The notes under the pieces: model-generated | The model's database searches: none | Seen by the model: only the letters and a program-made list of their open reading frames with translations | Told to the model about the DNA's origin: nothing | Shown here: positions 1 to 64,000 of the stretch, piece after piece | How the letters are laid out: each line of letters begins with the position of its first letter | How positions within the stretch are numbered: the stretch's first letter is position 1 | IMG/VR virus record: IMGVR_UViG_3300034073_002951 | Span: 1 to 64,000 of that record | DNA from: a virus | Strand: one strand, 5' to 3' | DNA: 64,000 nt | Position numbers and translations under genes: made by a program

Positions 1-369
1 CCCACCTTTATAAAAAGATATTCGTGTTGGTTCGGTCAAAAACCATAAAACCAAAACCTCATAATCTTCAAATTTTTCTTTACTATATTTTTCAATAAAA
101 ACTTTTAATTGACCGGAATGTGATGACCCACCTAAACCTAAATTTAAAACTTTGTTGTAATTTAATTTTTTTCCTAATTTGTTTGGCCAACCAAGTTCAT
201 GAAATCTTGGTGAATTTTTTTCGTATAATTCATTCCATAAATCTCGGTAATCAGTTGTAAAATTAAATCTATCAAGTGGGATATTTTTTGGAATAGAATT
301 TACATCATAACATCCAACTCCCTCAGTATGGGAACACCCCATAGTAATTAAAAGTTTAGGTTTACTCAT
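1..369 (-). CDS. SGNH/GDSL-like hydrolase family protein, partial (C-terminus outside window)
   Basis: The first 123 codons read from an ATG at 367-369 and run off the left edge without a stop. Near the N-terminus is ITMGCSHTEGVG, resembling the GDS-type nucleophile block of SGNH hydrolases, followed later by a GLGGSSHSG block that matches the second conserved block of that fold. The start overlaps the stop of the gp62 gene as ATGA, so translation is probably coupled. It is a paralogue in style of the 237-residue protein at 3967-4680. The substrate cannot be deduced; such proteins in phages might act on acyl or acetyl groups of glycans. Because the C-terminal Asp-His pair is not visible, the family call is moderate. 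Confidence 0.6.
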   Translation of the reverse strand, partial: MSKPKLLITMGCSHTEGVGCYDVNSIPKNIPLDRFNFTTDYRDLWNELYEKNSPRFHELGWPNKLGKKLNYNKVLNLGLGGSSHSGQLKVFIEKYSKEKFEDYEVLVLWFLTEPTRISFYKGG

Positions 370-836
370 ACCTTTAGTTTTAACTTTGTTATCTGTTTAG
401 AATCTGTTCCGTATTTTTCACAAATATATTTAATATTCTCTCTACCTTCTCGTGTAGAATAAAGAATGTCCAAGTAATCAAGTGCTTCTTTTTGTGAAAC
501 TTGGAAATCGATTTTGACCAAATCTACTAACCAATTTTCATACTTGGTGTCTCCTTTACCTTTTACATACTTTAAGTAATACCGACCTTTTGGTATAAGA
601 CCGATTAGAAGTTTGTATAAAATTGGTGGTTCTAAAATCTGTGTGAGTGGTTGTAATTCAGAAATAGTATCTACCCAATCAGGGTTCATAGATAGAAACC
701 TGTGAATCATATAATTTGACCATGTACGTTTATCACCCTCACTCAAACTATCCCAATAATTAGGGTCTTGTTCGGTAGTGATCGCCTTGATATGATCAAA
801 TAGAGTTTTACTTTTCTCTGTTTGTTCCTTACTCAT
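366..836 (-). CDS. 62: Clamp loader small subunit (T4 gp62-like)
   Basis: This 156-residue protein is the probable small subunit of the phage clamp loader, which with the gp44 ATPase opens the gp45 sliding clamp and loads it on primer-template DNA. No enzyme motif is expected. The match is by pattern to T4 gp62: an early MNPDWVD-type helix, a central IPKGRYYLKYVKG block like T4 VPRGKRYGKWAKL, and a C-terminal run of charged helices ending KQITKLKLKV. It is slightly shorter than T4 gp62 (187 residues). It lies 537 bases downstream of gp44 in the same transcription direction, separated by a thioredoxin and a zinc-ribbon gene, consistent with the 44-62 order in T4-like phages. Confidence 0.75.
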   Translation of the reverse strand: MSKEQTEKSKTLFDHIKAITTEQDPNYWDSLSEGDKRTWSNYMIHRFLSMNPDWVDTISELQPLTQILEPPILYKLLIGLIPKGRYYLKYVKGKGDTKYENWLVDLVKIDFQVSQKEALDYLDILYSTREGRENIKYICEKYGTDSKQITKLKLKV

Positions 837-1083
837 CTAACAGTTGCAATTCTTTTGGATATAGTTCTTTGTTGATTTCACCACAATTTCCACATACGAA
901 AACTTCAATAGGAATTAACATATCTTGTGGAGTTCCTGTAAGGATTTTGGAAATCTTACGAAACTTTGTACCGCCAATAAATACATCATGACCACAATCA
1001 CACTTCATAGGTGTTGATTGACGTATATCTACTTGTGGTTGTTGTGGAGGTTGACTTGATGAAAAGTCGTGTATCTTTGCCAT
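829..1083 (-). CDS. Small zinc-ribbon protein, function unknown
   Basis: An 84-residue protein with a Cys28-x-Cys30 pair and a Cys64-x2-Cys67 pair (VFVCGNCGE), spaced as a zinc ribbon with a long loop. The first 25 residues are Pro/Gln-rich and probably disordered. It overlaps the gp62 start by 8 bases and follows the thioredoxin gene after 5 bases, so it belongs to the clamp-loader operon. Zinc ribbons of this size in phages may bind DNA or polymerase subunits, but nothing in the sequence identifies a partner. Confidence 0.7.
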   Translation of the reverse strand: MAKIHDFSSSQPPQQPQVDIRQSTPMKCDCGHDVFIGGTKFRKISKILTGTPQDMLIPIEVFVCGNCGEINKELYPKELQLLDE

Positions 1084-1088
1084 ATATT

Positions 1089-1385
1089 TTAAAAGTTAGA
1101 GATTATTGTTTCTATGTCTACATTTGCACCTTGAGATTTAAAAACGAGTGTCCCATTTTTAAACCCCAACAATACGGGTATTTTTTTTACATCATATTCA
1201 TCTACAAAAGAATCGTGTTTATCTAAATTCACAAAATATGAAACTACTTTTCCTTTGTTAAATTGAGTGATATTATTTTTAAGTGTAGTGCATGCATTGC
1301 ACCACTCTGCACCTAATACCAAAAATAGATTTTCAGTTGTATTGATGATGTCTTCTAATTTATTAATGTCTTTTAACTCTTGCAC
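1089..1385 (-). CDS. Thioredoxin-like protein
   Basis: A 98-residue single-domain thioredoxin fold. The redox motif is WCNAC with Cys29 and Cys32, and the cis-proline loop is KKIPVLLGFKNG. It should act as a small dithiol reductant in the cytoplasm, for example for ribonucleotide reductase or other redox enzymes. The start codon is GTG, preceded by GAGG about 8 bases upstream, and no in-frame ATG is available. It overlaps the end of gp44 by 13 bases. A second thioredoxin with a classical WCGPC site is encoded at 19208-19474. Confidence 0.85.
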   Translation of the reverse strand: MQELKDINKLEDIINTTENLFLVLGAEWCNACTTLKNNITQFNKGKVVSYFVNLDKHDSFVDEYDVKKIPVLLGFKNGTLVFKSQGANVDIETIISNF

Positions 1386-2326
1386 GTTAACCTCAATACT
1401 TCTAATATTGTTGCCATAAATGTAATTTCTTTATCTACCACAAGTGAGTCTTTATATGAACCATCTGCGAGTTTGAGAATAACCCCCGTTGGGTCATCAG
1501 TATAGTCATCTACTTTATCGTAAAGGAAAGTGTAAATTTCTGTAAAATCCTGTATCTTGAAGTCCGCAACAGTTTGACGAATATGGACATACTTGTTTCG
1601 AGACACATCCTTGGTTTTTAGAATATCCAAGATTTTGGATTTGATATCTGAACCGACAATAGATTGTGTGTCTACTTTAAGAACTCCTTTGGAAGAGTTT
1701 AATTGACAGGTATTGATAATCTTACGAATATCGGGATATGCGGAGTCAATAATTGGTACAAGGTCTTGTGGTTGAAACTTAATCTCTTCTTTTTGTAGAA
1801 TTTTGGATATTTGTACAGCGACATCTTTTTTCGTTGGTGGAACTACCTGAAAAGTTTGTGTACGGGACTGAATAGGGTCAATCACCTTTTCCACATAATT
1901 ACAAGTGAGAATGAAACGAGTATGTTTAGAAAATGTTTCCATCAAGTTACGCAAGATGGCTTGAGCATTGGGAGTCATATAATCAAACTCATCAAGAATA
2001 ATGATTTTTCTCTCCTTGAACCCAACTGTGGATGCGAAGTTTTTAACCTTTGTACGGACAGTCTCCACATTATTTTCATCGGATGCGTTGATGATGATGT
2101 GGTCACACTCTATGGAATTGACGATAAGTTTGGCGAGTGTAGTTTTACCTGTACCCGCTTTACCGAAAAGAAGAAGGTGGGGTACATCACCTGTTTCAAT
2201 ATACTGACCGACTTTCTCTTTGAGATGTTCGTTTCCAACATATTCAGACAATCGTCTTGGTCTGTATTTTTCTACCCAAAGGGAGTTATTAGATTTGTTT
2301 TGTTCTGTGTCTTCGAAAAATGCCAT
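1373..2326 (-). CDS. 44: Clamp loader large subunit, AAA+ ATPase (T4 gp44-like)
   Basis: The 317-residue ATPase subunit of the sliding-clamp loader. Visible motifs are Walker A GKAGTGKT (residues 55-62), Walker B LDEFD (111-115), sensor 1 TCNY (141-144) and the arginine-finger motif SRTQ (154-157, SRC in most clamp loaders). The N-terminal WVEKYRPRRLSEYVG block is diagnostic for RFC/gp44 proteins. It works with gp62 to load gp45. The ATG is only 5 bases downstream of a TATATT -10 box, so the message is probably leaderless. The length agrees with T4 gp44 (319). Confidence 0.95.
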   Translation of the reverse strand: MAFFEDTEQNKSNNSLWVEKYRPRRLSEYVGNEHLKEKVGQYIETGDVPHLLLFGKAGTGKTTLAKLIVNSIECDHIIINASDENNVETVRTKVKNFASTVGFKERKIIILDEFDYMTPNAQAILRNLMETFSKHTRFILTCNYVEKVIDPIQSRTQTFQVVPPTKKDVAVQISKILQKEEIKFQPQDLVPIIDSAYPDIRKIINTCQLNSSKGVLKVDTQSIVGSDIKSKILDILKTKDVSRNKYVHIRQTVADFKIQDFTEIYTFLYDKVDDYTDDPTGVILKLADGSYKDSLVVDKEITFMATILEVLRLTCKS

Positions 2327-2331
2327 ACTAT

Positions 2332-2360
2332 AATATAACCTTTTTGTATTAAAATGTCAA
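2332..2360 (-). promoter_or_regulatory. Promoter for gp44, TTGACA-N17-TATATT
   Basis: On the minus strand TTGACA (2355-2360) and TATATT (2332-2337) are separated by exactly 17 bases. The gp44 ATG begins 5 bases after the -10 box, so transcription would start at or next to the start codon. It is one of nine gaps with the same architecture. Confidence 0.75.
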
Positions 2361-3064
2361 GAAATATGAAGAGTAAATTGATTATTATGAAATATTATAT
2401 AAGAATTATGTTCTATCCAATCACCACAATTAAGATAATGAATTTTTTGGTCTTTTACAAGTATTTCTTTTTCACACGGATTATGAATATGACCACAAAT
2501 TACACCAATACATCCCCTATTTAAAGATTGGAATGATAATTGTCTTTCAAAGGAAGTCATAAATTTGACTGCTCTTTTTACTCTTTTTTTTAAGTATGAT
2601 GATAATGATTTTTTATACCCAACTTTTTTAAGTAAAATATCAATACCAATCGCCAACTCATAACCCCAAGCACCTAATTTACCCAACCATTTTAATTTGA
2701 CAACACCATCGTATAAATCACCATGAGTAATTAGATAGTTATTCCAAATAATTTCATCCACTATCTGTATATTTTTTCCAAATACAAAAGGAGTGTAATG
2801 ACGTAAAAAATCATCGTGATTTCCTGTTATATAAGTTATATTTGTTCCTTTTTTGGAATAAGAAAGAACTTTACGAATTACATTAATATAGTCCTGTGTC
2901 CAATAATTTCGTCTTTTTAATAACCAACCATCAATAAAATCACCTACAATAAAAAGTTCTTTTGGTTCGTATTTTTTTAAAGTTTTTAATAGTTCTTTAG
3001 ACTGACTTCCCTTTGAACCCAAATGAACATCAGAAATAAAAAGTGCATCTACTTTCACTCCCAA
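2357..3064 (-). CDS. Calcineurin-like metallophosphoesterase, LpxH-like
   Basis: This 235-residue protein has all blocks of the metallophosphoesterase fold: ISDVHLGS (Asp12, His14), VGDFIDGW, GNHDDFLRHY, THGDLYDG and CGHIHNP. The overall arrangement resembles UDP-2,3-diacylglucosamine diphosphatase (LpxH), a lipid A enzyme, rather than phage nucleotidases. The start is a non-ATG codon (TTG at 3062-3064, or GTG two codons later), overlapping the upstream glycosyltransferase by 10 bases. That coupling to a glycosyltransferase suggests a role in envelope glycolipid chemistry, which is inference. A second metallophosphoesterase of another type is at 34282-34950. Confidence 0.8.
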   Translation of the reverse strand: MGVKVDALFISDVHLGSKGSQSKELLKTLKKYEPKELFIVGDFIDGWLLKRRNYWTQDYINVIRKVLSYSKKGTNITYITGNHDDFLRHYTPFVFGKNIQIVDEIIWNNYLITHGDLYDGVVKLKWLGKLGAWGYELAIGIDILLKKVGYKKSLSSYLKKRVKRAVKFMTSFERQLSFQSLNRGCIGVICGHIHNPCEKEILVKDQKIHYLNCGDWIEHNSYIIFHNNQFTLHIS

Positions 3065-3774
3065 TATCTCGATTTTTTAGTAAACTCTTCTCTACCATTT
3101 TTCATATATCTAAAAAGATTAGTAAGAAGATGTTTTCCCATACCGATATATCCCATCTTTTTAAATCTTCTGTCATCTTGACCAATATAATCATCAAAAA
3201 CTATAAATTCATTTGGTTTAAAATTTTGTGAAAAGAGAAAATCCTCTGAATTATCCGATTTCTCATTAAACATACCAAACTTTTGAAAGTCATCAGAGAT
3301 TGTCATGAAATATGCACCGATTGCAAAGGGATATTTAAAAGATAAAAAGTAATGAAAAAAATTATAGAGTGAAAATGCAATCTTACTTTTAAAACTCGGT
3401 GAATATGACTTTAATTTACAAGTTAAAAGTCTTTTATTACTCTCACCTAATCTTAAAAGTGATTGATAGATAGTATCATTTTTAAAAAAACGAACATCAC
3501 TATCAATAAAAAGAACAAAAGGAGTAGAAATTTGTTTAAATCCATTATTTCTACCTTCACTTACAGTTCCACCCTCTATAAGATGAATTTTGAGATGAGG
3601 AAATTCATGATTTTTATCAAAAATAACTTGTAGTGTGTTATCATTTGAATTTGCATCAGCTATAAAAATTTCAACATCCTCTATACCGAGTTGACGTGAC
3701 AAATCATCAAGAAGATTGCCTATATAATCTTCTTCATTTTTACATGGAATAACTATGGAAAGTAATTCTGTCAT
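3055..3774 (-). CDS. Family 2 glycosyltransferase (GT-A fold)
   Basis: A 239-residue inverting GT2-type glycosyltransferase. The N-terminus LSIVIPCKNEEDYIG is the nucleotide-binding entry strand, FIADANSNDNT is the second conserved block and LFIDSDVRF holds the acidic DxD-type metal site. It would transfer a sugar from a nucleotide-sugar donor; the acceptor is unknown. Membrane segments are not obvious, although a short hydrophobic aromatic stretch (FSLYNFFHYFLSF) occurs mid-protein. It overlaps its neighbours on both sides by 4 and 10 bases. Confidence 0.85.
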   Translation of the reverse strand: MTELLSIVIPCKNEEDYIGNLLDDLSRQLGIEDVEIFIADANSNDNTLQVIFDKNHEFPHLKIHLIEGGTVSEGRNNGFKQISTPFVLFIDSDVRFFKNDTIYQSLLRLGESNKRLLTCKLKSYSPSFKSKIAFSLYNFFHYFLSFKYPFAIGAYFMTISDDFQKFGMFNEKSDNSEDFLFSQNFKPNEFIVFDDYIGQDDRRFKKMGYIGMGKHLLTNLFRYMKNGREEFTKKSRYWE

Positions 3775-3956
3775 TGTCCTTTTCTAATAAATATCTTATT
3801 AGATGACTTTGATTTTGAATTAGCTTTAACATTATTGTTATTTTTATGTGAAAAATTTTGGTTTTTACCCGATGTCCAATCTATTTTTCCCCATCGTTCG
3901 TCAAATTCTTTTTGAGAAACTGAAAATGGTCTTGGTTTATCTCCTTTTCCTGCCAT
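3771..3956 (-). CDS. Small conserved phage protein, function unknown
   Basis: A 61-residue basic, Asn/Ser/Lys-rich protein starting MAGKGDKPRPFSVSQKEF, followed by DERWGKIDW. I recognise the GKGD-x-PRP opening with a downstream W-x-x-I-D-W block as typical of short proteins common in T4-like phages, whose role is unknown to me. The C-terminal half is low-complexity. Its stop overlaps the glycosyltransferase start (ATGA-type overlap), so the two are co-translated. Confidence 0.65.
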   Translation of the reverse strand: MAGKGDKPRPFSVSQKEFDERWGKIDWTSGKNQNFSHKNNNNVKANSKSKSSNKIFIRKGQ

Positions 3957-3966
3957 AATATTAAAT

Positions 3967-4680
3967 TTAAATGATGTTATTTTTATTTATATATTCGTAA
4001 ATTAAATCAGCCATAAATTGATGTCCAATTTCACCACAATGTCCGTCAGTAACTTTTCCATTGGTTTCTAAATCAATTGAATATTTGATATTTTTATCAA
4101 TCTTTACCTTTGAAAATAATTCAATATCATCAATAAAAATAAATTTATCAATTGATTTATATGGAACGTAAAGACTTATATCACTTGTCCAGTATAAAAT
4201 TTTTACTTTTTTTATTTTACAAAATTCATTTATTAAATCCATCCAATCCCATATTTCTTCTGACCAAGCTTGGTTTGTTCTGTTTACAAAAAAATCTTCC
4301 AAAGTATTATTAGAAATAAATCCAAATTGCGAACTCAAATGTCCTGGTGAAACTGAAACAAGTTTATCCTCAACTGCACATCTGAATCGTGGAATGTGGG
4401 TCCATTGAAGTATTATTAAATCTCCACTTTTGAATTGAGTAACATATTTACAAAATGTTGAAAAAATTTCGTAATTTGAACTTGAACCATGTCCTTTGTT
4501 ATGTAGTTTAAAATTTATCTTTTTTGATAACAATTTAGGCCAAGAAGGTGGAACAATTCCACCTTTCCAATTTTTATATTGACAAAAGGTAGAATTTGGA
4601 CTGTGTTTCTCATCATGTTCAGTCATTCTTTTTAAATCATCTGTATAACTACATCCAAATGTCCAAAGTGAGTTTTTCAT
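3967..4680 (-). CDS. SGNH-like hydrolase family protein
   Basis: A 237-residue protein with the block order of SGNH hydrolases: FGCSYTDD at residues 8-15 with Ser11 as the candidate nucleophile, NKGHGSSSNYE as the Gly/Asn block, and a C-terminal DGHCGEIGHQF with the candidate Asp-x-His pair. The related partial gene at 1-369 begins with the same GCSxT block. The fold acts on ester bonds; a role on glycan acetyl groups is only a guess. It overlaps the IMPDH-like gene by 4 bases. Confidence 0.65.
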   Translation of the reverse strand: MKNSLWTFGCSYTDDLKRMTEHDEKHSPNSTFCQYKNWKGGIVPPSWPKLLSKKINFKLHNKGHGSSSNYEIFSTFCKYVTQFKSGDLIILQWTHIPRFRCAVEDKLVSVSPGHLSSQFGFISNNTLEDFFVNRTNQAWSEEIWDWMDLINEFCKIKKVKILYWTSDISLYVPYKSIDKFIFIDDIELFSKVKIDKNIKYSIDLETNGKVTDGHCGEIGHQFMADLIYEYINKNNII

Positions 4681-5738
4681 AATAATTTATGTGGTTTAGC
4701 TTCAACCATTCCTGCATTTGTAACTTGCACCCAACTTGCTTTTACTTGAAATTCTTTTATGTCCAAACATCCTGAATAGGAAAGAGCAGACCTTAATCCA
4801 TCATTAAGACCACGAACTACAAACTTTACTCCACCTTTAAATGGGACGATTGTACTTTCACCTTCAACATTTCGTTGTTCTTGACCATGTGTTGATTTTG
4901 TTTCAAGTGAAGCAGAACCCCTATATCTTTTAAATAGTTGATTATTTCTTTCTAAAACAGGTCCAGGAGTTTCTTGTGTTCCAGCCAATAGAGAACCTAA
5001 CATCACATTGTCTGCTCCAACCGCTATGGCTTTCGCTATATCACCTGAACTTCTTAATCCACCATCAGCCATAATTGGTATATCATATTTATTTGCAACT
5101 TCCGAACATTCAATCAGAGAAGTCACATTTGGAATACCATGACCGGTTTGTACTCGGGTGGTACAAAGAGAACCACCTCCAATACCGACACGAAGACCAT
5201 CTGATCCCCAGTCAATTAAATCTTCTGCTGCACGTGCAGTGGCTATATTACCTGCAATAACTTCAACAGGTAATATACTCTTAATATTACGTATTGCTTC
5301 TTTTACATTTTTGTGATGACCATGAGCAACATCTATAAGAAGAACATTAGCACCTGCTTCCCAAAGTTCGGTTGCTCTTTCAAGAAAATCACCATTTGAA
5401 CCAATAGCAGCTACTATTGGTTTTTTCTCATCTCCCCATGCACCTATAAGTTTATCGTCTTTATGTGTGTAAAGAAATCTCTGTAATTCTTTGATTTGAT
5501 TTGCTTGTTCTTCTATTGTCAGAAATCTATGAATAACACCAACACCGCCTAACTCATACATTCTTTTAGCCATTTCAACTTCACAAATGGTGTCCATTGG
5601 AGAGGCGAGATATGGAATTCCTAAATTAAAAGTTCTTGTAAGTTTTGTTTTTAAATTAATAATACTACGACTTTCAATTTCACTGTATTGTGGAATTAAC
5701 TGAATATCATCGTAAGTAAGAGCTACTTGTGTTTTCAT
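4677..5738 (-). CDS. IMP dehydrogenase / GMP reductase family enzyme without CBS domains
   Basis: A 353-residue (beta/alpha)8 barrel of the IMPDH/GMPR family, which interconverts IMP and XMP or GMP and IMP. Evidence is LTYDDIQLIPQYS at the N-terminus, VIHRFLTIEEQ, the catalytic loop GIGGGSLCTTR with its Cys, and IMADGGLRSSGD. IMPDH normally carries two CBS domains after the VIHR block; here only about 25 residues replace them. The C-terminal flap (ESTIVPFKGGVKFVVRGL) looks closer to GMP reductase, so the direction of the reaction is open. It overlaps nadE by 4 bases, and NAD is the IMPDH co-substrate. Confidence 0.85.
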   Translation of the reverse strand: MKTQVALTYDDIQLIPQYSEIESRSIINLKTKLTRTFNLGIPYLASPMDTICEVEMAKRMYELGGVGVIHRFLTIEEQANQIKELQRFLYTHKDDKLIGAWGDEKKPIVAAIGSNGDFLERATELWEAGANVLLIDVAHGHHKNVKEAIRNIKSILPVEVIAGNIATARAAEDLIDWGSDGLRVGIGGGSLCTTRVQTGHGIPNVTSLIECSEVANKYDIPIMADGGLRSSGDIAKAIAVGADNVMLGSLLAGTQETPGPVLERNNQLFKRYRGSASLETKSTHGQEQRNVEGESTIVPFKGGVKFVVRGLNDGLRSALSYSGCLDIKEFQVKASWVQVTNAGMVEAKPHKLL

Positions 5739-6478
5739 TTTTTAAATACCGGAATCGGCTCCATTTTATGTTTGTTTTGATTATGTAAATTATTGTAAAT
5801 TTGAAGAACTTCTTGTTCTCGGTTTGTTAAAAAGTCATCCTCTTTTGGAGTATAAGACATTACCCACTCTAACTCTTCATAAGTGGCACCAAGTTGGTCT
5901 TCATCAGTTCTACCATCTTCCCAAAGTCCATCTGTTGGTGGGGCATTTATAATCTGAGGATTTATACCAAGTTCTCCTGCCAACTTCCTGACTTCGGTTT
6001 TGGTAAGGTCACCAATAGGAGATATATCTACCCCTCCATCACCCCATTTGGTAAAGAACCCAACTCCAAAGTCTTCTACTTTATTACCCGTCCCAACAAC
6101 TAATCCGTTATGAGTTTGGGCAATATAATACAACATCGTCATACGAAGACGGGAACGAGTATTTGCCATAGCAAGTTCATTAGGATCATCAAACATCCTT
6201 CCAAAATCACCAATCAAAAGTGATAAATTAACTTCCATTACCTCCACATTTGGAAAGTTTTCTTTTAACCACTTTTGATGATTGTGAGCCCTAACTAATT
6301 GTTCGTGTCCTTGGTTAATTGGAAGTGAAACTGCAATAGTTCTTTTACCTGTAAGTGCACAAAGAGTAGAAGTAACGGCACTATCTATACCACCACTTAT
6401 ACCGACTACAAAAGTATCAAGTGGAGTTTGATTTATATAGTTATTTAACCAATTAGGTATGTTTTCTTTTAAATTCAT
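5735..6478 (-). CDS. nadE: NH3-dependent NAD synthetase
   Basis: A 247-residue NAD synthetase that amidates nicotinate adenine dinucleotide to NAD using ATP and ammonia. The PP-loop is SGGIDS (residues 28-33), followed by the dimer block NTRSRLRM and GTGNKVEDFGVGFFTKWGD. The length matches single-domain NadE, with no glutaminase domain. It sits between an IMPDH-like gene and a DNA methylase, with 4-base overlaps on both sides, so the three are co-translated. A role in sustaining NAD during infection is inferred. Confidence 0.92.
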   Translation of the reverse strand: MNLKENIPNWLNNYINQTPLDTFVVGISGGIDSAVTSTLCALTGKRTIAVSLPINQGHEQLVRAHNHQKWLKENFPNVEVMEVNLSLLIGDFGRMFDDPNELAMANTRSRLRMTMLYYIAQTHNGLVVGTGNKVEDFGVGFFTKWGDGGVDISPIGDLTKTEVRKLAGELGINPQIINAPPTDGLWEDGRTDEDQLGATYEELEWVMSYTPKEDDFLTNREQEVLQIYNNLHNQNKHKMEPIPVFKK

Positions 6479-8097
6479 GGTTTGTAAAATACAAATATAG
6501 GTTCATATTTATATACTTTTCCATTATGTTCAACAGAATTAAGTATTCCTTCAGATTCAGGGTCTAAACCGACCATACGGGTCATTAACATTTTGAGTTT
6601 TCCTCTATACTCACATCCTAATTCGGAAAGGATTTTCTTACTGTCACCTTCTAAATCAAAGTAAGTATTTTTACCGATTTTTATGGACGCGATATTCCAC
6701 AAAATGTATCGGTCATTTTTGAGGTAATTGTAAATAGTTGTTAAAGTAGGACGGAGAAAGTTTTCTCTCCAATCTTCATACTCACCATACGCTTTAAATG
6801 ACTGGGTTTCATCCTGTGAATATTGTTCTCGGTTGAAGTAAGGAGGTGAAGTAAAAGCCAAGTCTAACTTTCCTTTATACTTTTGGAATAGAGGGTTCAA
6901 ATGAATCAATTCTGAACCATCCCTAAATACTTCAAAGGTATTGGACTCTTTTCGAACTTCAAAAAACTTAATTAGTGAATCTGAAAAATCGTCTATACAA
7001 TTTTGGTTATAGAAGTCTGCTACATACTCATACCGAGTTTTACCTAACTCAGGAATATAGTTGTCGGGATTTGGGTCAGTTCCAATATAATGGACGGGTT
7101 TACGAGTAGACATTGCACCAATAATACGACCACCCCAACCTGCGGAACTATCGTATATGTGAAGTGGTTCATTTTGGTCAATATGACTTGTGTATTTCTC
7201 ATATATCCACTTTGCTGTAAGTGCAGGAAAGTTTACTGCTGGTTGTCCACAACTTAATCTGAACACTTGGTGTATCTTTGGAAAGAGTAAATCGGTTGTC
7301 TCATACCATCTTATCAAATAGTAGTATTGTCTAACTTTACCCGATTTAAGGGTTTCGGTGTCTACAATTCTACCCAAGTTTGATATGTGTCGTTTGGTAA
7401 GGAAACCTTCTCTGTAAAGTTCGTGGACTTGTTCGGAAGTTAGGTATAAAAGACCTTCTTTTGTAAAACCCGTATCAGGGTTGATTTTGGTTTCTTTGGA
7501 CTTCGCCAATACAATGTCATTATCTTTCCACTTACCGACAAATACTTTCCCCTCGTGAACATCTTTGATAAACTGAACTCCACGTTGTCCATCCCAAAAT
7601 GGATTGTCATCTTTGTTATTCGTAACAGACCGAGACCATGAATACATACTATCTCGTTTGACCGCACGTTTCATTATCTTAATGAAGTGGTCTTCTAATT
7701 GAGGGTCAGAGAAATGGTCGTATATACTTAACCCACCTTCACTTGATTTACCAATAGAAATCTTGGTTTTCAACATTGTGGGGAAGAATTGATTGACAAC
7801 GGAAGCGTCTTTATTGAAGTTTTGTATTATACCCAAACTCTCCCCATCACCACTTGTATCTTCTTCCCAAAAGTTACAGTCATTACTACGAAGTTTCTTA
7901 AATGAATCAACCATATCATCTCTATCCTTACCGATGACAGGGGGTATACCATCATTATCCCATTGCTGAGTCACCTCTTTACGTAAAAGTCTTGCCCACT
8001 CCACAAACTCCTCTTCCGTTAGTTGGAGGAGTTTATGGTAAGTGGTGTTAGACTCAAACTTGGAAAAATTAGATCGTTCGTAGAAAAAATTTGACAT
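6475..8097 (-). CDS. DNA methyltransferase-like protein with SPPY motif (large paralogue)
   Basis: A 540-residue protein whose C-terminal part is an amino-methyltransferase: AdoMet site SAGWGGR (318-324) and catalytic TSPPYF (416-421), followed by NREQYSQDETQS. SPPY is typical of N4-cytosine or some N6-adenine methylases. The first 280 residues match nothing I recognise and may read DNA. A smaller paralogue with the same SAGWG and TSPPYF blocks lies at 29785-31002. It could protect phage DNA from host restriction. It overlaps the gp45 start by one base. Confidence 0.75.
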   Translation of the reverse strand: MSNFFYERSNFSKFESNTTYHKLLQLTEEEFVEWARLLRKEVTQQWDNDGIPPVIGKDRDDMVDSFKKLRSNDCNFWEEDTSGDGESLGIIQNFNKDASVVNQFFPTMLKTKISIGKSSEGGLSIYDHFSDPQLEDHFIKIMKRAVKRDSMYSWSRSVTNNKDDNPFWDGQRGVQFIKDVHEGKVFVGKWKDNDIVLAKSKETKINPDTGFTKEGLLYLTSEQVHELYREGFLTKRHISNLGRIVDTETLKSGKVRQYYYLIRWYETTDLLFPKIHQVFRLSCGQPAVNFPALTAKWIYEKYTSHIDQNEPLHIYDSSAGWGGRIIGAMSTRKPVHYIGTDPNPDNYIPELGKTRYEYVADFYNQNCIDDFSDSLIKFFEVRKESNTFEVFRDGSELIHLNPLFQKYKGKLDLAFTSPPYFNREQYSQDETQSFKAYGEYEDWRENFLRPTLTTIYNYLKNDRYILWNIASIKIGKNTYFDLEGDSKKILSELGCEYRGKLKMLMTRMVGLDPESEGILNSVEHNGKVYKYEPIFVFYKP

Positions 8098-8810
8098 TAA
8101 TTAGAAATTTCTACCAAATAGTAATCTGCATTATAACCATCTACATCAAAGTGAATGTGAGATAGTCCTTGGGAAGAAATGTTGAGAGTTGCGTTAGATG
8201 CTTCTTTGTTAGCTACCAAGATTTCTTTAAGGTAAGTAGCTGAGAACGAGATTGGACTTACTTCACCATCACATTCCGCATCCACGTCAATAGTAATTCG
8301 GTTAGTATTAATATTAGAATAACCAATAACAATTTGTGACTTACCGTCTTTGCAAATCAAAGTGAAGGTATTTTCATCAGAAAGAGCACCTTTTGCACGA
8401 ATAAACTTGTTGATGAATGTTTCGTCAAGTTTAATACGGACATTGAATTCAGGAAGTTGTTTCAAGTCAGGAACATTCGGAATAACTGAAAGGTCAGCTA
8501 ACATATAATTTACCGAAGTTGAACCATCTTTGAAACGAAGAGAGACAGGTTTTCCATCCATGTCTTGAATTGAAAAGTCTACATCATCACCCAATACCGC
8601 TAACATCTTGGTAAGTTTAGATGTATCGTATACACCGAATGTGGAAGAGTCATAATTAAAATCTGTCATGGATACTTTACCCAAAACCGATTTATCTTCG
8701 GAGATAAAAGAGGTAGATAGAATATTGTTATCGATAGACCACTTGACAGACTCTACCAAACCTGCAAGATTGTATTTACTAACGAAACGATTGAGTTTTT
8801 GTTTTTCCAT
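8097..8810 (-). CDS. 45: Sliding clamp, polymerase processivity factor (T4 gp45-like)
   Basis: A 237-residue clamp protein, close to the 228 residues of T4 gp45. It should form the trimeric ring that tethers gp43 polymerase to DNA and helps late transcription in T4-like phages. There is no catalytic motif; recognition is by overall pattern (SVKWSIDNNILSTSFISED, TDFNYDSSTFGVYDTSKL, NTFTLICKDGKSQIVIGY) and by context with gp43, gp44 and gp62. A strong promoter with a leader of about 30 bases precedes it. The leader ends in an A-rich stretch without a Shine-Dalgarno sequence and shares its last 14 bases with the TonB receptor leader. Confidence 0.85.
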   Translation of the reverse strand: MEKQKLNRFVSKYNLAGLVESVKWSIDNNILSTSFISEDKSVLGKVSMTDFNYDSSTFGVYDTSKLTKMLAVLGDDVDFSIQDMDGKPVSLRFKDGSTSVNYMLADLSVIPNVPDLKQLPEFNVRIKLDETFINKFIRAKGALSDENTFTLICKDGKSQIVIGYSNINTNRITIDVDAECDGEVSPISFSATYLKEILVANKEASNATLNISSQGLSHIHFDVDGYNADYYLVEISN

Positions 8811-8843
8811 ATGTGTTTTTTTGGAGTTTATAGTTATGTTTTA

Positions 8844-8872
8844 AAGATACGAAGTTTTTTTGAAAATGTCAA
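8844..8872 (-). promoter_or_regulatory. Promoter for gp45, TTGACA-N17-TATCTT
   Basis: On the minus strand TTGACA (8867-8872) and TATCTT (8844-8849) are 17 bases apart. The -35 box overlaps the stop of the upstream gene by 4 bases. Distance to the gp45 ATG is about 33 bases. Confidence 0.75.
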
Positions 8873-9942
8873 ATAATTCCAATTTTCATTTTGATTTTCT
8901 CTTCACTACTATAATGAATATTACGTTTATCAAAAATTCCATTAAATTTATTTTGAATTCTTCTTAAAAATTCAAATTCAGCCTCAACACTCAATCTTTC
9001 TAAAAGAACATTTGTAAAATATCGTAAAAAAGTATGAGATTTAAAAGATGAAAAGTGAGTTATTTTTTGGTTTTGAATCAAATATTCATGAAATCTATAT
9101 CGTAGAGATTCATAGTCATCGAGTTGATTTTCAATATTAAATTCAAATGAAATACCATCAACTATTAAATTTTTTGGCTTATTTGTTTCATATTCTGTAA
9201 TTGTTAGAGGAGTTTTATTAGATATTTGTTGAACATTTGAAATATTAAGTTGTATCAAATCCGTATCTAAATTATCATATTCTGAATTTACTGTTTTTAA
9301 TGCAGGTATCATCAGTAATTGTTCTATTACACAAGCGTTGTAATAATCCGAATCCCAAATACCTTGATTTTTTTTGTATAATTTTAATAAAAATTTTGAA
9401 GCTTTTGAAATTGACTTATAATCATATCCACCAAATACACACATATTTGGAACGTAACTAAAATCAATTTTTCTCTTAATAGTTTCGTCTAATAAATCAG
9501 GAAATTTAGAAAATAATGATACATATGTTTCAAAAAAATTTAGATAGTTTTCAAAAGTTCTTGATTTATTGTAGGTAATGCTTTCTTTAAATGGTAATTG
9601 ATCTGGATGTGAAAATAAGACATTTGGTTCTTTTTCTGTAATTTTACCAAATAAAAAAGTATCGTGATCTATATGAAAAAAAGGTTCTGTTTGTTTAGAA
9701 AAAGTATATATTTTTGGAATTGCAAAATTATACCCAACATATTCATCCAACGATGTATCTATACTATCGTATGGTATTTCAAATCTTTTAATATATTCTG
9801 AAATTTTAGAATCAGTATATAGATGTATATTTCCATACTTTTGTTTTGCCAAAGCAACTGATAAAAGAATAGATTTAAAATTATCTAATCCTAAAAACCA
9901 ATCACCTGATGTTGTATTTTTTAAGGTATGTATAATTTTCAT
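8869..9942 (-). CDS. DUF6734-like protein, possible glycosyltransferase
   Basis: A 357-residue protein that I recognise as resembling DUF6734, seen mostly in Bacteroidota. The N-terminal half looks like a GT-A fold: SILLSVALAKQKYGNIHLYTD, then FFHIDHDTFLF with a D-x-D metal-type motif, then a VPNMCVFGGYD block. Sugar transfer is inferred, not shown. The gene is very AT-rich and sits with the sulfotransferase-like gene between gp43 and gp45, a place normally occupied by replication genes, which suggests insertion of a glycan-modifying cassette. Confidence 0.6.
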   Translation of the reverse strand: MKIIHTLKNTTSGDWFLGLDNFKSILLSVALAKQKYGNIHLYTDSKISEYIKRFEIPYDSIDTSLDEYVGYNFAIPKIYTFSKQTEPFFHIDHDTFLFGKITEKEPNVLFSHPDQLPFKESITYNKSRTFENYLNFFETYVSLFSKFPDLLDETIKRKIDFSYVPNMCVFGGYDYKSISKASKFLLKLYKKNQGIWDSDYYNACVIEQLLMIPALKTVNSEYDNLDTDLIQLNISNVQQISNKTPLTITEYETNKPKNLIVDGISFEFNIENQLDDYESLRYRFHEYLIQNQKITHFSSFKSHTFLRYFTNVLLERLSVEAEFEFLRRIQNKFNGIFDKRNIHYSSEEKIKMKIGII

Positions 9943-10575
9943 TTAAAATGTATAATTAAAATTGTTTAAATCATCTTTATAAAACTCTTCCACAATTTTT
10001 TTTGTTGAAGAGTTATAATATGATTTATAATCATCTCTTTTGGTTTCATTAAACTTTGGTAGATTTCTATCTAAATTAAACTTTTTAGATATATACTCCC
10101 ATCCCTCATTAATATTTTCAAATCGTATTATGTAATCTACACAAATTTTGTCATTTTTGTACAACCAATACGAAAGTGGATATAAGATAAAAAATTTTTT
10201 ATGATAGTTGTAAAAAGAAGTGCTATTTTTATAATTTTGAACTTCAAAAACAAATTCTTCAAAGCTCAACATTTCATTTTTTTTCCCAAAAATAATACCA
10301 TTATTTGTCTTTGAATAAACTATTGAGAAATTTTCTCTAATACAATAATGATAAACAGATACTAATCTGTCAAATGGATTACGTATAGATGTAAACTTAA
10401 AATAATTCGAAAGGGAATTACTTAAAAAGTTTTTATTCAAAGGATGTATGTTTAATGCGCTTTTCTCATTATTTGATAAAACTGAACTAATGCTCGTACC
10501 ACCCGTTCTTGGAATATGAACAAATATTAATTTTTTTTGGTGGTCGATATTTTCTATATAATCGTACTCAATCAT
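9943..10575 (-). CDS. Sulfotransferase family protein
   Basis: A 210-residue protein with the two PAPS-binding blocks of sulfotransferases: LIFVHIPRTGGTS (5'-phosphosulfate loop) and FTSIRNPFDRLVSVYHY (3'-phosphate block). It would transfer sulfate to a carbohydrate. I place the start at the ATG 10573-10575, one base past the gp43 stop, rather than at a codon inside the polymerase gene. The gene abuts the DUF6734-like gene directly. Base composition is markedly more AT-rich than gp43. A role in decorating host-surface or virion glycans is inference. Confidence 0.75.
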   Translation of the reverse strand: MIEYDYIENIDHQKKLIFVHIPRTGGTSISSVLSNNEKSALNIHPLNKNFLSNSLSNYFKFTSIRNPFDRLVSVYHYCIRENFSIVYSKTNNGIIFGKKNEMLSFEEFVFEVQNYKNSTSFYNYHKKFFILYPLSYWLYKNDKICVDYIIRFENINEGWEYISKKFNLDRNLPKFNETKRDDYKSYYNSSTKKIVEEFYKDDLNNFNYTF

Positions 10576-10576
10576 A

Positions 10577-13087
10577 CTAAAAACTAAAAAACTTTTCTGC
10601 GTTTCTTTGTTCACTAATAACCTCACCCCAATTAAGAGCATCATAAAAGTCTTGAAGTTTCTTCAACAACTCTCGGGCAAAGATTTTATCGTGGTCAACA
10701 TAAGTATTGATAAAACTCATAATTTGTGGTGGGTCATTATCACCGTGGAATGCAAGGGACTCCAAACCAAGTGGATTGTCTTTTAGATAGACCCACTTTA
10801 CCTTGTCTCCATTTTTCATCGGGTTATACTTGAATGGAACTTCATAGTGTTTCATCAGAGCGTTATAAGAAAGAGCTGCTTTTACGTGAGCGGGTGTTGA
10901 TTTTTTAAACTCAAAAAGAGATGTAGTGTTTTTGATTTGATATTTGGATATCTCTTTGACTGCTGAATTCCTTGCAACATCAACAACAGAAAGACCACTC
11001 ATACCTTTTTTGAAATTTAGAATGGTATCACTTACCGAATCTTGACTTTCACCTTTAAGAATGTCTATAAGAACTTTGGACATTAACTTTTGGAACGCCT
11101 TGGGAAATGATGACCTTACGACATCCAACCCTTTAACATCCAATCTATCCATAGGAATACCGTTTTCTGCGATAATCCATTGTGCGTATCTTTTCTTTGC
11201 AATCCAAATACCACTACGAGATACAAACTCTTTCTTAATCTGTAATCTATGTTTTTGAACATTAAAGAACTTATCGCAAAGGATATCGTAAAACTTGTTT
11301 AGATAATCTTGCATTTCGCCTGCAATTCCATCTACCAACTGAGCAACTTCTTCATCTGATTTTCTCTTCCAATCAGAGTGACGATGGTCAAGAAGTGGTA
11401 CTGCGGAAAAGAACACGGAGTCAGTATCAATATAGATGTTGGAGTCTTTATCAGGTGTACCCAACTCCTTATTATATTTGATGTTTCCCATGTTTGCTGT
11501 ATTCTTAATCACATCTTGACCTGTGGTAGTAACAGCCTCTGCGTTTTCACGGTCATAGAAACGGAAAGCAGGAAGACCCAATACTCCATACAAAGAGTTA
11601 AGAAGGATTTTCTGTACCAACTGCCTTTTCTTGTAGAACGCGTATTGTTCTCTGTCTCCTTCTTCACCGTATTTCTTTTCCAACTTACGGAACTCAACCC
11701 TCTTTTGAAACCAATCATCAAGAATACCAGGAATACAACCAACCTTGTCTTTTCGGTAAAGAACCCCGTTGGAAGAAACTGAAAAGTCACTTTCCTTAAT
11801 CAACTTTTGTAGGTTGTCTTTCGTAATACGATCATCACCGATAAAGTAATCTTCTACCTCACCCTTTAACCACTTTTGGACATCCCAATTCTCAATCTTA
11901 CCGATTTTGGTTTCGGGTGAAATGTTAAGGGTCATAATGATGGACGGATACAGAGAGGTCAAGTCCAAGTCATATACCCAATCATACTTACCGACAATCG
12001 GGTCTTTTACATACGCACCAATGAACTTCTCTTGGTTGTTGTCACGTATCTCTTGCATCCTTTCTTGTCTGTCCGCTGGTTTGTTGGACGCTACCAAGTT
12101 TTGTCTACGAAGGTAAGTAAGAAGTGCACCCTCCAAGTATTTGGACGAATATACAAAGTCTTCGTATGGAACATGACCAACATGACAAATACCACGACAG
12201 AGGTCTATGAATTGAAGTTTGTTTTCCAATCCTACTACCAACTCTACGTCAACCAAGTTATACTCAATAAACTTGTCTATATCATCACGGAAAAGGGTGT
12301 CTAACGACCCTGCGTACTCAATCTTACCCTTACCTAACTCAATAAGAGATACGGTGTCTAAACGATAATTTGGAAGTTCTGAGTAATTGTAATTCTTGTA
12401 AAGAGCAAGGTAATCCAAACAACTCACACCTGCGAAAAACCAACGATTTCGGTAAGGAGAATAGAAACACTCCCCAATCGGAGAAAGGCGTTTTGCGTGT
12501 CTTTCACCCAATATGTTTTTAATTCGGTTGTAAAGGTAAGGAACGTCAAAGTTGTCTATATTCCAACCTGTAAGAATGTCGGGTTGTATTCCTTCATACA
12601 AATCCAAAAACTTTAAAACCATATCTCGTTCGTCTTGGAATGGAAGAACAACAGCCTTGTCAGTTTTACTTGACTCCATTTTACCTTCCTTGTCCATAAC
12701 GAGCACATAATACTCATTGGAAAGATTATCATGGAAACCGATAGCGGTAAGTTCATTATGACCTTCTTGTGGATTTGGTAGTCCACTCTCCATCTCCACC
12801 TCAATATCAAAGGTCATCGTCACTACTCCCTCACTCGGAAGGTCGGAGTCGGGGTATGTGTCTATAAGAACACGAGTGGTTTCAGGTACATCTGACTCAA
12901 ATAGATCAGGGTCATCTTTCTTAAACTTGTATATCTTGGTTAGTCGGTCTCCATAGATAGAGGTATACTCTCCCTTTTCCGCTTTCTCATACGCGTACCG
13001 AGTATATGGAAATGTCCTGTACCCCAACTTGGAATCCCAAAGGTGGACAAGATTTCGTTCTCGTTGGTAATAAACGTTCTTATAAAT
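10577..13087 (-). CDS. 43: Replicative DNA polymerase, family B (T4 gp43-like), probable AUU start
   Basis: Replicative polymerase with 3'-5' exonuclease. Exo motifs are FDIEVE, GWNIDNFDVPYL and YNLVDVEL; polymerase motifs are DLTSLYPSIIM (A), KILLNSLYGVLG (B) and IDTDS (C). No ATG exists near the N-terminus. The conserved reading frame continues upstream of a TTG at 13025-13027 as YKNVYYQRERNLVHLWDSK to an ATT at 13085-13087, which is 6 bases after a perfect GGAGGT (13094-13099). I therefore propose an AUU start giving 836 residues. The alternative is TTG, giving 816 residues and cutting the conserved N-terminus. Confidence 0.93.
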   Translation of the reverse strand: MYKNVYYQRERNLVHLWDSKLGYRTFPYTRYAYEKAEKGEYTSIYGDRLTKIYKFKKDDPDLFESDVPETTRVLIDTYPDSDLPSEGVVTMTFDIEVEMESGLPNPQEGHNELTAIGFHDNLSNEYYVLVMDKEGKMESSKTDKAVVLPFQDERDMVLKFLDLYEGIQPDILTGWNIDNFDVPYLYNRIKNILGERHAKRLSPIGECFYSPYRNRWFFAGVSCLDYLALYKNYNYSELPNYRLDTVSLIELGKGKIEYAGSLDTLFRDDIDKFIEYNLVDVELVVGLENKLQFIDLCRGICHVGHVPYEDFVYSSKYLEGALLTYLRRQNLVASNKPADRQERMQEIRDNNQEKFIGAYVKDPIVGKYDWVYDLDLTSLYPSIIMTLNISPETKIGKIENWDVQKWLKGEVEDYFIGDDRITKDNLQKLIKESDFSVSSNGVLYRKDKVGCIPGILDDWFQKRVEFRKLEKKYGEEGDREQYAFYKKRQLVQKILLNSLYGVLGLPAFRFYDRENAEAVTTTGQDVIKNTANMGNIKYNKELGTPDKDSNIYIDTDSVFFSAVPLLDHRHSDWKRKSDEEVAQLVDGIAGEMQDYLNKFYDILCDKFFNVQKHRLQIKKEFVSRSGIWIAKKRYAQWIIAENGIPMDRLDVKGLDVVRSSFPKAFQKLMSKVLIDILKGESQDSVSDTILNFKKGMSGLSVVDVARNSAVKEISKYQIKNTTSLFEFKKSTPAHVKAALSYNALMKHYEVPFKYNPMKNGDKVKWVYLKDNPLGLESLAFHGDNDPPQIMSFINTYVDHDKIFARELLKKLQDFYDALNWGEVISEQRNAEKFFSF

Positions 13088-13093
13088 GACTAT

Positions 13094-13099
13094 ACCTCC
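13094..13099 (-). promoter_or_regulatory. Shine-Dalgarno GGAGGT deciding the gp43 start
   Basis: GGAGGT on the minus strand is spaced 6 bases from ATT at 13085-13087. It is the strongest Shine-Dalgarno site I see in the window and sits before a frame that has no ATG, GTG or TTG at a suitable distance. Confidence 0.6.
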
Positions 13100-13105
13100 A
13101 TAATT

Positions 13106-13528
13106 TTATAGTTCTGTTGTAAAATAAGTAAGGAGAGCTTCGGTTTTCGTCTTTTCCCACAATTTCTCATCTATACACACACCCAAGTTCTTACCGATTT
13201 GGTATCCACGGTCCCAAGCATCCACTTCATTCAAAAATTGACCCATCAAAAACTCTTTTGGTTTTTCATCCCAATCAACCAACTTGTATTTGTTGGCACC
13301 TGTATAGGTAGCAGGTTGAAAAACATGACCAACTTCGTGTAAGAGAGAATATAGACCATTCTTGTTAAGGTCAAAGTTGTGGTGGATAAAGATTTGTCGG
13401 TTAAAGTGACCTGTGAATAAAGTTGAGTTGGATAGGGAAACTTTTACTCCCTTTTCTTTAAGTATGTAGTCACATACTTTTTGGAAGTCTTTCGGAAACC
13501 GTCTTTGTTTGAATTTGTACTTACCCAT
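13106..13528 (-). CDS. Zincin-like protein with HExxH motif
   Basis: A 140-residue protein with LLHEVGHVF, a classical HExxH zinc-protease motif, followed 40 residues later by NEVDAWDRG that could provide a third ligand. The N-terminus is basic (MGKYKFKQRRFPKDFQ). It may be a small intracellular peptidase of the SprT or ImmA type, but no DNA-binding region is visible. It is the first gene after a promoter at 13576-13604 and lies just upstream of gp43. Confidence 0.7.
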   Translation of the reverse strand: MGKYKFKQRRFPKDFQKVCDYILKEKGVKVSLSNSTLFTGHFNRQIFIHHNFDLNKNGLYSLLHEVGHVFQPATYTGANKYKLVDWDEKPKEFLMGQFLNEVDAWDRGYQIGKNLGVCIDEKLWEKTKTEALLTYFTTEL

Positions 13529-13575
13529 TTTTTAAGTAGATTTGATTAAGGTATTGTCTCTCATTATCTACTTGT

Positions 13576-13604
13576 AATATACTCAATTTTTTTGTTAAAG
13601 TCAA
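13576..13604 (-). promoter_or_regulatory. Promoter for the zincin/gp43 operon, TTGACT-N17-TATATT
   Basis: TTGACT (13599-13604) and TATATT (13576-13581) on the minus strand, 17 bases apart, about 47 bases before the start codon at 13528. Confidence 0.7.
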
Positions 13605-14458
13605 GAGAAATCAAAAGGATTTTTATCTAATTCATAATTAATTGCCACGAAATGAATTGCATTACTATCAATTGATGTCATTCTATCTCTATACTGTATT
13701 GAATATCTGTAATCATATTCACCTATTATATAATCTTTATAAAGTTCGTATGTAAATTCATCTTTGTTTAAAATCAAAAGAGATTTAGATTGACCTGTCT
13801 TAAACCACTTTGATAACTTAATGTGCTCATCTTCACCAAATTGACCATATGGGGAATAATTTTGAAATTTTCTCGTATATGGGGGGTCTAAAAAAGTAAA
13901 GTCATTTTTTGTTGATTTTTCAAGAGTGTCATTCCAATCTTGATTTTTTATTTCTGTATTATCCAATAATTGACACAATTCAGGTGTTATTTGTATTCTT
14001 TTTATATTTTTATACCACCCGAAAGGAACATTATAATTTCCTTTTTTTGAAAATCTTAACATACCTGAAAACGATAGTTGTCTCAGTAAATAAAATTTTA
14101 AAGATTGTTGATAAGTATCATTAAATTCATTATCTCTATAGTAGTAATAAAAAGTTTGTCCTACTTTTTCAAAATCAGACTTGCTAAGTTTATCTTTATC
14201 AATGCTATTATACTCATCAACTACTTTGTTTATAAACTCAACAATGTCATGTTTAAAGGTTTTTATACTTTGATAAAATTCAATCAATTCAGTAAAATTG
14301 TCAGATATGGTATTTTTGTTATGATTTAAATTAAACCAAAACGCACCACCACCTATAAAAGGTTCATAATATCTATCAAAGCATTTAGGTCTATATTTGT
14401 GTATGATTGGAATTTCTTTTGACTTCCCACCACTCCACTTAATTATTGGCTTCATCAT
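13601..14458 (-). CDS. DNA adenine methyltransferase, Dam/D12 class
   Basis: A 285-residue alpha-class N6-adenine methylase. Motif X is KWSGGK (7-12), the AdoMet motif I is EPFIGGGAF (32-40) and the catalytic motif IV is DPPY (191-194). The size is that of Dam (278 in E. coli). Its start overlaps by 20 bases the end of a PD-(D/E)XK protein, the arrangement of a restriction-modification pair. It may modify phage DNA and protect it against that nuclease. The recognition sequence cannot be read. Confidence 0.92.
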   Translation of the reverse strand: MMKPIIKWSGGKSKEIPIIHKYRPKCFDRYYEPFIGGGAFWFNLNHNKNTISDNFTELIEFYQSIKTFKHDIVEFINKVVDEYNSIDKDKLSKSDFEKVGQTFYYYYRDNEFNDTYQQSLKFYLLRQLSFSGMLRFSKKGNYNVPFGWYKNIKRIQITPELCQLLDNTEIKNQDWNDTLEKSTKNDFTFLDPPYTRKFQNYSPYGQFGEDEHIKLSKWFKTGQSKSLLILNKDEFTYELYKDYIIGEYDYRYSIQYRDRMTSIDSNAIHFVAINYELDKNPFDFS

Positions 14459-15176
14459 ATTTTTGTACTATCTTTCTGTATTCCTCTATTATAAATTTCT
14501 CGTTTTCCTTTTGGTCTTTTTTTCTATACTCAACAATAAAGTCAAAATTCAAACCTATTAGATTACAAAACTCTTTACCTGTTGTTATATAATCCTCTAC
14601 TTCTTCTGATTTGAAATTGGAATTATCTCCATCATCTAAATTGAAAAGAGTTATAATGTTTTTATAATTAGTATGTTCGAGGAATTTTTCAATCAATTTG
14701 AACATTCTAATTTCACCATCCGACTTTTTAGTATCGAAGTCATGACCATCTTTAACCTCGACTATATAAATTACACCATTATATATGATGATTGCATCAA
14801 TTTCGATGTTCTTTTTACTTTTCAAATCAACACCAATTGACTTGAAATCATCTCTACTTATTCTTAAGTTTGGAAAATAACAGTTTTCACCCTTTTCATA
14901 CTTTTCCAATACTCTATGTATCGTGGGGGTTGTGCCTTCAACTTTGATGGGATTTTTAAGTTTATTACCAGTTTTGGGTGAAATATAGGTATATTCTGTT
15001 TTATAGACAGGATATGATACGAAAGATACAATTACTCTCTCCAATTCATTACCATTAGAAATAACTGTGGAATGTATTCTTTGAGACAATCTAGCTATAT
15101 CTTCATTACCAGTAAGTCTGTAATAACCACTATTTTTGATATCTGATTGTGGATTTGAATTTTTTATAAGAGCCAT
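14439..15176 (-). CDS. PD-(D/E)XK nuclease-like protein, candidate restriction endonuclease
   Basis: A 245-residue protein with a PD-(D/E)XK signature: Asp127 in NIEIDAIIIYNG and Glu140-Val-Lys142 in IVEVKDG, on consecutive predicted beta strands. The N-terminal 110 residues are unassigned and the C-terminus is a charged helix. Overlap with a Dam-class methylase argues that it is the nuclease half of a restriction-modification system. It could also be a stand-alone host-DNA nuclease. It has its own promoter at 15221-15249 and is transcribed before the methylase. Confidence 0.65.
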   Translation of the reverse strand: MALIKNSNPQSDIKNSGYYRLTGNEDIARLSQRIHSTVISNGNELERVIVSFVSYPVYKTEYTYISPKTGNKLKNPIKVEGTTPTIHRVLEKYEKGENCYFPNLRISRDDFKSIGVDLKSKKNIEIDAIIIYNGVIYIVEVKDGHDFDTKKSDGEIRMFKLIEKFLEHTNYKNIITLFNLDDGDNSNFKSEEVEDYITTGKEFCNLIGLNFDFIVEYRKKDQKENEKFIIEEYRKIVQKYDEANN

Positions 15177-15220
15177 ATTATTTTAGTTTGTTTAAAAGGG
15201 TCAAATGAATTAACTACTAA

Positions 15221-15249
15221 AATATACGAAACTTTTCGGTAAATGTCAA
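15221..15249 (-). promoter_or_regulatory. Promoter for the nuclease/Dam pair, TTGACA-N17-TATATT
   Basis: TTGACA (15244-15249) and TATATT (15221-15226) on the minus strand, 17 bases apart, about 44 bases before the ATG at 15176. Confidence 0.75.
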
Positions 15250-15257
15250 GTTTTTTT

Positions 15258-16091
15258 TTAAAATTTATAGATACCACCAATATTCCAAAAAAGCATATCT
15301 CCTTCTAATTTGTCTATATTATGTTCCAACCAATGCCATTGCTTGATATCCCAAAACTGATTACAGGGAAAGGGAGCACTATATTCACTTAATCTATTAT
15401 CAAAGTCATATTCTGATTTTCTTACATCAATCGGTAAATGACCCACTCCACTTTTCTTTAACATTTTTTGGATTGAACTTTCGGTGGATACACAAGTTGT
15501 CCATACCATTTTATCGGTGGATGGAAAAAATTGATTTAACTCATCTTCATAATACCCCATCATAAGACCCGAAAGAGTTACACCACTTCCACTTGATACT
15601 ACCAAGTTTTTAAAGTTCTTGTAAGGTTGTATTCTTTCTTTTAAGTAGTTACGATAAAAGTCATGGTCGAATGCATAAGGTAACATTTGCCATCCATTTT
15701 CTTTTGCTTGTTTCTTTAATGAGTTATACATAATACTCATCATATTTGGTCTGATAGGGTTCATATGAACTTCGGGGTACATTTCTTTTATCATACCCAA
15801 ATACTCTTGTGAAATCTTTTTGGAGTTTGGATACGAAACATGAAATTCAATTCCCAAATCTCTACAAATTGCTGAAAGTACCCAACCTGTCCAAGAACCA
15901 TCTACGGATAAGTGAGTAAGTGGTTTACTTCTATCTACATACTTTTTAACTAATTCGTAAACCCCACCAATCTTTCCCCAAGGTGGTAAGTTAACCCCAT
16001 CACCCATTAAGTCATCTCGTTTTACCCAAACTGACCTACCTTTTATTTTATATTCTTCTAACGGGGTATTTTCGTTAAATCCTAAAACCAT
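15258..16091 (-). CDS. PLP-dependent enzyme, ACC deaminase / D-cysteine desulfhydrase-like
   Basis: A 277-residue fold-type II PLP enzyme. The opening VKRDDLMG and PPWGKIGG (Lys40 as the likely Schiff-base lysine) match the KRED/GGNK region of ACC deaminase-like proteins, DGSWTGWVLSAI replaces the substrate loop and SSGSGVTLSGLMMG is the phosphate cup. The substrate is probably an amino acid, but the altered loop argues against simple ACC or D-cysteine activity. It overlaps the dehydrogenase gene by 10 bases and belongs to a co-translated set with AsnB. Confidence 0.75.
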   Translation of the reverse strand: MVLGFNENTPLEEYKIKGRSVWVKRDDLMGDGVNLPPWGKIGGVYELVKKYVDRSKPLTHLSVDGSWTGWVLSAICRDLGIEFHVSYPNSKKISQEYLGMIKEMYPEVHMNPIRPNMMSIMYNSLKKQAKENGWQMLPYAFDHDFYRNYLKERIQPYKNFKNLVVSSGSGVTLSGLMMGYYEDELNQFFPSTDKMVWTTCVSTESSIQKMLKKSGVGHLPIDVRKSEYDFDNRLSEYSAPFPCNQFWDIKQWHWLEHNIDKLEGDMLFWNIGGIYKF

Positions 16092-16927
16092 ACATTTTTA
16101 TTTCTTTGAAGATGAGCAAACTGAACTTCACCATTTAAACATTCATCAATCACTTTTTTTAAGTTTTCTGCAAAAGAAGAATTAACATACCCACCCAATT
16201 TCCCGTTTTCCATCGGTTGATTATAACACCACGCGGTATGTTCGGTATATCTAATATTTTTTTGTTTAGAAAGTAATTCTCTACCATCGGTTACTAACAT
16301 ATCAAAGACACCAAATTTTATTTTTCCATTAGAAGACATTTCAAGTAAAGCTGAATTATCAAACAATTCCCCTCTTGATAAGGATATGAAATTTACAGGT
16401 TCCTTTACATACTGAAAAAAGTTTCGGTCAAAATAATTCTTCGTTTTATCGGTAAGAGGTAAGGTTGAAACAATTGTTTTAGCCCAACTAATAAGTTCCT
16501 GTATCTCTTCTTTTGGAGTAGAACTATCTACTACTTTAAAATCATTCAACTTTGATTGTAACTTTCGTGATATTGCACCATTACCAAAAATCAAAACATT
16601 TTGGTCATCTAATATTTTGTCTTTAATCCAATTAGCACAAGGAACGGATGTTGGTGAAAGAGCAACGACACCAATATTTCTTCGTTTACACTCATCCAAA
16701 TTTACCATATCTACACCATGAGACCTACAAACTACCCATTCTAAATTTTTGTATTTATCAAAGGTAGTTTTACCAACTTTACTAAACTTAACAGACAAGA
16801 CTTTTATGTTGTCTGCTATTTTTAGATTTGGTTTTTCGTAAGCACCTAAAATATTAGAGGACGGTAACCTCTGTAATACGGTTGGTGTTAAATCCGCTTT
16901 GTCTTTTAATAAAACTTGTTGGTACAT
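16082..16927 (-). CDS. D-isomer 2-hydroxyacid dehydrogenase-like protein
   Basis: A 281-residue NAD-binding dehydrogenase. IFGNGAISRKL is the Rossmann glycine motif, SLSRGELFD is the block around the second catalytic region and YTEHTAW holds the candidate catalytic His. It is shorter than typical members (about 320). It would oxidise or reduce a 2-hydroxy/2-oxo acid. It overlaps AsnB by 74 bases, an unusually long overlap, and the next PLP gene by 10 bases, so the three enzymes are probably one pathway. Confidence 0.75.
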   Translation of the reverse strand: MYQQVLLKDKADLTPTVLQRLPSSNILGAYEKPNLKIADNIKVLSVKFSKVGKTTFDKYKNLEWVVCRSHGVDMVNLDECKRRNIGVVALSPTSVPCANWIKDKILDDQNVLIFGNGAISRKLQSKLNDFKVVDSSTPKEEIQELISWAKTIVSTLPLTDKTKNYFDRNFFQYVKEPVNFISLSRGELFDNSALLEMSSNGKIKFGVFDMLVTDGRELLSKQKNIRYTEHTAWCYNQPMENGKLGGYVNSSFAENLKKVIDECLNGEVQFAHLQRNKNVWF

Positions 16928-18500
16928 TTTTGTCTATAAATAATTCTTCAAAATAATCTTCTATTTTTTCTTTCCAAATTGATTGTTTCAAAAAATCTGT
17001 ATGACATCCAACTTGAAAAGTTTTCTTTGGCCTCCATAGGAGTTCTTCACTTATTTCACCTTCAAATGCTTTTCTTAAAATATATTTCATTACCTGACCA
17101 TTGCCTTCGTTTTCATCACGATACTTGGTGGGTATTCTCAGACCAAAGTCAATTAACTTTTTATTTAAGAATGGTGTTCTTAATTCTACAATACCACCCC
17201 ACATCATTGCTTTATTTGTACGAATAAGATTTGTTTTATGAAGACTATTTAGAAGATTTACTCTTTTTTGGTGATACCAAATTGGTTCTGGCCAACAAAA
17301 TCGTTTCACATCCCCATAGGAAGCAAAGATTTCATCTGCACCTTCACCCCCAAACACTACCTTAAATCCCCTTTTATCTATTTCTTGGGATAAAAACAAT
17401 TGAGCAACAGCTGGTGATACCTGTGTCCATTTATGAGTTTCAACCGCCCATATACTTTCTTTTAAAACTTCTTCAATCTGTTCACGGGTAACATTCACCT
17501 CATTTAATTTTATTCCAAACTCTTTTGCAGCCATTCGTGCATAATACAAATCATCCTTCAAGTTTGATTGTCTTTTTTGTTGAACATTTACCACAAATGC
17601 TTCAATATTTGGATTTACTTTTGAAAGAAGATATGTAATGATTGTACTATCTATTCCACCACTCAATATAGTACACACGGGTACATCTGAAATTAGTTCA
17701 TCATACACCGCTTCTTCTAACAAATTTCTAAACCCACTTGTGTAATAATCTACACCCCTATCTTCACCTTCATAGGCCATAAACTCTTCATCATTTCTTG
17801 GATAGTATGCCGTTGGATGATGCAAACTAAATTTTGGTTTAAAATCAAAGTACCGAGTTTCTTTAAGTATTCCCAAAGAATTATAAATTAAAAAGGTTCC
17901 TGGTTCAACTATCTTGATTAATTCTTTGTCTTTATATTTTGAATTAAATCTACTCCCCTTATCAATATTATAATATTTAAGTGAATTTATAGACTCAGTT
18001 AGTCCTTTTACTTCACTTGAAAACGCAATATATTGACCATCATAGTAATAATAAAATGGAAGTCTTCCTATAAAGTCCCTTCCTAAAATTAATTCATCTT
18101 TTTCCTTATCATAAAAAGCAAATGAAAACATACCTTCCAACTCATTTAACTTTTCTTTAAGGTTATTTTTGTTTTCAATCAAAAAGTATAAGAGAAGTTC
18201 GGTATCAGAACTGGTTGTTTTAAATTTGTATTTACTACGAAGGTATGAATTAAATTTGTCAAATGTGGATTTCCACAACTCACCATTAAAAGCAAGATAA
18301 TATCTACCACAATCGGAAGACATTGGTTGATTTGCAATTTCGGAAAGGTCTTGAATGGATAACCTGTTATGAGCAAGTTTCATTCCATTTTGGAAACTGA
18401 AAACAGTATTACCATCCATTCCTCGGTGCATCATAGTCATTAGACCATGTTTTATATCATCCATCGAATTGATGATATTACCACCTAATATTCCACACAT
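16854..18500 (-). CDS. asnB: Asparagine synthetase-like amidotransferase (glutamine-hydrolysing)
   Basis: A 548-residue two-domain AsnB. The N-terminus is MCGILGG with the nucleophile Cys2 for glutaminase activity, then MMHRGMDG and FNGELWK; the C-terminal synthetase domain has the PP-loop LSGGIDST (279-286) and GGEGADEIFASYG. It transfers ammonia to an adenylated carboxylate; aspartate is the textbook substrate, but AsnB-like enzymes also amidate other acids. The downstream dehydrogenase and PLP enzyme suggest a dedicated small-molecule or modification pathway. The last 74 bases overlap the dehydrogenase. Confidence 0.9.
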   Translation of the reverse strand: MCGILGGNIINSMDDIKHGLMTMMHRGMDGNTVFSFQNGMKLAHNRLSIQDLSEIANQPMSSDCGRYYLAFNGELWKSTFDKFNSYLRSKYKFKTTSSDTELLLYFLIENKNNLKEKLNELEGMFSFAFYDKEKDELILGRDFIGRLPFYYYYDGQYIAFSSEVKGLTESINSLKYYNIDKGSRFNSKYKDKELIKIVEPGTFLIYNSLGILKETRYFDFKPKFSLHHPTAYYPRNDEEFMAYEGEDRGVDYYTSGFRNLLEEAVYDELISDVPVCTILSGGIDSTIITYLLSKVNPNIEAFVVNVQQKRQSNLKDDLYYARMAAKEFGIKLNEVNVTREQIEEVLKESIWAVETHKWTQVSPAVAQLFLSQEIDKRGFKVVFGGEGADEIFASYGDVKRFCWPEPIWYHQKRVNLLNSLHKTNLIRTNKAMMWGGIVELRTPFLNKKLIDFGLRIPTKYRDENEGNGQVMKYILRKAFEGEISEELLWRPKKTFQVGCHTDFLKQSIWKEKIEDYFEELFIDKNVPTSFIKRQSGFNTNRITEVTVL

Positions 18501-18503
18501 ATT

Positions 18504-19157
18504 TTATTTTTTAAAGAGTTGGTCTCGTTCAATTGTACTACTCATCCAATCAGCCCAATGTAATACATATTGAATGTTGTATTTAAGGTATTTGTTTGTA
18601 TCATAGACTTTATAATATTTTACGTTGTCTTCATCGAAAACCCCATCGGTAAGTTTAATACCAAAATACTCTACTTCATTATATTGAATTCCATATTTGT
18701 TAAACAAAAAGAAAGTTCTATCGGTATGGGATAGATAAGAAAGATTTGGGTTTGATTTATATACCTCACCTTTATTTTTGATGTGCCATTCACTTTCATT
18801 TGGAACATAATGAGGTTCCCCCTTGTCACCTAATTTACCCAAATCATGATGAAATGCTGCAAACAAAAGTTCATCGGTAGTAAAATCAACTACCCCACCT
18901 TGTTCTTGGTATAACTTCATCATTTTAAGAGAGTTTCTAACCACATTCATCACGTGGTCAATATACCCACCATCGTAGGCGTTGTGGTAAAATGTATTTC
19001 CTGATGCGGGTGAAACCATTAGGTTTAAACCCAACTCATCTTCGGAATACATATGGAGAAGTTTTTCTAATCGTTCTCCATTAAAAGACTTTTCTATTGC
19101 TTTAAGAAACTTCTTATAATTTTCTTGTAATTGAGCTTCGTTGTATTGTTTTGTCAT
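18504..19157 (-). CDS. HD-domain phosphohydrolase
   Basis: A 217-residue metal-dependent phosphohydrolase. Motifs are GGYIDHVMNV (first His), AAFHHDLGKLG (the HD pair) and a late HWADWMSS with an Asp. Such phage proteins hydrolyse nucleotides or cyclic nucleotides, but the substrate is unknown. It heads the AsnB operon, 3 bases upstream of AsnB, and follows a TTGACA-N17-TATATT promoter. Confidence 0.85.
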   Translation of the reverse strand: MTKQYNEAQLQENYKKFLKAIEKSFNGERLEKLLHMYSEDELGLNLMVSPASGNTFYHNAYDGGYIDHVMNVVRNSLKMMKLYQEQGGVVDFTTDELLFAAFHHDLGKLGDKGEPHYVPNESEWHIKNKGEVYKSNPNLSYLSHTDRTFFLFNKYGIQYNEVEYFGIKLTDGVFDEDNVKYYKVYDTNKYLKYNIQYVLHWADWMSSTIERDQLFKK

Positions 19158-19182
19158 AAAAAAATGATTGTATAGTTAATAC

Positions 19183-19211
19183 AATATACAAATTTTTTTT
19201 ATAATTGTCAA
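19183..19211 (-). promoter_or_regulatory. Promoter for the HD/AsnB operon, TTGACA-N17-TATATT
   Basis: TTGACA (19206-19211) and TATATT (19183-19188) on the minus strand with a 17-base spacer, 25 bases from the ATG at 19157. The -35 box overlaps the end of the thioredoxin gene by 4 bases. Confidence 0.75.
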
Positions 19212-19474
19212 TTATTTAAATGCTCAATTATTGCATTTCTATAAGTCAATTCAGATTGAAGTCCAACAAATCTTTCAACTTCTACCCCATTTTTTTCATA
19301 AATCACCGTTGGTACTGACCTTACATTTGCTTGTTCAACAAATTCTGTTTCTTCTTCTATGTCAATGTGGTGAATTGGAACTTGTGGAAATTCCTTTTGA
19401 AGTTTATCAAAGACAGGATTTAACATTCTACATGGACCACACCATATAGCATAATATTTTTTAATTTCTAACAT
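19208..19474 (-). CDS. Thioredoxin
   Basis: An 88-residue thioredoxin with the canonical active site WCGPC (residues 11-15) and the cis-proline loop VRSVPTVIYEKNG. It should reduce disulfides in cytoplasmic enzymes; in T4-like phages thioredoxins serve ribonucleotide reductase. It lies downstream of a hairpin terminator, so its expression may depend on read-through or on a promoter I could not identify. It differs from the CNAC-type thioredoxin at 1089-1385. Confidence 0.93.
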   Translation of the reverse strand: MLEIKKYYAIWCGPCRMLNPVFDKLQKEFPQVPIHHIDIEEETEFVEQANVRSVPTVIYEKNGVEVERFVGLQSELTYRNAIIEHLNN

Positions 19475-19492
19475 TTTTTTAAAAAAATTAAA

Positions 19493-19520
19493 TAAATGGG
19501 GATTTTTACATCCCCATTTA
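19493..19520 (-). terminator. Hairpin terminator after the histone-like gene
   Basis: A perfect 10-base-pair stem (TAAATGGGGA / TCCCCATTTA) with an 8-base loop, followed on the minus strand by TTATTTAATTTTTTT. It lies directly after the stop of the H1-like gene at 19524. Confidence 0.75.
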
Positions 19521-19523
19521 AAT

Positions 19524-19694
19524 TTATTTTGTTTCTTCTACTGAAAGTTTTCTGTATTCAGTAACAAGTTTTTTAAGTTCACCAATTGCTTTACGGGCAC
19601 GGGACTTAGCGGCTTTTGAGTTTCCTTGATGTTCTGCTTCAAATTGTGTCCACAATTCACGCATTTGCTCAAAGAGTTCGTGTGATGTTGCCAT
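19524..19694 (-). CDS. Histone H1/Hc1-like small basic protein
   Basis: A 56-residue protein, MATSHELFEQMRELWTQF at the N-terminus, then EHQGNSKAAKSRARKAIGEL and KKLVTEYRKLSVEETK. The basic core (SKAAKSRARKAIGELKKLV) closely follows the pattern of the short H1/Hc1-like proteins of Bacteroidota, which bind DNA non-specifically. A strong AAAGGAG lies 9 bases upstream of the ATG, and a hairpin terminator follows, so it is a single-gene transcription unit end. It could compact or coat phage or host DNA. The assignment is by pattern only. Confidence 0.7.
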   Translation of the reverse strand: MATSHELFEQMRELWTQFEAEHQGNSKAAKSRARKAIGELKKLVTEYRKLSVEETK

Positions 19695-19780
19695 AAACTT
19701 TATTTCTCCTTTTGTTTATTAATAATTATTGTCCTATTGTTATTTTTTTATGATTAAGGACGATTTCATAAAAATTTATT

Positions 19781-20773
19781 TTATTTTTTAAAATGTTTTT
19801 TATACTTTTCAATTATTTTTTCTTTTGGTTCATTTAAAATTACAGATTTCTTATCTAAATATGTATCTGCAAAATTACTCCAAGTTGAAAGTGGAAATTT
19901 AATTAAAAAAGAACAAAAACATAATGAAAATAAATCGATAACATTTTTAAAATGACTATCTGAAAAAATATCATTTTTAATATACTTTAAGTAGTCATTT
20001 TTTCTATGTAAATTATTTGGGTATTTTTCAAACCAATAATCAATTAAATTATCAGGTCCATCATAACTTATATAAAATTTTTGATTTTCATTTATTTCTA
20101 AAATAGAATCTATTATTTTAAAATAAAAAGTATCATCATAAAAGTCAAATTGATAAAACGATTCTGCTGATTCTTTTTCTCTAAATTTTATAAATTCATT
20201 TTTTATACCATCATTAATTTCATGTAAATTATTTTTAAAATGTACCCCTCTTCCTCTTCGTACATGAATTCCAATCATGTTTGAAGTAAAATCTTTTAAA
20301 ATTTTTTCTAAATTTTTATCTTTTATCTTAATATCTTTTATATGTCTTTTAAACTGTTCAGAATCTGAAAATATATCATCCAATCTCGTAAATCCAAAAT
20401 CTGAATACCAATTTTCTGAAGATTGAATTTGTTTTTTTGATAATAATATTTCATCCAATAAGTCTTTATTAATTGGTTTTGATTCTATTTTATCAGTTCC
20501 TTCTAAATCAAGATTTTTAAAATTCAAAAGATTTATAGATTGCTCAACTTCAACATCTTCTTTAATTAAAATCGTATTAGGTAAATCAAGTAACTCTAAA
20601 AGTTCAGGATAATGTGTTTGTTGTAACAAAATTTTAAATTTGTTTCCATGCAATTTATTTATTTCTTGTGCAATTTCCCAAAAAAATAATCTATTACACA
20701 AACCTGTATCATAACTTCTGTAAATTTCATCGGTATCTCTACCGAATGGTTCTATCCACCTTAATGTACTCAT
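19781..20773 (-). CDS. Fucosyltransferase-like (GT-B) protein
   Basis: A 330-residue protein. NMIGIHVRRGRGVHF matches the HxRRGD-type motif I of alpha-1,2/1,6- and O-fucosyltransferases, KFYISYDGPDN resembles motif II, and FPLSTWSNFADTYLD resembles the late S-x-F-S/W-block of that group. It would use GDP-fucose or a similar donor. The gene is very AT-rich. It overlaps the P-loop kinase gene by 4 bases. The acceptor, whether a host-surface glycan, a virion protein or DNA, is unknown. Confidence 0.65.
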   Translation of the reverse strand: MSTLRWIEPFGRDTDEIYRSYDTGLCNRLFFWEIAQEINKLHGNKFKILLQQTHYPELLELLDLPNTILIKEDVEVEQSINLLNFKNLDLEGTDKIESKPINKDLLDEILLSKKQIQSSENWYSDFGFTRLDDIFSDSEQFKRHIKDIKIKDKNLEKILKDFTSNMIGIHVRRGRGVHFKNNLHEINDGIKNEFIKFREKESAESFYQFDFYDDTFYFKIIDSILEINENQKFYISYDGPDNLIDYWFEKYPNNLHRKNDYLKYIKNDIFSDSHFKNVIDLFSLCFCSFLIKFPLSTWSNFADTYLDKKSVILNEPKEKIIEKYKKHFKK

Positions 20774-21315
20774 TTAATTTTAATTAATTCTAAAATTTGT
20801 TGGGTAGCGGATTCCGTTGGAAACGTATGAAAATTAATATTATTTTTAATAAGTATTTCTTTTAGTCTTTTATCAATCTCTTTACTTTGTTCTAAATTTT
20901 GGTATCTACCCTCATCTTCAAATTTTAATTCATCTCTTTCCAAAAATATATTTACATTATCATATTTGTTATGTAATGAAATGATAAAATCATCAAATTC
21001 TTTTCCATAAAAAGAAGCAGGATAATATGGTTTTTCATCATAAAAGTTTTTATACACCAAGGAAAGAAGTATTGGTGAATCTACTATAATATAATCCACC
21101 TCACCCCAACTTCGTGCTATACCTCTATGTTGATTACCTATTACATAAAATTGGTCACGTATAGCAGGATAATTCTTATCCCATGCTAAAACCTTTGGAA
21201 ATTCATAAGGAGCATCTGCCTTAATATGTCTTTTCTTTAATTCAGACAATAATGCAGCTGCTACTGATGATTTTCCAGCCGAAGGTCCTGCAAATAAATT
21301 GATAATTTTACTCAT
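20770..21315 (-). CDS. P-loop ATPase/nucleotide kinase-like protein (AAA_28 type)
   Basis: A 181-residue protein with Walker A GPSAGKSS (residues 10-17) and a Walker B-like DYIIVDSPILLS. The lid-like region LERDELKFEDEGRYQN and the DSP motif resemble phage nucleotide-kinase-like ATPases of the AAA_28 group. It may phosphorylate a (modified) nucleotide. The ATG lies 8 bases after the T-run of the terminator downstream of the TonB gene. Confidence 0.7.
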   Translation of the reverse strand: MSKIINLFAGPSAGKSSVAAALLSELKKRHIKADAPYEFPKVLAWDKNYPAIRDQFYVIGNQHRGIARSWGEVDYIIVDSPILLSLVYKNFYDEKPYYPASFYGKEFDDFIISLHNKYDNVNIFLERDELKFEDEGRYQNLEQSKEIDKRLKEILIKNNINFHTFPTESATQQILELIKIK

Positions 21316-21323
21316 AAAAAATA

Positions 21324-21343
21324 TGGGAAGGTTTCCCTCCCCA
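21324..21343 (-). terminator. Hairpin terminator after the TonB receptor gene
   Basis: On the minus strand an 8-base-pair stem (TGGGGAGG / CCTTCCCA, one G-T wobble) with a GAAA loop, followed by ATATTTTTT. It lies 6 bases past the receptor stop codon. Confidence 0.7.
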
Positions 21344-21349
21344 TTTATT

Positions 21350-24061
21350 TTAGAAATTGTATCTTAACGATGCATTCCACGTTCTACCAAAACCAAACCA
21401 TACAGAGTTACGAACATCAACATCATTCCATGTTGGTGCGGTTCCATCTGCGTGAATGTTGGTATTTGATTCAGCAATATAAACGGTATCAAACACGTTG
21501 TTTACGTTTACTCTGAACGAAGCGTTATGCTTCATCAAATCAAATCTAACAGTAAGACCTAAATCTACCAATCCATAGGAAGGAAGTTCAAGTGCTCCTT
21601 TGTTATCAGGTCTTGTAAAGTCTGATGAAGTAATAGAATAGTCAGCAAATAACTTATCTGCGAAACGATGACTAATGTCTAAACTTACATCATCAACTCT
21701 AAAGTCAGCTTCTAAGTAAGTAGTAAACTGTGCTGCATCACCAACTTTAGCTCCTTTAGTATAAAGAGTACCTGTACCGATTTGTTGGTTGTTATCATCA
21801 AAGAGTACAGTAGAGAAGTCTTTTGTATATCTCCAATCACCAACTGAAACCATACCTGTTAGTTTCAGAGCGTTGAATGGACGATAAGTTGTTTCTACTT
21901 CTACACCATTGTGAAGAACATCAATATCACGGAACTGTGCAGTACCGTCTGTACCGTCTGCGGTTCTAAATCCTCTACTGATGAAACGATTACCCCATAC
22001 TGTGGAGTAGGCATTTACATTCAAAGTAAAGTCAGTACCTAAGTAACCGTAACCTAACTCAACAGATGTTACTCTTTCATTTTGTAGATCTGGATTGACT
22101 AAGTTTGCGTAGTTAGGAAATACAGCATCAAAGTTTGGTTGACGAGAAATGAAACCTGCATTGAAGAATACATTCTGTCTATCATTGATGTTGTAGTTTG
22201 CTCCACCTTTTACATATCCACCACCTTGGTTTACTTCTTCGGAAAGAGGAAGTGTTGGTTGGTCAAAAAGGTCTTCTCTTTGGAAGGATTGGTTAGATAC
22301 ACCTGCTTGAACTACTGCTGTAAGTTCTTCACCTGTATACTCGACCAAACCGTTTAGACCTTGCCATCCAACATAACCGACATTATAGTAGTCGATTTTC
22401 GGGCCGTTGAGACCTGTATTTTTGAATGGAGATGGGTCAATCAAAGTTTCAATGATTTGACCTGCGGAGTTCTTATTACCTGTTGAATAATAACCATCAA
22501 GACCCATAAGGTCAGTTACTACTCGGTAGTGGTAGCCTGTATAGTCTCTCAAGTCAATACCAACTGATGCACGAAGAGTTTCACCTTCATATTCCAAGTT
22601 AGAAATAACTCCATACCAGTCGTGTGAGTTCATAGAAGCTCTACGAATAAGAACCGCTCTATTTACTCCATCATTACGGAAACCGTTTGAACCGATACGA
22701 AGACCTTCAAAGCGTGAAATTGCTCCTGTGTAAGCTCCTGTGGTTGCTCTATTGACTTCAATGACTTTATCAAAATCAATAAATCCATCAGCATCTCTTG
22801 TACCTCTACCACGGTTTAAGTAGTGTTCGGTCAAGTCAATGTTGAATGGATACATATCAATATCACCATTACGGAAGTTATTTCCACGAGGACCAGTTCC
22901 TCCACCTCTACCTGCGGAAGCATAGAAAGAAGTATTCAACTGAAGTCTATCTGTGATTTCATAATCCCAGTTGAATGTTGCTAATGGTTTGTTGTAGAAG
23001 TTTCTTCTCATATTGAACTCTTCACCATCTAAGAATCCAGCATCAGTATTCCATCTTCTATCAATACCTTCTTCACCGAAGTTTTGGTAGTCACGGATTG
23101 ATACCCATGAGTCTCTTTGGTGGTGCCATTGACCTGCTCCTAAAACCGAAAGGTTTAGAGAGTGACGGGAGTCAGTTGGATTATATCCTACTGCGACAAA
23201 GTAAGTATGACCTTCACCTTGTGTTCCGTAGACATATCCATTACCCGCCCAATAGGAATAGAGGAAGGAAGTTGCCCATCCACTTTCACTTCTACCTGTG
23301 GAATAGGAAAGAGTTGTTTTGGTATAACCATCGTTACCGACAAGTTGAGATACAGTACCACCTCTTTCTCTCTCCGCAGCTTTTGTGAAGATAGATACAG
23401 TACCACCTACTGATGGAACTGCAAGACGAGAAGCACCAAGACCTCTTTGGATTTGGATACCAGAAGCTACATCAGTCAAACCTTGCCAGTTAGACCAATA
23501 TACCCATCCGTTTTCCATATCATTAACGGGTTGGCCATTGATAAGGAATGATGTATTACGTTGATCAAAACCACGAAGTGAAATACGGGAATCACCATAT
23601 CCACCACCTGTCTTGGTTGCGTAAACACCGGGTGTTCTTGCCATTACTTCTGGAAACTCTTGATTACCCACTCTTTGTGAGATTTCAAGAGGTGGAATTG
23701 TAGATACTGCAACAGGGGTTTCCCTGATTCTTGCAATATCAATAACTCCGGAAGTAACAACAATCTCACCAAGTTCACCGAACGCCTGTTCAAGTCTTAC
23801 GACCATTCCATTTGTTGCAGAAACTTCTTGAGTTTTATAACCAACAAAAGATACTACCAAAACCGTACCTTCGGTTGCTTCTTGAAGTGTAAAAGAACCA
23901 TCCATACCGGTACTAGCTCCGATATGTGGGCGTTCTTTCACAACAACAGTAGCACCGGGTAATCTTTCGGAAGTACTTGCATCAACCACAGTACCTGTGA
24001 TTTGTGCATTTGCTACCAATGATGAAAACATCATTGTGATTGCTATTAGTAGTTGTTTCAT
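21350..24061 (-). CDS. TonB-dependent outer-membrane receptor (SusC/CirA-like)
   Basis: A 903-residue outer-membrane receptor of host type. I choose the ATG at 24059-24061, which gives a clear signal peptide (MKQLLIAITMMFSSLVANA, cleavage before Gln20). Then come a carboxypeptidase-regulatory-like domain (GTVVDASTSERLPGATV, FVGYKTQEV; about 21-100), a plug (about 110-230, ISLRGFDQRNTSFLINGQPV) and a beta-barrel to a C-terminal Phe (WNASLRYNF), the Omp assembly signal. No truncation or frameshift is visible. It should import a ligand with host TonB/ExbBD. Such a complete receptor is rare in phages; acquisition from a Bacteroidota host is likely. Confidence 0.95.
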   Translation of the reverse strand: MKQLLIAITMMFSSLVANAQITGTVVDASTSERLPGATVVVKERPHIGASTGMDGSFTLQEATEGTVLVVSFVGYKTQEVSATNGMVVRLEQAFGELGEIVVTSGVIDIARIRETPVAVSTIPPLEISQRVGNQEFPEVMARTPGVYATKTGGGYGDSRISLRGFDQRNTSFLINGQPVNDMENGWVYWSNWQGLTDVASGIQIQRGLGASRLAVPSVGGTVSIFTKAAERERGGTVSQLVGNDGYTKTTLSYSTGRSESGWATSFLYSYWAGNGYVYGTQGEGHTYFVAVGYNPTDSRHSLNLSVLGAGQWHHQRDSWVSIRDYQNFGEEGIDRRWNTDAGFLDGEEFNMRRNFYNKPLATFNWDYEITDRLQLNTSFYASAGRGGGTGPRGNNFRNGDIDMYPFNIDLTEHYLNRGRGTRDADGFIDFDKVIEVNRATTGAYTGAISRFEGLRIGSNGFRNDGVNRAVLIRRASMNSHDWYGVISNLEYEGETLRASVGIDLRDYTGYHYRVVTDLMGLDGYYSTGNKNSAGQIIETLIDPSPFKNTGLNGPKIDYYNVGYVGWQGLNGLVEYTGEELTAVVQAGVSNQSFQREDLFDQPTLPLSEEVNQGGGYVKGGANYNINDRQNVFFNAGFISRQPNFDAVFPNYANLVNPDLQNERVTSVELGYGYLGTDFTLNVNAYSTVWGNRFISRGFRTADGTDGTAQFRDIDVLHNGVEVETTYRPFNALKLTGMVSVGDWRYTKDFSTVLFDDNNQQIGTGTLYTKGAKVGDAAQFTTYLEADFRVDDVSLDISHRFADKLFADYSITSSDFTRPDNKGALELPSYGLVDLGLTVRFDLMKHNASFRVNVNNVFDTVYIAESNTNIHADGTAPTWNDVDVRNSVWFGFGRTWNASLRYNF

Positions 24062-24120
24062 ATGTGTTTTTTGTTTTTTGTTGTTTGTATTGATACCACA
24101 CATAGTATGGTATTTATCCT
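24059..24120 (-). promoter_or_regulatory. A-rich leader of the TonB receptor with a small inverted repeat
   Basis: The leader lacks a Shine-Dalgarno site and is A/C-rich. It contains ATACCA...TGGTAT (about 24093-24113) as a 6-base stem. Its last 14 bases before and including the ATG are identical to those of the gp45 leader. A-rich leaders are typical of well-expressed Bacteroidota genes. I could not place a promoter here. Confidence 0.45.
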
Positions 24121-24129
24121 TTTTTTTTT

Positions 24130-26376
24130 TCAAAAGAATTTGTTTGTGTTATTATTTACTTTTATTCTTTTATTCGTTTCCTCAATATAAGGATTTTTTT
24201 GTTCATAGTCAATTCTTGCTTCCGCTATCTCAAAGTATTCCTTTTCTCTTTCTATTCCAATAAAATCAAATCCACCCCTTACTGCTGCCTTACCAGTACT
24301 TCCACTGCCCATAAACGGGTCTAATGTAGTTCCACTTTTTGGAGTAACTAAACGGATAAGATAAAGCATTAAGTCTGTTGGTTTTACAGTTGGGTGGTGG
24401 TTCTTTCTTGGTTGACCTAATGCACTCTGTCTGCCCGATGCTGGTTTGGACCGGGCGGAAGCCGGAGGTTCTCCAAACGGAAACTCATCCAACCCTTCGT
24501 TTCTATCCCCTTTTGAAGTTTTTGGACAATAGAAGAAACGAGATGCTCCGCCACTATCATTATGTCTTACTGTTACTTTATTTTTTAACCCTTTAAAAAA
24601 ATCATTTTGTTCTTCGGGATTTGTATAACCTATACTTGTTGCCGTACATTTACTCAACCCACTTTGTTCGTCCAATAACTTACCTGCTTCTTCATCAAAG
24701 ATAATGTTGGCAGGGAAACGGCCAGGTGGATTATAGTTCTTTGGTTCAACCATAGAGTAATCCCCATATATTATATTACCTGTTAGTGGTTTTGTTCCAA
24801 AGTCTGCGTGTTGGTTTTTTTGTGTGCTTTCTTTTCTATCCGCTTCATCTTTGAATGGTATTCTACTTTCATCTATGTTTATTCCACCGGTTCCCCATTC
24901 TAATACATTATCAACTACTGTATTTTCAGAGAGTGGTTTTCTTGCCATTACGATTGGTTCGTGTGCAGGTTTGAGAGCCGTCCCCCAACCTTCCCAATCA
25001 GAGTTTCCTTTGGTTATTTCCCATTCTCCTACACCATAGGTTGAACCATCATAGTCTGGACTATTTGGGTCTGCTTTACCCCAACAAGCATTTTTAGCAG
25101 TTCTACTATCATTTCCAACTACTTCTCTTTGATTACCAAGTTTTTTATCAACCTCTTTTCCTATGTTGTGTGATTTGGGGAAGCCTGAGTTTCCTGTAAT
25201 GAATACTTTTCCATTTCTACGAGCAACAAAAGCACCAGTTGAGGTGTTAGGACAGAAGATTACTCCTGAATAAGTTTCTTTGGTGATGGTTGCCAAATCG
25301 GTTGTATAGGATGTCCCGCTTCGTATTTCTTGTGGTCGGAGTTGTTCTTGAATAACATTAGATTGTTTATCTCGTTGTTTTCGGGGTTGTGGTCTATGTG
25401 ATGGATGCACTCCATTCGTGTTAGTGGTCTCCCCAAATATTGAGCTACCTTCAGTCGGTATTCCGTCACGTAACCATCTTTTCTTGCCATACTTTTGTAT
25501 TCTTCGGGACACCTCACGTATTTTATTCTTGCATTGGAGTAATACCCCTTCTTCTTTCTGTAAGTTATCCCACCCTTCCAAGCTGGATTGTTCTCCCCAC
25601 TCATATTCTGTCTGTAACTCTCGTGACTCTTTTCCGTCCACCCCGAACGACCTTTGTGTCCGTGATGTTTCCATTCTTCCCCCCTCACTTTGCCATTGCA
25701 TTGGTGACTGCAATAATTGGAGTTCCCCTTCTTGTAAGAAAGAAAAATCGTTTTGCAAAACTGGCACTCTTTCCATATCACCGAGGTCTTGTGATTTGGT
25801 GAATACAAGATTTCCATTTCGTTCAACAAGGCAGTTGTGGTCTTTGCTGACGAGTTGGTCTGTTTGATTTCCTCTAATACGATAGACGGTATCTTCGTTG
25901 AGCGAATATACATACCACCTTTCGGGCCTTTCCCATTTGTAAATGTCTCTTTCAATATCATAAACTAAAATCTCTCTTTTACTATAAATATCATCTTTTG
26001 TGATTTTATGGTAGTGTTTCCACCCCTCTTTTGTAAGGATTTCAGTATCTTCTGTTAGACATCCATACACCCACATAATTTGGTCTCTTATCTCAAATCC
26101 TGCATCTTCTATTCTAACTGCCATTCTATGATAAGTACGTGAACCTGCAAAAGCAAGAAGATGACCTCCGGGTTTTAGAACTCTCATACACTCTTCCCAA
26201 ATCTCTTGTGACGGAACATCGTAGTCCCACTGCTTTCCCATAAATCCACCTTTGGAAGTTTTACCACTATTTGGAGCTGCGGAAAGTCCGTATGGAGGGT
26301 CCGTAACTATGGAGTCAACGGAATTATCCCCTAACTCTTTGAGTTTATCTAAACAATCACCTAATAAGAGTTTCAT
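24130..26376 (-). CDS. N6-adenine DNA methyltransferase (DPPY) interrupted by an intein
   Basis: The 748-residue precursor contains a beta-type methylase split by an intein. N-extein (1-105) has TDPPYGLSAAP and GGHLLAFAGSRTYHRM; C-extein (397-748) begins SGFPKSHNIGKE and ends with the AdoMet-side block TLDPFMGSGSTGKAA. The intein runs from Cys106 to Asn396 with Ser397 as the +1 nucleophile. Splicing would give a 457-residue methylase. Inside the intein a different frame encodes an HNH nuclease. The methylase may modify phage DNA. It overlaps the 85-residue upstream gene by 4 bases. Confidence 0.92.
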   Translation of the reverse strand: MKLLLGDCLDKLKELGDNSVDSIVTDPPYGLSAAPNSGKTSKGGFMGKQWDYDVPSQEIWEECMRVLKPGGHLLAFAGSRTYHRMAVRIEDAGFEIRDQIMWVYGCLTEDTEILTKEGWKHYHKITKDDIYSKREILVYDIERDIYKWERPERWYVYSLNEDTVYRIRGNQTDQLVSKDHNCLVERNGNLVFTKSQDLGDMERVPVLQNDFSFLQEGELQLLQSPMQWQSEGGRMETSRTQRSFGVDGKESRELQTEYEWGEQSSLEGWDNLQKEEGVLLQCKNKIREVSRRIQKYGKKRWLRDGIPTEGSSIFGETTNTNGVHPSHRPQPRKQRDKQSNVIQEQLRPQEIRSGTSYTTDLATITKETYSGVIFCPNTSTGAFVARRNGKVFITGNSGFPKSHNIGKEVDKKLGNQREVVGNDSRTAKNACWGKADPNSPDYDGSTYGVGEWEITKGNSDWEGWGTALKPAHEPIVMARKPLSENTVVDNVLEWGTGGINIDESRIPFKDEADRKESTQKNQHADFGTKPLTGNIIYGDYSMVEPKNYNPPGRFPANIIFDEEAGKLLDEQSGLSKCTATSIGYTNPEEQNDFFKGLKNKVTVRHNDSGGASRFFYCPKTSKGDRNEGLDEFPFGEPPASARSKPASGRQSALGQPRKNHHPTVKPTDLMLYLIRLVTPKSGTTLDPFMGSGSTGKAAVRGGFDFIGIEREKEYFEIAEARIDYEQKNPYIEETNKRIKVNNNTNKFF
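25189..26061 (-). other. Intein (residues 106-396) in the DNA methyltransferase
   Basis: Block A is C106LTEDTEILTKEGW, block B is QLVSKDHNCLVE with His180, block F/G is GVIFCPNTSTGAFVARRNGK followed by VFITGN396, then Ser397. Asn396 is preceded by Gly instead of the usual His, a variation known in phage inteins. Residues about 205-360 show no endonuclease motif in this frame and are rich in Gln, Glu, Ser and Arg. That segment coincides with the HNH gene in the +1 frame. The insertion splits the conserved GSGFPKSHN region of the methylase. Confidence 0.9.
25260..25961 (-). CDS. HNH homing endonuclease nested in the +1 frame of the intein
   Basis: A 233-codon frame wholly inside the intein. 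From the ATG at 25961 it has a zinc finger (CQFC at 66-69, C84 and C88), a NUMOD3-like GENNPAWKGG (122-131) and an HNH core MECIHHIDHNPENNEINNL (183-201). The first 60 residues overlap the splicing domain and are probably not part of the nuclease. Candidate starts are the ATGs at 25961, 25913 (with AAGGTGG just upstream) and 25817. The nuclease would cut intein-less methylase alleles. Translation route, internal initiation or frameshift, is unknown. Confidence 0.8.
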   Translation of the reverse strand: MILKETFTNGKGPKGGMYIRSTKIPSIVLEEIKQTNSSAKTTTALLNEMEILYSPNHKTSVIWKECQFCKTIFLSYKKGNSNYCSHQCNGKVRGEEWKHHGHKGRSGWTEKSHESYRQNMSGENNPAWKGGITYRKKKGYYSNARIKYVRCPEEYKSMARKDGYVTEYRLKVAQYLGRPLTRMECIHHIDHNPENNEINNLMLFKNNSDHKKYEAGHPIQPIWQPSPKKLIQE

Positions 26377-26630
26377 ATTGTGTAAATGTGGATTGGGGTA
26401 TATTCTCCAACATAAGCAGATTCTATATTAAAGTCAAACCATTCTATTGCTTCCTCTTCCCTCATACCTTGTTCTTGAAGTTCTGAAATGATTTTCCTAA
26501 TATCATATACTACTCTACCATCAGAGGATACACCGATTATTGCTCCATCTAAACCATCCCAAAGGATAGCTTCTTCGTTATGTTCCGAAATCCTATCTTT
26601 AATTGCCTGTGCTTCCAAATCCACCCTCAC
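26373..26630 (-). CDS. Conserved phage protein, function unknown
   Basis: An 85-residue acidic protein containing EEAILWDGLDGAIIGVSS and DGRVVYDI, a block I recognise from short hypothetical proteins of many phages. A GREEEAIEWFDFNI-like helix follows. The start is GTG, overlapping the end of dUTPase by 32 bases, and the stop overlaps the methylase ATG. No enzymatic motif is visible. Confidence 0.7.
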   Translation of the reverse strand: MRVDLEAQAIKDRISEHNEEAILWDGLDGAIIGVSSDGRVVYDIRKIISELQEQGMREEEAIEWFDFNIESAYVGEYTPIHIYTI

Positions 26631-27114
26631 CTCTTTCAGTTTGTGATAGTTCTTCTACTTCGGTAAATCGTACAGATGGATATGGAAGTATCGTTATTTG
26701 ACAAATTCGGTCACCAACTTCGTAATGTTGTGATTTTGGATTTAGAATGTTAAAGGTTGCTTGTATTTCACCTCTGTATCCACTATCTATTACTCCAACT
26801 GAATTACTTAATTGTAATCCTGTTTTTCTTACCGAAGACCGTGGGAAAATCAATCCAACATATCCACGGGGAATTTCTACTGCAATACCCGTGCCATAAG
26901 TAATTTGTGTTCTGGTTTTGGAAATAATTTCTGTGGCTACTAAATCCATACCCGCGTCACCATCTTTTGCGTATTGTGGAAGTATTGCGTTAGGATGTAG
27001 TTTTTTCATTCTTATATCTAATTCTGCTAATTCCGTCAGTTTGTAAGTCACAGATTTCCCTTCAATATTTGCGGTTGATGAAAATTCCCTAAATAAATTT
27101 AATTGTTTGTCCAT
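26599..27114 (-). CDS. dut: dUTP diphosphatase
   Basis: A 171-residue trimeric-type dUTPase that hydrolyses dUTP to dUMP and keeps uracil out of DNA. The five motifs are visible: GDAGMDLVAT, FPRSSVRK, GVIDSGYRGE, RICQITILPYP and GEGGFGSTG. The ATG is 8 bases after a TATATT -10 box, so the message should be leaderless or nearly so. Confidence 0.95.
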   Translation of the reverse strand: MDKQLNLFREFSSTANIEGKSVTYKLTELAELDIRMKKLHPNAILPQYAKDGDAGMDLVATEIISKTRTQITYGTGIAVEIPRGYVGLIFPRSSVRKTGLQLSNSVGVIDSGYRGEIQATFNILNPKSQHYEVGDRICQITILPYPSVRFTEVEELSQTERGEGGFGSTGN

Positions 27115-27122
27115 AGTTTTAT

Positions 27123-27151
27123 AATATATTAAAAGTTTGTGTAAATTTCAA
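27123..27151 (-). promoter_or_regulatory. Promoter for dUTPase, TTGAAA-N17-TATATT
   Basis: TTGAAA (27146-27151) and TATATT (27123-27128) on the minus strand, 17 bases apart, lying over the end of the radical SAM gene. The dUTPase ATG starts 8 bases after the -10 box. Confidence 0.6.
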
Positions 27152-28361
27152 GGTTTTTGTATTTTTTTCTGCATTCTTTTACTGTTTTCACTTCATTTTT
27201 AAAATCTAAATAATCAAAATGAGAACTTGACCATATTTTTTTTAATTCAAATTCCTCATCACTAAATGTTCCCCAATTATTTATATGAATAAAATTTACT
27301 TCCGTTCGCATTCCATTCAATTTTTGAAAGTAATCACTCATTTCTATGAAGGATACCATTTCTTTGTAATTGTTATTTTGAACTACAAAAGTCATTCTAA
27401 CAAAATCCAAGTTTGGTATTTTTGTAAAAATAAAATGAAGATTTTTTTGAAGTCTTTCCCAAATACCCCCTCTTCTTATGACCTCATATGTTTCTTTTGT
27501 GGAGGCATCAATACTAATTTCAGCTGCTATTCTTGGAATTTTATGTAAGTTTGATAACTTGTTCCATAATTCTTCAGTCCATCCATTTCCATTTGTATGA
27601 AGGTGTAAAGTTTTTACTTGAGGATATTTTTCTATTGTTATTGATTTTAATAAATTTCTCCAATTTTTACCACCAAAAGGATCACCAGATGCTGTTATAT
27701 ATAATTCATGAGCATCTTTCATGGTTTTTTTAAGAATATAATTTTGTATTTTTTCTGATTGTTTCTTTTCTTCACCTTCATACTGAATAAATTCATTTCT
27801 ACAAGAAGGACAACTTAAATTACAACTTCTATCGTGTGAAAAAATTACGGTTTCAGGATCCCATTTTAATTCAGTCAATTTGTTAAAATAAATTTCTTTC
27901 CACTTTTCTTCACCATCTGGATTTATTTCTTTAGCATTCCAAAGTTTATGAATAGTTGTATCATCATAAATTGGAAAATATCCGTTATTATAAACACTTT
28001 CATCTATATTTTCATTCCACCATCTGTGTAAAAACCCACATTCATTTTCGTCACAGTATTTAAAATCACCATCATGCATTGATTGACGAAGTTTTATTGC
28101 AATTTCACTATTCCAAATTTTTTCCCAATTTTTTTCATTCAAAACATTTCCCGCAGGACCACTTTGTATCCAAGCGTTTTGCCATTTTTTTAATTCCTCA
28201 ACCCAATATCCACTACAACATTGCCAAACTTCACCATTTACTAAAAATTCTGCATTCCTAAAAGGAGCAACACAAAACCCTTTTCTTTTTGGTTTAAAAT
28301 TATCTGTTTTATACTCTTCAGATAATATTTCATTAATTATTTGTTGTATATCATCGGTCAT
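27129..28361 (-). CDS. Radical SAM protein with N-terminal cysteine block
   Basis: A 410-residue radical SAM enzyme. The iron-sulfur motif is CNLSCPSC (Cys-x3-Cys-x2-Cys) in SHDRSCNLSCPSCRNEF, after a long N-terminal region with GFCVAPFRNAEFLVNG and EVWQCCSGYW, which resembles a SPASM-type auxiliary cluster region placed before the core. ITASGDPFGG and EISIDASTKETYE follow the usual barrel order. It may modify a peptide or nucleotide. There is no adjacent precursor peptide that I can identify. The next gene upstream is the gp41 helicase. Confidence 0.8.
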   Translation of the reverse strand: MTDDIQQIINEILSEEYKTDNFKPKRKGFCVAPFRNAEFLVNGEVWQCCSGYWVEELKKWQNAWIQSGPAGNVLNEKNWEKIWNSEIAIKLRQSMHDGDFKYCDENECGFLHRWWNENIDESVYNNGYFPIYDDTTIHKLWNAKEINPDGEEKWKEIYFNKLTELKWDPETVIFSHDRSCNLSCPSCRNEFIQYEGEEKKQSEKIQNYILKKTMKDAHELYITASGDPFGGKNWRNLLKSITIEKYPQVKTLHLHTNGNGWTEELWNKLSNLHKIPRIAAEISIDASTKETYEVIRRGGIWERLQKNLHFIFTKIPNLDFVRMTFVVQNNNYKEMVSFIEMSDYFQKLNGMRTEVNFIHINNWGTFSDEEFELKKIWSSSHFDYLDFKNEVKTVKECRKKYKNLEIYTNF

Positions 28362-28363
28362 TT

Positions 28364-29728
28364 TTAACCCATGTTTTCTACATATTTTTTGTGTAAGAGT
28401 TTCTTTTCTATCAAACTACCATCTTTACTTTCTTTGGTAGCAATAATTCCATCTACCGAGTTTCCTTCATATACTTCTATAATTCCTTTGTTGGTATCCA
28501 TTTTACAAGGGAATGTAATACCGTCCATACCGAACCTGTTTTTCATAATGTGAGCACGAGCAGTATTGTTTAACTTGTCTTTTGACTTTCTACTCCACGA
28601 CATAATGAAGTCTGCGTTCATAACCTTTGCGTATGAGTCTGCAATTTTATCGGCTTCAATCACTTCACTATCTATTGCAGTTCTGTTGGTTTGTGAAGCA
28701 GTCCAAACAGGAATACCTAACTCACCACTCAAACCACGAAGGTCAATATACACCCCACCTTGTTCTGCGTAAGTAGAGTCTGATTTATTAGAATGTGAAA
28801 GAAGTAAGTCAGCGTAATCCACAATAATAAGGTCAGGTTTGTTTCCCAACGAAATCATTTTGTCTATATGTGCCTCTAATTTCTTTACCGAAATTCCTTT
28901 TGGTGGAAAGTATTTAATAAGAAGTCTACCGGGTAGTTTTGAAATTCTACTTTTTACTTCATCTTTTTTATCCTGTAAATCACTTGACGGAATGTGGGTA
29001 AAAAGAGTATCATATCTATTACCGACATAATTTTCTTGTAATTCCAAGGTATAATGAACTACCGAAAGTCCTTGTCTTACTGCTTCCGAACCCATTGCAC
29101 AAAGTATCCAAGTTTTCCCAACTCCCGAAGGTGCGACTACTACTCCTAATTCACCAGGACCCAATCCACCTTGCATTAAATCATTTATAGGAGTCCATGC
29201 AGTTTTTACAGTAAATCTGTCTATATTTTCGGTTCGTATTTCAAAGTCTTGGATATAGTCAGTTCCTAAATCATTATCACTACCAACTTTCATTGCTCTG
29301 TCTACCAAGTCTTTAATTTTGTCGTATTGACCTGACTTGAGTAAATCTACTGATGAAAGAATAACCTGTTTGAGATTTTGGTTCTTACAGAAGTTTGTGA
29401 ACTCATCTTTAATATATTGTAAGTCCAAATTACCGACTTGGGTATAGACATGGCGAAGTTGGTCTACTACGGTTGTTTTAAGGACTTCGTTGTCTAAATT
29501 AGAGACTTTTACCTTAAACACGTCCATCGTAGGTGGTCTTCGATATTGTTCGTGGTAGTCCAAGATTTCGCCAACTATCCATTTGTTGGCCTCGGACTCA
29601 AAGAATTTGGGAGTCGTAATCTCTTCTATTTGTGAAAGGAATTTCTCGTCTGTTAAAAGTGCACTGATAACTTTGGACTGAAACCCTTGACCGTATTTAG
29701 AGAGTGTGTCTATGTGTTGTTCTGGCAT
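28364..29728 (-). CDS. 41: Replicative DNA helicase, DnaB family (T4 gp41-like)
   Basis: A 454-residue hexameric 5'-3' helicase. The RecA-type core starts near WTPINDLMQGGLGPGELG, with Walker A APSGVGKTW and Walker B LIIVDYADLLL, then the H3-type VWTASQTNR. The N-terminal 170 residues are the helical DnaB/gp41 domain. It unwinds the fork ahead of gp43 and recruits primase; no primase gene is visible in the window. A weak promoter-like sequence lies at 29746-29774. Confidence 0.92.
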   Translation of the reverse strand: MPEQHIDTLSKYGQGFQSKVISALLTDEKFLSQIEEITTPKFFESEANKWIVGEILDYHEQYRRPPTMDVFKVKVSNLDNEVLKTTVVDQLRHVYTQVGNLDLQYIKDEFTNFCKNQNLKQVILSSVDLLKSGQYDKIKDLVDRAMKVGSDNDLGTDYIQDFEIRTENIDRFTVKTAWTPINDLMQGGLGPGELGVVVAPSGVGKTWILCAMGSEAVRQGLSVVHYTLELQENYVGNRYDTLFTHIPSSDLQDKKDEVKSRISKLPGRLLIKYFPPKGISVKKLEAHIDKMISLGNKPDLIIVDYADLLLSHSNKSDSTYAEQGGVYIDLRGLSGELGIPVWTASQTNRTAIDSEVIEADKIADSYAKVMNADFIMSWSRKSKDKLNNTARAHIMKNRFGMDGITFPCKMDTNKGIIEVYEGNSVDGIIATKESKDGSLIEKKLLHKKYVENMG

Positions 29729-29745
29729 TATTTATAGTTTATATA

Positions 29746-29774
29746 AAAATAAGGAAAAAATTTGATTTATACAA
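29746..29774 (-). promoter_or_regulatory. Weak promoter candidate before gp41, TTGTAT-N17-TATTTT
   Basis: TTGTAT (29769-29774) and TATTTT (29746-29751) keep the 17-base spacing but both boxes deviate from the other nine promoters. Confidence 0.3.
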
Positions 29775-29784
29775 GTTTTTAAAT

Positions 29785-31002
29785 TTATTTTTCAAAAATA
29801 TATATCGGTTCTCCAAATTTCATATCCTGTGTTTCATCTACCAAATTTCGTGTGTCATCATTAAAGTGGTCTGTTTTGGCTGTTCCCGCTCCTCCATTAT
29901 TAGGACGAGATGCTATTTGCATTCCAATACAACCTCTGTATTTTAAATTGTTTGATTCTAAAAATTCATTCATTGGATTTACGATTTCTAAATAACCTTT
30001 TGTTGATGATGAATAAACATCAGAAATATTAATTGCTAAAATACCTCCCTTTTTTAGGGTAGGTATAATTTTTTTTAAAACAGAATGTAAAAAATTTTTA
30101 TTCCATTCATCAATTGTTTTGTATCTTACCCAACTTTGTGTGTTATCGTTGGAATATCTTTCCGTATCGAAATACGGTGGGGATGTAAAAACAGTATCAA
30201 AATAATTTTCATATTCTGAATAATCTACATCTTCTGCTGGTTGTGATATAAATGTTGCCCTTTTTGGTTCTTCAAAAAATGTTTGGTATTTTTTGTAATA
30301 CTCTTCTTGTTTTAAATAGTTTTCATGATTATTTACGTTAGGATCTATACCAACATAGTGTTTAGTAGTTTCACCTGCGTAAAACCCACAGAATCGGTCT
30401 CCCCATCCTGCTGAAAAATCTAACACATTTTCTGATTTAAAATAGTCATAAAATGCTTTTGCAATTACAGGTTTGAATTGTGAAGCTACATATTTTCTCA
30501 TTTGTATAGCTAAAATAATGTTTTTTTTATTTACTTCTTGTAAATGTTCCGAAAGAGTAAAAAAAGCTTGAATTGAGGTTTTTATACCTTTTGGAGTTTG
30601 CCAACTTTTCCAACCAGATGGCATTCTTACCCAATCTACCTTATGTCTATTTTCCAAATGAAATTTATTTGAAGCTTTATTTCCTGTATTAATTCTTTTA
30701 AATGATAAAAATTTTCCATCAAATTTTAAATCATATTTGGTTTTTCTACCATTTCTTGGAAACCAATTTCCTTCAACTAAAATATCCGGCCACCAAGTTC
30801 CTTTTAATTTCTTATAATCATCTAATACTTCATCGTCTGGTATATCAGGTAGTGGATAATCATAAGAATGCAAAACATGAGATAATTCATCTACAATACT
30901 TTCCCTTTCCCAAGTTTTTTTAATCCAATCCCATTCTTCTTTTTCAATAGTGAGATATGGTGACATACCATAAAATTTTTTAAAATACTCACTAATTTCC
31001 AT
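29785..31002 (-). CDS. DNA methyltransferase-like protein with SPPY motif (small paralogue)
   Basis: A 405-residue amino-methyltransferase. The AdoMet motif is FSAGWGDR (196-203) and the catalytic motif is TSPPYFDTERYS (273-284), followed by NDNTQSW; both blocks match the 540-residue protein at 6475-8097. I start at the ATG 31000-31002 instead of an upstream TTG, giving an 11-base overlap with the RNase H gene. The base modified is unresolved between N4-cytosine and N6-adenine. Confidence 0.75.
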   Translation of the reverse strand: MEISEYFKKFYGMSPYLTIEKEEWDWIKKTWERESIVDELSHVLHSYDYPLPDIPDDEVLDDYKKLKGTWWPDILVEGNWFPRNGRKTKYDLKFDGKFLSFKRINTGNKASNKFHLENRHKVDWVRMPSGWKSWQTPKGIKTSIQAFFTLSEHLQEVNKKNIILAIQMRKYVASQFKPVIAKAFYDYFKSENVLDFSAGWGDRFCGFYAGETTKHYVGIDPNVNNHENYLKQEEYYKKYQTFFEEPKRATFISQPAEDVDYSEYENYFDTVFTSPPYFDTERYSNDNTQSWVRYKTIDEWNKNFLHSVLKKIIPTLKKGGILAINISDVYSSSTKGYLEIVNPMNEFLESNNLKYRGCIGMQIASRPNNGGAGTAKTDHFNDDTRNLVDETQDMKFGEPIYIFEK

Positions 31003-32047
31003 TATGCACAAGACTTGAAAATGTTTCTTTTAACCAAGAGTTTATATCACCAAAATTATTTACAACTTTATATTTTAAACAAACTTTAAGAAAATCCATT
31101 TTATTAAATAGTTTTACTTCTTCATTGAACCTATCTAAAATCTTCATTTTAATTTGACCTGAAATGTCAGGGTCTTTAAGTTGCATTAGTTCTTTGTTAA
31201 GAAGAATTTGTTCTTTAGACTGAATGATATTTTCATATAACTTTAACTTTTCAGTTTGTATTCTTTCTTCACTTAACTTGATAATGTCTTCTGGATCTAA
31301 TTGAATTTCTTCCCCAAGTTCGGGAAATCTTTTTAACATAGTCTTCATACCACAACCATATACACCGGGTATATTATCACTTGTATCCCCATCAAAAACT
31401 CGGTAAGTCAACATATTACGAGCATCAATACCAAATTCTTCTTTAACTAACTTTCGGTTGTATATTTTCTTTTTGGTAGGAGACCATACAATTGTTTTCT
31501 CATCTACTAGCTGTAAGAAATCCTTATCAGTAGACATAATAACACCCTGTTCTCCTTCTTTGAGAATTTGAGTTGCAATATACGCCATTACATCATCAGC
31601 TTCCACATTATCATAAATCATCGTGGTAACTGGTAAGTAAGTCAGTAGGTCATTTAACCATACGAACTGTCGTTTCATCGACTCTCGTTCGTCTTCCTCA
31701 TTCATTAAATCTGCGTATTGACGATTTACACGAAGTTGTTTGTTTGTTCGTTCAGATTTGTATCCACTAAACGCTTTCTTTCTTCGTTGAGAACCACCTT
31801 TACCATCAAAGACAATGACTACCCGAGTGGGTTGTGTTTGACGAATTGCATATCCAATAGATTTAAGAAACCCCGAAACTCCACCAACATGATCACCATC
31901 ATCATTCATTGTTGGAATAGAAGACCAACACCTAATATAGGTGTTAAGTCCATCTATTATCAAAACTCGTGAATTATGATGTCTGTTGGTGTTTGTTTCG
32001 TGTTCTTTTTCTACTGACTCTAAAATACTTCTATAGAGTTCTTTCAT
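30992..32047 (-). CDS. rnh: RNase H / 5'-3' exonuclease (FEN family, T4 Rnh-like)
   Basis: A 351-residue FEN-family nuclease for removing RNA primers from lagging-strand fragments. Acidic motifs are LIIDGLNTYIR, VVIVFDGKGG, DNVEADDVMAYI, STDKDFLQL and DGDTSDNIPGVYG, which together make the two-metal site and the helix-hairpin-helix region. It lies between UvsX and gp41 in a recombination/replication block. Length is somewhat above T4 Rnh (305). Confidence 0.92.
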   Translation of the reverse strand: MKELYRSILESVEKEHETNTNRHHNSRVLIIDGLNTYIRCWSSIPTMNDDGDHVGGVSGFLKSIGYAIRQTQPTRVVIVFDGKGGSQRRKKAFSGYKSERTNKQLRVNRQYADLMNEEDERESMKRQFVWLNDLLTYLPVTTMIYDNVEADDVMAYIATQILKEGEQGVIMSTDKDFLQLVDEKTIVWSPTKKKIYNRKLVKEEFGIDARNMLTYRVFDGDTSDNIPGVYGCGMKTMLKRFPELGEEIQLDPEDIIKLSEERIQTEKLKLYENIIQSKEQILLNKELMQLKDPDISGQIKMKILDRFNEEVKLFNKMDFLKVCLKYKVVNNFGDINSWLKETFSSLVHNGN

Positions 32048-32049
32048 TA

Positions 32050-32262
32050 TTATACTGGAAAGTATTTATTGAGTGTTTCTAATCTTCCATCTGCATCATC
32101 AAGTAATGCAAGAGATTCTTCCAAGTTTTTATAGAAGTCACCTGTTGAGTGATCTCCAATACCAACACTTTTTTCCATAAGAAGTTCTAATGAAAGTAGT
32201 GCTTTGGCTCTGTCTGCTTCAGCACTTGTTCTCAACATTTCAACAGCTTTTATTTTTACCAT
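32050..32262 (-). CDS. Small conserved T4-like phage protein, function unknown
   Basis: A 70-residue, mostly helical protein. The block SLELLMEKSVGIGDHSTG followed by DFYKNLEESLALL is familiar to me from a short protein adjacent to replication genes in T4-like cyanophages. It is packed 2 bases from UvsX and 2 bases from the RNase H gene. No motif points to a function. Confidence 0.75.
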   Translation of the reverse strand: MVKIKAVEMLRTSAEADRAKALLSLELLMEKSVGIGDHSTGDFYKNLEESLALLDDADGRLETLNKYFPV

Positions 32263-32264
32263 GT

Positions 32265-33383
32265 CTATTCCTCATTTTGAGAGTTATCAATTTCCATACT
32301 TTCTATATCGTATGTATCTGTTTTGTATTGTAAAATTGTAGATTCACAGATTTGTTTATAAATTTTTTCTCGAAGTGTTTCATCCTTTTCCATCAAAGGA
32401 ATAAAATCTTTTGCTTGAAACTTATGAACTTCACCTGTTTCTTCATCCACATATTCATACCAAGCACCTGCTTGTTTTACAATTTTGTTTTCCTTCATTA
32501 CCATTAACCACGAACCAAAGTTATCTATACCACGGTCAAAGTATATATCAAAATCGGTAGAACGAAGAGGTGGACCCATACGGTTTTTAATTACCTGAGC
32601 CCTGACTTTCATACCCATTATTTTATCTTGTCCGTCAATTTTCTTTTTAATTTGTCCGATGTTTTTTAATCTCAAACGAACAGATGAGTGAAATGCAAGA
32701 GCTTTACCACCACTTGTAGTCCAAGGGTCAGCGAATGCCATAGCATTTAATTTTTGACGAAGTTGATTTGTATAGACAAGTAGGATTTTCTGTCTACCAA
32801 TCATATTTGTAATTTTCCTCATTGCTTTGGAAATAATGATTGCTTTGTCAGTTGCGTATCCATCTTTGCCGTAATCGGCAGCCAACTCTGTTTTAGTAGA
32901 AGCAGCTGCAACAGAATCAGTAACAATAGTTACCAATCTATCTTTATCGGTTTGTCTAACTTTTTCAATAATGGTTTCAGTAAAGTCAAAAATTTGTTCT
33001 ACTGAATCAGCTGATACATAAAGAAGTTTAGAAACATCTACACCAATAGCTTCTAAAAATTCTCTACTTACCGCAGTTTCGGTGTCAATTAAAACTGCTA
33101 CACCGCCTTGCTTTTGAGTTTCAGCAAGGAGGTGAGCAGATAGTAATGATTTACCACTTTGTTCAAGGCCAGTAATTTCAACAATTCTTCCAACTGGAAA
33201 CCCACCATAAGGTCGGTTTGAAATAGCAACATCTAACATCGCACATCCTGTGGAAACCCAACCCGAAACATTCGTGGGGGCTTCATCAGAGTCAAGAAAG
33301 AATGCTACTTTTTCTTCTTTGGATTGTTTGTTTAGAGTTTCAGCAAGTATATCTGCTAAATCTAATTCTTGTTTTTTGGCCAT
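32265..33383 (-). CDS. uvsX: RecA-like recombinase UvsX
   Basis: A 372-residue strand-exchange protein. Walker A is GLEQSGKS, Walker B is VTIVTDSVAA, and GYATDKAIIISKAMRKI and LLVYTNQLRQKL are the L1-side and L2-side blocks. It drives recombination-dependent replication and repair. Phage Walker A variants with EQSGKS instead of PESSGKT are known among T4-like UvsX proteins. It is located directly after gp32, as expected for the phage recombination module. Confidence 0.92.
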   Translation of the reverse strand: MAKKQELDLADILAETLNKQSKEEKVAFFLDSDEAPTNVSGWVSTGCAMLDVAISNRPYGGFPVGRIVEITGLEQSGKSLLSAHLLAETQKQGGVAVLIDTETAVSREFLEAIGVDVSKLLYVSADSVEQIFDFTETIIEKVRQTDKDRLVTIVTDSVAAASTKTELAADYGKDGYATDKAIIISKAMRKITNMIGRQKILLVYTNQLRQKLNAMAFADPWTTSGGKALAFHSSVRLRLKNIGQIKKKIDGQDKIMGMKVRAQVIKNRMGPPLRSTDFDIYFDRGIDNFGSWLMVMKENKIVKQAGAWYEYVDEETGEVHKFQAKDFIPLMEKDETLREKIYKQICESTILQYKTDTYDIESMEIDNSQNEE

Positions 33384-33395
33384 GTATTATTATGA

Positions 33396-34184
33396 TTATG
33401 AATTGAATAGGTCATCAAATGCCGAAGCTACATCATCTACTTTTTGAGTAGATTTTTCGGTAGATTTTGGTGTCACAGAAAGAGTTTGTTCTGTAACGGA
33501 TTCCGCCGCATCTTCACTATCTGTTGATGAACTACTTGGGTTTAACCAACTTTCCAAAACATCTTTCAATTCATCATACGAAAGTTCTTGATACAATTCA
33601 GTAATTTCCGTTTGACTATTTAGGAAGTTTTGAAGATTGTCACCTTCTGCAAGTGGTGACTGATTTGGTTTGACTCTAATTGTGGTAGTTGGATATGATG
33701 TTCCAGCATCTTCTGCGGATACATATTCGATTGTTAAATCTCTACCACTTACTGGATCGGTGATGTCTCCGTAATCAGGGTCTGCGATATAACCAAGAAT
33801 CTCTTGATAAACGGTTTTACCGAATCCCCAAAAACGAACTCCTTCACCTTCTTCACCACGAACGATGATTGGAACAAAAGTACGGAGTTTTGGTTCCATA
33901 GATTTTGCTGCTTTCCAATCTTCTTTATCACCCATTCGTTTGAGTTTGTCAGCAAACTCTACAATCGGGTCAGGTCTACCAAAAGATTGTGGGGAAAGGT
34001 AAGTTTTATTGTTGATGTTGTAGTGAAAGTAAAGTTCAATGAACGGATTGTCAGTATTGAACTTATAAGGAACAATTCGGACTTGATGTTTACCGGGAGT
34101 TGGTTTCCAAAGTGCGTCCGACTTTTTCTGTGTATTTTGCAGTTTGTTCAGTCTGCCTCTGATTGCATTAAGGTCAATTGCCAT
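33396..34184 (-). CDS. 32: Single-stranded DNA-binding protein (T4 gp32-like)
   Basis: A 262-residue ssDNA-binding protein. The basic N-terminus LNAIRGRLNKLQNTQKK is the cooperativity arm, KHQVRIVPYKFNTDNPFIEL starts the OB core, and the C-terminus is an acidic Ser/Thr-rich tail ending VASAFDDLFNS, which in T4 recruits replication partners. No zinc ligands are obvious. The leader has a hairpin and three tandem octamers, suggesting autogenous translational control as in T4. Confidence 0.88.
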   Translation of the reverse strand: MAIDLNAIRGRLNKLQNTQKKSDALWKPTPGKHQVRIVPYKFNTDNPFIELYFHYNINNKTYLSPQSFGRPDPIVEFADKLKRMGDKEDWKAAKSMEPKLRTFVPIIVRGEEGEGVRFWGFGKTVYQEILGYIADPDYGDITDPVSGRDLTIEYVSAEDAGTSYPTTTIRVKPNQSPLAEGDNLQNFLNSQTEITELYQELSYDELKDVLESWLNPSSSSTDSEDAAESVTEQTLSVTPKSTEKSTQKVDDVASAFDDLFNS

Positions 34185-34203
34185 GATGTTTTACCTCGTT
34201 ATG

Positions 34204-34243
34204 TTTTAGTGTTTTAGTGTTTAAGTGACAACCATTTGGTTGT
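34204..34243 (-). promoter_or_regulatory. Possible gp32 autoregulatory leader: hairpin plus three tandem octamers
   Basis: In the mRNA sense a hairpin (ACAACC / GGTTGT with AAAT loop, 34228-34243) is followed by CACTTAAA, CACTAAAA, CACTAAAA (34204-34227) and then GAGG before the ATG at 34184. T4 gp32 controls its own mRNA by nucleating on a pseudoknot and coating an unstructured leader; this layout is analogous. Confidence 0.5.
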
Positions 34244-34281
34244 ACTAATATATATGATGTAATCATATTTTCGTTTGTTTT

Positions 34282-34950
34282 TTAGACAATTATTTTGGTT
34301 TCGGTATCAATTATTAGATTGATTGGTTTGTTAGTGTACTGATACATTTCATTCAAATTAGAACCGTTAATAAAGAGTGTATTTCGTGTTTGTAATTCAC
34401 CATAACCTTCGTGGATATGACCAAAAGTATGAATGAGTGGTTTAATGTCATCTACTCTTTTACGGAGTAATTCACATCCTGCATTCTCATTATTACGAAT
34501 AGTTTTATCCAAAATACCGAAAGGAGGGCCGTGGGTAATCAAAATGTCAGTATCATCTGGTATCATACTCCATTTATGTTCTAACTCTTCTCCATTTCTT
34601 GGTAAGTTAAATGCCCAATTATGAAACCAAGGTTGGTAAGGAGACCCATAAATTTTTAATCCTTCAATAGTTATCGCCATATCATTTAGATAAAAGAGAT
34701 TATTGTAAGAAAGAAGATTGAGTGAGGATACTTTTTCTCTTTCAAAAAAGAAGTCATGGTTACCTGCGATAAAAACTTTGTATCTATAAGGTAGTTCAGA
34801 AAACCATTCTAAAAAGTAAAGGATTTCTCCTTTATTACCCGTACTACTTACATCACCACAATGTATAAGGAGGTCACCACCGATTAAGTTATCGGTAAGT
34901 TTGTGGTGTCTGACATGAGTATCGGATATGATAGTTGTATTAAGTATCAT
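34282..34950 (-). CDS. Calcineurin-like metallophosphoesterase
   Basis: A 222-residue phosphoesterase. Blocks are ISDTHVRHH, IHCGDVSSTGNKGE, IAGNHDFFFE, ITHGPPFGI and FGHIHEGYG. It resembles class III nucleotide/serine phosphatase-like proteins common in phages. I start at the ATG 34948-34950 because the upstream TTG lies inside the promoter. That ATG is 6 bases after the -10 box, so a leaderless mRNA is likely. It is not closely similar to the LpxH-like protein at 2357-3064. Confidence 0.85.
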   Translation of the reverse strand: MILNTTIISDTHVRHHKLTDNLIGGDLLIHCGDVSSTGNKGEILYFLEWFSELPYRYKVFIAGNHDFFFEREKVSSLNLLSYNNLFYLNDMAITIEGLKIYGSPYQPWFHNWAFNLPRNGEELEHKWSMIPDDTDILITHGPPFGILDKTIRNNENAGCELLRKRVDDIKPLIHTFGHIHEGYGELQTRNTLFINGSNLNEMYQYTNKPINLIIDTETKIIV

Positions 34951-34956
34951 ACCTAT

Positions 34957-34985
34957 AATATAACCATAATAAAACAATTTGTCAA
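34957..34985 (-). promoter_or_regulatory. Promoter for the metallophosphoesterase, TTGACA-N17-TATATT
   Basis: TTGACA (34980-34985) and TATATT (34957-34962) on the minus strand, 17 bases apart. The ATG begins 6 bases after the -10 box. Confidence 0.75.
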
Positions 34986-34986
34986 G

Positions 34987-35379
34987 TTATTTTGCCCACT
35001 TACCTGATTTAACAATTTGGCCAATTATACCGTATACAGACAAATCCATTAAAGTATCATCTATTTTTTCACCAACATTTTCCTTTTTACCCAATACAAC
35101 AAGTTGTTTTAGTCTTTGAATTTTATCATTCATTCTAAACCAAAGGCCTGTTTGAGCAAGTTTAATGTCATCAAGAGTTTTGAGTGCAGTTCCAACTGCT
35201 ATATTATCTGGTCCGTAATTAGATTGTTTGAGGCAAAATAGTTCATATTGGGTAAACATAATACGTTTAAACTCATCAGTCATTTGTGGATACTGACTTT
35301 CCATTTGTTCCACAACCTGTGGATGTTCGTATTTTATAAATGAAATTTCTTCATCTGCGGAAACTTTTCTTTTAATCAT
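34987..35379 (-). CDS. Nucleotide-modification-associated domain (DUF1599/Nmad1-like) protein
   Basis: A 130-residue helical protein. KQSNYGPDNI, GLWFRMNDKIQRLKQL and EKIDDTLMDLSVYGIIGQ follow the pattern of the DUF1599 family, which is linked by gene context to modified-nucleotide metabolism and related to all-alpha NTP pyrophosphohydrolases. The acidic residues in DDTLMDL could bind metal. It has its own promoter. Its substrate is unknown. Confidence 0.65.
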   Translation of the reverse strand: MIKRKVSADEEISFIKYEHPQVVEQMESQYPQMTDEFKRIMFTQYELFCLKQSNYGPDNIAVGTALKTLDDIKLAQTGLWFRMNDKIQRLKQLVVLGKKENVGEKIDDTLMDLSVYGIIGQIVKSGKWAK

Positions 35380-35404
35380 AGTTTTTAAAGTTAAATTTTA
35401 TTTA

Positions 35405-35433
35405 AATATAAGAATTAATATTTTAAATGTCAA
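35405..35433 (-). promoter_or_regulatory. Promoter for the Nmad1-like gene, TTGACA-N17-TATATT
   Basis: TTGACA (35428-35433) and TATATT (35405-35410) on the minus strand, 17 bases apart, 25 bases from the ATG at 35379. Confidence 0.75.
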
Positions 35434-35434
35434 A

Positions 35435-35836
35435 TTAATTTTGAGAAAATTCAATTATTTTAAAAATACGTGTACTAATTTTTTTTGTTCCTTCCGTATT
35501 TGTAACAATAATACAATTTTTATATTTTTCCCAATTTAATTCGAATTCTTTACTTAATACACCTTCATTTTCTTCTTTAATTAACTCATTAAGGGCATTT
35601 ATAGTGTAAAGGGTGTTTGATTGTTTTTTACGGTGTACCAGTATAGTATTTTCAAGAGGTTTTTGTGGTTTTTTGGTAGTATCTATGTTAAATGTAATAT
35701 ATAATTCATCTAAATTAGATTTATTTTGTAATATATAAATGTAATTATAAACAATCGTATAGGTTTCTCTTATTTCTTGTAATATCTGATTTATATTATC
35801 CTTATCCGTAAACGTACATAATAACTGAGTTTGCAT
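35435..35836 (-). CDS. Hypothetical protein
   Basis: A 133-residue protein I do not recognise. It begins MQTQLLCTFTDKDNINQILQ and alternates predicted beta strands (VYNYIYILQN, ELYITFNID, NTILVHRKK) with helices, ending in a KISTRIFKIIEF strand. There is no Cys/His cluster or nucleotide-binding loop. It is preceded by a palindrome containing a late-type octamer, so it may be the first gene of the late region on this side. Confidence 0.6.
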   Translation of the reverse strand: MQTQLLCTFTDKDNINQILQEIRETYTIVYNYIYILQNKSNLDELYITFNIDTTKKPQKPLENTILVHRKKQSNTLYTINALNELIKEENEGVLSKEFELNWEKYKNCIIVTNTEGTKKISTRIFKIIEFSQN

Positions 35837-35859
35837 TTTTTATCTCTCTTCTAATTTTA

Positions 35860-35879
35860 ATCTTATATAAATATAAGAT
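35860..35879 (-). promoter_or_regulatory. Late-type element TATTTATA inside a perfect 20-base palindrome
   Basis: The sense-strand octamer TATTTATA (35866-35873) is the centre-right part of an 8-base-pair inverted repeat (ATCTTATA / TATAAGAT) with a 4-base loop. It lies 24 bases from the ATG at 35836. Confidence 0.5.
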
Positions 35880-35901
35880 TTCGTTTGGAGAGATATTATT
35901 A

Positions 35902-38058
35902 TTATTGATTACTTTGAAAACACTTTTGAGTTTCTTTATCCCACTGATATGTCGTTTGGAGTTTGCCACTTTCTCCAGCTTTACTTCTTTGTGTTTTATA
36001 TGCAACTTTTATTCTTTTTCCACCCTTTGTCACTGCATAAACAAAAATATTTCTTCCAGTAATCTGACCTGTTTCTCTATTGATGATTACTTCATCTTCT
36101 TTTTCAGGAGTGCCAACTTCAAAATGAGAAATAAAATCATCAGTATTATCAGTATTTAAACAAGTTTTTAGTTGGTCGGGTTCAACAATGACACCACCCA
36201 TATTAACATCAAACAAACCTGTATATTTCCCAACTCCCTCACCACTCTCACCATCTATTACACCTATATGTAATTTATCTATTATATTTTTTGCTTCAAT
36301 ATAATCACCAAGAGGTTTGGAGTCTCCATTAGGTAGAGTAATGCTTGTTTCATTTAATTTTCTATGAGTATTTCTTTGGATTTCCAAACTTTCTTCTCGT
36401 ATTTTACCTAAATTTGCAGAAATATCATATCCTTGTTGTTTAGCAGATCTATAAAGTAATTTCAATTGGTCGGAGGTCATTTCTCCTTCTCTATTATCAT
36501 CACCTGCAAATTCGTAAAATGCCTTTAATAATTGTTCTTCTGTATATGGTTCTTCTTGTTGAGGTAAATATGGAAGAAGATTTGAATGAGGTTTTCCCCT
36601 TGAAAGAAGTGATTTTAACTTATTACTAACTTTTGCCTTACCTGTAATTCCTTTATCAGATTTAATATCATTTAAAATTTGACTAATATCACCATTTGCT
36701 AATTCTCTTGCTGGTTGATTTGCTGCTTGTTCTAATTCATTTTCTTTTTGATTTAATAAATCCTGTCCCTGTGATATAATCTGATTTGCCTGTTCTTTGA
36801 TTTGTGGAGGTAAATCACTTTCTTCTACTATTTTTTTAGCGTTTTCTGCTTCTTGGTTAGGTGTTGAGTTTGCTTGTATATCAGAAAGTGAGATTTTATC
36901 GGAATGAAATGAAACCATTGCCCTTCCCCTTTCATCTACCGTTATAGTTGATGTATCACTTGGATTTTCACCACCACCACTATTTTTAATAAAGTTCAAC
37001 AAAACATCTTTTGGAACCTCAACCCCATCTCTTGTGTAAAACGGCCCGTCAAGACTTTCTATAAGTTCCATTTGTTTTTGAATAGAAACTTCATGCCCAT
37101 AATAACTTCTTGTAGTCGTTGGATCTGATAATTTACCTTGAGATTTTAAATTTTGAATACCCTTTTGATTTCTTTCCCATTTTTTTCTTCCACTTTTAGC
37201 AACTGATTTTAACATAGAAAGTAAATCTTTGTTATATCCAGCATACTTACCAGAACTTGAAACAGTTTCACTTCCTAATTCTTTACCCAATTCTGTGTCT
37301 TTAATTTGATTATAAAGTTTTAAGGTTAATTCGTCATCTGACATATTTGGATTTTGGTCTAAATGAAATTTTGCCTCTCCTGAAAGAATTTCAGCTGTCA
37401 TTGATGAGACATTACCTGGTGCAGGTTTAAACTTTTCTTTATTTTTAGTTCCGAAATTAAGAGCCATTTGCTTTATTTCACCATCAGATAATTCATCATC
37501 AACATCTGAAACGGAACTATCTTCAGGAACAATCCGTGTTGTGTCAACTATTTTTTTAGTGGTTTTCTTTTCTTCTTTGTCAGTTTTTGTTTTAATATCA
37601 GGTGCATGACTAAATGAAGCCTTACCTTTTACATTTTGTTGTGGTTCTTGTGTCTCACCTTCTTCACCAACTTCACCACTATCACCGCTCTTTTCAGGTT
37701 TTGGTTCTTCACCACTTACTTCTGCAGCATCTTTTTCAAACTCACCTGGTTTTACAGGTCTAATTTGGTCTTTATCTGCTTTATGAGTAGCAGGTTTTTC
37801 ACCATTTTTGGAATAATAACCAAACGCGATATGTTGTAGTCCCATATCCTTAGCTTGTTTAGCTGCGGAAGTGGAAACTGAACCTTTTTCGGTAAGTAGA
37901 TTTTCTAATAATTCGTGTTTAATTTCACCCAAACCCCACTCGGTAAGAATTTCAGAAAGTATCCAAATGTGTTCTCTATTCTGTAAATTTGGTATTCCTT
38001 CTTTTGAACGAATTGAAAGTTCTTCTATGAGGTTTTCTATGAGGTATGATATATTCAT
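35902..38058 (-). CDS. Large acidic low-complexity protein, possibly virion-associated
   Basis: A 718-residue protein of unknown function. The N-terminal 100 residues form helices ending in GLQHIAFGYYSKNGEKPATH. Residues about 105-200 are Glu/Lys/Pro-rich and probably disordered. The remainder includes a long charged helical stretch (NQIISQGQDLLNQKENEL) and a C-terminal beta-rich block with ITGRNIFVYAVTKGGKRIKV. Its place next to fibre and tail genes suggests an internal or scaffold-like virion role. No catalytic motif is recognised. Confidence 0.6.
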   Translation of the reverse strand: MNISYLIENLIEELSIRSKEGIPNLQNREHIWILSEILTEWGLGEIKHELLENLLTEKGSVSTSAAKQAKDMGLQHIAFGYYSKNGEKPATHKADKDQIRPVKPGEFEKDAAEVSGEEPKPEKSGDSGEVGEEGETQEPQQNVKGKASFSHAPDIKTKTDKEEKKTTKKIVDTTRIVPEDSSVSDVDDELSDGEIKQMALNFGTKNKEKFKPAPGNVSSMTAEILSGEAKFHLDQNPNMSDDELTLKLYNQIKDTELGKELGSETVSSSGKYAGYNKDLLSMLKSVAKSGRKKWERNQKGIQNLKSQGKLSDPTTTRSYYGHEVSIQKQMELIESLDGPFYTRDGVEVPKDVLLNFIKNSGGGENPSDTSTITVDERGRAMVSFHSDKISLSDIQANSTPNQEAENAKKIVEESDLPPQIKEQANQIISQGQDLLNQKENELEQAANQPARELANGDISQILNDIKSDKGITGKAKVSNKLKSLLSRGKPHSNLLPYLPQQEEPYTEEQLLKAFYEFAGDDNREGEMTSDQLKLLYRSAKQQGYDISANLGKIREESLEIQRNTHRKLNETSITLPNGDSKPLGDYIEAKNIIDKLHIGVIDGESGEGVGKYTGLFDVNMGGVIVEPDQLKTCLNTDNTDDFISHFEVGTPEKEDEVIINRETGQITGRNIFVYAVTKGGKRIKVAYKTQRSKAGESGKLQTTYQWDKETQKCFQSNQ

Positions 38059-38064
38059 TTTTTA

Positions 38065-39192
38065 TTATTTTTGTACCCAACTTGTACCATTATGAAAATA
38101 AAGGTCTGAACCTGAAACTGCCAACATACCCAATTGTCCTGTTGGGAGAGGATCGGAAGGTGAAAGTGAAAGAGTTTGTGTTATACTTACCGAACCCGTT
38201 ACAGAATATGAACCAGAAAGTTCGGTAGTTGTTCTATAATACCCACTACCACTATCCCACATAATCAACTCACCTTGTGTAAGGTTATTGATTTGGACAT
38301 CATTTATATCTTGTACTCTCGGGCCTAATGAAGGTCTAACAAGTAAGTTCGCGTTATTACCATTTACAGTTGTTAGAACTGCGATTGTAGATTTTAAATT
38401 TGGTGTACTTGGTGGAATTGTTGTTAAACCACCTGGTCTGATTGGATCTGGATAAAGTATATCTCCTTCTCCCCAATTGTCATTTGTGTCTTTAAGACCC
38501 ACTTGTTCCAATGTACTTATTGATACTTCTCTTACTTGTCCGAACCAAGAAACATATCCTTGTTCGTTTTGTAAAATTGATTGATGAGTTACGCCCATTA
38601 TCAAATCAGCACGATAAGTTCCATCGGTTACCGCTCTAACTACTCTTAATCTTTGTCCTTGAGCGACATCATTTGGATCAACCATGACCAAAGTTCCTTT
38701 TGGTAAAGTAATAGTATCACCATTAACAACATAAGGGTATATTAATTCTTCACCGATACTAACGGATACACCATCTGTTAATCCAACATCAAGTGTTCCA
38801 TTTGTTGGATCCCACCACAATCTTCCTGTTTGTGGAGTTACATTATTGGTGAGTTCAAAATCAATCCACTCTGGTGTAGAAATAGAACCAGTAACATAAA
38901 TTGAACCTGTAAAAGTGTGGGTGTCATCAAGAGAGTCACCAAAAATGGTAGAACCACTTTGAAATATAATAGACGATGAAACTAACTGTGAAACTACAAG
39001 GTCACCGTTGATAAATACATTACCGTTAAATACCGCACCCGATGATGTTATTGGTAAATTGGATGCAAGGATAAAAGTACCTAAAGTTCCCGTGGTTACT
39101 CTTCGGGTAGAATTAGCATTTACTATCGGTAGTAAATCACTTAACTGTAAAGTTTCGTGTAAATAAAGTTCTGAAATTTTTAAATCCGCCAT
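38065..39192 (-). CDS. Tail fibre / virion structural protein
   Basis: A 375-residue Thr/Ser/Gly-rich protein opening MADLKISELYLHETLQLSDL, a start seen in many phage fibre-like proteins. The middle contains FINGDLVVSQLVSSS and GSIYVTGSIS repeats of the kind found in the fibres at 58527-63668. The end GQLGMLAVSGSDLYFHNGTS resembles a shaft-to-tip segment. It probably trimerises. It overlaps the 76-residue gene upstream by 13 bases. Confidence 0.7.
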   Translation of the reverse strand: MADLKISELYLHETLQLSDLLPIVNANSTRRVTTGTLGTFILASNLPITSSGAVFNGNVFINGDLVVSQLVSSSIIFQSGSTIFGDSLDDTHTFTGSIYVTGSISTPEWIDFELTNNVTPQTGRLWWDPTNGTLDVGLTDGVSVSIGEELIYPYVVNGDTITLPKGTLVMVDPNDVAQGQRLRVVRAVTDGTYRADLIMGVTHQSILQNEQGYVSWFGQVREVSISTLEQVGLKDTNDNWGEGDILYPDPIRPGGLTTIPPSTPNLKSTIAVLTTVNGNNANLLVRPSLGPRVQDINDVQINNLTQGELIMWDSGSGYYRTTTELSGSYSVTGSVSITQTLSLSPSDPLPTGQLGMLAVSGSDLYFHNGTSWVQK

Positions 39193-39410
39193 ATTATCCT
39201 ACCGCCTCGTTCGCGTTCACTTTGTTCTTGTAAAATGTAAAATCCATTTTCTTGTAATAAAAAATCACTTTGACCTTTTTGTAACCAAAGTGTATTTTCT
39301 TCTAATGCTTCATATTGACTTAACCACAAATTATAGTTTGCAACCATTTCATTGAGTTGCATATGATGTTTGTGTTGTTCGTAGTATTTTTGCCAAGATA
39401 TGAATTCCAT
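39180..39410 (-). CDS. Small hypothetical protein
   Basis: A 76-residue protein rich in Gln, Glu, Tyr and Trp (FISWQKYYEQHKHHMQLNEM). The C-terminal LQENGFYILQEQ is a repeated-looking segment. It overlaps the fibre gene and could be a fibre-associated or chaperone protein, but no family is recognised. The ATG is only 4 bases after a TATTTATA octamer. Confidence 0.6.
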   Translation of the reverse strand: MEFISWQKYYEQHKHHMQLNEMVANYNLWLSQYEALEENTLWLQKGQSDFLLQENGFYILQEQSERERGGRIIWRI

Positions 39411-39413
39411 ATC

Positions 39414-39421
39414 TATAAATA
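39414..39421 (-). promoter_or_regulatory. Late-type octamer TATTTATA
   Basis: Sense-strand TATTTATA ends 4 bases before the ATG at 39410, closer than the other copies, so it may be fortuitous or give a leaderless message. Confidence 0.35.
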
Positions 39422-39429
39422 TAAAAATT

Positions 39430-40029
39430 TTATTTACACTCTACCTCGTATTCATTCCAAGGTTTGGTAGGTGGTTCGTTCAAGAAATAATAACATTGCC
39501 ACTTTTGGGTACTACGGAAATAAATTCTTTTGTAGAACGCATCAGGAATTTCTGCTCCTGTTGGTAATACCTGTGGTACGTCATCAAAAATAACATCCAC
39601 TCTTACATCCAACTCACCAAATACTTCAGCCCATTCTCTTTCTTTTTCTTCCAACAATCTCCACTGAACTCTATTCAATTTTTGATGTTGAAGTGCTGAA
39701 TTTAGATATGTAAATGTTTGTGCTAAATTTTGTTTTGTATCAGCAAAATGAGCGGCAGGAGCCATATGTCCTTTATCCCATTCGTTCTTTACATAATCAG
39801 CGTTATTAGAAGTATGGTAATCACTTTCTTCAAAGAAATCCATTCCCTTTCTATCTGCTCCCTTTGTAATTTTTCTAACCGTATATTCTACCCAAAGTGG
39901 CTGTTCTTTGGTTTCAGAATACATGATTCTAAATATAGGTTTTTCAACCAATACTGAATCTCGGAGTTGAGCATAAGTTGAAGATGTTAAAATAAAAAGT
40001 GTTAGAAGTAATGCTGATATTTTTTTCAT
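39430..40029 (-). CDS. Secreted DNA/RNA non-specific endonuclease (NUC family)
   Basis: A 199-residue nuclease with a clear signal peptide (MKKISALLLTLFILTSSTYA). The catalytic region WDKGHMAPAAHF corresponds to the DRGH motif of Serratia-type nucleases, followed by QTFTYLNSALQHQKLNRVQW with the metal-binding Asn. It would act in the periplasm or outside the cell and degrade DNA and RNA. It is set among late virion genes. Its ATG overlaps the stop of a 49-residue gene. Confidence 0.85.
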   Translation of the reverse strand: MKKISALLLTLFILTSSTYAQLRDSVLVEKPIFRIMYSETKEQPLWVEYTVRKITKGADRKGMDFFEESDYHTSNNADYVKNEWDKGHMAPAAHFADTKQNLAQTFTYLNSALQHQKLNRVQWRLLEEKEREWAEVFGELDVRVDVIFDDVPQVLPTGAEIPDAFYKRIYFRSTQKWQCYYFLNEPPTKPWNEYEVECK

Positions 40030-40175
40030 AATTTATAATTTAATTTTTCGTGCAAATAAAGTTTTATTCTTCCCCAAAATGTTTTTTGGAGGTCTTGTTT
40101 TTTACGAATGATTTCCCTTTGTTGAAGATATAAAGCAATTTGTCTTTTTTGCTTTTCGGATAATTTTTCTAACAT
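40026..40175 (-). CDS. Small basic protein co-translated with the secreted nuclease
   Basis: A 49-residue frame, MLEKLSEKQKRQIALYLQ then QREIIRKKQDLQKTFWGRI, highly charged and helical, with the stop TGA overlapping the nuclease ATG. The ATG at 40173-40175 is preceded by GGAAAG 10 bases upstream, and a late-type octamer lies 54 bases upstream. It may help translation or bind the nuclease, but its role is unknown and it could be a chance frame. Confidence 0.5.
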   Translation of the reverse strand: MLEKLSEKQKRQIALYLQQREIIRKKQDLQKTFWGRIKLYLHEKLNYKL

Positions 40176-40228
40176 ACCTATAACTTTCCATATATCTCCG
40201 TTTTGTTAAAATTCGTAACCAATTTTTA

Positions 40229-40236
40229 TATAAATA
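40229..40236 (-). promoter_or_regulatory. Late-type octamer TATTTATA
   Basis: Sense-strand TATTTATA within TATATATTTATATA, in the gap before the 49-residue gene and the secreted nuclease. Confidence 0.5.
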
Positions 40237-40250
40237 TATAAAAATGAGTT

Positions 40251-41084
40251 TTATAGTCCGTATTTTGATTTATCTGCATTGTAATTATCTAATACTTCGG
40301 CCGATGATAACGCCTTTTTGTATAATCGATTTATACCAATTCTACCCCCAAAGTTTTGTGCATATTCACCACCGTTGTATCTACCCAAGTATAAAGGATT
40401 TGTTGAATTTAAAATACTACTCATACTTGTTGAAATTGTACCTATTGATGTACCATTTATAAAGGTTTCTAAACTTACTCCGGGTTTCCAAACATAAACG
40501 GCTTGATACCATGTATTTGCTGAAATTGTATAAGAAGTTGAATTTACATAATCAACATTTAAAACACCACCTGTCCCATCACCAATTTGTGCAAATAAAC
40601 TAGCGTTACTAATTCTGATTGAGTAAGATACATCGGTAGAACTACCACCATCATCAAATTTACCTAATACAACCGAACTACCAACTGTACTTGTTTTATA
40701 AAACCAAACTTCCATTGTAAATTCACCACTACCAGGTTCTAATGTTGGGTTATCTGCAACACTAACTTGTGAGTCTGTTCCGTTATATGTAAAATATGGT
40801 GATGTAAACGATATATTTGACATCGTTCCATTTCTACTCGGGTCACCCAATCCTATGGGATACCCACTTATATCTGTAATAGTAGTACCAGTTCCTGAAT
40901 ACGATGTTACATCGGATGGGTCAAAGTATAATACCAAGTCATCAAATAATACACTACCACCTCCGCCTAAGTTTGAACCACTGATAATTCCAGCAGTTCC
41001 TAAAAAGTCCTCAATTATATTATAAGAACCATCACTAACCATTTGTAATTTAGTGATGAATGCGTTTGAAATTTGAATAGCCAA
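40251..41084 (-). CDS. LamG / concanavalin A-like lectin-domain virion protein
   Basis: A 277-residue protein. From about residue 50 it is a LamG/Laminin_G_3 jelly-roll: LVLYFDPSDVTSYSGTGT, then FTMEVWFYKT, NTWYQAVYVWKPG and GRIGINRLYKKALSSAEVLD. Such domains bind glycans on the host surface or another virion part. The start codon is TTG, preceded by GGAG 9 bases upstream. It lies between the nuclease and the family A polymerase-like gene. Confidence 0.8.
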   Translation of the reverse strand: MAIQISNAFITKLQMVSDGSYNIIEDFLGTAGIISGSNLGGGGSVLFDDLVLYFDPSDVTSYSGTGTTITDISGYPIGLGDPSRNGTMSNISFTSPYFTYNGTDSQVSVADNPTLEPGSGEFTMEVWFYKTSTVGSSVVLGKFDDGGSSTDVSYSIRISNASLFAQIGDGTGGVLNVDYVNSTSYTISANTWYQAVYVWKPGVSLETFINGTSIGTISTSMSSILNSTNPLYLGRYNGGEYAQNFGGRIGINRLYKKALSSAEVLDNYNADKSKYGL

Positions 41085-41119
41085 GTTTATATCTCCATTA
41101 ATACTCTATATAAGTATTA

Positions 41120-42385
41120 TTAAACTTCACTATAATTCTTACCCCAACTTACCTTTGTTGGAAATCCGAAACTTTCCAAGACGGACTTAATCTCCATTGC
41201 CTTTTCAGTACCCCAATCTCCTTCGTATTCAAACAGAAACGAGTCATATACATAAAGGAGTGGTAGAGGTAGGTTCTTATCCATTAACCCCCTTAAAACC
41301 GAAATATTGTATTCTGTTTCAGTTGCTTGAAGTAAATAGTTAAACACTTTTTGGGGAGTTGGATTTTCAACCCAAGAAAGTGGTATTCTTCTTCCCTTTC
41401 CCGTTTGTAAATACCCCACACTCTGTATTCCCTCCCATAGGGTGTGAATAAATTCGTCTACCTTTTGAAAGAATGGAATTTGTCGGTCTTCGTCACTCAC
41501 CCCACCGTAAAGAATACGAAAGGTTCTTCCTTTGGAGTCATCGTAAGACACTCCATATTGGTCTGCTAACCACTGGTGAACGGAAGTTTGAGGTAAAGTA
41601 TACCCAATAAGTTTTCCGATGATACGGACGTGATAAGCGTCATAATCAAATTGTAAAAAGAGATGGTCTTCTCTCGGTATAAAGATTTCACGTGTGTGGT
41701 CTTTGGGGATAGCAGAAAAGTTGATACCACCGTGTCTGTTAGAAGGACGGGAGGTTACCGTATACGGGTTGTATTGAGTAAATACGAACTCGTTATTGTG
41801 GAGATGTTTTTGAGAGTTAGGCCATCTATCAAGAAATTTTTCCGTATCGACCCTGATGGGGGATTTCTCCAATTCTGAAAGGATGGGGATTAGGTCTTTA
41901 TCTACCAAATTTTGGTCGGTATTTGGATTTGTTGGTAAACCTTGGAAAAGAGTATCCAAGTATTCCCCCCACTTCATTATTGGAGTATTTTTACCCAAAT
42001 TTTCTTTTATACCCTTTCGGTTATAATCTATAATGAAAGGTTGTTCTCTATACTCGTTCGGGTATAAATTGTTGGTTGAAAAGAAGTAGTGAGTTTGAAT
42101 ATCGTGTAGATTTTGAATACCCAACTCCGTTTGTAATACCGACTTTTTATCCCATACCCACTTTGGTTGTGTGGAGTTTGATAAGTCAATTTGAATAGGT
42201 AGACAGTCGATATGATTGAAAGGCAAAATATAAGAATGACCTTCTATTCTTACATAAAGGAAAGAGAGGGGATTGGTTATGGGATGCCTCTCTAAATCAG
42301 TCCATATAGGAATGAGTAGAGAGGGTTTAGTTTCCCATAATCGTAAGAAGTCTTGGATTTCGTCTTTGGTTTCTACAATATTCAC
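41120..42385 (-). CDS. Divergent family A DNA polymerase-like protein
   Basis: A 421-residue protein with PolA palm motifs in order: TSRPSNRHGGINFSAIPK (211-228), motif A FDYDAYHVR with Asp247, motif B K285-x3-F289-x3-Y293G, the ATETE helix with Gln353, and motif C YVYDSF with Asp381. Both catalytic Asp residues are kept, but motif C lacks the usual His and Glu and the protein is much shorter than PolA. The N-terminal 130 residues may be a decayed exonuclease. The start is GTG, 6 bases after a -10 box. It coexists with gp43. Confidence 0.7.
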   Translation of the reverse strand: MNIVETKDEIQDFLRLWETKPSLLIPIWTDLERHPITNPLSFLYVRIEGHSYILPFNHIDCLPIQIDLSNSTQPKWVWDKKSVLQTELGIQNLHDIQTHYFFSTNNLYPNEYREQPFIIDYNRKGIKENLGKNTPIMKWGEYLDTLFQGLPTNPNTDQNLVDKDLIPILSELEKSPIRVDTEKFLDRWPNSQKHLHNNEFVFTQYNPYTVTSRPSNRHGGINFSAIPKDHTREIFIPREDHLFLQFDYDAYHVRIIGKLIGYTLPQTSVHQWLADQYGVSYDDSKGRTFRILYGGVSDEDRQIPFFQKVDEFIHTLWEGIQSVGYLQTGKGRRIPLSWVENPTPQKVFNYLLQATETEYNISVLRGLMDKNLPLPLLYVYDSFLFEYEGDWGTEKAMEIKSVLESFGFPTKVSWGKNYSEV

Positions 42386-42391
42386 AAATGA

Positions 42392-42420
42392 AAGATACGA
42401 AATAAAAATACAAAAGTCAA
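42392..42420 (-). promoter_or_regulatory. Promoter for the family A polymerase-like gene, TTGACT-N17-TATCTT
   Basis: TTGACT (42415-42420) and TATCTT (42392-42397) on the minus strand, 17 bases apart. The GTG start begins 6 bases after the -10 box. This is the only early-type promoter inside the virion-gene region. Confidence 0.7.
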
Positions 42421-42421
42421 A

Positions 42422-43201
42422 TTATGACCAGTATTTTTTAAACCATTCTTTTAAGTCGTATCTTTCTCTTTTCATATGTTCGCCTTCTCTAAAATTAATT
42501 CCTTTTTGAACATAATTGAAAAGTAAAGACCTTCTCATTCTTTGTGAAGTATTGGGTTCTGAACCATGTACGGTGTGTGAGTGAAGAATAGTTACATCTC
42601 CCTTTTTCATTCTTCCCTCAATTTTTTTGAAATTATGACCTTCTGGCATTACACAAGGTTTACCACGTTCATTTCTCCAAAATTTAGGATTAGTTTTTGC
42701 TCGTTCTTCATCTACTTCTATTGGAAGTGTAGGTAAAAGATGTGATCCTTCATAAGACCAAACTGAACCATTTCCGTCATCATGATTATCAAGTGCTATT
42801 GCAAAATTTAAAACTTCATTATGCTTACATCCAATATAAAAAGCATTTTGATGTTGGTCACGTCCTAACTGCCCTGGTGGTTTAAAATAAACCCAAGATT
42901 GGGTTCCATCAGACTCATTTCCAAAAACTAATTCTGCCGCTTCCATTAATTTTGGATGACAAAAATATTTTTCAATGAGAGGTGACAGTTTATGTGGATA
43001 TGCAAATGGATCCCATTCTCCCCACTCTGAACCATCTTCTTTGGATGTTTGGCTTCTTTCTTTTCTTAATTTTTCTAATTCTTCAATAATAGTATCGGCT
43101 TCCTCTTCACTTAAAAGGGGAAATGTGGAAAATCCACGGTATCTCCAATCAAAAAGTATTTGTTGAACTTCTTCATCGGAAAGGTATTTGTATTTTTTCA
43201 T
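42422..43201 (-). CDS. Phytanoyl-CoA dioxygenase-like (2-oxoglutarate/Fe) protein
   Basis: A 259-residue double-stranded beta-helix oxygenase. The first metal ligand is His117 in GRDQHQNAFY, where the expected HxD is HxN (Asn119). The distal His is His212 in HSHTVHGSEPN, and the 2-oxoglutarate-binding Arg is among SQRMRRSL. GKPCVMPEGHN precedes the distal block. Asn in place of Asp could alter iron binding or permit halogenase-like chemistry, so activity is uncertain. It sits between the polymerase-like gene and baseplate genes. Confidence 0.75.
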   Translation of the reverse strand: MKKYKYLSDEEVQQILFDWRYRGFSTFPLLSEEEADTIIEELEKLRKERSQTSKEDGSEWGEWDPFAYPHKLSPLIEKYFCHPKLMEAAELVFGNESDGTQSWVYFKPPGQLGRDQHQNAFYIGCKHNEVLNFAIALDNHDDGNGSVWSYEGSHLLPTLPIEVDEERAKTNPKFWRNERGKPCVMPEGHNFKKIEGRMKKGDVTILHSHTVHGSEPNTSQRMRRSLLFNYVQKGINFREGEHMKRERYDLKEWFKKYWS

Positions 43202-43227
43202 ATAACTTGTTAAATTTGAGTTGTATA

Positions 43228-43235
43228 TATAAATA
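43228..43235 (-). promoter_or_regulatory. Late-type octamer TATTTATA
   Basis: Sense-strand TATTTATA within ATATATTTATATATA, 27 bases before the start of the dioxygenase gene. Confidence 0.5.
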
Positions 43236-43237
43236 TA

Positions 43238-43624
43238 TTATTTTTTATAAAATTGTAAATAATTTGTTATTCTATATTTTAATCCAGGTATTTTTTCTTT
43301 GTAAAATTCCAATGTTTTTTTGTTTGATTCCCTAACACCGAAATCTAAAATATTTCCAACATCATCATAAACAGGATCAATTGATCCAGATATTCTCCAC
43401 TTCAAGACCACTAATGAATAATCTGCAATTGGTGATAATTTTGCATAATTAGATTGATTAATTTCGAATATAGGAGCATTAATATCGTTAGATTTTTGTA
43501 CAAAATATCTTTTTAAAAACCCGTCTTCATAATTTTTTTGAGTGGGGACAGGTTGATATGGTTTTATTGTTTTTACATCATTAAAACCTTTGTTTAATTT
43601 TTTATAATCATCTATAATACTCAT
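43238..43624 (-). CDS. Probable virion protein, function unknown
   Basis: A 128-residue protein. YEDGFLKRYFVQKSND and YSLVVLKWRISGSIDPVYD are followed by GVRESNKKTLEFY and a C-terminal GLKYRITNYLQFYKK. The order of a short mixed protein after a large hub-like protein suggests a baseplate component. The stop of the gene upstream (833 residues) and this start overlap by 4 bases. No family is recognised. Confidence 0.6.
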   Translation of the reverse strand: MSIIDDYKKLNKGFNDVKTIKPYQPVPTQKNYEDGFLKRYFVQKSNDINAPIFEINQSNYAKLSPIADYSLVVLKWRISGSIDPVYDDVGNILDFGVRESNKKTLEFYKEKIPGLKYRITNYLQFYKK

Positions 43625-46122
43625 ATTATATCACCTGGTAATGGTATTGATTGTGATTCAACAGATGTCTCCCATGAATCCAAATTAACCGTATGGTTTA
43701 TACTTGTGATAGTATATATTCTATTTTTTGCATTATAAGATGGAATATCCGAATATCTAATTCTATCGTTAATTTTTAACCCACTTACACCATGAATAGT
43801 AAAATTAACCTTTTCTAATCCAATTGGAATATTTCTAACTTGCAAATCATCAGTTATAGTTTGATTTGTTGATGATCCGGGTAGCCTATCTTTTAATTCT
43901 ACCTTTTTAAGAGTATTTGGATTTGCCCATGCACCTACCATTAAAAGTTTTTCCAATCCACTTAAATCTTTTTCAGAACTAAACTTTTTAATATTTGAAA
44001 TAATATCAGAACGTTGTCTTTTATTTTGTAATTTTGGTACAATTGTTGCATTACTTGTAAAAATTTCAAATAAAGGATTTCGTTCTTCAACAGAATTTGC
44101 CTTATCTTCTGTTTCCGTGTTAACCGTATCAGTTGTATTAAGTGACTCGTCCATTTTTACAGCACTCAAAATAGCTGAACCAACCCTATCTTCTCTTAAA
44201 GAAAAAGCAGTTCCTAAAAGTTGTTTTGGTGTATAAGGTGTTTCATCTGCACCAGCTGTGTTTGGATTCATTTTTGTTATTGCCAAGGAACTTACCATTT
44301 GTGATGATGATTCCGTAGAAAAACTTGATTGTATAAATGGAGAATCAGTACCTCTTAATGGAAATTTGACTTCATAATCTTCAAAAGTCTTATTTGTTTT
44401 TCCTCTAAAATTTGTATCAATAACAGTCATTTGTGCGTTTCCATTTTCATCCAAATCTTGTATAATTTCAAAATGCCATATAGAATTCACAGCGGAAGTC
44501 ATACCATTTAATAAATTGTAGAAAACATCCTTTGCAACTAAATTTGGTGTATCCAAAGTTTTATAAAAGAAATTAAAATTTACATATAAATCCTTTAACC
44601 ATCCCCACCAATACTCATCCTCTGTTATTGATAAAAAAGATTCGTCATATTTTAAAACTGGAAATAATTCACGTGTGGATTCATCTAATTTATACTTACA
44701 TGGAAACGCATAAGGAACTGCTCTACTTTCTCCAGATTCATAGTCCTTTGAAACACCATTTAACTCTTCCTTTTCACTAAACTTTGTTTTATTTGTAAAT
44801 GGATGATTATTTGATAAATTTTCATCTGAATCTAAATTTGCAAAATCTATAATTTTACTTATCTCTGATTCATTTTTTGGGTCAGAGAACGCTTTTAGAA
44901 AATTAAAATTTGGATGTTTTGTATTTGGAATAAACAGTTTTGAGGGGTCAGTTGAAAATATATGTGGAAATGCCGATATTACTGAATTTTCTATATTAAT
45001 TTTCATACTACGGGTTGGTTGAGGACACGTACCCTCTTTTGCCTCAATATTTAAACCATATGAATTTAAAATCTGAATGGCTAATTCAAATCTTATAAAT
45101 CGTTCATTTGAAATAAAATCAACTTCAGTTGGAGTTTCATTTCCCAAAGTATTTGTTATAGTTGACAAATAATTTGAAAATCCTTCTTTAATTTCTTGAA
45201 CAACATCAGAATCCATATTGACAAAATTTGCAGGATCTGTCCATCGTGAATCATTTATAAGACTTTTTACAGTATCTGTCTTTTTCTGTGGAGGTAAATT
45301 ATTAAACATTTTTGCGAATAAAATTTTACCAACATCATCTCCAAAAGAGTCTATATCACTTTTTTCAAAATTTAAATCGCTACTTGTATCGTTAGATTCA
45401 GTATCAACAACTCCATTTTGGATTTGTAACATCTCCGCATAAGAACCCAATCCAATTATTTTTGTTTTAATATTAAAACTTCTATCTTCACCAAATTCAA
45501 CACCACCACCTAAAATTGTACCAAGTGTTGCAAAATATTGATAATCTGAATTTTTCATCTTTTGAAGAACATATTCCCAATTATTATATTTTGCAATTTC
45601 ACAAACATCTATCGGACCGCCACCTCCAACTATTTGACTACGTGATGCTGCAGTATTCCATCCCCATTCTATTAATAAGTGAAATCCTGGTTCTAATAAA
45701 AACTTTGAAAGTTCTTCGCATTGTTCGGTTGTAAATGCAACTGTATCAAATGTTGCCTCAACAGTTCCATTCATCAAATTTTTTGCTGATAAACTTTGTA
45801 TAAGTGGACTTGGCCTTAACCCGCGGCCTTCACCAATAATATTTACAGGTGTTTTTAAATCTAGTTGATACCCTAAAATACCAGGAAATGAGTTTGTCCC
45901 ATATCTTATGTTAAAATTACTGTAAGGATTGATACTATCCATTACAAGTCCATTTATATTTTCTGTTTCCGAAAATGCAGCGGAGGTAACTCTTATCCAA
46001 GGTTGTAATCCACTTACTCCAAATTTATCAAGTGTTTTAGGACGTGTGTTACCACCTCTTCTTAAAATCAAGTTTTGTAGAGGTTCATCAATTCTTGATA
46101 AAAATGGTTGTAATCCTATCAT
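43621..46122 (-). CDS. Large baseplate/hub-like structural protein
   Basis: An 833-residue protein placed between LysM tail and small baseplate genes. The N-terminal 200 residues (GVSGLQPWIRVTSAAFSE, GLRPSPLIQSLSAKNLMNG, LIEWGWNTAA) have the look of a hub beta-barrel. The C-terminus GVSGLKINDRIRYSDIPSYN followed by RIYTITSINHTVNLDSWETS resembles the end of gp27/late-control-D-type hub proteins. It probably forms the centre of the baseplate. This is by position and pattern; no catalytic site is seen. Confidence 0.6.
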   Translation of the reverse strand: MIGLQPFLSRIDEPLQNLILRRGGNTRPKTLDKFGVSGLQPWIRVTSAAFSETENINGLVMDSINPYSNFNIRYGTNSFPGILGYQLDLKTPVNIIGEGRGLRPSPLIQSLSAKNLMNGTVEATFDTVAFTTEQCEELSKFLLEPGFHLLIEWGWNTAASRSQIVGGGGPIDVCEIAKYNNWEYVLQKMKNSDYQYFATLGTILGGGVEFGEDRSFNIKTKIIGLGSYAEMLQIQNGVVDTESNDTSSDLNFEKSDIDSFGDDVGKILFAKMFNNLPPQKKTDTVKSLINDSRWTDPANFVNMDSDVVQEIKEGFSNYLSTITNTLGNETPTEVDFISNERFIRFELAIQILNSYGLNIEAKEGTCPQPTRSMKINIENSVISAFPHIFSTDPSKLFIPNTKHPNFNFLKAFSDPKNESEISKIIDFANLDSDENLSNNHPFTNKTKFSEKEELNGVSKDYESGESRAVPYAFPCKYKLDESTRELFPVLKYDESFLSITEDEYWWGWLKDLYVNFNFFYKTLDTPNLVAKDVFYNLLNGMTSAVNSIWHFEIIQDLDENGNAQMTVIDTNFRGKTNKTFEDYEVKFPLRGTDSPFIQSSFSTESSSQMVSSLAITKMNPNTAGADETPYTPKQLLGTAFSLREDRVGSAILSAVKMDESLNTTDTVNTETEDKANSVEERNPLFEIFTSNATIVPKLQNKRQRSDIISNIKKFSSEKDLSGLEKLLMVGAWANPNTLKKVELKDRLPGSSTNQTITDDLQVRNIPIGLEKVNFTIHGVSGLKINDRIRYSDIPSYNAKNRIYTITSINHTVNLDSWETSVESQSIPLPGDII

Positions 46123-46126
46123 TTAT

Positions 46127-46417
46127 TTATGATTCAAAGTTATTTACTATTTGTATGTAATTTTGAGGTATTCTTAAAGTTGTTCCAGGTTCCACGCCTA
46201 TTGGAGCATCATGTATATTATTTGCGGTAGCTATAATCCACCATAAAGTAGAGTCACCATAAAATTGAAAAGCAATAGTATCTAACCTATCACCTTCTTG
46301 TGTCATTATATATATGTCTTGATCAGATTTTGGTATATTTGGATATACTTTTGACTTATATACTCTTCTACCATCTTTTCTTTTAAAAGGTTTTATATTT
46401 TTGTATCTATTAGCCAT
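46127..46417 (-). CDS. LysM-domain tail/baseplate protein (gp53-like)
   Basis: A 96-residue protein from the ATG 46415-46417. A basic N-terminus (MANRYKNIKPFKRKDGRR) is followed by a LysM domain: MTQEGDRLDTIAFQFYGD, then STLWWIIATANN and GTTLRIP. In myoviruses such small LysM proteins sit at the tail terminus or baseplate wedge, as in gp53-like proteins. It overlaps the end of the preceding 524-residue gene by 8 bases, so translation is coupled. Confidence 0.75.
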   Translation of the reverse strand: MANRYKNIKPFKRKDGRRVYKSKVYPNIPKSDQDIYIMTQEGDRLDTIAFQFYGDSTLWWIIATANNIHDAPIGVEPGTTLRIPQNYIQIVNNFES

Positions 46418-47984
46418 ATAATTCCTGTAAAATTTCATCAATACCAGATGCACCAACTTTTTTCATACTTACATCACTCGGTGTTGATTCTGATTTTCCT
46501 GTATTTACATTAGTTGGTGCCTTTGATGGTCCAACTTTTCCACCTTTAACAAAAGTTATTGCAGGTGGTTTTACAGCCTCAACACCGAGATCGTTTATTT
46601 TTGGAACATTCTCTCTTGAAATAATAACACCCAAACCTTCTTTTCTTTGTAAAACTCTTTCTCTATACTCTTTTAATAATTTATTAGCTTCTTTTGTTCT
46701 TGAATAATTATATAACGCATTTTCTATACCTTCCCATTCAACAAACTTAAATGTTGCTGCAACTTCAATAAGTTTAGGAAGGAAAAATCCCTCTAAATCA
46801 GTTTCCCAACCTGAATTTTCATCAATAGTGTATGTCAAACTTTCTATAAATGCAACTTTATCAACATACATATTACCAAGTCTAAACTTGATAAATGGAG
46901 CATCTACGTAATTTTCATTTTCAGGAATAGTTGGATATGTTTTACTTGTTAAGTATTCTATTTTTTCCCAATTTTTTGCAAGTTCAGTTGGGTTCATACA
47001 ATATATCATTAAATTAAATGATAATGTTCTTTCTACTGATGAATAAGTGTAATAATTGTATGGATTACCTATAAACCTTGAAGAGTTCCATGTTGGGGTT
47101 ACTGTTTCATTAATTGAATTAAGTAAAGCTCTAAAATAAACAGGTTTCGAGGAGTCCATCCCACTTACCCAAAATGGAACAAGATTCAATCCTTCAACTT
47201 CATCTCTCGAATAATCATCTGATGGTCCAATCATGTTAACTTTATCACCAACCGGTGGGGGTGAATCCAAACGATATGTATCACTAAATCCTCTATCTTC
47301 CAAACTTAATCTATTTCCGTCTCTTAATATTTTAGAAGCAGTTGCACTATATGTTTTTTCTTCTTTACTTGAATAATTTGAAAGTCTTTCACCAGTAATT
47401 GGGTCAACAATTGCTTGCTTACCCATGATAGAATCTCTTATTTTATCCTTAATTAAACCAACACCTTTTCCAAGAGCTTGTTTACCAAGAGTTCTTGGGT
47501 TCCCACCTCCCGTGGATTTCAAATATTTACCCAATAAATTACCTTCACCTGATTTTTTAATATCAGCCAAAGTTGTCATTATATCTTGTTCTTCTGACTG
47601 TTTAAATTTTGGGTCGGCGATTACAGTAGATGGTATTAAATTTTTAGGAAAACCAAGTTTTGATGTTACAGCATCTCTGGCCTCCGAAATTTTTGATGCT
47701 ATATTTAAACTTCCACCAGTATTTTGAGAGGTTCCGATTGACTCAACTACTGCTTGTTTTTGAATTTCAGTAGTTTCAATACTACGAGTTGCAATACGGA
47801 TAGTACCTGTACCATATATTAAAGGATTATTTACATCAACTAAAGATTTTACACGAATACCCGAAAGTTCTTGATCAGCAAAACTTTTTATAGATTTCAC
47901 AAATTCACTTTTTGAACTACTATCTGTTGGACTAACAGCTAAATCTTGTGGGGAACCCTTAAATAATTCAAGTATTGTTGGCAT
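46410..47984 (-). CDS. Tail/baseplate structural protein
   Basis: A 524-residue protein between tape measure and LysM genes. The N-terminal half is polar and low in structure; the C-terminal half from about residue 260 (LNLVPFWVSGMDSSKPVYF) has beta-rich blocks including FRLGNMYVDKVAFIESLTYT and SGWETDLEGFFLPKLIEVAA, typical of tail-tube-like or baseplate hub adaptor folds. The last 70 residues are a linker and the C-terminal peptide IDEILQELYG. It likely caps the tail tube at the baseplate. Confidence 0.65.
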   Translation of the reverse strand: MPTILELFKGSPQDLAVSPTDSSSKSEFVKSIKSFADQELSGIRVKSLVDVNNPLIYGTGTIRIATRSIETTEIQKQAVVESIGTSQNTGGSLNIASKISEARDAVTSKLGFPKNLIPSTVIADPKFKQSEEQDIMTTLADIKKSGEGNLLGKYLKSTGGGNPRTLGKQALGKGVGLIKDKIRDSIMGKQAIVDPITGERLSNYSSKEEKTYSATASKILRDGNRLSLEDRGFSDTYRLDSPPPVGDKVNMIGPSDDYSRDEVEGLNLVPFWVSGMDSSKPVYFRALLNSINETVTPTWNSSRFIGNPYNYYTYSSVERTLSFNLMIYCMNPTELAKNWEKIEYLTSKTYPTIPENENYVDAPFIKFRLGNMYVDKVAFIESLTYTIDENSGWETDLEGFFLPKLIEVAATFKFVEWEGIENALYNYSRTKEANKLLKEYRERVLQRKEGLGVIISRENVPKINDLGVEAVKPPAITFVKGGKVGPSKAPTNVNTGKSESTPSDVSMKKVGASGIDEILQELYG

Positions 47985-50900
47985 TATAATGTCCTCATGT
48001 CTGTTCCAGTATTACTTCTTCTTTGATTTTGGTTTCGGGTTACAGAAGCTGAAACTTTTTCACCATCCATATAAATAGTACCACCACTTAATACTGCTTG
48101 TTTCACTTCTTCTAATTTTGAAATAATTCTTTCATTTGTGCTAATAATTTGTGTTGTTACCAAACTTTGTTGTTGCATTCCACTTGCTACTTCCATAGAA
48201 GCAGGTTGAACTTGAAGTGTTGCCCCTCTAAACATATCCTTTAAAGCACCACCACTTGCTTCTGCAAAATCTTCAAATTTATCAATATCTAAATCCTTCA
48301 TACTTGAAACAACGGTGGAAATAGATTTTGCAAAAATATCCATACCAAATGCAAGTAAAGCAATTTTATCTGCATATTGTGCCAAAGTTTCTATTTTCCT
48401 AATCGGAGATTGTGCTCCGAATAATTTTCCAAAACCATCAATAATACTTGAAATGACGTTACCACCACTCAATGCCATCAAACCACCGGATAAGGAAACC
48501 AAAGCACCACCTAATAAAGCAATTGCTCCAACTTTTTCCATAGAAACATTTTTTAAAAGAACTTCAAGAGTTACCCCAAGTTGTTGAAGAGTTCCTATCA
48601 TGGTATCACTTACTATTTGAGCAATTTTAACCACTCCATTAACAATACTATCTATAATGGGCTGGACAACTGAACCAATGCTTTCAAAAACTTTTTTAAC
48701 ATTATCACCAACAACGTTAATAATATTTGAAAATTCTTTAAATACTGTTATTATTACTGTTCCTACGATACCTGCCAATTTAATTAAAGTATTAGATAAG
48801 GTTTCTATGATTGGTACTACAACTGTTGCAATACCTTCAAATACAGATTTCATCATTTTACCAAATGGTTCGAGAGCAGGACCGGCTATACGAAGAGCAA
48901 CAGCTATACCAAAAATACCAGCAACGATAGCTGCAAGTCCTATAAGTGCTGCTGGGTTTGCAAGTGAAGCTAAACCACCTGACATTCCTCTAAAAAATCC
49001 ACCTAATCCTTTTCCTATTGCTGATAATGCCTTACCAATTCCAGTAGAAAGTCCATTTATAAATGTACCAATTCCAGTTCCAAGTGAACCTAATGCTGTA
49101 CTAATACCTTTGGATAATCCACTTATAAATCTACCTATACCACTTCCTAAATCACCAACTCCCTTTCCTATCTTACTTAAAACACTTGTAGAACTTTTAC
49201 CTACCTGGCCTATCTCTGTATTAACTTTTTTAAATGGATTGAAAGAAGAAAATAATCCTTTTAATTTACGACCAAAAACTCCTAATGCTACACCCCCAAT
49301 TAGTAACATTTGCATAAAATTCATACCTGCTTTTTCAACAGTTTGAAATTCCTCTTCTCCTTTTTTACCAAATTTAAACCAACTTGTAAAAGTATCAAAT
49401 GCTGATTTAACTTTTTCTATTACTGCATTTACCTTTTCACCAAATTCAGGGAACATATCCATCGCAGTTTTTATACCGCCTTCTATCCATTTCCAACCCG
49501 GAACAAATACTCTTAATGTTCCTAACAATGCATCTTTTATACCACCGAGTATATCACCTTTACCAAACTTTTCAAATGCGGTTATAAAATTACCAATACC
49601 TTTAAAAAGAACACCTACTGTATTTAAAATAAATGAAAAAGCTCCTCCAAATACCTTTGCTAATGTTTCAGCAACTCCAAATTTACTTTCAACCGTTCCA
49701 AACATTCTTTGCAATGGTTCAATTATAGCCATTGCACCATCTTTTAAGTTATTAAATGCAGGTTGTAAGGTTGTCATTAAAACGTTGCCAAATTTTATAA
49801 CGTGAGGAACTATATTCATTATAGTTCTACCAACGGGTTCTAAACTTAAAAGAAATTTCATTCCAAATTCTTTAATTTTATTAACTAATTGATCAAATTC
49901 GGATTGCATTTCTTGTGTTGCTGCAATTACTGCTGCCTGTTGATTTAAATCTTCTTTTGTAATATCTTTAATTTCTTTACCAGCCTTTATTTGTGCTTCC
50001 AAGGCTTTCATTTGTTTTTCGTCTAACTTACCAAACCTTTGTCTAATTCTTTGTTGTTCTACTAAATCTTGAAACGGCACTCCTGTTGCTTTTGCAAGTG
50101 CTTCTTGTTGGAATACGTTAAGTCTTGTTAAATCACCAAGTTTATCAACTTCCTTACCAATCGCTTCATGCATTTTTACAGTATTACCTGTCATTGCGAA
50201 ATAACGAGCTTGATTTAAATTTAGATTTCTACCAAGTATAGCAGACGCTTGCATTTGATCGGTTATGGATGTTTCAAAATCTAATAATCCTCTTGCAGAC
50301 TCAGACATCTTCTTAATCGAAGTTCCCATTCTCGCTGCATAAATAGCACCCCACTTTAATTGTTTTTGGGAACCACCAAAATATTTAAGGGCATCTTCTG
50401 AACTTTCTGCAATGTCTTGCATTACTTGGTTAGGAGCAACCCCAGCCATCTTTGAAAGTAAAGCAACTTGATTTGTAAAATACTGTGATTGGTCTGCACT
50501 TGCACCTGTCATATCTCTTACGAGTTTTGTAACTTGTGCCGCGGTTTCAGGAAGTACACCAAAGTTTTTACTTAATGCAACAATTGATGTTAAAGTTCTT
50601 TGAGATGGTTGTTCTAAATTTTTAAATTGTTTTGTAAATGCTGCAGCTGATTGAGCTACATCTTCCATCGAAGCACCCAAACCAACGGTTGCTAAATAAA
50701 CTGACTTAATGTTACCTTCAAGATTTCGAGTTTGTGATCGTAAAAGTCCCGTTTCTTGTCTAAATTGTTTCGCTGCTTCTGAAATCTTGTAAAATGCTAA
50801 TACACCTGCAGCAGCGACCATTGCAAACAATGAAAGTGCCAACATTAGTGGGTTTGCAAATGCTGTACGAAGTCCTGATGAAAGTCCACTTGATAACGAT

Positions 50901-51454
50901 CTGACAAATCCTTTTCCTTGACCGTTAACAGTAGAATATGCGTCTTTGAATGATTTTTTAAAATTATCACCTATATCATTTATTCTTTTCTTTAAAAATT
51001 CAAATGGTATGAGTTTTTCAAATACGTTTCCTAAAACAGGGATTTCTGAAAGTTTATTTTTAAAAGAATCCAAAGACTGATTTAAAGAACTAGCAACATT
51101 ATCTACATTTTTATCTATTTTGCCTATTATATCTTTTCTTTTTTCTTCAAGATCAAGTATTTTTATACTGGTTTCATATATTTTTAATAAATCATCTTTA
51201 TATTTCTCATTTACACCAAAATTGGTTTGTGTAATTTGTAATTTTCTTTTTTGTAATTCAACAATTTTACTTTCAAATTCTTCTGTACTTTTAATATTTG
51301 AAACAATTGATTTTAATGTATTAGCTTCATTTGCTAATGATTTGTTTCTTTTATCACTTTTTTGCACAAGTTGGTCTGTCAACTTACCAATTGATGATGT
51401 AAGTCCTTGAACTTCTTTTAGTTCATTAATACTTTGTTTATTATTTTTAGCCAT
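47984..51454 (-). CDS. Tail tape measure protein
   Basis: At 1156 residues it is the longest gene in the window and lies after the tail chaperone. The N-terminal 200 residues are coiled-coil (ELKEVQGLTSSIGKLTDQLV). A TMP-type core follows (LRSQTRNLEGNIKSVYLATV, GASADQSQYFTNQVALL), then Gly/Ala-rich hydrophobic stretches at about 730-1000 (GLGGFFRGMSGGLASLANPA, AALIGLAAIVAGIFGIAVAL). It sets tail length and is injected first. It overlaps the next gene by one base. Confidence 0.9.
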   Translation of the reverse strand: MAKNNKQSINELKEVQGLTSSIGKLTDQLVQKSDKRNKSLANEANTLKSIVSNIKSTEEFESKIVELQKRKLQITQTNFGVNEKYKDDLLKIYETSIKILDLEEKRKDIIGKIDKNVDNVASSLNQSLDSFKNKLSEIPVLGNVFEKLIPFEFLKKRINDIGDNFKKSFKDAYSTVNGQGKGFVRSLSSGLSSGLRTAFANPLMLALSLFAMVAAAGVLAFYKISEAAKQFRQETGLLRSQTRNLEGNIKSVYLATVGLGASMEDVAQSAAAFTKQFKNLEQPSQRTLTSIVALSKNFGVLPETAAQVTKLVRDMTGASADQSQYFTNQVALLSKMAGVAPNQVMQDIAESSEDALKYFGGSQKQLKWGAIYAARMGTSIKKMSESARGLLDFETSITDQMQASAILGRNLNLNQARYFAMTGNTVKMHEAIGKEVDKLGDLTRLNVFQQEALAKATGVPFQDLVEQQRIRQRFGKLDEKQMKALEAQIKAGKEIKDITKEDLNQQAAVIAATQEMQSEFDQLVNKIKEFGMKFLLSLEPVGRTIMNIVPHVIKFGNVLMTTLQPAFNNLKDGAMAIIEPLQRMFGTVESKFGVAETLAKVFGGAFSFILNTVGVLFKGIGNFITAFEKFGKGDILGGIKDALLGTLRVFVPGWKWIEGGIKTAMDMFPEFGEKVNAVIEKVKSAFDTFTSWFKFGKKGEEEFQTVEKAGMNFMQMLLIGGVALGVFGRKLKGLFSSFNPFKKVNTEIGQVGKSSTSVLSKIGKGVGDLGSGIGRFISGLSKGISTALGSLGTGIGTFINGLSTGIGKALSAIGKGLGGFFRGMSGGLASLANPAALIGLAAIVAGIFGIAVALRIAGPALEPFGKMMKSVFEGIATVVVPIIETLSNTLIKLAGIVGTVIITVFKEFSNIINVVGDNVKKVFESIGSVVQPIIDSIVNGVVKIAQIVSDTMIGTLQQLGVTLEVLLKNVSMEKVGAIALLGGALVSLSGGLMALSGGNVISSIIDGFGKLFGAQSPIRKIETLAQYADKIALLAFGMDIFAKSISTVVSSMKDLDIDKFEDFAEASGGALKDMFRGATLQVQPASMEVASGMQQQSLVTTQIISTNERIISKLEEVKQAVLSGGTIYMDGEKVSASVTRNQNQRRSNTGTDMRTL

Positions 51455-51457
51455 CTA

Positions 51458-51700
51458 TTAGTAAAATCTTTTCAATTCGTCAGGAATTTTATATCCTTTT
51501 TTTTCAAGATCTTTAATTGATTTTTTAAGATTTTCTAAACTCTTATCTGCATCTTCTAATGCATTTTGTAATTCTTTATCATTATCAAGTGCTTTCTTTA
51601 ACTTTTTTTTAAAAATAAATGAAAGAATTCCTTCATTTTTAAGAGAATACTTTTCTTTTATAGTATTAAATTTTTTGTAATTTTCTTCACTTATGCGCAT
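51458..51700 (-). CDS. Small coiled-coil protein upstream of the tape measure gene
   Basis: An 80-residue Lys/Glu-rich helical protein (MRISEENYKKFNTIKEKY; LENLKKSIKDLEKKGYKIP). I use the ATG 51698-51700, with GGAG 8 bases upstream, rather than a GTG three codons earlier. Position between the chaperone extension and the tape measure protein suggests a role in tail assembly. No family is recognised. Confidence 0.65.
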   Translation of the reverse strand: MRISEENYKKFNTIKEKYSLKNEGILSFIFKKKLKKALDNDKELQNALEDADKSLENLKKSIKDLEKKGYKIPDELKRFY

Positions 51701-51723
51701 TTTTATCACTCCAATTCATATTA

Positions 51724-51731
51724 TATAAATA
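51724..51731 (-). promoter_or_regulatory. Late-type octamer TATTTATA
   Basis: Sense-strand TATTTATA, 23 bases before the start of the small coiled-coil gene and the tape measure gene. Confidence 0.5.
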
Positions 51732-51752
51732 TAAACTATTGGAAAAGTGTTA

Positions 51753-52022
51753 CTATTTACGAACACTTACATTTGGACCACGTGCCGGTGATTTTGAAGA
51801 ACTTGACTGTTTATATTGTTTTTGTTCTTGTTCTTTAGCATCAACTAATTTTTTGTAATAAAAGTTTCTTATGTGGATTGGCATAGAATATACCTCTGAT
51901 TGGGTAAATCCATTACCATAATAACATAACTCAAAAATTTGTTGATGAAGAATTACGGAGTAATTACTCGGAAGGCCAAAAAAAGTTGACGCCCATTGGG
52001 ATTGGGCGTACCTCCTGTTCAC
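51753..52022 (-). CDS. Tail assembly chaperone downstream frame (GT-type extension or gp51-like)
   Basis: An open frame of up to 89 codons overlapping the upstream gene by 59 bases in the +1 frame. It has no ATG; its earliest codon would be GTG at 52020-52022. From the T7 run onwards it reads FGLPSNYSVILHQQIFELCY, then PIHIRNFYYKKLVDAKEQEQ. Either it is expressed as a frameshift extension of the upstream protein, as T in lambda G-T, or it starts at GTG and is a separate small protein like those of T4-like phages downstream of gp26. Context between tube and tape measure favours the chaperone. Confidence 0.6.
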   Translation of the reverse strand: MNRRYAQSQWASTFFGLPSNYSVILHQQIFELCYYGNGFTQSEVYSMPIHIRNFYYKKLVDAKEQEQKQYKQSSSSKSPARGPNVSVRK

Positions 52023-52722
52023 CTGTCATTGGATTTTCATAAACATATTCTAAATCAATATCTGGTGAAATTGAACGAATATATTCTCTGAACGCCTTTG
52101 TATCTCTTGCTAAAAATCTATTATTAATAAAATCTACAATAGTTTTCGTATCATCTTTACCATCAATAGAAAGTATCATATGGCGATAACGAGTTGTTAA
52201 TTCTGATGATAATCCATCTTTTGATAATCTTTGGATTGCTTTCACATCAGCATCAATTCTTTTCTCGTCACCGTGAGTCAATAGTTTAAATTCTATTGTA
52301 TTTTTTCCAACCGGTGTTGTAAAGGTGTATCTATTTTCAGGATTTAAAAGGGAAAAATCTATATCTTTTGTTTTTACTGCTGTTAAATCTAAAGTTATTT
52401 GTTCCTTTTCGTCTAAATCATTTGTTACTTCAATTGTATAATCTTTACCATAACCAAGAATACGTGTTGCTAACATAATTGCGTTCTTATCACCAATAAT
52501 AATGTCATCAATATTAACATTTTTATCAACAACAATTGATTCAAATAATTTATCTAAAACCACTCCCTTTTTAATAAGGTTTTGTGAAGAAAGTATTTCT
52601 TCTTCTCTGGCTGTCATGTATTTTATTTCAATTTCACCTTTTGAAAGTGGATTATTGGATGGATATACTTTTCCCTGTGATGGGAGTGAGATTACTTCGG
52701 TAGGATATAGTGTTTCTGCCAT
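51964..52722 (-). CDS. Tail assembly chaperone / gp26-like baseplate hub protein
   Basis: A 252-residue protein opening TEVISLPSQGKVYPSNNPL with KYMTAREEEILSSQNLIKKG and GDKNAIMLATRILGYGKDY, a pattern I know from T4-like proteins annotated gp26 (baseplate hub subunit) and from tail assembly chaperones. It lies between the tube gene and the tape measure gene, the usual chaperone position. A seven-T run near the 3' end (51978-51984) may shift ribosomes into the downstream frame. It has its own late-type octamer and follows a strong terminator. Confidence 0.75.
   Translation of the reverse strand: MAETLYPTEVISLPSQGKVYPSNNPLSKGEIEIKYMTAREEEILSSQNLIKKGVVLDKLFESIVVDKNVNIDDIIIGDKNAIMLATRILGYGKDYTIEVTNDLDEKEQITLDLTAVKTKDIDFSLLNPENRYTFTTPVGKNTIEFKLLTHGDEKRIDADVKAIQRLSKDGLSSELTTRYRHMILSIDGKDDTKTIVDFINNRFLARDTKAFREYIRSISPDIDLEYVYENPMTGEQEVRPIPMGVNFFWPSE
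51978..51984 (-). other. Candidate programmed frameshift site, seven T in the sense strand
   Basis: The sense strand reads AAC TTT TTT TGG in the chaperone frame, six codons before the stop. The downstream frame, offset +1 (equivalent to -2), is open from here for 75 more codons, and re-pairing on the T run would allow a -2 or +1 shift. Confidence 0.5.
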
Positions 52723-52744
52723 AACTTTTATTTAATTTGTTTGT

Positions 52745-52752
52745 ATATAAAT
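52745..52752 (-). promoter_or_regulatory. Late-type octamer TATTTATA
   Basis: Sense-strand TATTTATA within TTATATATTTATATAC, 22 bases before the chaperone gene and just after the terminator at 52785-52815. Confidence 0.55.
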
Positions 52753-52784
52753 ATATAAATTTAAAAAAGTTGAAAAAGTATAGA

Positions 52785-52815
52785 CAAAAAAAAACCTCTA
52801 ACAAGTAGAGGTTTT
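52785..52815 (-). terminator. Strong hairpin terminator after the tail tube gene
   Basis: An 11-base-pair perfect stem (AAAAACCTCTA / TAGAGGTTTTT) with a 5-base loop and a nine-T run on the minus strand. It lies 27 bases past the tube stop codon. The A/T flanks make it potentially bidirectional. Confidence 0.88.
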
Positions 52816-52841
52816 TCTTTATATTCATAAAAGAAATGAGA

Positions 52842-53333
52842 TTAAAACTCAAGTATCGCGTAATCGTATGAAAGTGTCAAAGTAATTTGAGCTGGGTCTG
52901 TTGCAGAAGCCCAATCTAAATCACCAAAGACAGCGTTTTGAATAAACGCACCTTTTAACTTCCAATTCTCAATTTTATCACCAACTGGTCCTAACATATA
53001 GATATCTATATCTTTTTTATAGAAATCTGCATATCCATCACGACCTGTAATACTTTCGTGTGATAAACGAACCCACTCCATTACTGCAACTGCTCCTGAT
53101 GGAACAATTGGGTCATAAAGTGTGATTTCTAAATCTTGCCATTCACCTTTACCTTTTAATTGTCTTTTGACATTTATGTGGTCAAGAGTAACTTTTTCAA
53201 AAGTGATACTTGGTCTGTTTCCAGCTTTGATTAGATATGAAGGTATACCATCGATTTCCATGATGAAGCGATTCTTCATCTTTGGTTCGAAGTTGGTATA
53301 AAACATCTCATTAAATTCTAATACTTCTGCCAT
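52842..53333 (-). CDS. 19: Tail tube protein (T4 gp19-like)
   Basis: A 163-residue tube subunit, the same size as T4 gp19 (163). EPKMKNRFIMEIDGIPSYLI, VTLDHINVKRQLKGKGEWQD and ITLTLSYDYAILEF match the beta-sandwich pattern of phage T4-like tail tube proteins. It stacks inside the gp18 sheath. It is preceded by a late-type octamer and GGGAG, and followed by the strongest terminator in the window, consistent with very high expression. Confidence 0.9.
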   Translation of the reverse strand: MAEVLEFNEMFYTNFEPKMKNRFIMEIDGIPSYLIKAGNRPSITFEKVTLDHINVKRQLKGKGEWQDLEITLYDPIVPSGAVAVMEWVRLSHESITGRDGYADFYKKDIDIYMLGPVGDKIENWKLKGAFIQNAVFGDLDWASATDPAQITLTLSYDYAILEF

Positions 53334-53358
53334 TTTATTTAATCTCCCTTATTTCTAT

Positions 53359-53366
53359 TATAAATA
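53359..53366 (-). promoter_or_regulatory. Late-type octamer TATTTATA
   Basis: Sense-strand TATTTATA between the sheath and tube genes, 25 bases before the tube ATG, followed by GGGAG as the ribosome-binding site. Confidence 0.55.
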
Positions 53367-53381
53367 TGTAAATTTAATTTT

Positions 53382-55790
53382 TTATGCCGAGAAGGATGCA
53401 CCTGTCGGTAGTATGTTGAAGTCTAACACGATGAATTCAGCAGTCTTCGTAGGTTGTAAGTAAATCTGACCTGCCAAGATGTTTCTGTCGATTACATCAG
53501 GTGTGTTGTTTGTTTCGTCCATAACTACACGGAAGGCGTATAAACCTTGTCTTTGTTGTATTCCTTCAAGATAAGGGTTCACTGTATTTAAGAACCTGTT
53601 TCTTGTTGTTGCTGTGTTTTGTTCGAATACCAAGTATCTTGATGTTGAAGCGATATACTTCTTCACTTTGATAAGTAGTCTTCTTACGTTAATTCTGTCT
53701 AATGCTGAAGCTCTGTCTTGAAGTGTTTTCTGACCGAATGCTACAATACCCTCACCTGGAAATTGAGCGATTGGGTTTACTTTTCCTTCATATAGTTGGT
53801 CTCTTTCAGCGTGTGTAAGTCTGTTAAGTACCGAGATTGCCCCTGTGATACCACCTCTGTTAAGACCTGCTGGAGCGAACCATTCAGCTGCTACTGCGTC
53901 GTTGGCTGCGTATATTCCTGGCATCAATACTGATGGTGGAACAGCAGTTAGTCTGTTTGTTCTACTATCGATTGTTTTAACCCAAGGATAGTATGTACCA
54001 ACATAGTTAGAGTCAATTGAATTAGCTTCTTGGATTGCTTGTGCGATAGTATCGGATGTTTGACCTCCTGTGATAGAGTCATAAGATACACCGACAACAT
54101 CACCGATGAAGAAAGCATCTTCACGAGCTTCAACCATATCTACAATCTTGTCGAATACATAAGAGTGGTGTCTACGAATAACACCTGGTGCAGCTACCAA
54201 GTTGATATCGAAATCATCAGGGTTAGATACTGCGTTGATTGCTCTTACGTATGCAACTGAACCACTTGCGGTTGAATTACTTAAATCAAATCCTTGTGAG
54301 TTACCTGAACCAAATTCTTCATTTGTATTAAGGTTTTTCTCACCTGCTTTTAGTGGTTTAATTGTTGGAGCAACTCCATCAAATCCACCTTGGAAACCAA
54401 CTACGAATTGACGTTTTGCGGTATCGTCAGCAGATGAACCTGTCATTGCATATCCAAATCCATGATTTGTAACAACTACACCACCAACGATAGCGGTTAA
54501 ATTAGTTGCGTCAAATGCGAAGTCTGTGTTTGCACCAACTGTTGCACTTGATGGAATTGGTTTTAGATAATTACGGTTATTTAGTTTAACAACTGCTGTA
54601 TCAAAGTCCATACCTGAATAGTATGTTGTTGATGAAGAGTTGTTGTCTGCTGAACCTGTGGAGTAAATTACCGCTGGTATAAGTGTTTCTTCACCACCAC
54701 CGACAAATACAGGGTTTGTGTAAGCACCATGTCCGAATGGAGCAGCAGTTACAGGGAACGAACCCTCTGGTTTGGTTTCAACTCTAATGTATTTAGAACG
54801 GTTAACATAGTCACCATTCATTGTTTGTTTACCAGTAGAGTCTATTGTAATATTCATATCACCGATTACTTTCTTAATGTAATTTGGTGAAGCTGGGTCT
54901 AAGTTTACATTATTCCATGTTTCAAGAATAACTGGTCTTCTGTCTGTATCAGAGAAACCACGAACTACGATTGAGAATGTTGCGTAGTCGGTAGAGTTAG
55001 TTGAACCGGCAGCTTTAACATTAAAGACACCTACTTTAACATCTTGGTTGTAATATGTACCATCACCAAGTGTGTGGAAGCGAACTAAATCGTATCTTTG
55101 ACCTGAAATAAGTTGTGATTTAATCCAAGGAGTAGAAGCAAAAGTTACGTCTTGTGCAAATACTTGGTCTGCTAATTCTACTATCTCAACAACAGAACCA
55201 CTATCTGAAATAAATGTTGTTTGATCAGTTGCAGTTTTTTCAAAGTATGAATAAACATATCCACCCTTTGTACCGTATGGTGATGTACCGAATACGTCAC
55301 GAATGTCTTGATTGGAGTTAGGTAATACAGAAGATGAACCTGCAAACTCAAGGTCTGAACCACTAATGTAGAAATTAGATGATGAAGGTTGTGCATCGAT
55401 AGTAGTATCATCATTAAAACCATCATCTAAAGTCTGTCTTTCAGTTACGTGGAAAGTACCAACGATTTTTCTACCTCCATCAGAACCACTGACTGCAATT
55501 GCAAATGGGTTAGCGTGTGTATAACCACCTACGTGACCAACTCTAACGATTGTTACAGTTCCTGCTTCACGTAAATAATTTTGTACAGTATATCCTGTAT
55601 AATATGATCCGTCTGGTGTACCGAATATTTCTTCGAATTGTGCTTGTGTATTAACTACTGTTGGAACGAATGCTGGGCCTTTTTGGAAAGGACCGATGAT
55701 TGCTGCTCCAATTTCACCAATTCCTTGTGCTAAGAAAGATAGGTCATTCTCTCTTGTAAATACACCTGGTGATACGATTTTTTCTGCCAT
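53382..55790 (-). CDS. 18: Tail sheath protein (T4 gp18-like)
   Basis: An 802-residue contractile sheath subunit, longer than T4 gp18 (659). The N-terminus SPGVFTRENDLSFLAQGIGE is the usual opening of myovirus sheath proteins, with GAAIIGPFQKGPAFVPTVV after it. The C-terminus INVRRLLIKVKKYIASTSRY, FEQNTATTRNRFLNTVNPYL and YLQPTKTAEFIVLDFNILPT is the highly conserved core domain. The middle 350 residues are a variable surface-exposed insertion. Codon content is G/C-richer than its neighbours, as for highly expressed genes. Confidence 0.95.
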   Translation of the reverse strand: MAEKIVSPGVFTRENDLSFLAQGIGEIGAAIIGPFQKGPAFVPTVVNTQAQFEEIFGTPDGSYYTGYTVQNYLREAGTVTIVRVGHVGGYTHANPFAIAVSGSDGGRKIVGTFHVTERQTLDDGFNDDTTIDAQPSSSNFYISGSDLEFAGSSSVLPNSNQDIRDVFGTSPYGTKGGYVYSYFEKTATDQTTFISDSGSVVEIVELADQVFAQDVTFASTPWIKSQLISGQRYDLVRFHTLGDGTYYNQDVKVGVFNVKAAGSTNSTDYATFSIVVRGFSDTDRRPVILETWNNVNLDPASPNYIKKVIGDMNITIDSTGKQTMNGDYVNRSKYIRVETKPEGSFPVTAAPFGHGAYTNPVFVGGGEETLIPAVIYSTGSADNNSSSTTYYSGMDFDTAVVKLNNRNYLKPIPSSATVGANTDFAFDATNLTAIVGGVVVTNHGFGYAMTGSSADDTAKRQFVVGFQGGFDGVAPTIKPLKAGEKNLNTNEEFGSGNSQGFDLSNSTASGSVAYVRAINAVSNPDDFDINLVAAPGVIRRHHSYVFDKIVDMVEAREDAFFIGDVVGVSYDSITGGQTSDTIAQAIQEANSIDSNYVGTYYPWVKTIDSRTNRLTAVPPSVLMPGIYAANDAVAAEWFAPAGLNRGGITGAISVLNRLTHAERDQLYEGKVNPIAQFPGEGIVAFGQKTLQDRASALDRINVRRLLIKVKKYIASTSRYLVFEQNTATTRNRFLNTVNPYLEGIQQRQGLYAFRVVMDETNNTPDVIDRNILAGQIYLQPTKTAEFIVLDFNILPTGASFSA

Positions 55791-55880
55791 GTTATTATTA
55801 CTCCTGATTTTTTTGTGTAAGAATACACATATAAGTATTATTTAATTTTATGAAAAAACAAATTTATAGTTTGTAACTTG

Positions 55881-56150
55881 TTATTTTTCTATTGGAACAA
55901 ATTCACCTGTTTCTGGATTATAATTCCCATCACCATATTTTTCATTAAGAGATTTAAATAATTCTTGTTCTCTTTCTACTAAAGTTTGGTAACTTTCTAA
56001 AAGTTGGTCTTCAATATCATTTAATTCCTTCAAACGCTTGTCTTTTTCAATTTTTATTTGTCCTAATTGAATAAAAAGATTAGTTGTTTGAGTTCTTAAA
56101 TCAATAATTGATTTTTGTTCTTCTTCTGTAAACTTAATTGTTGTTTCCAT
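55881..56150 (-). CDS. Small coiled-coil phage protein
   Basis: An 89-residue charged helical protein (LRTQTTNLFIQLGQIKIEKD; LLESYQTLVEREQELFKSL) ending in GDGNYNPETGEFVPIEK, a terminal block I recognise from short conserved proteins of T4-like marine phages. It may be a dimeric coiled coil. Its place before the sheath gene suggests a virion or assembly role, but it has no defined function. Confidence 0.65.
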   Translation of the reverse strand: METTIKFTEEEQKSIIDLRTQTTNLFIQLGQIKIEKDKRLKELNDIEDQLLESYQTLVEREQELFKSLNEKYGDGNYNPETGEFVPIEK

Positions 56151-56184
56151 TTTGATATATTTATTTAAAGATTAAAATAGTATA

Positions 56185-56192
56185 TATAAATA
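56185..56192 (-). promoter_or_regulatory. Late-type octamer TATTTATA
   Basis: Sense-strand TATTTATA in the gap before the small coiled-coil gene at 55881-56150, 34 bases upstream of its ATG. Confidence 0.5.
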
Positions 56193-56216
56193 TATAAAAA
56201 TTTTAAAAACGTAAAA

Positions 56217-57524
56217 TTATCTCGTAAATGTAAGAGTTGCATAACCACTTTTCAATCCATGGTCAATCGCTCTCACTCTTGCATAATATGTTACCCCCGG
56301 TGTTAATCCAGCGACATTCAATGTTGTACTACTATATTCTGAAAAAGAATAAACCGGTGATGAAAAATCTGAATTATCATCAACATCTATATCATATGCA
56401 GTTACACCTGTTGTTCCACTTGATGTACCAGCAGCCCATGTTAAGTTTTTATTTGTGGCATTTACGTCCGTGTAAGCAAATGATTGTGGCGTACCTGGAT
56501 TACCTAAATCTGTATGTGAATTACCACCTTTGTTGTGAGTAATAAATCCATTTGCTAAATAAGTATCTTGTTCTTCAACGTCAATTGTTACAATTTCATT
56601 AACTCCGGTTTCTTCAACGATTGACTCAATTAAAATTTCGTTTAAACTATTTTCTTCAAATTTAATTAATTTATCACCTAAAACAAGTGATGAAACTTTT
56701 TTAAATCTAAAATTATTATCATTTACATCTTTTACTAAAAATGGGTGTTCTCCTGTTGCATTTATCTGTCCATTGTTTACATTATAAATTTTTTGAGTAA
56801 ATGAAAATACAACATTTTTTACTGTTACTATTTCTTCCGTTTCATTTAATTCACTTGAATACCATTCTAAATAATCACCTTCTTGTGTTCCTAAACCTGA
56901 AAGTGAGAAACCTTTTAATTTCATTCCTTCTTCTACATTGCCGATTTCGATAGTTGTACCATCTTCAAGTGTTACGATAGTGTCTAATGTTAAACAAAGT
57001 GCAGTAGAGTTTCCATCATATGAATCTACTGAATAAACGGTTTTGTCTTTATTAACACCATAACCATCACCCGAACCAATATGGTCATTAAATCCATCTG
57101 CAAAATTAACTCTAATCGTATTAGTTTGAATGGATTGTAATACTGATTGTGCAGATGGTGATTGTGGGTTCATAGAAGCAATATTAAATGAAGCAGTTGC
57201 TCCTGAATTGGTGTTGACTGTAATATAAGATCCTGCTGGGACTGACCATGTAAAGTTACTTGGAGTAGAACCAATAGTTGAAGAAAAATGAGTTCCTGCT
57301 CCTGAAAAACCAAGAGTATATGTTTCGGTTGTATTTTCTACTGCGTATGTAAAGCCTGTGATTGCACCAACTGTATCTATTGCAAAATCAGCTCCTAATT
57401 CAATATTATCACCCGCGGTAGGGGAACCTTTAATTGTTCCTAATGATATATTTGTTGTTCCTTGACCCGTTGCTTGACCCAAGTTATAAAGTGATAAAGT
57501 ATCTCCTGCTACAAGTGTTGCCAT
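56217..57524 (-). CDS. Virion protein with bacterial-intein-like Hint domain and fibronectin III domain
   Basis: A 435-residue protein. Residues 1-176 are a Ser/Thr/Gly-rich beta region, 177-331 a Hint domain and about 345-435 a fibronectin type III domain (NLTWAAGTSSGTTGVTAYDI; LNVAGLTPGVTYYARVRAID). The Hint domain begins Cys177-LTLDT, has NATGEHPFLV (His260) and ends YLANGFITHN331, followed by Lys332. The absence of Cys, Ser or Thr at +1 fits a BIL type that cleaves or splices atypically. It is probably an appendage or fibre-associated protein. Confidence 0.8.
   Translation of the reverse strand: MATLVAGDTLSLYNLGQATGQGTTNISLGTIKGSPTAGDNIELGADFAIDTVGAITGFTYAVENTTETYTLGFSGAGTHFSSTIGSTPSNFTWSVPAGSYITVNTNSGATASFNIASMNPQSPSAQSVLQSIQTNTIRVNFADGFNDHIGSGDGYGVNKDKTVYSVDSYDGNSTALCLTLDTIVTLEDGTTIEIGNVEEGMKLKGFSLSGLGTQEGDYLEWYSSELNETEEIVTVKNVVFSFTQKIYNVNNGQINATGEHPFLVKDVNDNNFRFKKVSSLVLGDKLIKFEENSLNEILIESIVEETGVNEIVTIDVEEQDTYLANGFITHNKGGNSHTDLGNPGTPQSFAYTDVNATNKNLTWAAGTSSGTTGVTAYDIDVDDNSDFSSPVYSFSEYSSTTLNVAGLTPGVTYYARVRAIDHGLKSGYATLTFTR
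56532..56996 (-). other. Hint (BIL-type) self-processing domain, residues 177-331
   Basis: All splicing blocks are present: N-terminal Cys, block B with GEHP, and C-terminal His-Asn. It has no endonuclease insert (155 residues). The +1 residue is Lys, so normal trans-esterification onto a +1 nucleophile is impossible. C-terminal Asn cyclisation or N-terminal thioester attack would release or ligate flanks. Confidence 0.8.
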
Positions 57525-57531
57525 TTCTCTC

Positions 57532-58527
57532 CTATTTGTTATAAATATCTAATAAACTCTCCACCCATACCTCTTTATTGGTAAAATTATTTATCAAATA
57601 ATTTTTTAATACGGAAAACCATTTATTTTTGACTTCCCAGCTCTCTTCTATTATACTTGTATAAATATGTTTAAAATCTTTTTTATTCGATGCTCGGTAA
57701 GGATATTCTAAATCTTTACACCAATTTTTATGTAGTATTGGTAATTTACCTCTATCTACCGCTTCAAATATTCCATACCCAAATGGTTCTGATGTAAAAC
57801 AAGAGTGAGAAATACCCCAATCCATATTATAAAAGTGCTCTTTAAATTCGGGTAAATAGTGAAAAATCTTTGATTTGGAAAGGTCTAACTTTACACCGTT
57901 TTTCCAAATTATATTAAACTCTACAGAATTTGTAAATACATAACTTTCTAATCCATCTAAAAAGTGTGGATTTTTTCTTCCTTCACATCTTGCAGCAAAT
58001 CCCAACTTATTTGATTTACTTAAAGGTAGATTGTGTTTAAATTCATAAAAGTTCGGTATTTTTATATGTGGATGTAAAATATCATACAACCCCACCCATA
58101 TATTATATGTACTCCATTCTACTACTTCATTTTCCCACTCCGAACTCAAGTAGGGATGCCAACCTAAACTTGCATCAGTTCCAACTTGTGATTTAAGTAT
58201 ATGATCTACTGAATTGTGTAAAACATTTGAGTGAATTTTATCTTTATTATCTACAATAGGTTTCATGGGTGTATAATGACCGTGAAGAATGTTTATTCTT
58301 CTTGCACCCGAACACAATTCTTCAAACTTTTGTATATCATCACCGTGCCAATGAGCTTCTATTGGAAACTCATACCCTTCGTGTCCTTTTGGTTTATTTC
58401 GATGAAGGAGGAGTATCGGTTTTACTTCTAAATGTGGAACAATCAACTCCATCCATAAATTAACCCACATATCAGAACCAGCATTTACCCAAGGACCACC
58501 ACCTGTTGTGTAATAAACATCGTACAT
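57532..58527 (-). CDS. GT-B fold glycosyltransferase (GT4-like)
   Basis: A 331-residue protein. The N-terminus MYDVYYTTGGGPWVNAGSDM is a GT-B glycine entry; NILHGHYTPMKPIV and KLGFAARCEGRKNPHFLDGL lead to SEPFGYGIFEAVDRGKLPIL, which is the conserved E-x7-E donor-binding block of GT4-type retaining enzymes. It sits between the Hint protein and fibre genes, so it may glycosylate virion fibres. It overlaps the next fibre gene by one base. Confidence 0.75.
   Translation of the reverse strand: MYDVYYTTGGGPWVNAGSDMWVNLWMELIVPHLEVKPILLLHRNKPKGHEGYEFPIEAHWHGDDIQKFEELCSGARRINILHGHYTPMKPIVDNKDKIHSNVLHNSVDHILKSQVGTDASLGWHPYLSSEWENEVVEWSTYNIWVGLYDILHPHIKIPNFYEFKHNLPLSKSNKLGFAARCEGRKNPHFLDGLESYVFTNSVEFNIIWKNGVKLDLSKSKIFHYLPEFKEHFYNMDWGISHSCFTSEPFGYGIFEAVDRGKLPILHKNWCKDLEYPYRASNKKDFKHIYTSIIEESWEVKNKWFSVLKNYLINNFTNKEVWVESLLDIYNK
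57540..57547 (-). promoter_or_regulatory. Late-type octamer TATTTATA
   Basis: Sense-strand TATTTATA at the end of the glycosyltransferase gene, 15 bases before the ATG of the Hint virion protein, followed by AGGAGAG as the ribosome-binding site. Confidence 0.55.
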
Positions 58528-59573
58528 TATTTTTTAACAATAATTTTACCAGAAAACGTACTATTAAATGTAATTGTCAAAGAATTTGGGGAAGTACTTT
58601 CTATTTCACTTGGTATTTCTTGTTTTTTTGTAGAAGTGTTCCAAGCTTGTACTATTGGATATTCTTCATTTAAAGAATGGGATATTGCATAAATTGAATT
58701 ACCACTTACGGTTTCGTTATATGTAGTTAAATCGGTAATTTGAGATGAACCACTTATTACCCCACTTGGAATGTTAGTAAAATTCGTATAATCTAAATAA
58801 TACGAACCCAACTGACCGTTTAGTTGATTTGCATCATTTGCAGAACCTGAAACAATATGACCACCCTTTGCCACCACAATATATCCACTTTGTGCAGATG
58901 AAAGTGTAATGGTTGCGGTATTATTATTAGTAAGAACTACGGATTGTGGTATAAGTTGAGCATCAGTTGTATCATAAACCGATATTATTACATTTTTAGA
59001 ATCAAAATTATGAGTTACTGAAATTGAAGATTGGTTATCAAATGATGCGGTTACAGTTGCTACTTGTGAAACATCTGCGTTTGGTAAATTTACTAACCCA
59101 CTACCATCACCGACATAAGAACCACTAAATGAACCAGATAAAGATTCAGCAACAACTGTGGTTGCATTTAGTCTTTTTACATAAATGTTATTCCATTTTT
59201 TATTAGAAGCACCTAAATCATAGTATTCATTTCCGTCTGGAATAAGAGAACCACTAAATTCTGCTGCAATAATTACGGAATCAGATGGATTATCTCCTAT
59301 ATAAATGGTTCCACCGAGTGTTAAATTTCCATTTATATTAGCATCACCAGTAACTAAAAGATTGGAAGAGGTTACATCACCATTTAATATAAGTGATCCG
59401 GTAACATCGGCATTTGTGGTAAAAATTTCTTGAATAGATGGATTACCATTATCTCTTTCAAAAAATATCCTACCATCATAGGTGTTAATCGCTAATTCCC
59501 CTAACTCTATGTTAGAGGTTGTTGGTACTTTTCCATGTACCGCTGTTCTCTTTAACTTTAATACCTGTGCCAT
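58527..59573 (-). CDS. Tail fibre protein
   Basis: A 348-residue fibre. The N-terminus MAQVLKLKRTAVHGKVPTTS and IELGELAINTYDGRIFFERD is a virion-attachment opening shared with the gene at 63030-63668. The middle has NGDVTSSNLLVTGDANINGN and LSGSFSGSYVGDGSGLVNLP repeats, and SGYIVVAKGGHIVSGSANDA also recurs in the 212-residue paralogue. The C-terminus contains a small beta-rich domain. It is part of a four-gene fibre cluster. Confidence 0.8.
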   Translation of the reverse strand: MAQVLKLKRTAVHGKVPTTSNIELGELAINTYDGRIFFERDNGNPSIQEIFTTNADVTGSLILNGDVTSSNLLVTGDANINGNLTLGGTIYIGDNPSDSVIIAAEFSGSLIPDGNEYYDLGASNKKWNNIYVKRLNATTVVAESLSGSFSGSYVGDGSGLVNLPNADVSQVATVTASFDNQSSISVTHNFDSKNVIISVYDTTDAQLIPQSVVLTNNNTATITLSSAQSGYIVVAKGGHIVSGSANDANQLNGQLGSYYLDYTNFTNIPSGVISGSSQITDLTTYNETVSGNSIYAISHSLNEEYPIVQAWNTSTKKQEIPSEIESTSPNSLTITFNSTFSGKIIVKK

Positions 59574-59642
59574 ATTTAAGCGTTACCGTTTTCATTATAT
59601 ATATAATTACTTCGGTTATAATCTCTTATTAAAGAGAGTGTA

Positions 59643-62600
59643 TTATCCTTCTAAATTGGTTAATCTTTCTTCTAATTTTTCAATTCTCTCCTGTTGTTCT
59701 TTTACAACTTCGATTAAAAGACCTGTTAGTTTGGAATAATCTACACCTTTATAACCATTTTCTCTGTCGTGTACCAATTGTGGAAGTACTTTTTCAACAT
59801 CCTGTGCAATCACACCAACATTTGGAGATGATTTTGCTGCTTCGGATGCGTTTTCATTCCATTCCCAAGTAACACCACGTAATTCTTTAACTTTTTCAAT
59901 TGGATTAGAAATAAGTTCAATATTATCTTTTAATCTTTCGTCAGAAGATATGTAAGCAACAATATCACCCGATGCACCAATATCACCTGTTACTTTTAAT
60001 TCATACGTTGCGTCAGAAGCTCCACCAACTCCAACTTTTGCAAATTGTACTGTTGAGTTAGTTGCAACTGCCTGTCCGATTGAGAATGTAACAGCACCTG
60101 TTCCAGCTGATACAGAAACACCTGTTCCAGCTACTGCGGACGTAACACCGGAGTTTGATATTGTTGTTCCACTTATGGAAATACCTGTACCTGTTGCTAA
60201 CCAAGCTGTAGCTCCTGCTGAATCATCCCAAAATATAATTCTATCTGCGTTTGGATCTGTAAGAGATTGGATTCCCAAGTGAGATAAAGAAATTGTTCTA
60301 TTTGCTGCTATTGTACCACCACCTGTTAAACCTGTACCTGCTGAAATGGATACGGTGGAGTGGTCTATGTGTTCGTTTGAAACAAAACCTGTAGTTGAAT
60401 CATGATTAATTTGACCCGAACCCGATACTACTCCAAATCCAGTTGTTCTTAAAACTGTTGCATCGACTGCTACGGCGTCTGCGGTTACAGTAATACCATC
60501 ACCTTGACCCACTGCTAATGTTCTGTTTGTCGTGAGATTACCACCACCAGTCAAACCATTACCTGAAATAATTTCAAGTGATTGAGAAACTTTACCACCT
60601 ATTTGATTTGAAATTGTAGTTGAGAAGTTGGAATCATCACCGAGTGCTGCAGCTAATTCGTTAAGAGTATCAAGTGCCGATGGAGCAGAATCTACTAAAC
60701 CTGCAACTTTTGTATCAACATATGCTTTAACAGATTGTTGTGTTGGTAATTTAGTATCAGAGTTAGATGTCATTGCATCTTCGTCAATCGATACTAATGA
60801 AAGGATTTGACCTGAACCTGAAACTACTGTTTCTGTACTTAATTTAGTTTTTACTCTTGCATCTGTGTAGTAAAGGTTGGTTCCCTCTGATAAGTTTGTA
60901 GTACTAAATCCACTTAAAGAAATCTGTGAAGAACCTGAAACTATTCCAGCTGGAATGGATGAAAGTCCTGTGTATGATACTTGCCCCGAACCTGAAACTA
61001 TTCCTGCTGGAATGGATGAAAGACCTGTATATGATACTTGTGAAGAACCAGAAACTACTCCACCTTTAAGATTTGCGGAAAGTGTATCACCTGTAAGTAT
61101 CATATCCACGTTTGTAGTGTCAGATACTGATAAGTTGGTTCTTGATGAAATGTCAAGTGTTCCTGTTGTTGATGTAATATCAATTTGACCTGAACCTGAA
61201 ACAACGCCAAATCCGGTTGTTCTCAATACTGTTGAATCAACTGCTACAGCGTCTGCTGTTACGGAAATACCGTCACCTTGACCCACTGCAAGTGTTCTGT
61301 TTGTTGTAAGGTTACCTCCACCTGTTAGACCATCACCTGAACCGATTTCGAGTGATTGAGAAACTTTACCACCTATTGTAGTTGAAATAGTAGTTGCAAA
61401 GTTAGGGTCATCACCAAGTGCTGCCGCTAATTCGTTAAGAGTATTTAATGTTTCAGGAGAACCACTAATTAAAGAAGAAATCTCGTTATCAACATACGCC
61501 TTGACTGACTGTTGTGTTGGTAATTTAGTATCTGAATTTGATACCATGCTGTCTTCATCGATAGATACTAATGTAAGGATTTGTGATGAACCTGAAACAA
61601 CAGTATCAGTATCTAATTTTGTTTTAACTCTTACATCTGTATAATATAAGTTGGTTCCTTCTGTTAAGTCAGTAGTACTAAATCCACTTAAAGAAATCTG
61701 TGAAGAACCTGAAACTATTCCAGCAGGTATATTTGAAAGACCTGTGTATGACACTTGTGAAGAACCCGAAACAACGCCAAATCCGGTTGTTCTCAATACT
61801 GTTGAATCAACTGCTACAGCGTCTGCTGTTACGGAAATACCGTCACCCTGTCCAACGGCAAGAGTTCTATTTGTGGTTAAATTTCCACCCCCTGTTAAAC
61901 CATCACCTGAATTTATTTCAAGTGATTGAGAAACTTTACCACCTATCTGATTTGAGATAGTAGTTGAGAAGTTGGAATCATCACCAAGTGCCGCAGCTAA
62001 TTCATTAAGAGTATCAAGTGCTGATGGAGCAGAATCTACTAAATTAGCTACCTTTGTATCAACATAAGATTTTACAGATTGTTGTGTCGGTAGTTTAGTA
62101 TCCGAATTGGATGTCATTTCATCTTCATCTACGGATACTAAATTAAGAATTTGAGTTGAACTTGAAACTACTGTTTCAACGTTTAATCTTGTTTTAACTC
62201 CACTTTCATAATTTGTTGTCTGTGTTAAATCAACTTGTGATGAACCTGACACCAAATTTGAAATTGTTCCACTATCACCAAGAGAAACAGTTGTTCCGTT
62301 AAAAGATACAGATGAATTTGTGAGTGAAGAATTTCCTATATTTGAAAGTGTATTGTTTGAAGCATCAATTGTTTTATTTGTTAAAGTTACGGTTGCAGAA
62401 GCAAAAGAACTTGTATATGATTCAATATTATTAACTCTTCCACTTAAAGAAGATGTTGTAGATTCAATTGATGATAATCTATTATTTTGAGTAGTATTGT
62501 CAGAATCTAATGAACCTGTTTTGGTTTCTATTGATGATAATCTGGTTTCATAAGATGCGGTTGTTAAGGTAAGTGTTGCATTTTTTAGAACTTGTGAACC

Positions 62601-62990
62601 TGTAAATGATTCAATACTGTCAACTCGACTGTCAATAGAAGCAGTTGTTAATTCTAAATTTGCAGCTCTACCTTCAAAAGAAGCAGTTGCCAATTCTAAA
62701 TTGGATGCTCTACTTTCTAAAGATGATGTTACATTTTCAAGTGTATTATTTTTTGATTCTTGTGAACCTGAAAAACTTTCTAAATTGTCTAATCTTGCAT
62801 CTTGTGAACCTGTGTCAAATGTTAAACCCTCCAAACGACTGTCAAGAGAAGCTGAAAATGTTTCGGGGTCACCGATACCATTGATAGATCCACTAAATGA
62901 ACCACTATAAACTCCATTATCAGGTAGTGTAAATGTACCACCTTCTGCAAATGTTAATGAACCTGAAATTATTGGACTATGTATAATCAT
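59643..62990 (-). CDS. Long repetitive tail fibre with C-terminal S74 intramolecular chaperone
   Basis: An 1115-residue fibre. The first 250 residues carry heptad-like LEsr/SfeGR repeats. Residues about 280-960 hold three copies of a roughly 130-residue unit with TLNELAAALGDDSNFSTTI, SGDGLTGGGNLTTNRTLAVG and DTKLPTQQSVKAYVD blocks. The C-terminal 110 residues are a Peptidase_S74 chaperone: SSDERLKDNIELISNPIEKV, VGVIAQDVEKVLPQLV and a final coiled coil, which trimerises the fibre and cuts itself off at the Ser-Asp site. Confidence 0.9.
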   Translation of the reverse strand: MIIHSPIISGSLTFAEGGTFTLPDNGVYSGSFSGSINGIGDPETFSASLDSRLEGLTFDTGSQDARLDNLESFSGSQESKNNTLENVTSSLESRASNLELATASFEGRAANLELTTASIDSRVDSIESFTGSQVLKNATLTLTTASYETRLSSIETKTGSLDSDNTTQNNRLSSIESTTSSLSGRVNNIESYTSSFASATVTLTNKTIDASNNTLSNIGNSSLTNSSVSFNGTTVSLGDSGTISNLVSGSSQVDLTQTTNYESGVKTRLNVETVVSSSTQILNLVSVDEDEMTSNSDTKLPTQQSVKSYVDTKVANLVDSAPSALDTLNELAAALGDDSNFSTTISNQIGGKVSQSLEINSGDGLTGGGNLTTNRTLAVGQGDGISVTADAVAVDSTVLRTTGFGVVSGSSQVSYTGLSNIPAGIVSGSSQISLSGFSTTDLTEGTNLYYTDVRVKTKLDTDTVVSGSSQILTLVSIDEDSMVSNSDTKLPTQQSVKAYVDNEISSLISGSPETLNTLNELAAALGDDPNFATTISTTIGGKVSQSLEIGSGDGLTGGGNLTTNRTLAVGQGDGISVTADAVAVDSTVLRTTGFGVVSGSGQIDITSTTGTLDISSRTNLSVSDTTNVDMILTGDTLSANLKGGVVSGSSQVSYTGLSSIPAGIVSGSGQVSYTGLSSIPAGIVSGSSQISLSGFSTTNLSEGTNLYYTDARVKTKLSTETVVSGSGQILSLVSIDEDAMTSNSDTKLPTQQSVKAYVDTKVAGLVDSAPSALDTLNELAAALGDDSNFSTTISNQIGGKVSQSLEIISGNGLTGGGNLTTNRTLAVGQGDGITVTADAVAVDATVLRTTGFGVVSGSGQINHDSTTGFVSNEHIDHSTVSISAGTGLTGGGTIAANRTISLSHLGIQSLTDPNADRIIFWDDSAGATAWLATGTGISISGTTISNSGVTSAVAGTGVSVSAGTGAVTFSIGQAVATNSTVQFAKVGVGGASDATYELKVTGDIGASGDIVAYISSDERLKDNIELISNPIEKVKELRGVTWEWNENASEAAKSSPNVGVIAQDVEKVLPQLVHDRENGYKGVDYSKLTGLLIEVVKEQQERIEKLEERLTNLEG
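60420..62160 (-). repeat. Three long in-frame repeat copies in the fibre gene
   Basis: Copies lie at about 60420-60850, 61195-61630 and 61765-62160. Each encodes VLRTTGFGVVSGS, ADAVAVDSTV, GDGLTGGGNLTTNRT, NELAAALGDD and DTKLPTQQSVK in order. Copies two and three share long identical nucleotide tracts, indicating recent duplication or gene conversion. Confidence 0.85.
60931..61044 (-). repeat. Tandem 57-base repeat within the fibre gene
   Basis: Two adjacent 57-base units (60931-60987 and 60988-61044), differing at a few positions, each encoding a 19-residue SYTGLSSIPAGIVSGS-type segment. Confidence 0.85.
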
Positions 62991-63013
62991 CTCGTTTTAC
63001 CTTTTTTATTTTG

Positions 63014-63021
63014 TATAAATA
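63014..63021 (-). promoter_or_regulatory. Late-type octamer TATTTATA
   Basis: Sense-strand TATTTATA in the short gap before the long fibre gene, 23 bases upstream of its ATG. Confidence 0.5.
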
Positions 63022-63029
63022 TGTTTGAA

Positions 63030-63668
63030 TTAAATTGAACCACCATCTATTTGTGAAATAACCGTTGCTGCTGCTGTTCCAGTTACATCTCCACTCATAA
63101 CTACTTGGGCAGATCCAGAAAAAACACCCAATACATTTACTTGGTTGGTTATTGAAGTTTCTAAACCATCAATATTATCTGATGAAATAGAACCACTAAC
63201 AATATGACCACCTCGTGCAACAACGACATATCCACTTTCACTTGAATCAAAAGTAATGGTGATTGTGTTATTATTTGTATGTCTTAATGTTGCGGGAATA
63301 ATTTGATAACCATTTACATCAAAAACTTGTGCAATTGCGTTTGGTGTATCTAAATTGTGATTAACTACCCATGTAGATTGATTTGTAAATGATTTTTGTA
63401 TTGTTGATGCTTGATCTACTGTAATATTTGTAAGTTGTGAACCATCACCAACAAAATAGGAAGCTGTTACACTTCCTGAAATATATACATTACCTACAAT
63501 AGCTTCCGTTGTGTTTGTTGAAACTAATGTTTGTATGGTGTCATCACTTTTACGGAAAAATACTTTACCGTCTGCATAGTTGATTGCTAATTCACCATAT
63601 TCGATACTTGATGTTGTTGGTACTGCCCCTGGGTTTGGACTTCTTTTTAATTTAACTATTTGAGCCAT
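63030..63668 (-). CDS. Short tail fibre protein
   Basis: A 212-residue fibre protein starting MAQIVKLKRSPNPGAVPTTS, then EYGELAINYADGKVFFRKSD, closely parallel to the opening of the 348-residue fibre at 58527-59573. Both also share NHNLD/NHNFD, TNNNTxTITxxS and SGYVVVARGGHIVSGS. It lacks an S74 chaperone. Its ATG shares one base with the stop of the upstream partial gene. Confidence 0.8.
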   Translation of the reverse strand: MAQIVKLKRSPNPGAVPTTSSIEYGELAINYADGKVFFRKSDDTIQTLVSTNTTEAIVGNVYISGSVTASYFVGDGSQLTNITVDQASTIQKSFTNQSTWVVNHNLDTPNAIAQVFDVNGYQIIPATLRHTNNNTITITFDSSESGYVVVARGGHIVSGSISSDNIDGLETSITNQVNVLGVFSGSAQVVMSGDVTGTAAATVISQIDGGSI

Positions 63669-64000
63669 TATTTACTTTCCAGTTTTGATTTAAGTTCCTC
63701 AACTTCTCTACTTAATTCTTTTATGCCTTCTATTAAAACTGCAACCAATTTTTCATATTTAACCCCTAAATACCCATTTTCTCTCTTATGAACTAATTCA
63801 GGGAAGATTTCTTGAACTTCTTGGGCTATAACCCCGTAGTCTTTACCTTTATAAATATGTTGTTTTTCCTCATTCCATTCAAAAGAATTACCTGAAAGTT
63901 TATTAATTTTTTCTAAAGGAGAAGAAATTGGTGTTATATTATCTTTAAGTCTTATATCTGATGAATAATAAGCGACAACATCACCTGTTGCGTAAACGTT
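63668..64000 (-). CDS. Tail fibre with S74 chaperone, partial (N-terminus outside window)
   Basis: The C-terminal 110 residues of another fibre run in from the right edge. VVAYYSSDIRLKDNITPISS is the S74 self-cleavage region, followed by YGVIAQEVQEIFPELVHKRE, NGYLGVKYEKLVAVLIEGIK and a coiled-coil end. The stop is TAA at 63668-63670. It is homologous to the end of the 1115-residue fibre, about half of positions looking similar by eye. Confidence 0.88.
   Translation of the reverse strand, partial: NVYATGDVVAYYSSDIRLKDNITPISSPLEKINKLSGNSFEWNEEKQHIYKGKDYGVIAQEVQEIFPELVHKRENGYLGVKYEKLVAVLIEGIKELSREVEELKSKLESK

Follow-up and report, generated by a model that had tools for sequence, protein, structure and literature searches.

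HNH endonuclease frames overprinted on inteins of phage methylase and terminase genes

Two reading frames share the DNA of an intein in many phages, and both are intact, conserved and distinguishably constrained: one encodes an intein-like splicing fold and the other an HNH-type enzyme. Methylase and terminase inteins taken together, the arrangement is seen again and again, in about a hundred loci from phages. We consider it likely that these loci represent a mini-intein together with a hidden homing endonuclease that is translated on its own, the two moving as one unit; here, the splicing, the internal start, the cleavage site and the homing are inferred, and our main reading is limited by the absence of expression, splicing or cleavage data.

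The methylase intein and its nested frame

The stretch of DNA analysed here (the window; 64,000 nucleotides) comes from a virus record of 71,091 bases (IMGVR_UViG_3300034073_002951). The features of the locus are as follows:

24130..26376 (-): ORF of an N6/N4 DNA methylase interrupted by the intein, 748 aa; PF01555, 111 bits, strongest in the C-extein
25189..26061 (-): intein, Cys1 to Asn291 (291 aa; Cys106-Asn396 of the methylase ORF), inserted at YG^SGFPKS, +1 residue Ser
25732..26061 (-): N-terminal half of the splicing domain, intein residues 1-110, with block A Cys1 and block B SxxH His75 (AlphaFold, conserved residues)
25315..25731 (-): in-frame intein linker, residues 111-249, predicted to be disordered (pLDDT mostly <50)
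25189..25314 (-): C-terminal half of the splicing domain, residues 250-291, with invariant Cys270 and Thr289-Gly-Asn291 (pLDDT 90-96)
25260..25961 (-): hidden HNH homing-endonuclease ORF in the +1 frame relative to the intein, 233 aa, stop at 25260-25262
25959..25961 (-): ATG, the most likely HNH start codon, at a conserved position in 9/9 close relatives
25911..25913 (-): alternative HNH start ATG, with AAGG upstream
25813..25878 (-): segment coding in two frames, for intein block B (IRGNQTDQLVSKDHNCLVERNG) and for the N-terminal helices of the HNH (EEIKQTNSSAKTTTALLNEME); conserved in both
25698..25766 (-): HNH zinc finger CxxC ... CxxxC (C66, C69, C84, C88), invariant in 36 sequences
25329..25403 (-): HNH core (H187-H188 ... 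N196, N200 ... H210), invariant or nearly so in 36 sequences; PF13392

Regarding the surroundings, the methylase is adjoined by a full TonB-dependent receptor (21350-24133; CarboxypepD_reg_2, Plug and barrel), normally a bacterial outer-membrane gene, found here in the record of a contractile-tail phage (sheath at 53382-55790). A Radical SAM/SPASM protein (27129-28361) lies near genes for a DnaB-like helicase and a second methylase.

The junctions of the insertion read IMWVYG^CLTEDTEILT ... RRNGKVFITGN^SGFPKS, so the features expected of an intein (Cys1, the C-terminal Asn291 and Ser+1) are all present, at an insertion site common to approximately 80 parsed inteins; the C-terminus is GN rather than HN. 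Cys1 and His75 of the SxxH (TxxH-like) block B are invariant across 52 intein sequences, and in the intein set the same holds for the C-terminal Asn, the +1 Ser, the block-F Cys270 and the block-G Thr289. The closest solved structure is the AceL NrdHF intein (6zgq), both by profile (E 1e-7) and by Foldseek (2e-5), and other inteins were also matched. In the AlphaFold model, residues 1-110 form strands, and their pLDDT in blocks of ten residues is mostly 82-98, falling to 66 at 21-30 and 73 at 101-110; residues 250-291 are also modelled with confidence, and the middle of the intein frame is disordered. We therefore read the two halves as an intein (Hint-like) fold, as predicted by the model, with splicing activity being an inference. 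The window intein does not reach Pfam thresholds, the Intein_splicing cut-off included, and a CTD5 match (0.0047) was disregarded as falling below its cut-off. A peptide-pattern search with the intein protein alone returned no relatives, owing to the lack of conservation in the linker. An endonuclease in the intein's own frame was detected neither by Pfam in 52 in-frame inteins nor in the AlphaFold model.

The mechanistic class of the intein remains unsettled. An invariant block-F Cys and block-G Thr are features of class 3 inteins, and the AceL NrdHF intein, the closest solved splicing domain, is a class 3 split intein; yet Cys1 is also invariant in the set to which the window belongs.

As for the nested frame, HNH_3 (PF13392) matched all 36 scanned relatives at E<0.01, and the window copy falls just under the cut-off (24.5 bits vs 24.8). 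Across 53 loci, conservation of the zinc-finger and HNH residues is mostly 94-98%. The AlphaFold model of this frame is ordered (mean pLDDT 84); a fold search with it found no significant solved structure, I-HmuI appearing merely at E 2.2. The 5' part of the HNH overlaps intein block B. Since the model shows helices for the HNH N-terminal motif (IPxxE...QTKSS...LNEME; residues 21-50, pLDDT 91-94), and two free-standing HNHs (L155 and L131) share this motif, this segment appears to be usefully read in both frames.

These results bear on a preliminary description of the locus made from the letters alone. Its first claim, that a methylase intein spans Cys106-Asn396 with its splicing blocks and no endonuclease in its own frame, was upheld by the ORF, the junctions, Pfam and the model; its second, that the +1 frame encodes a zinc-finger HNH, was upheld by the ORF, the HNH_3 relatives and the conserved residues. 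That the nuclease is overprinted in another frame of the intein is likewise supported, with independent translation, homing and splicing remaining inferences.

Recurrence in methylase and terminase genes

The first relative found has an HNH 67% identical to that of the window and the same layout, as does the huge phage LR756508.1. A query composed of the intein C-terminus and the extein recovered 80 IMG/VR loci in which this intein occupies the identical site. In the 81 non-duplicate inteins parsed, the HNH ORF was in +1 in 53, and never in frame or in +2; the remaining inteins at that site carry an in-frame LAGLIDADG or its degenerate remains. The HNH type occupies one side of a branch in the splicing-domain tree (SH-aLRT 85), with a single change observed against approximately 21 in shuffles. 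A first genome scan with three HNH sequences yielded no loci, and a second scan with the 36-member HNH alignment yielded 14. This brought the count to at least 68 distinct methylase-intein loci from phages and bacterial genome bins, 68/68 with the HNH in +1. All of them share one insertion site, and the HNH stop lies 62-98 nt before the intein end. The HNH frames are open except in a few truncated or interrupted copies (L034, L044, L067).

A weak match (L181) led to inteins of the terminase large subunit, where approximately 36 loci have an HNH in +1, again without exception. Carriers include Synechococcus phage S-EIVl, whose gene is annotated 'putative terminase large subunit', Gordonia phage Clown (gp5), a Polaromonas-bin phage and more than 30 IMG/VR contigs. 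The terminase frame passes the Intein_splicing cut-off of 35.8 (44.9 bits in S-EIVl and 53.7 in Clown), and the +1 frame also passes Pfam (S-EIVl, HNH 23.9 vs 21.4; Clown, HNH_3 26.9 vs 24.8). The terminase inteins with a multi-zinc-finger HNH in +1 are:

L192, 2159-3148
L193, 1934-3073
L181, 2275-3156
L194-L247

The preliminary description would have been refuted by homologous inteins with an in-frame HNH, this copy being explained by sequencing indels, or by stops in the HNH frame of close relatives. Neither condition holds: the HNH is out of frame throughout, the HNH frames are open apart from the few copies named above, and two isolated phages show the arrangement as well. What goes beyond that description is the large family, the terminase inteins, the nearly forced +1 relation, the published ShiLan precedent and a better start codon, at 25961.

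One could argue that the HNH is a fusion reached by programmed frameshifting, or is truly in frame and displaced by an assembly indel. In favour of such a view, both frames lie on the same strand, the relation is always +1, and the HNH ORF opens soon after the intein N-terminus. However, a pair of indels would be needed in each of approximately 100 contigs and in the genomes of two isolated phages. Frameshifting is opposed by the lack of a fixed entry point, as the distance from Cys1 to the HNH ORF start varies from -16 to more than 40 codons, and by the presence of an ATG of its own ahead of the first conserved HNH residue in 48 of 50 copies. We regard both variants as very unlikely.

Another possibility is that no spliced intein exists at all, and that the locus is a ShiLan-type insertion of an out-of-frame HNH whose translated shadow is retained in the methylase. 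ShiLan-type HNHs do occur in the same gene family (PMC11855218), in +2 and at another site. Moreover, the same HNH family as in the window is found in +1 of 16 methylases, approximately 20-30 codons downstream of SGFPKS, without intein blocks (L150, L151, L153, L156, L159-L161, L163-L165, L167, L168, L176, L177, L139, L146); a case on Cupriavidus necator chromosome 2 (L164/L174) is among these. Against this possibility stand the invariant Cys1, block B His, C-terminal Asn and +1 Ser, the Hint-like model with its matches to inteins in the PDB, and an insertion site identical to that of the LAGLIDADG inteins. Such evidence makes this explanation very unlikely as well.

Several further hidden frames deserve a comment. 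In several of the cases without an intein, Cys pairs in the methylase frame (CxC ... CxxCGxP) flank the insert like a zinc clamp around a loop. Six methylase genes (L039, L044, L058, L014, L026, L050) have more hidden HNH frames elsewhere, beside the overprinted intein, and these are ShiLan-like elements outside mycobacteriophages. In L187, an HNH in +1 (2767-3297) covers the end of an apparent C5 cytosine methyltransferase and is a candidate hidden HNH.

Chance, selection and translation of the hidden frame

Is the HNH frame merely a chance open frame or a non-functional relic, the intein alone being real? The preliminary description had pointed to two open antisense frames in the window, and these were confirmed; similar antisense openness is seen in 36/48 relatives, and we take it as a by-product. 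This openness, the few degraded or truncated copies and the lack of expression data might be cited in support of a relic or chance frame. We computed openness probabilities with each gene's own codon usage. In the window, the HNH protein would leave the intein frame open with a probability of 10^-15.6 (median over loci 10^-10.5), and the intein protein would leave the HNH frame open with a probability of 10^-5.1 (median 10^-3.6). In the equivalent frame, four free-standing HNH relatives (L155, L131, L158, L166, of which the first two are full length) contain 17-31 stops, and another one, from a GC-rich Curtobacterium, contains a single stop.

Substitutions in 35 moderately diverged pairs point in the same direction. 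In the HNH core, they peak at the third HNH codon position (0.283/0.232/0.476 at positions 1/2/3), while at the splicing ends they follow the positions of the intein frame (0.21/0.17/0.43 and 0.12/0.03/0.55). On the same DNA, the HNH product retains 64.5% identity vs 41% for the intein-frame product. The terminase inteins repeat the pattern (0.197/0.168/0.407; identity 75% for the HNH vs 52%). The contrasts in codon phase and identity therefore indicate that the HNH frame is under purifying selection, and that the linker frame mainly must stay open; the in-frame linker is a by-product of HNH coding. Together with the conserved zinc-finger and catalytic residues, the uniform HNH_3 matches and the existence of free-standing homologues, this makes a relic or chance frame very unlikely, and purifying selection refutes it for the family. 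The arrangement is neither chance nor sequencing error.

The uniformity of the frame also has a simple explanation. When the last 170 residues of the HNH proteins were examined, the +2 relation brought unavoidable stops for 36/53 methylase-type and 23/26 terminase-type proteins, whereas a stop-free +1 relation was possible for all 53 and all 26. Because +2 mostly forces stops and +1 never does, a uniform +1 can be explained without common descent, and we conclude that the relation is close to forced by coding constraints.

How the HNH is translated is less clear. The ATG found ahead of the first conserved HNH residue in 48/50 copies compares with 42.6 expected, a modest enrichment. The preliminary description had proposed the ATG at 25913 as a possible start; despite its upstream AAGG, this codon is not conserved (its counterpart in the relative L002 is TTG) and fails as the preferred start, the ATG at 25961 being better conserved, as it is present in 9/9 loci of the close subclade of the window. 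The conserved Met of LNEMEI was rejected as a universal start, being Met in under half. No strong Shine-Dalgarno sequence or ribosome-binding site was found before the ATG at 25961. Internal initiation is therefore an inference from the start-codon enrichment and the subclade ATG, in the absence of a strong ribosome-binding site.

Mobility, related systems and meaning

We propose the following scenario. A mini-intein (Hint domain) interrupts the phage N6/N4 DNA methylase, and protein splicing would mature the host protein. The DNA of the dispensable linker would be read again in +1 as a separate zinc-finger HNH endonuclease, whose translation probably begins inside the methylase mRNA at the ATG at 25961. 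The target of this enzyme would be methylase genes that lack the intein, cleaved at the conserved YGSGFPKS codons, and repair of the cut would copy the whole element into the methylase gene.

Several observations are compatible with mobility. In pairs such as L016/L178, the inteins are 86% identical vs 60% and 59% for the flanks. Splicing-domain and HNH distances correlate (r 0.36, p 0.001, Mantel test), and splicing-domain and extein distances do so at just 0.03-0.18. These contrasts and correlations favour the intein and the HNH moving as a unit, as support and not as proof, and indicate that the history of the element is partly independent of that of its host gene. Not all of the higher intein identity need reflect transfer, because dual coding itself slows divergence. 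The HNH tree intermixes intein, no-intein and free copies, with too poor a resolution for the direction of evolution to be read.

Three known systems invite comparison. The ShiLan domain of mycobacteriophages (Arsenault, Gosselin, Gogarten 2025, PMC11855218) is an out-of-frame zinc-finger HNH in an open insertion of a phage DNA methylase, as in the window, and its disjunct distribution suggests homing. However, it is explicitly without splicing domains or blocks, lies in the third (+2) frame at another site and starts with GTG, whereas the window HNH lies in +1 inside an intein. Inteins that include their endonuclease in frame (LAGLIDADG or HNH), such as the mycobacteriophage methylase intein, share the site and the splicing domain and place the nuclease between blocks B and F; there, it is within the intein polypeptide, while in the window it occupies a separate frame and the in-frame linker is disordered. 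Finally, fractured genes (Dassa et al. 2009) reportedly have split inteins whose halves are separated by a free endonuclease gene. In these, the endonuclease is also translated apart from the splicing domain, but the window intein is continuous and completely encloses its endonuclease gene, which uses a different frame.

The literature searched, which did not cover a directly relevant 2025 preprint, contained no report of an endonuclease placed out of frame within an intein; priority is uncertain because of the preprint. With that reservation, and with the biochemistry being inferred, the overprinted intein appears to be a new and widespread variant beyond the published hidden HNHs without an intein. 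It is tempting to go further and to suppose that overprinted inteins constitute a distinct, widespread class of mobile elements with an independent +1 HNH homing nuclease and at least two origins (methylase and terminase), a reading towards which we lean only slightly. They would always be +1 because this is nearly the only sense frame that keeps the splicing frame free of stops. Since any stop or indel arising in the linker disrupts the host gene too, the hidden nuclease may be sheltered from decay.

Textbook inteins fuse a splicing domain with an in-frame endonuclease; overprinting uncouples the two, and does so extensively, in phage genes that have been studied well. Gene finders show just one frame of an overprinted intein, and the design has been little noticed. 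The finding opens questions on how a nested gene starts inside its host gene, on dual coding vs the usual decay of homing endonucleases, on the mobility of mini-inteins and on how an endonuclease and a splicing domain join. Gordonia phage Clown and Synechococcus phage S-EIVl, being isolated phages, are usable as experimental systems for such questions, and the naturally disordered linkers are useful for intein engineering.
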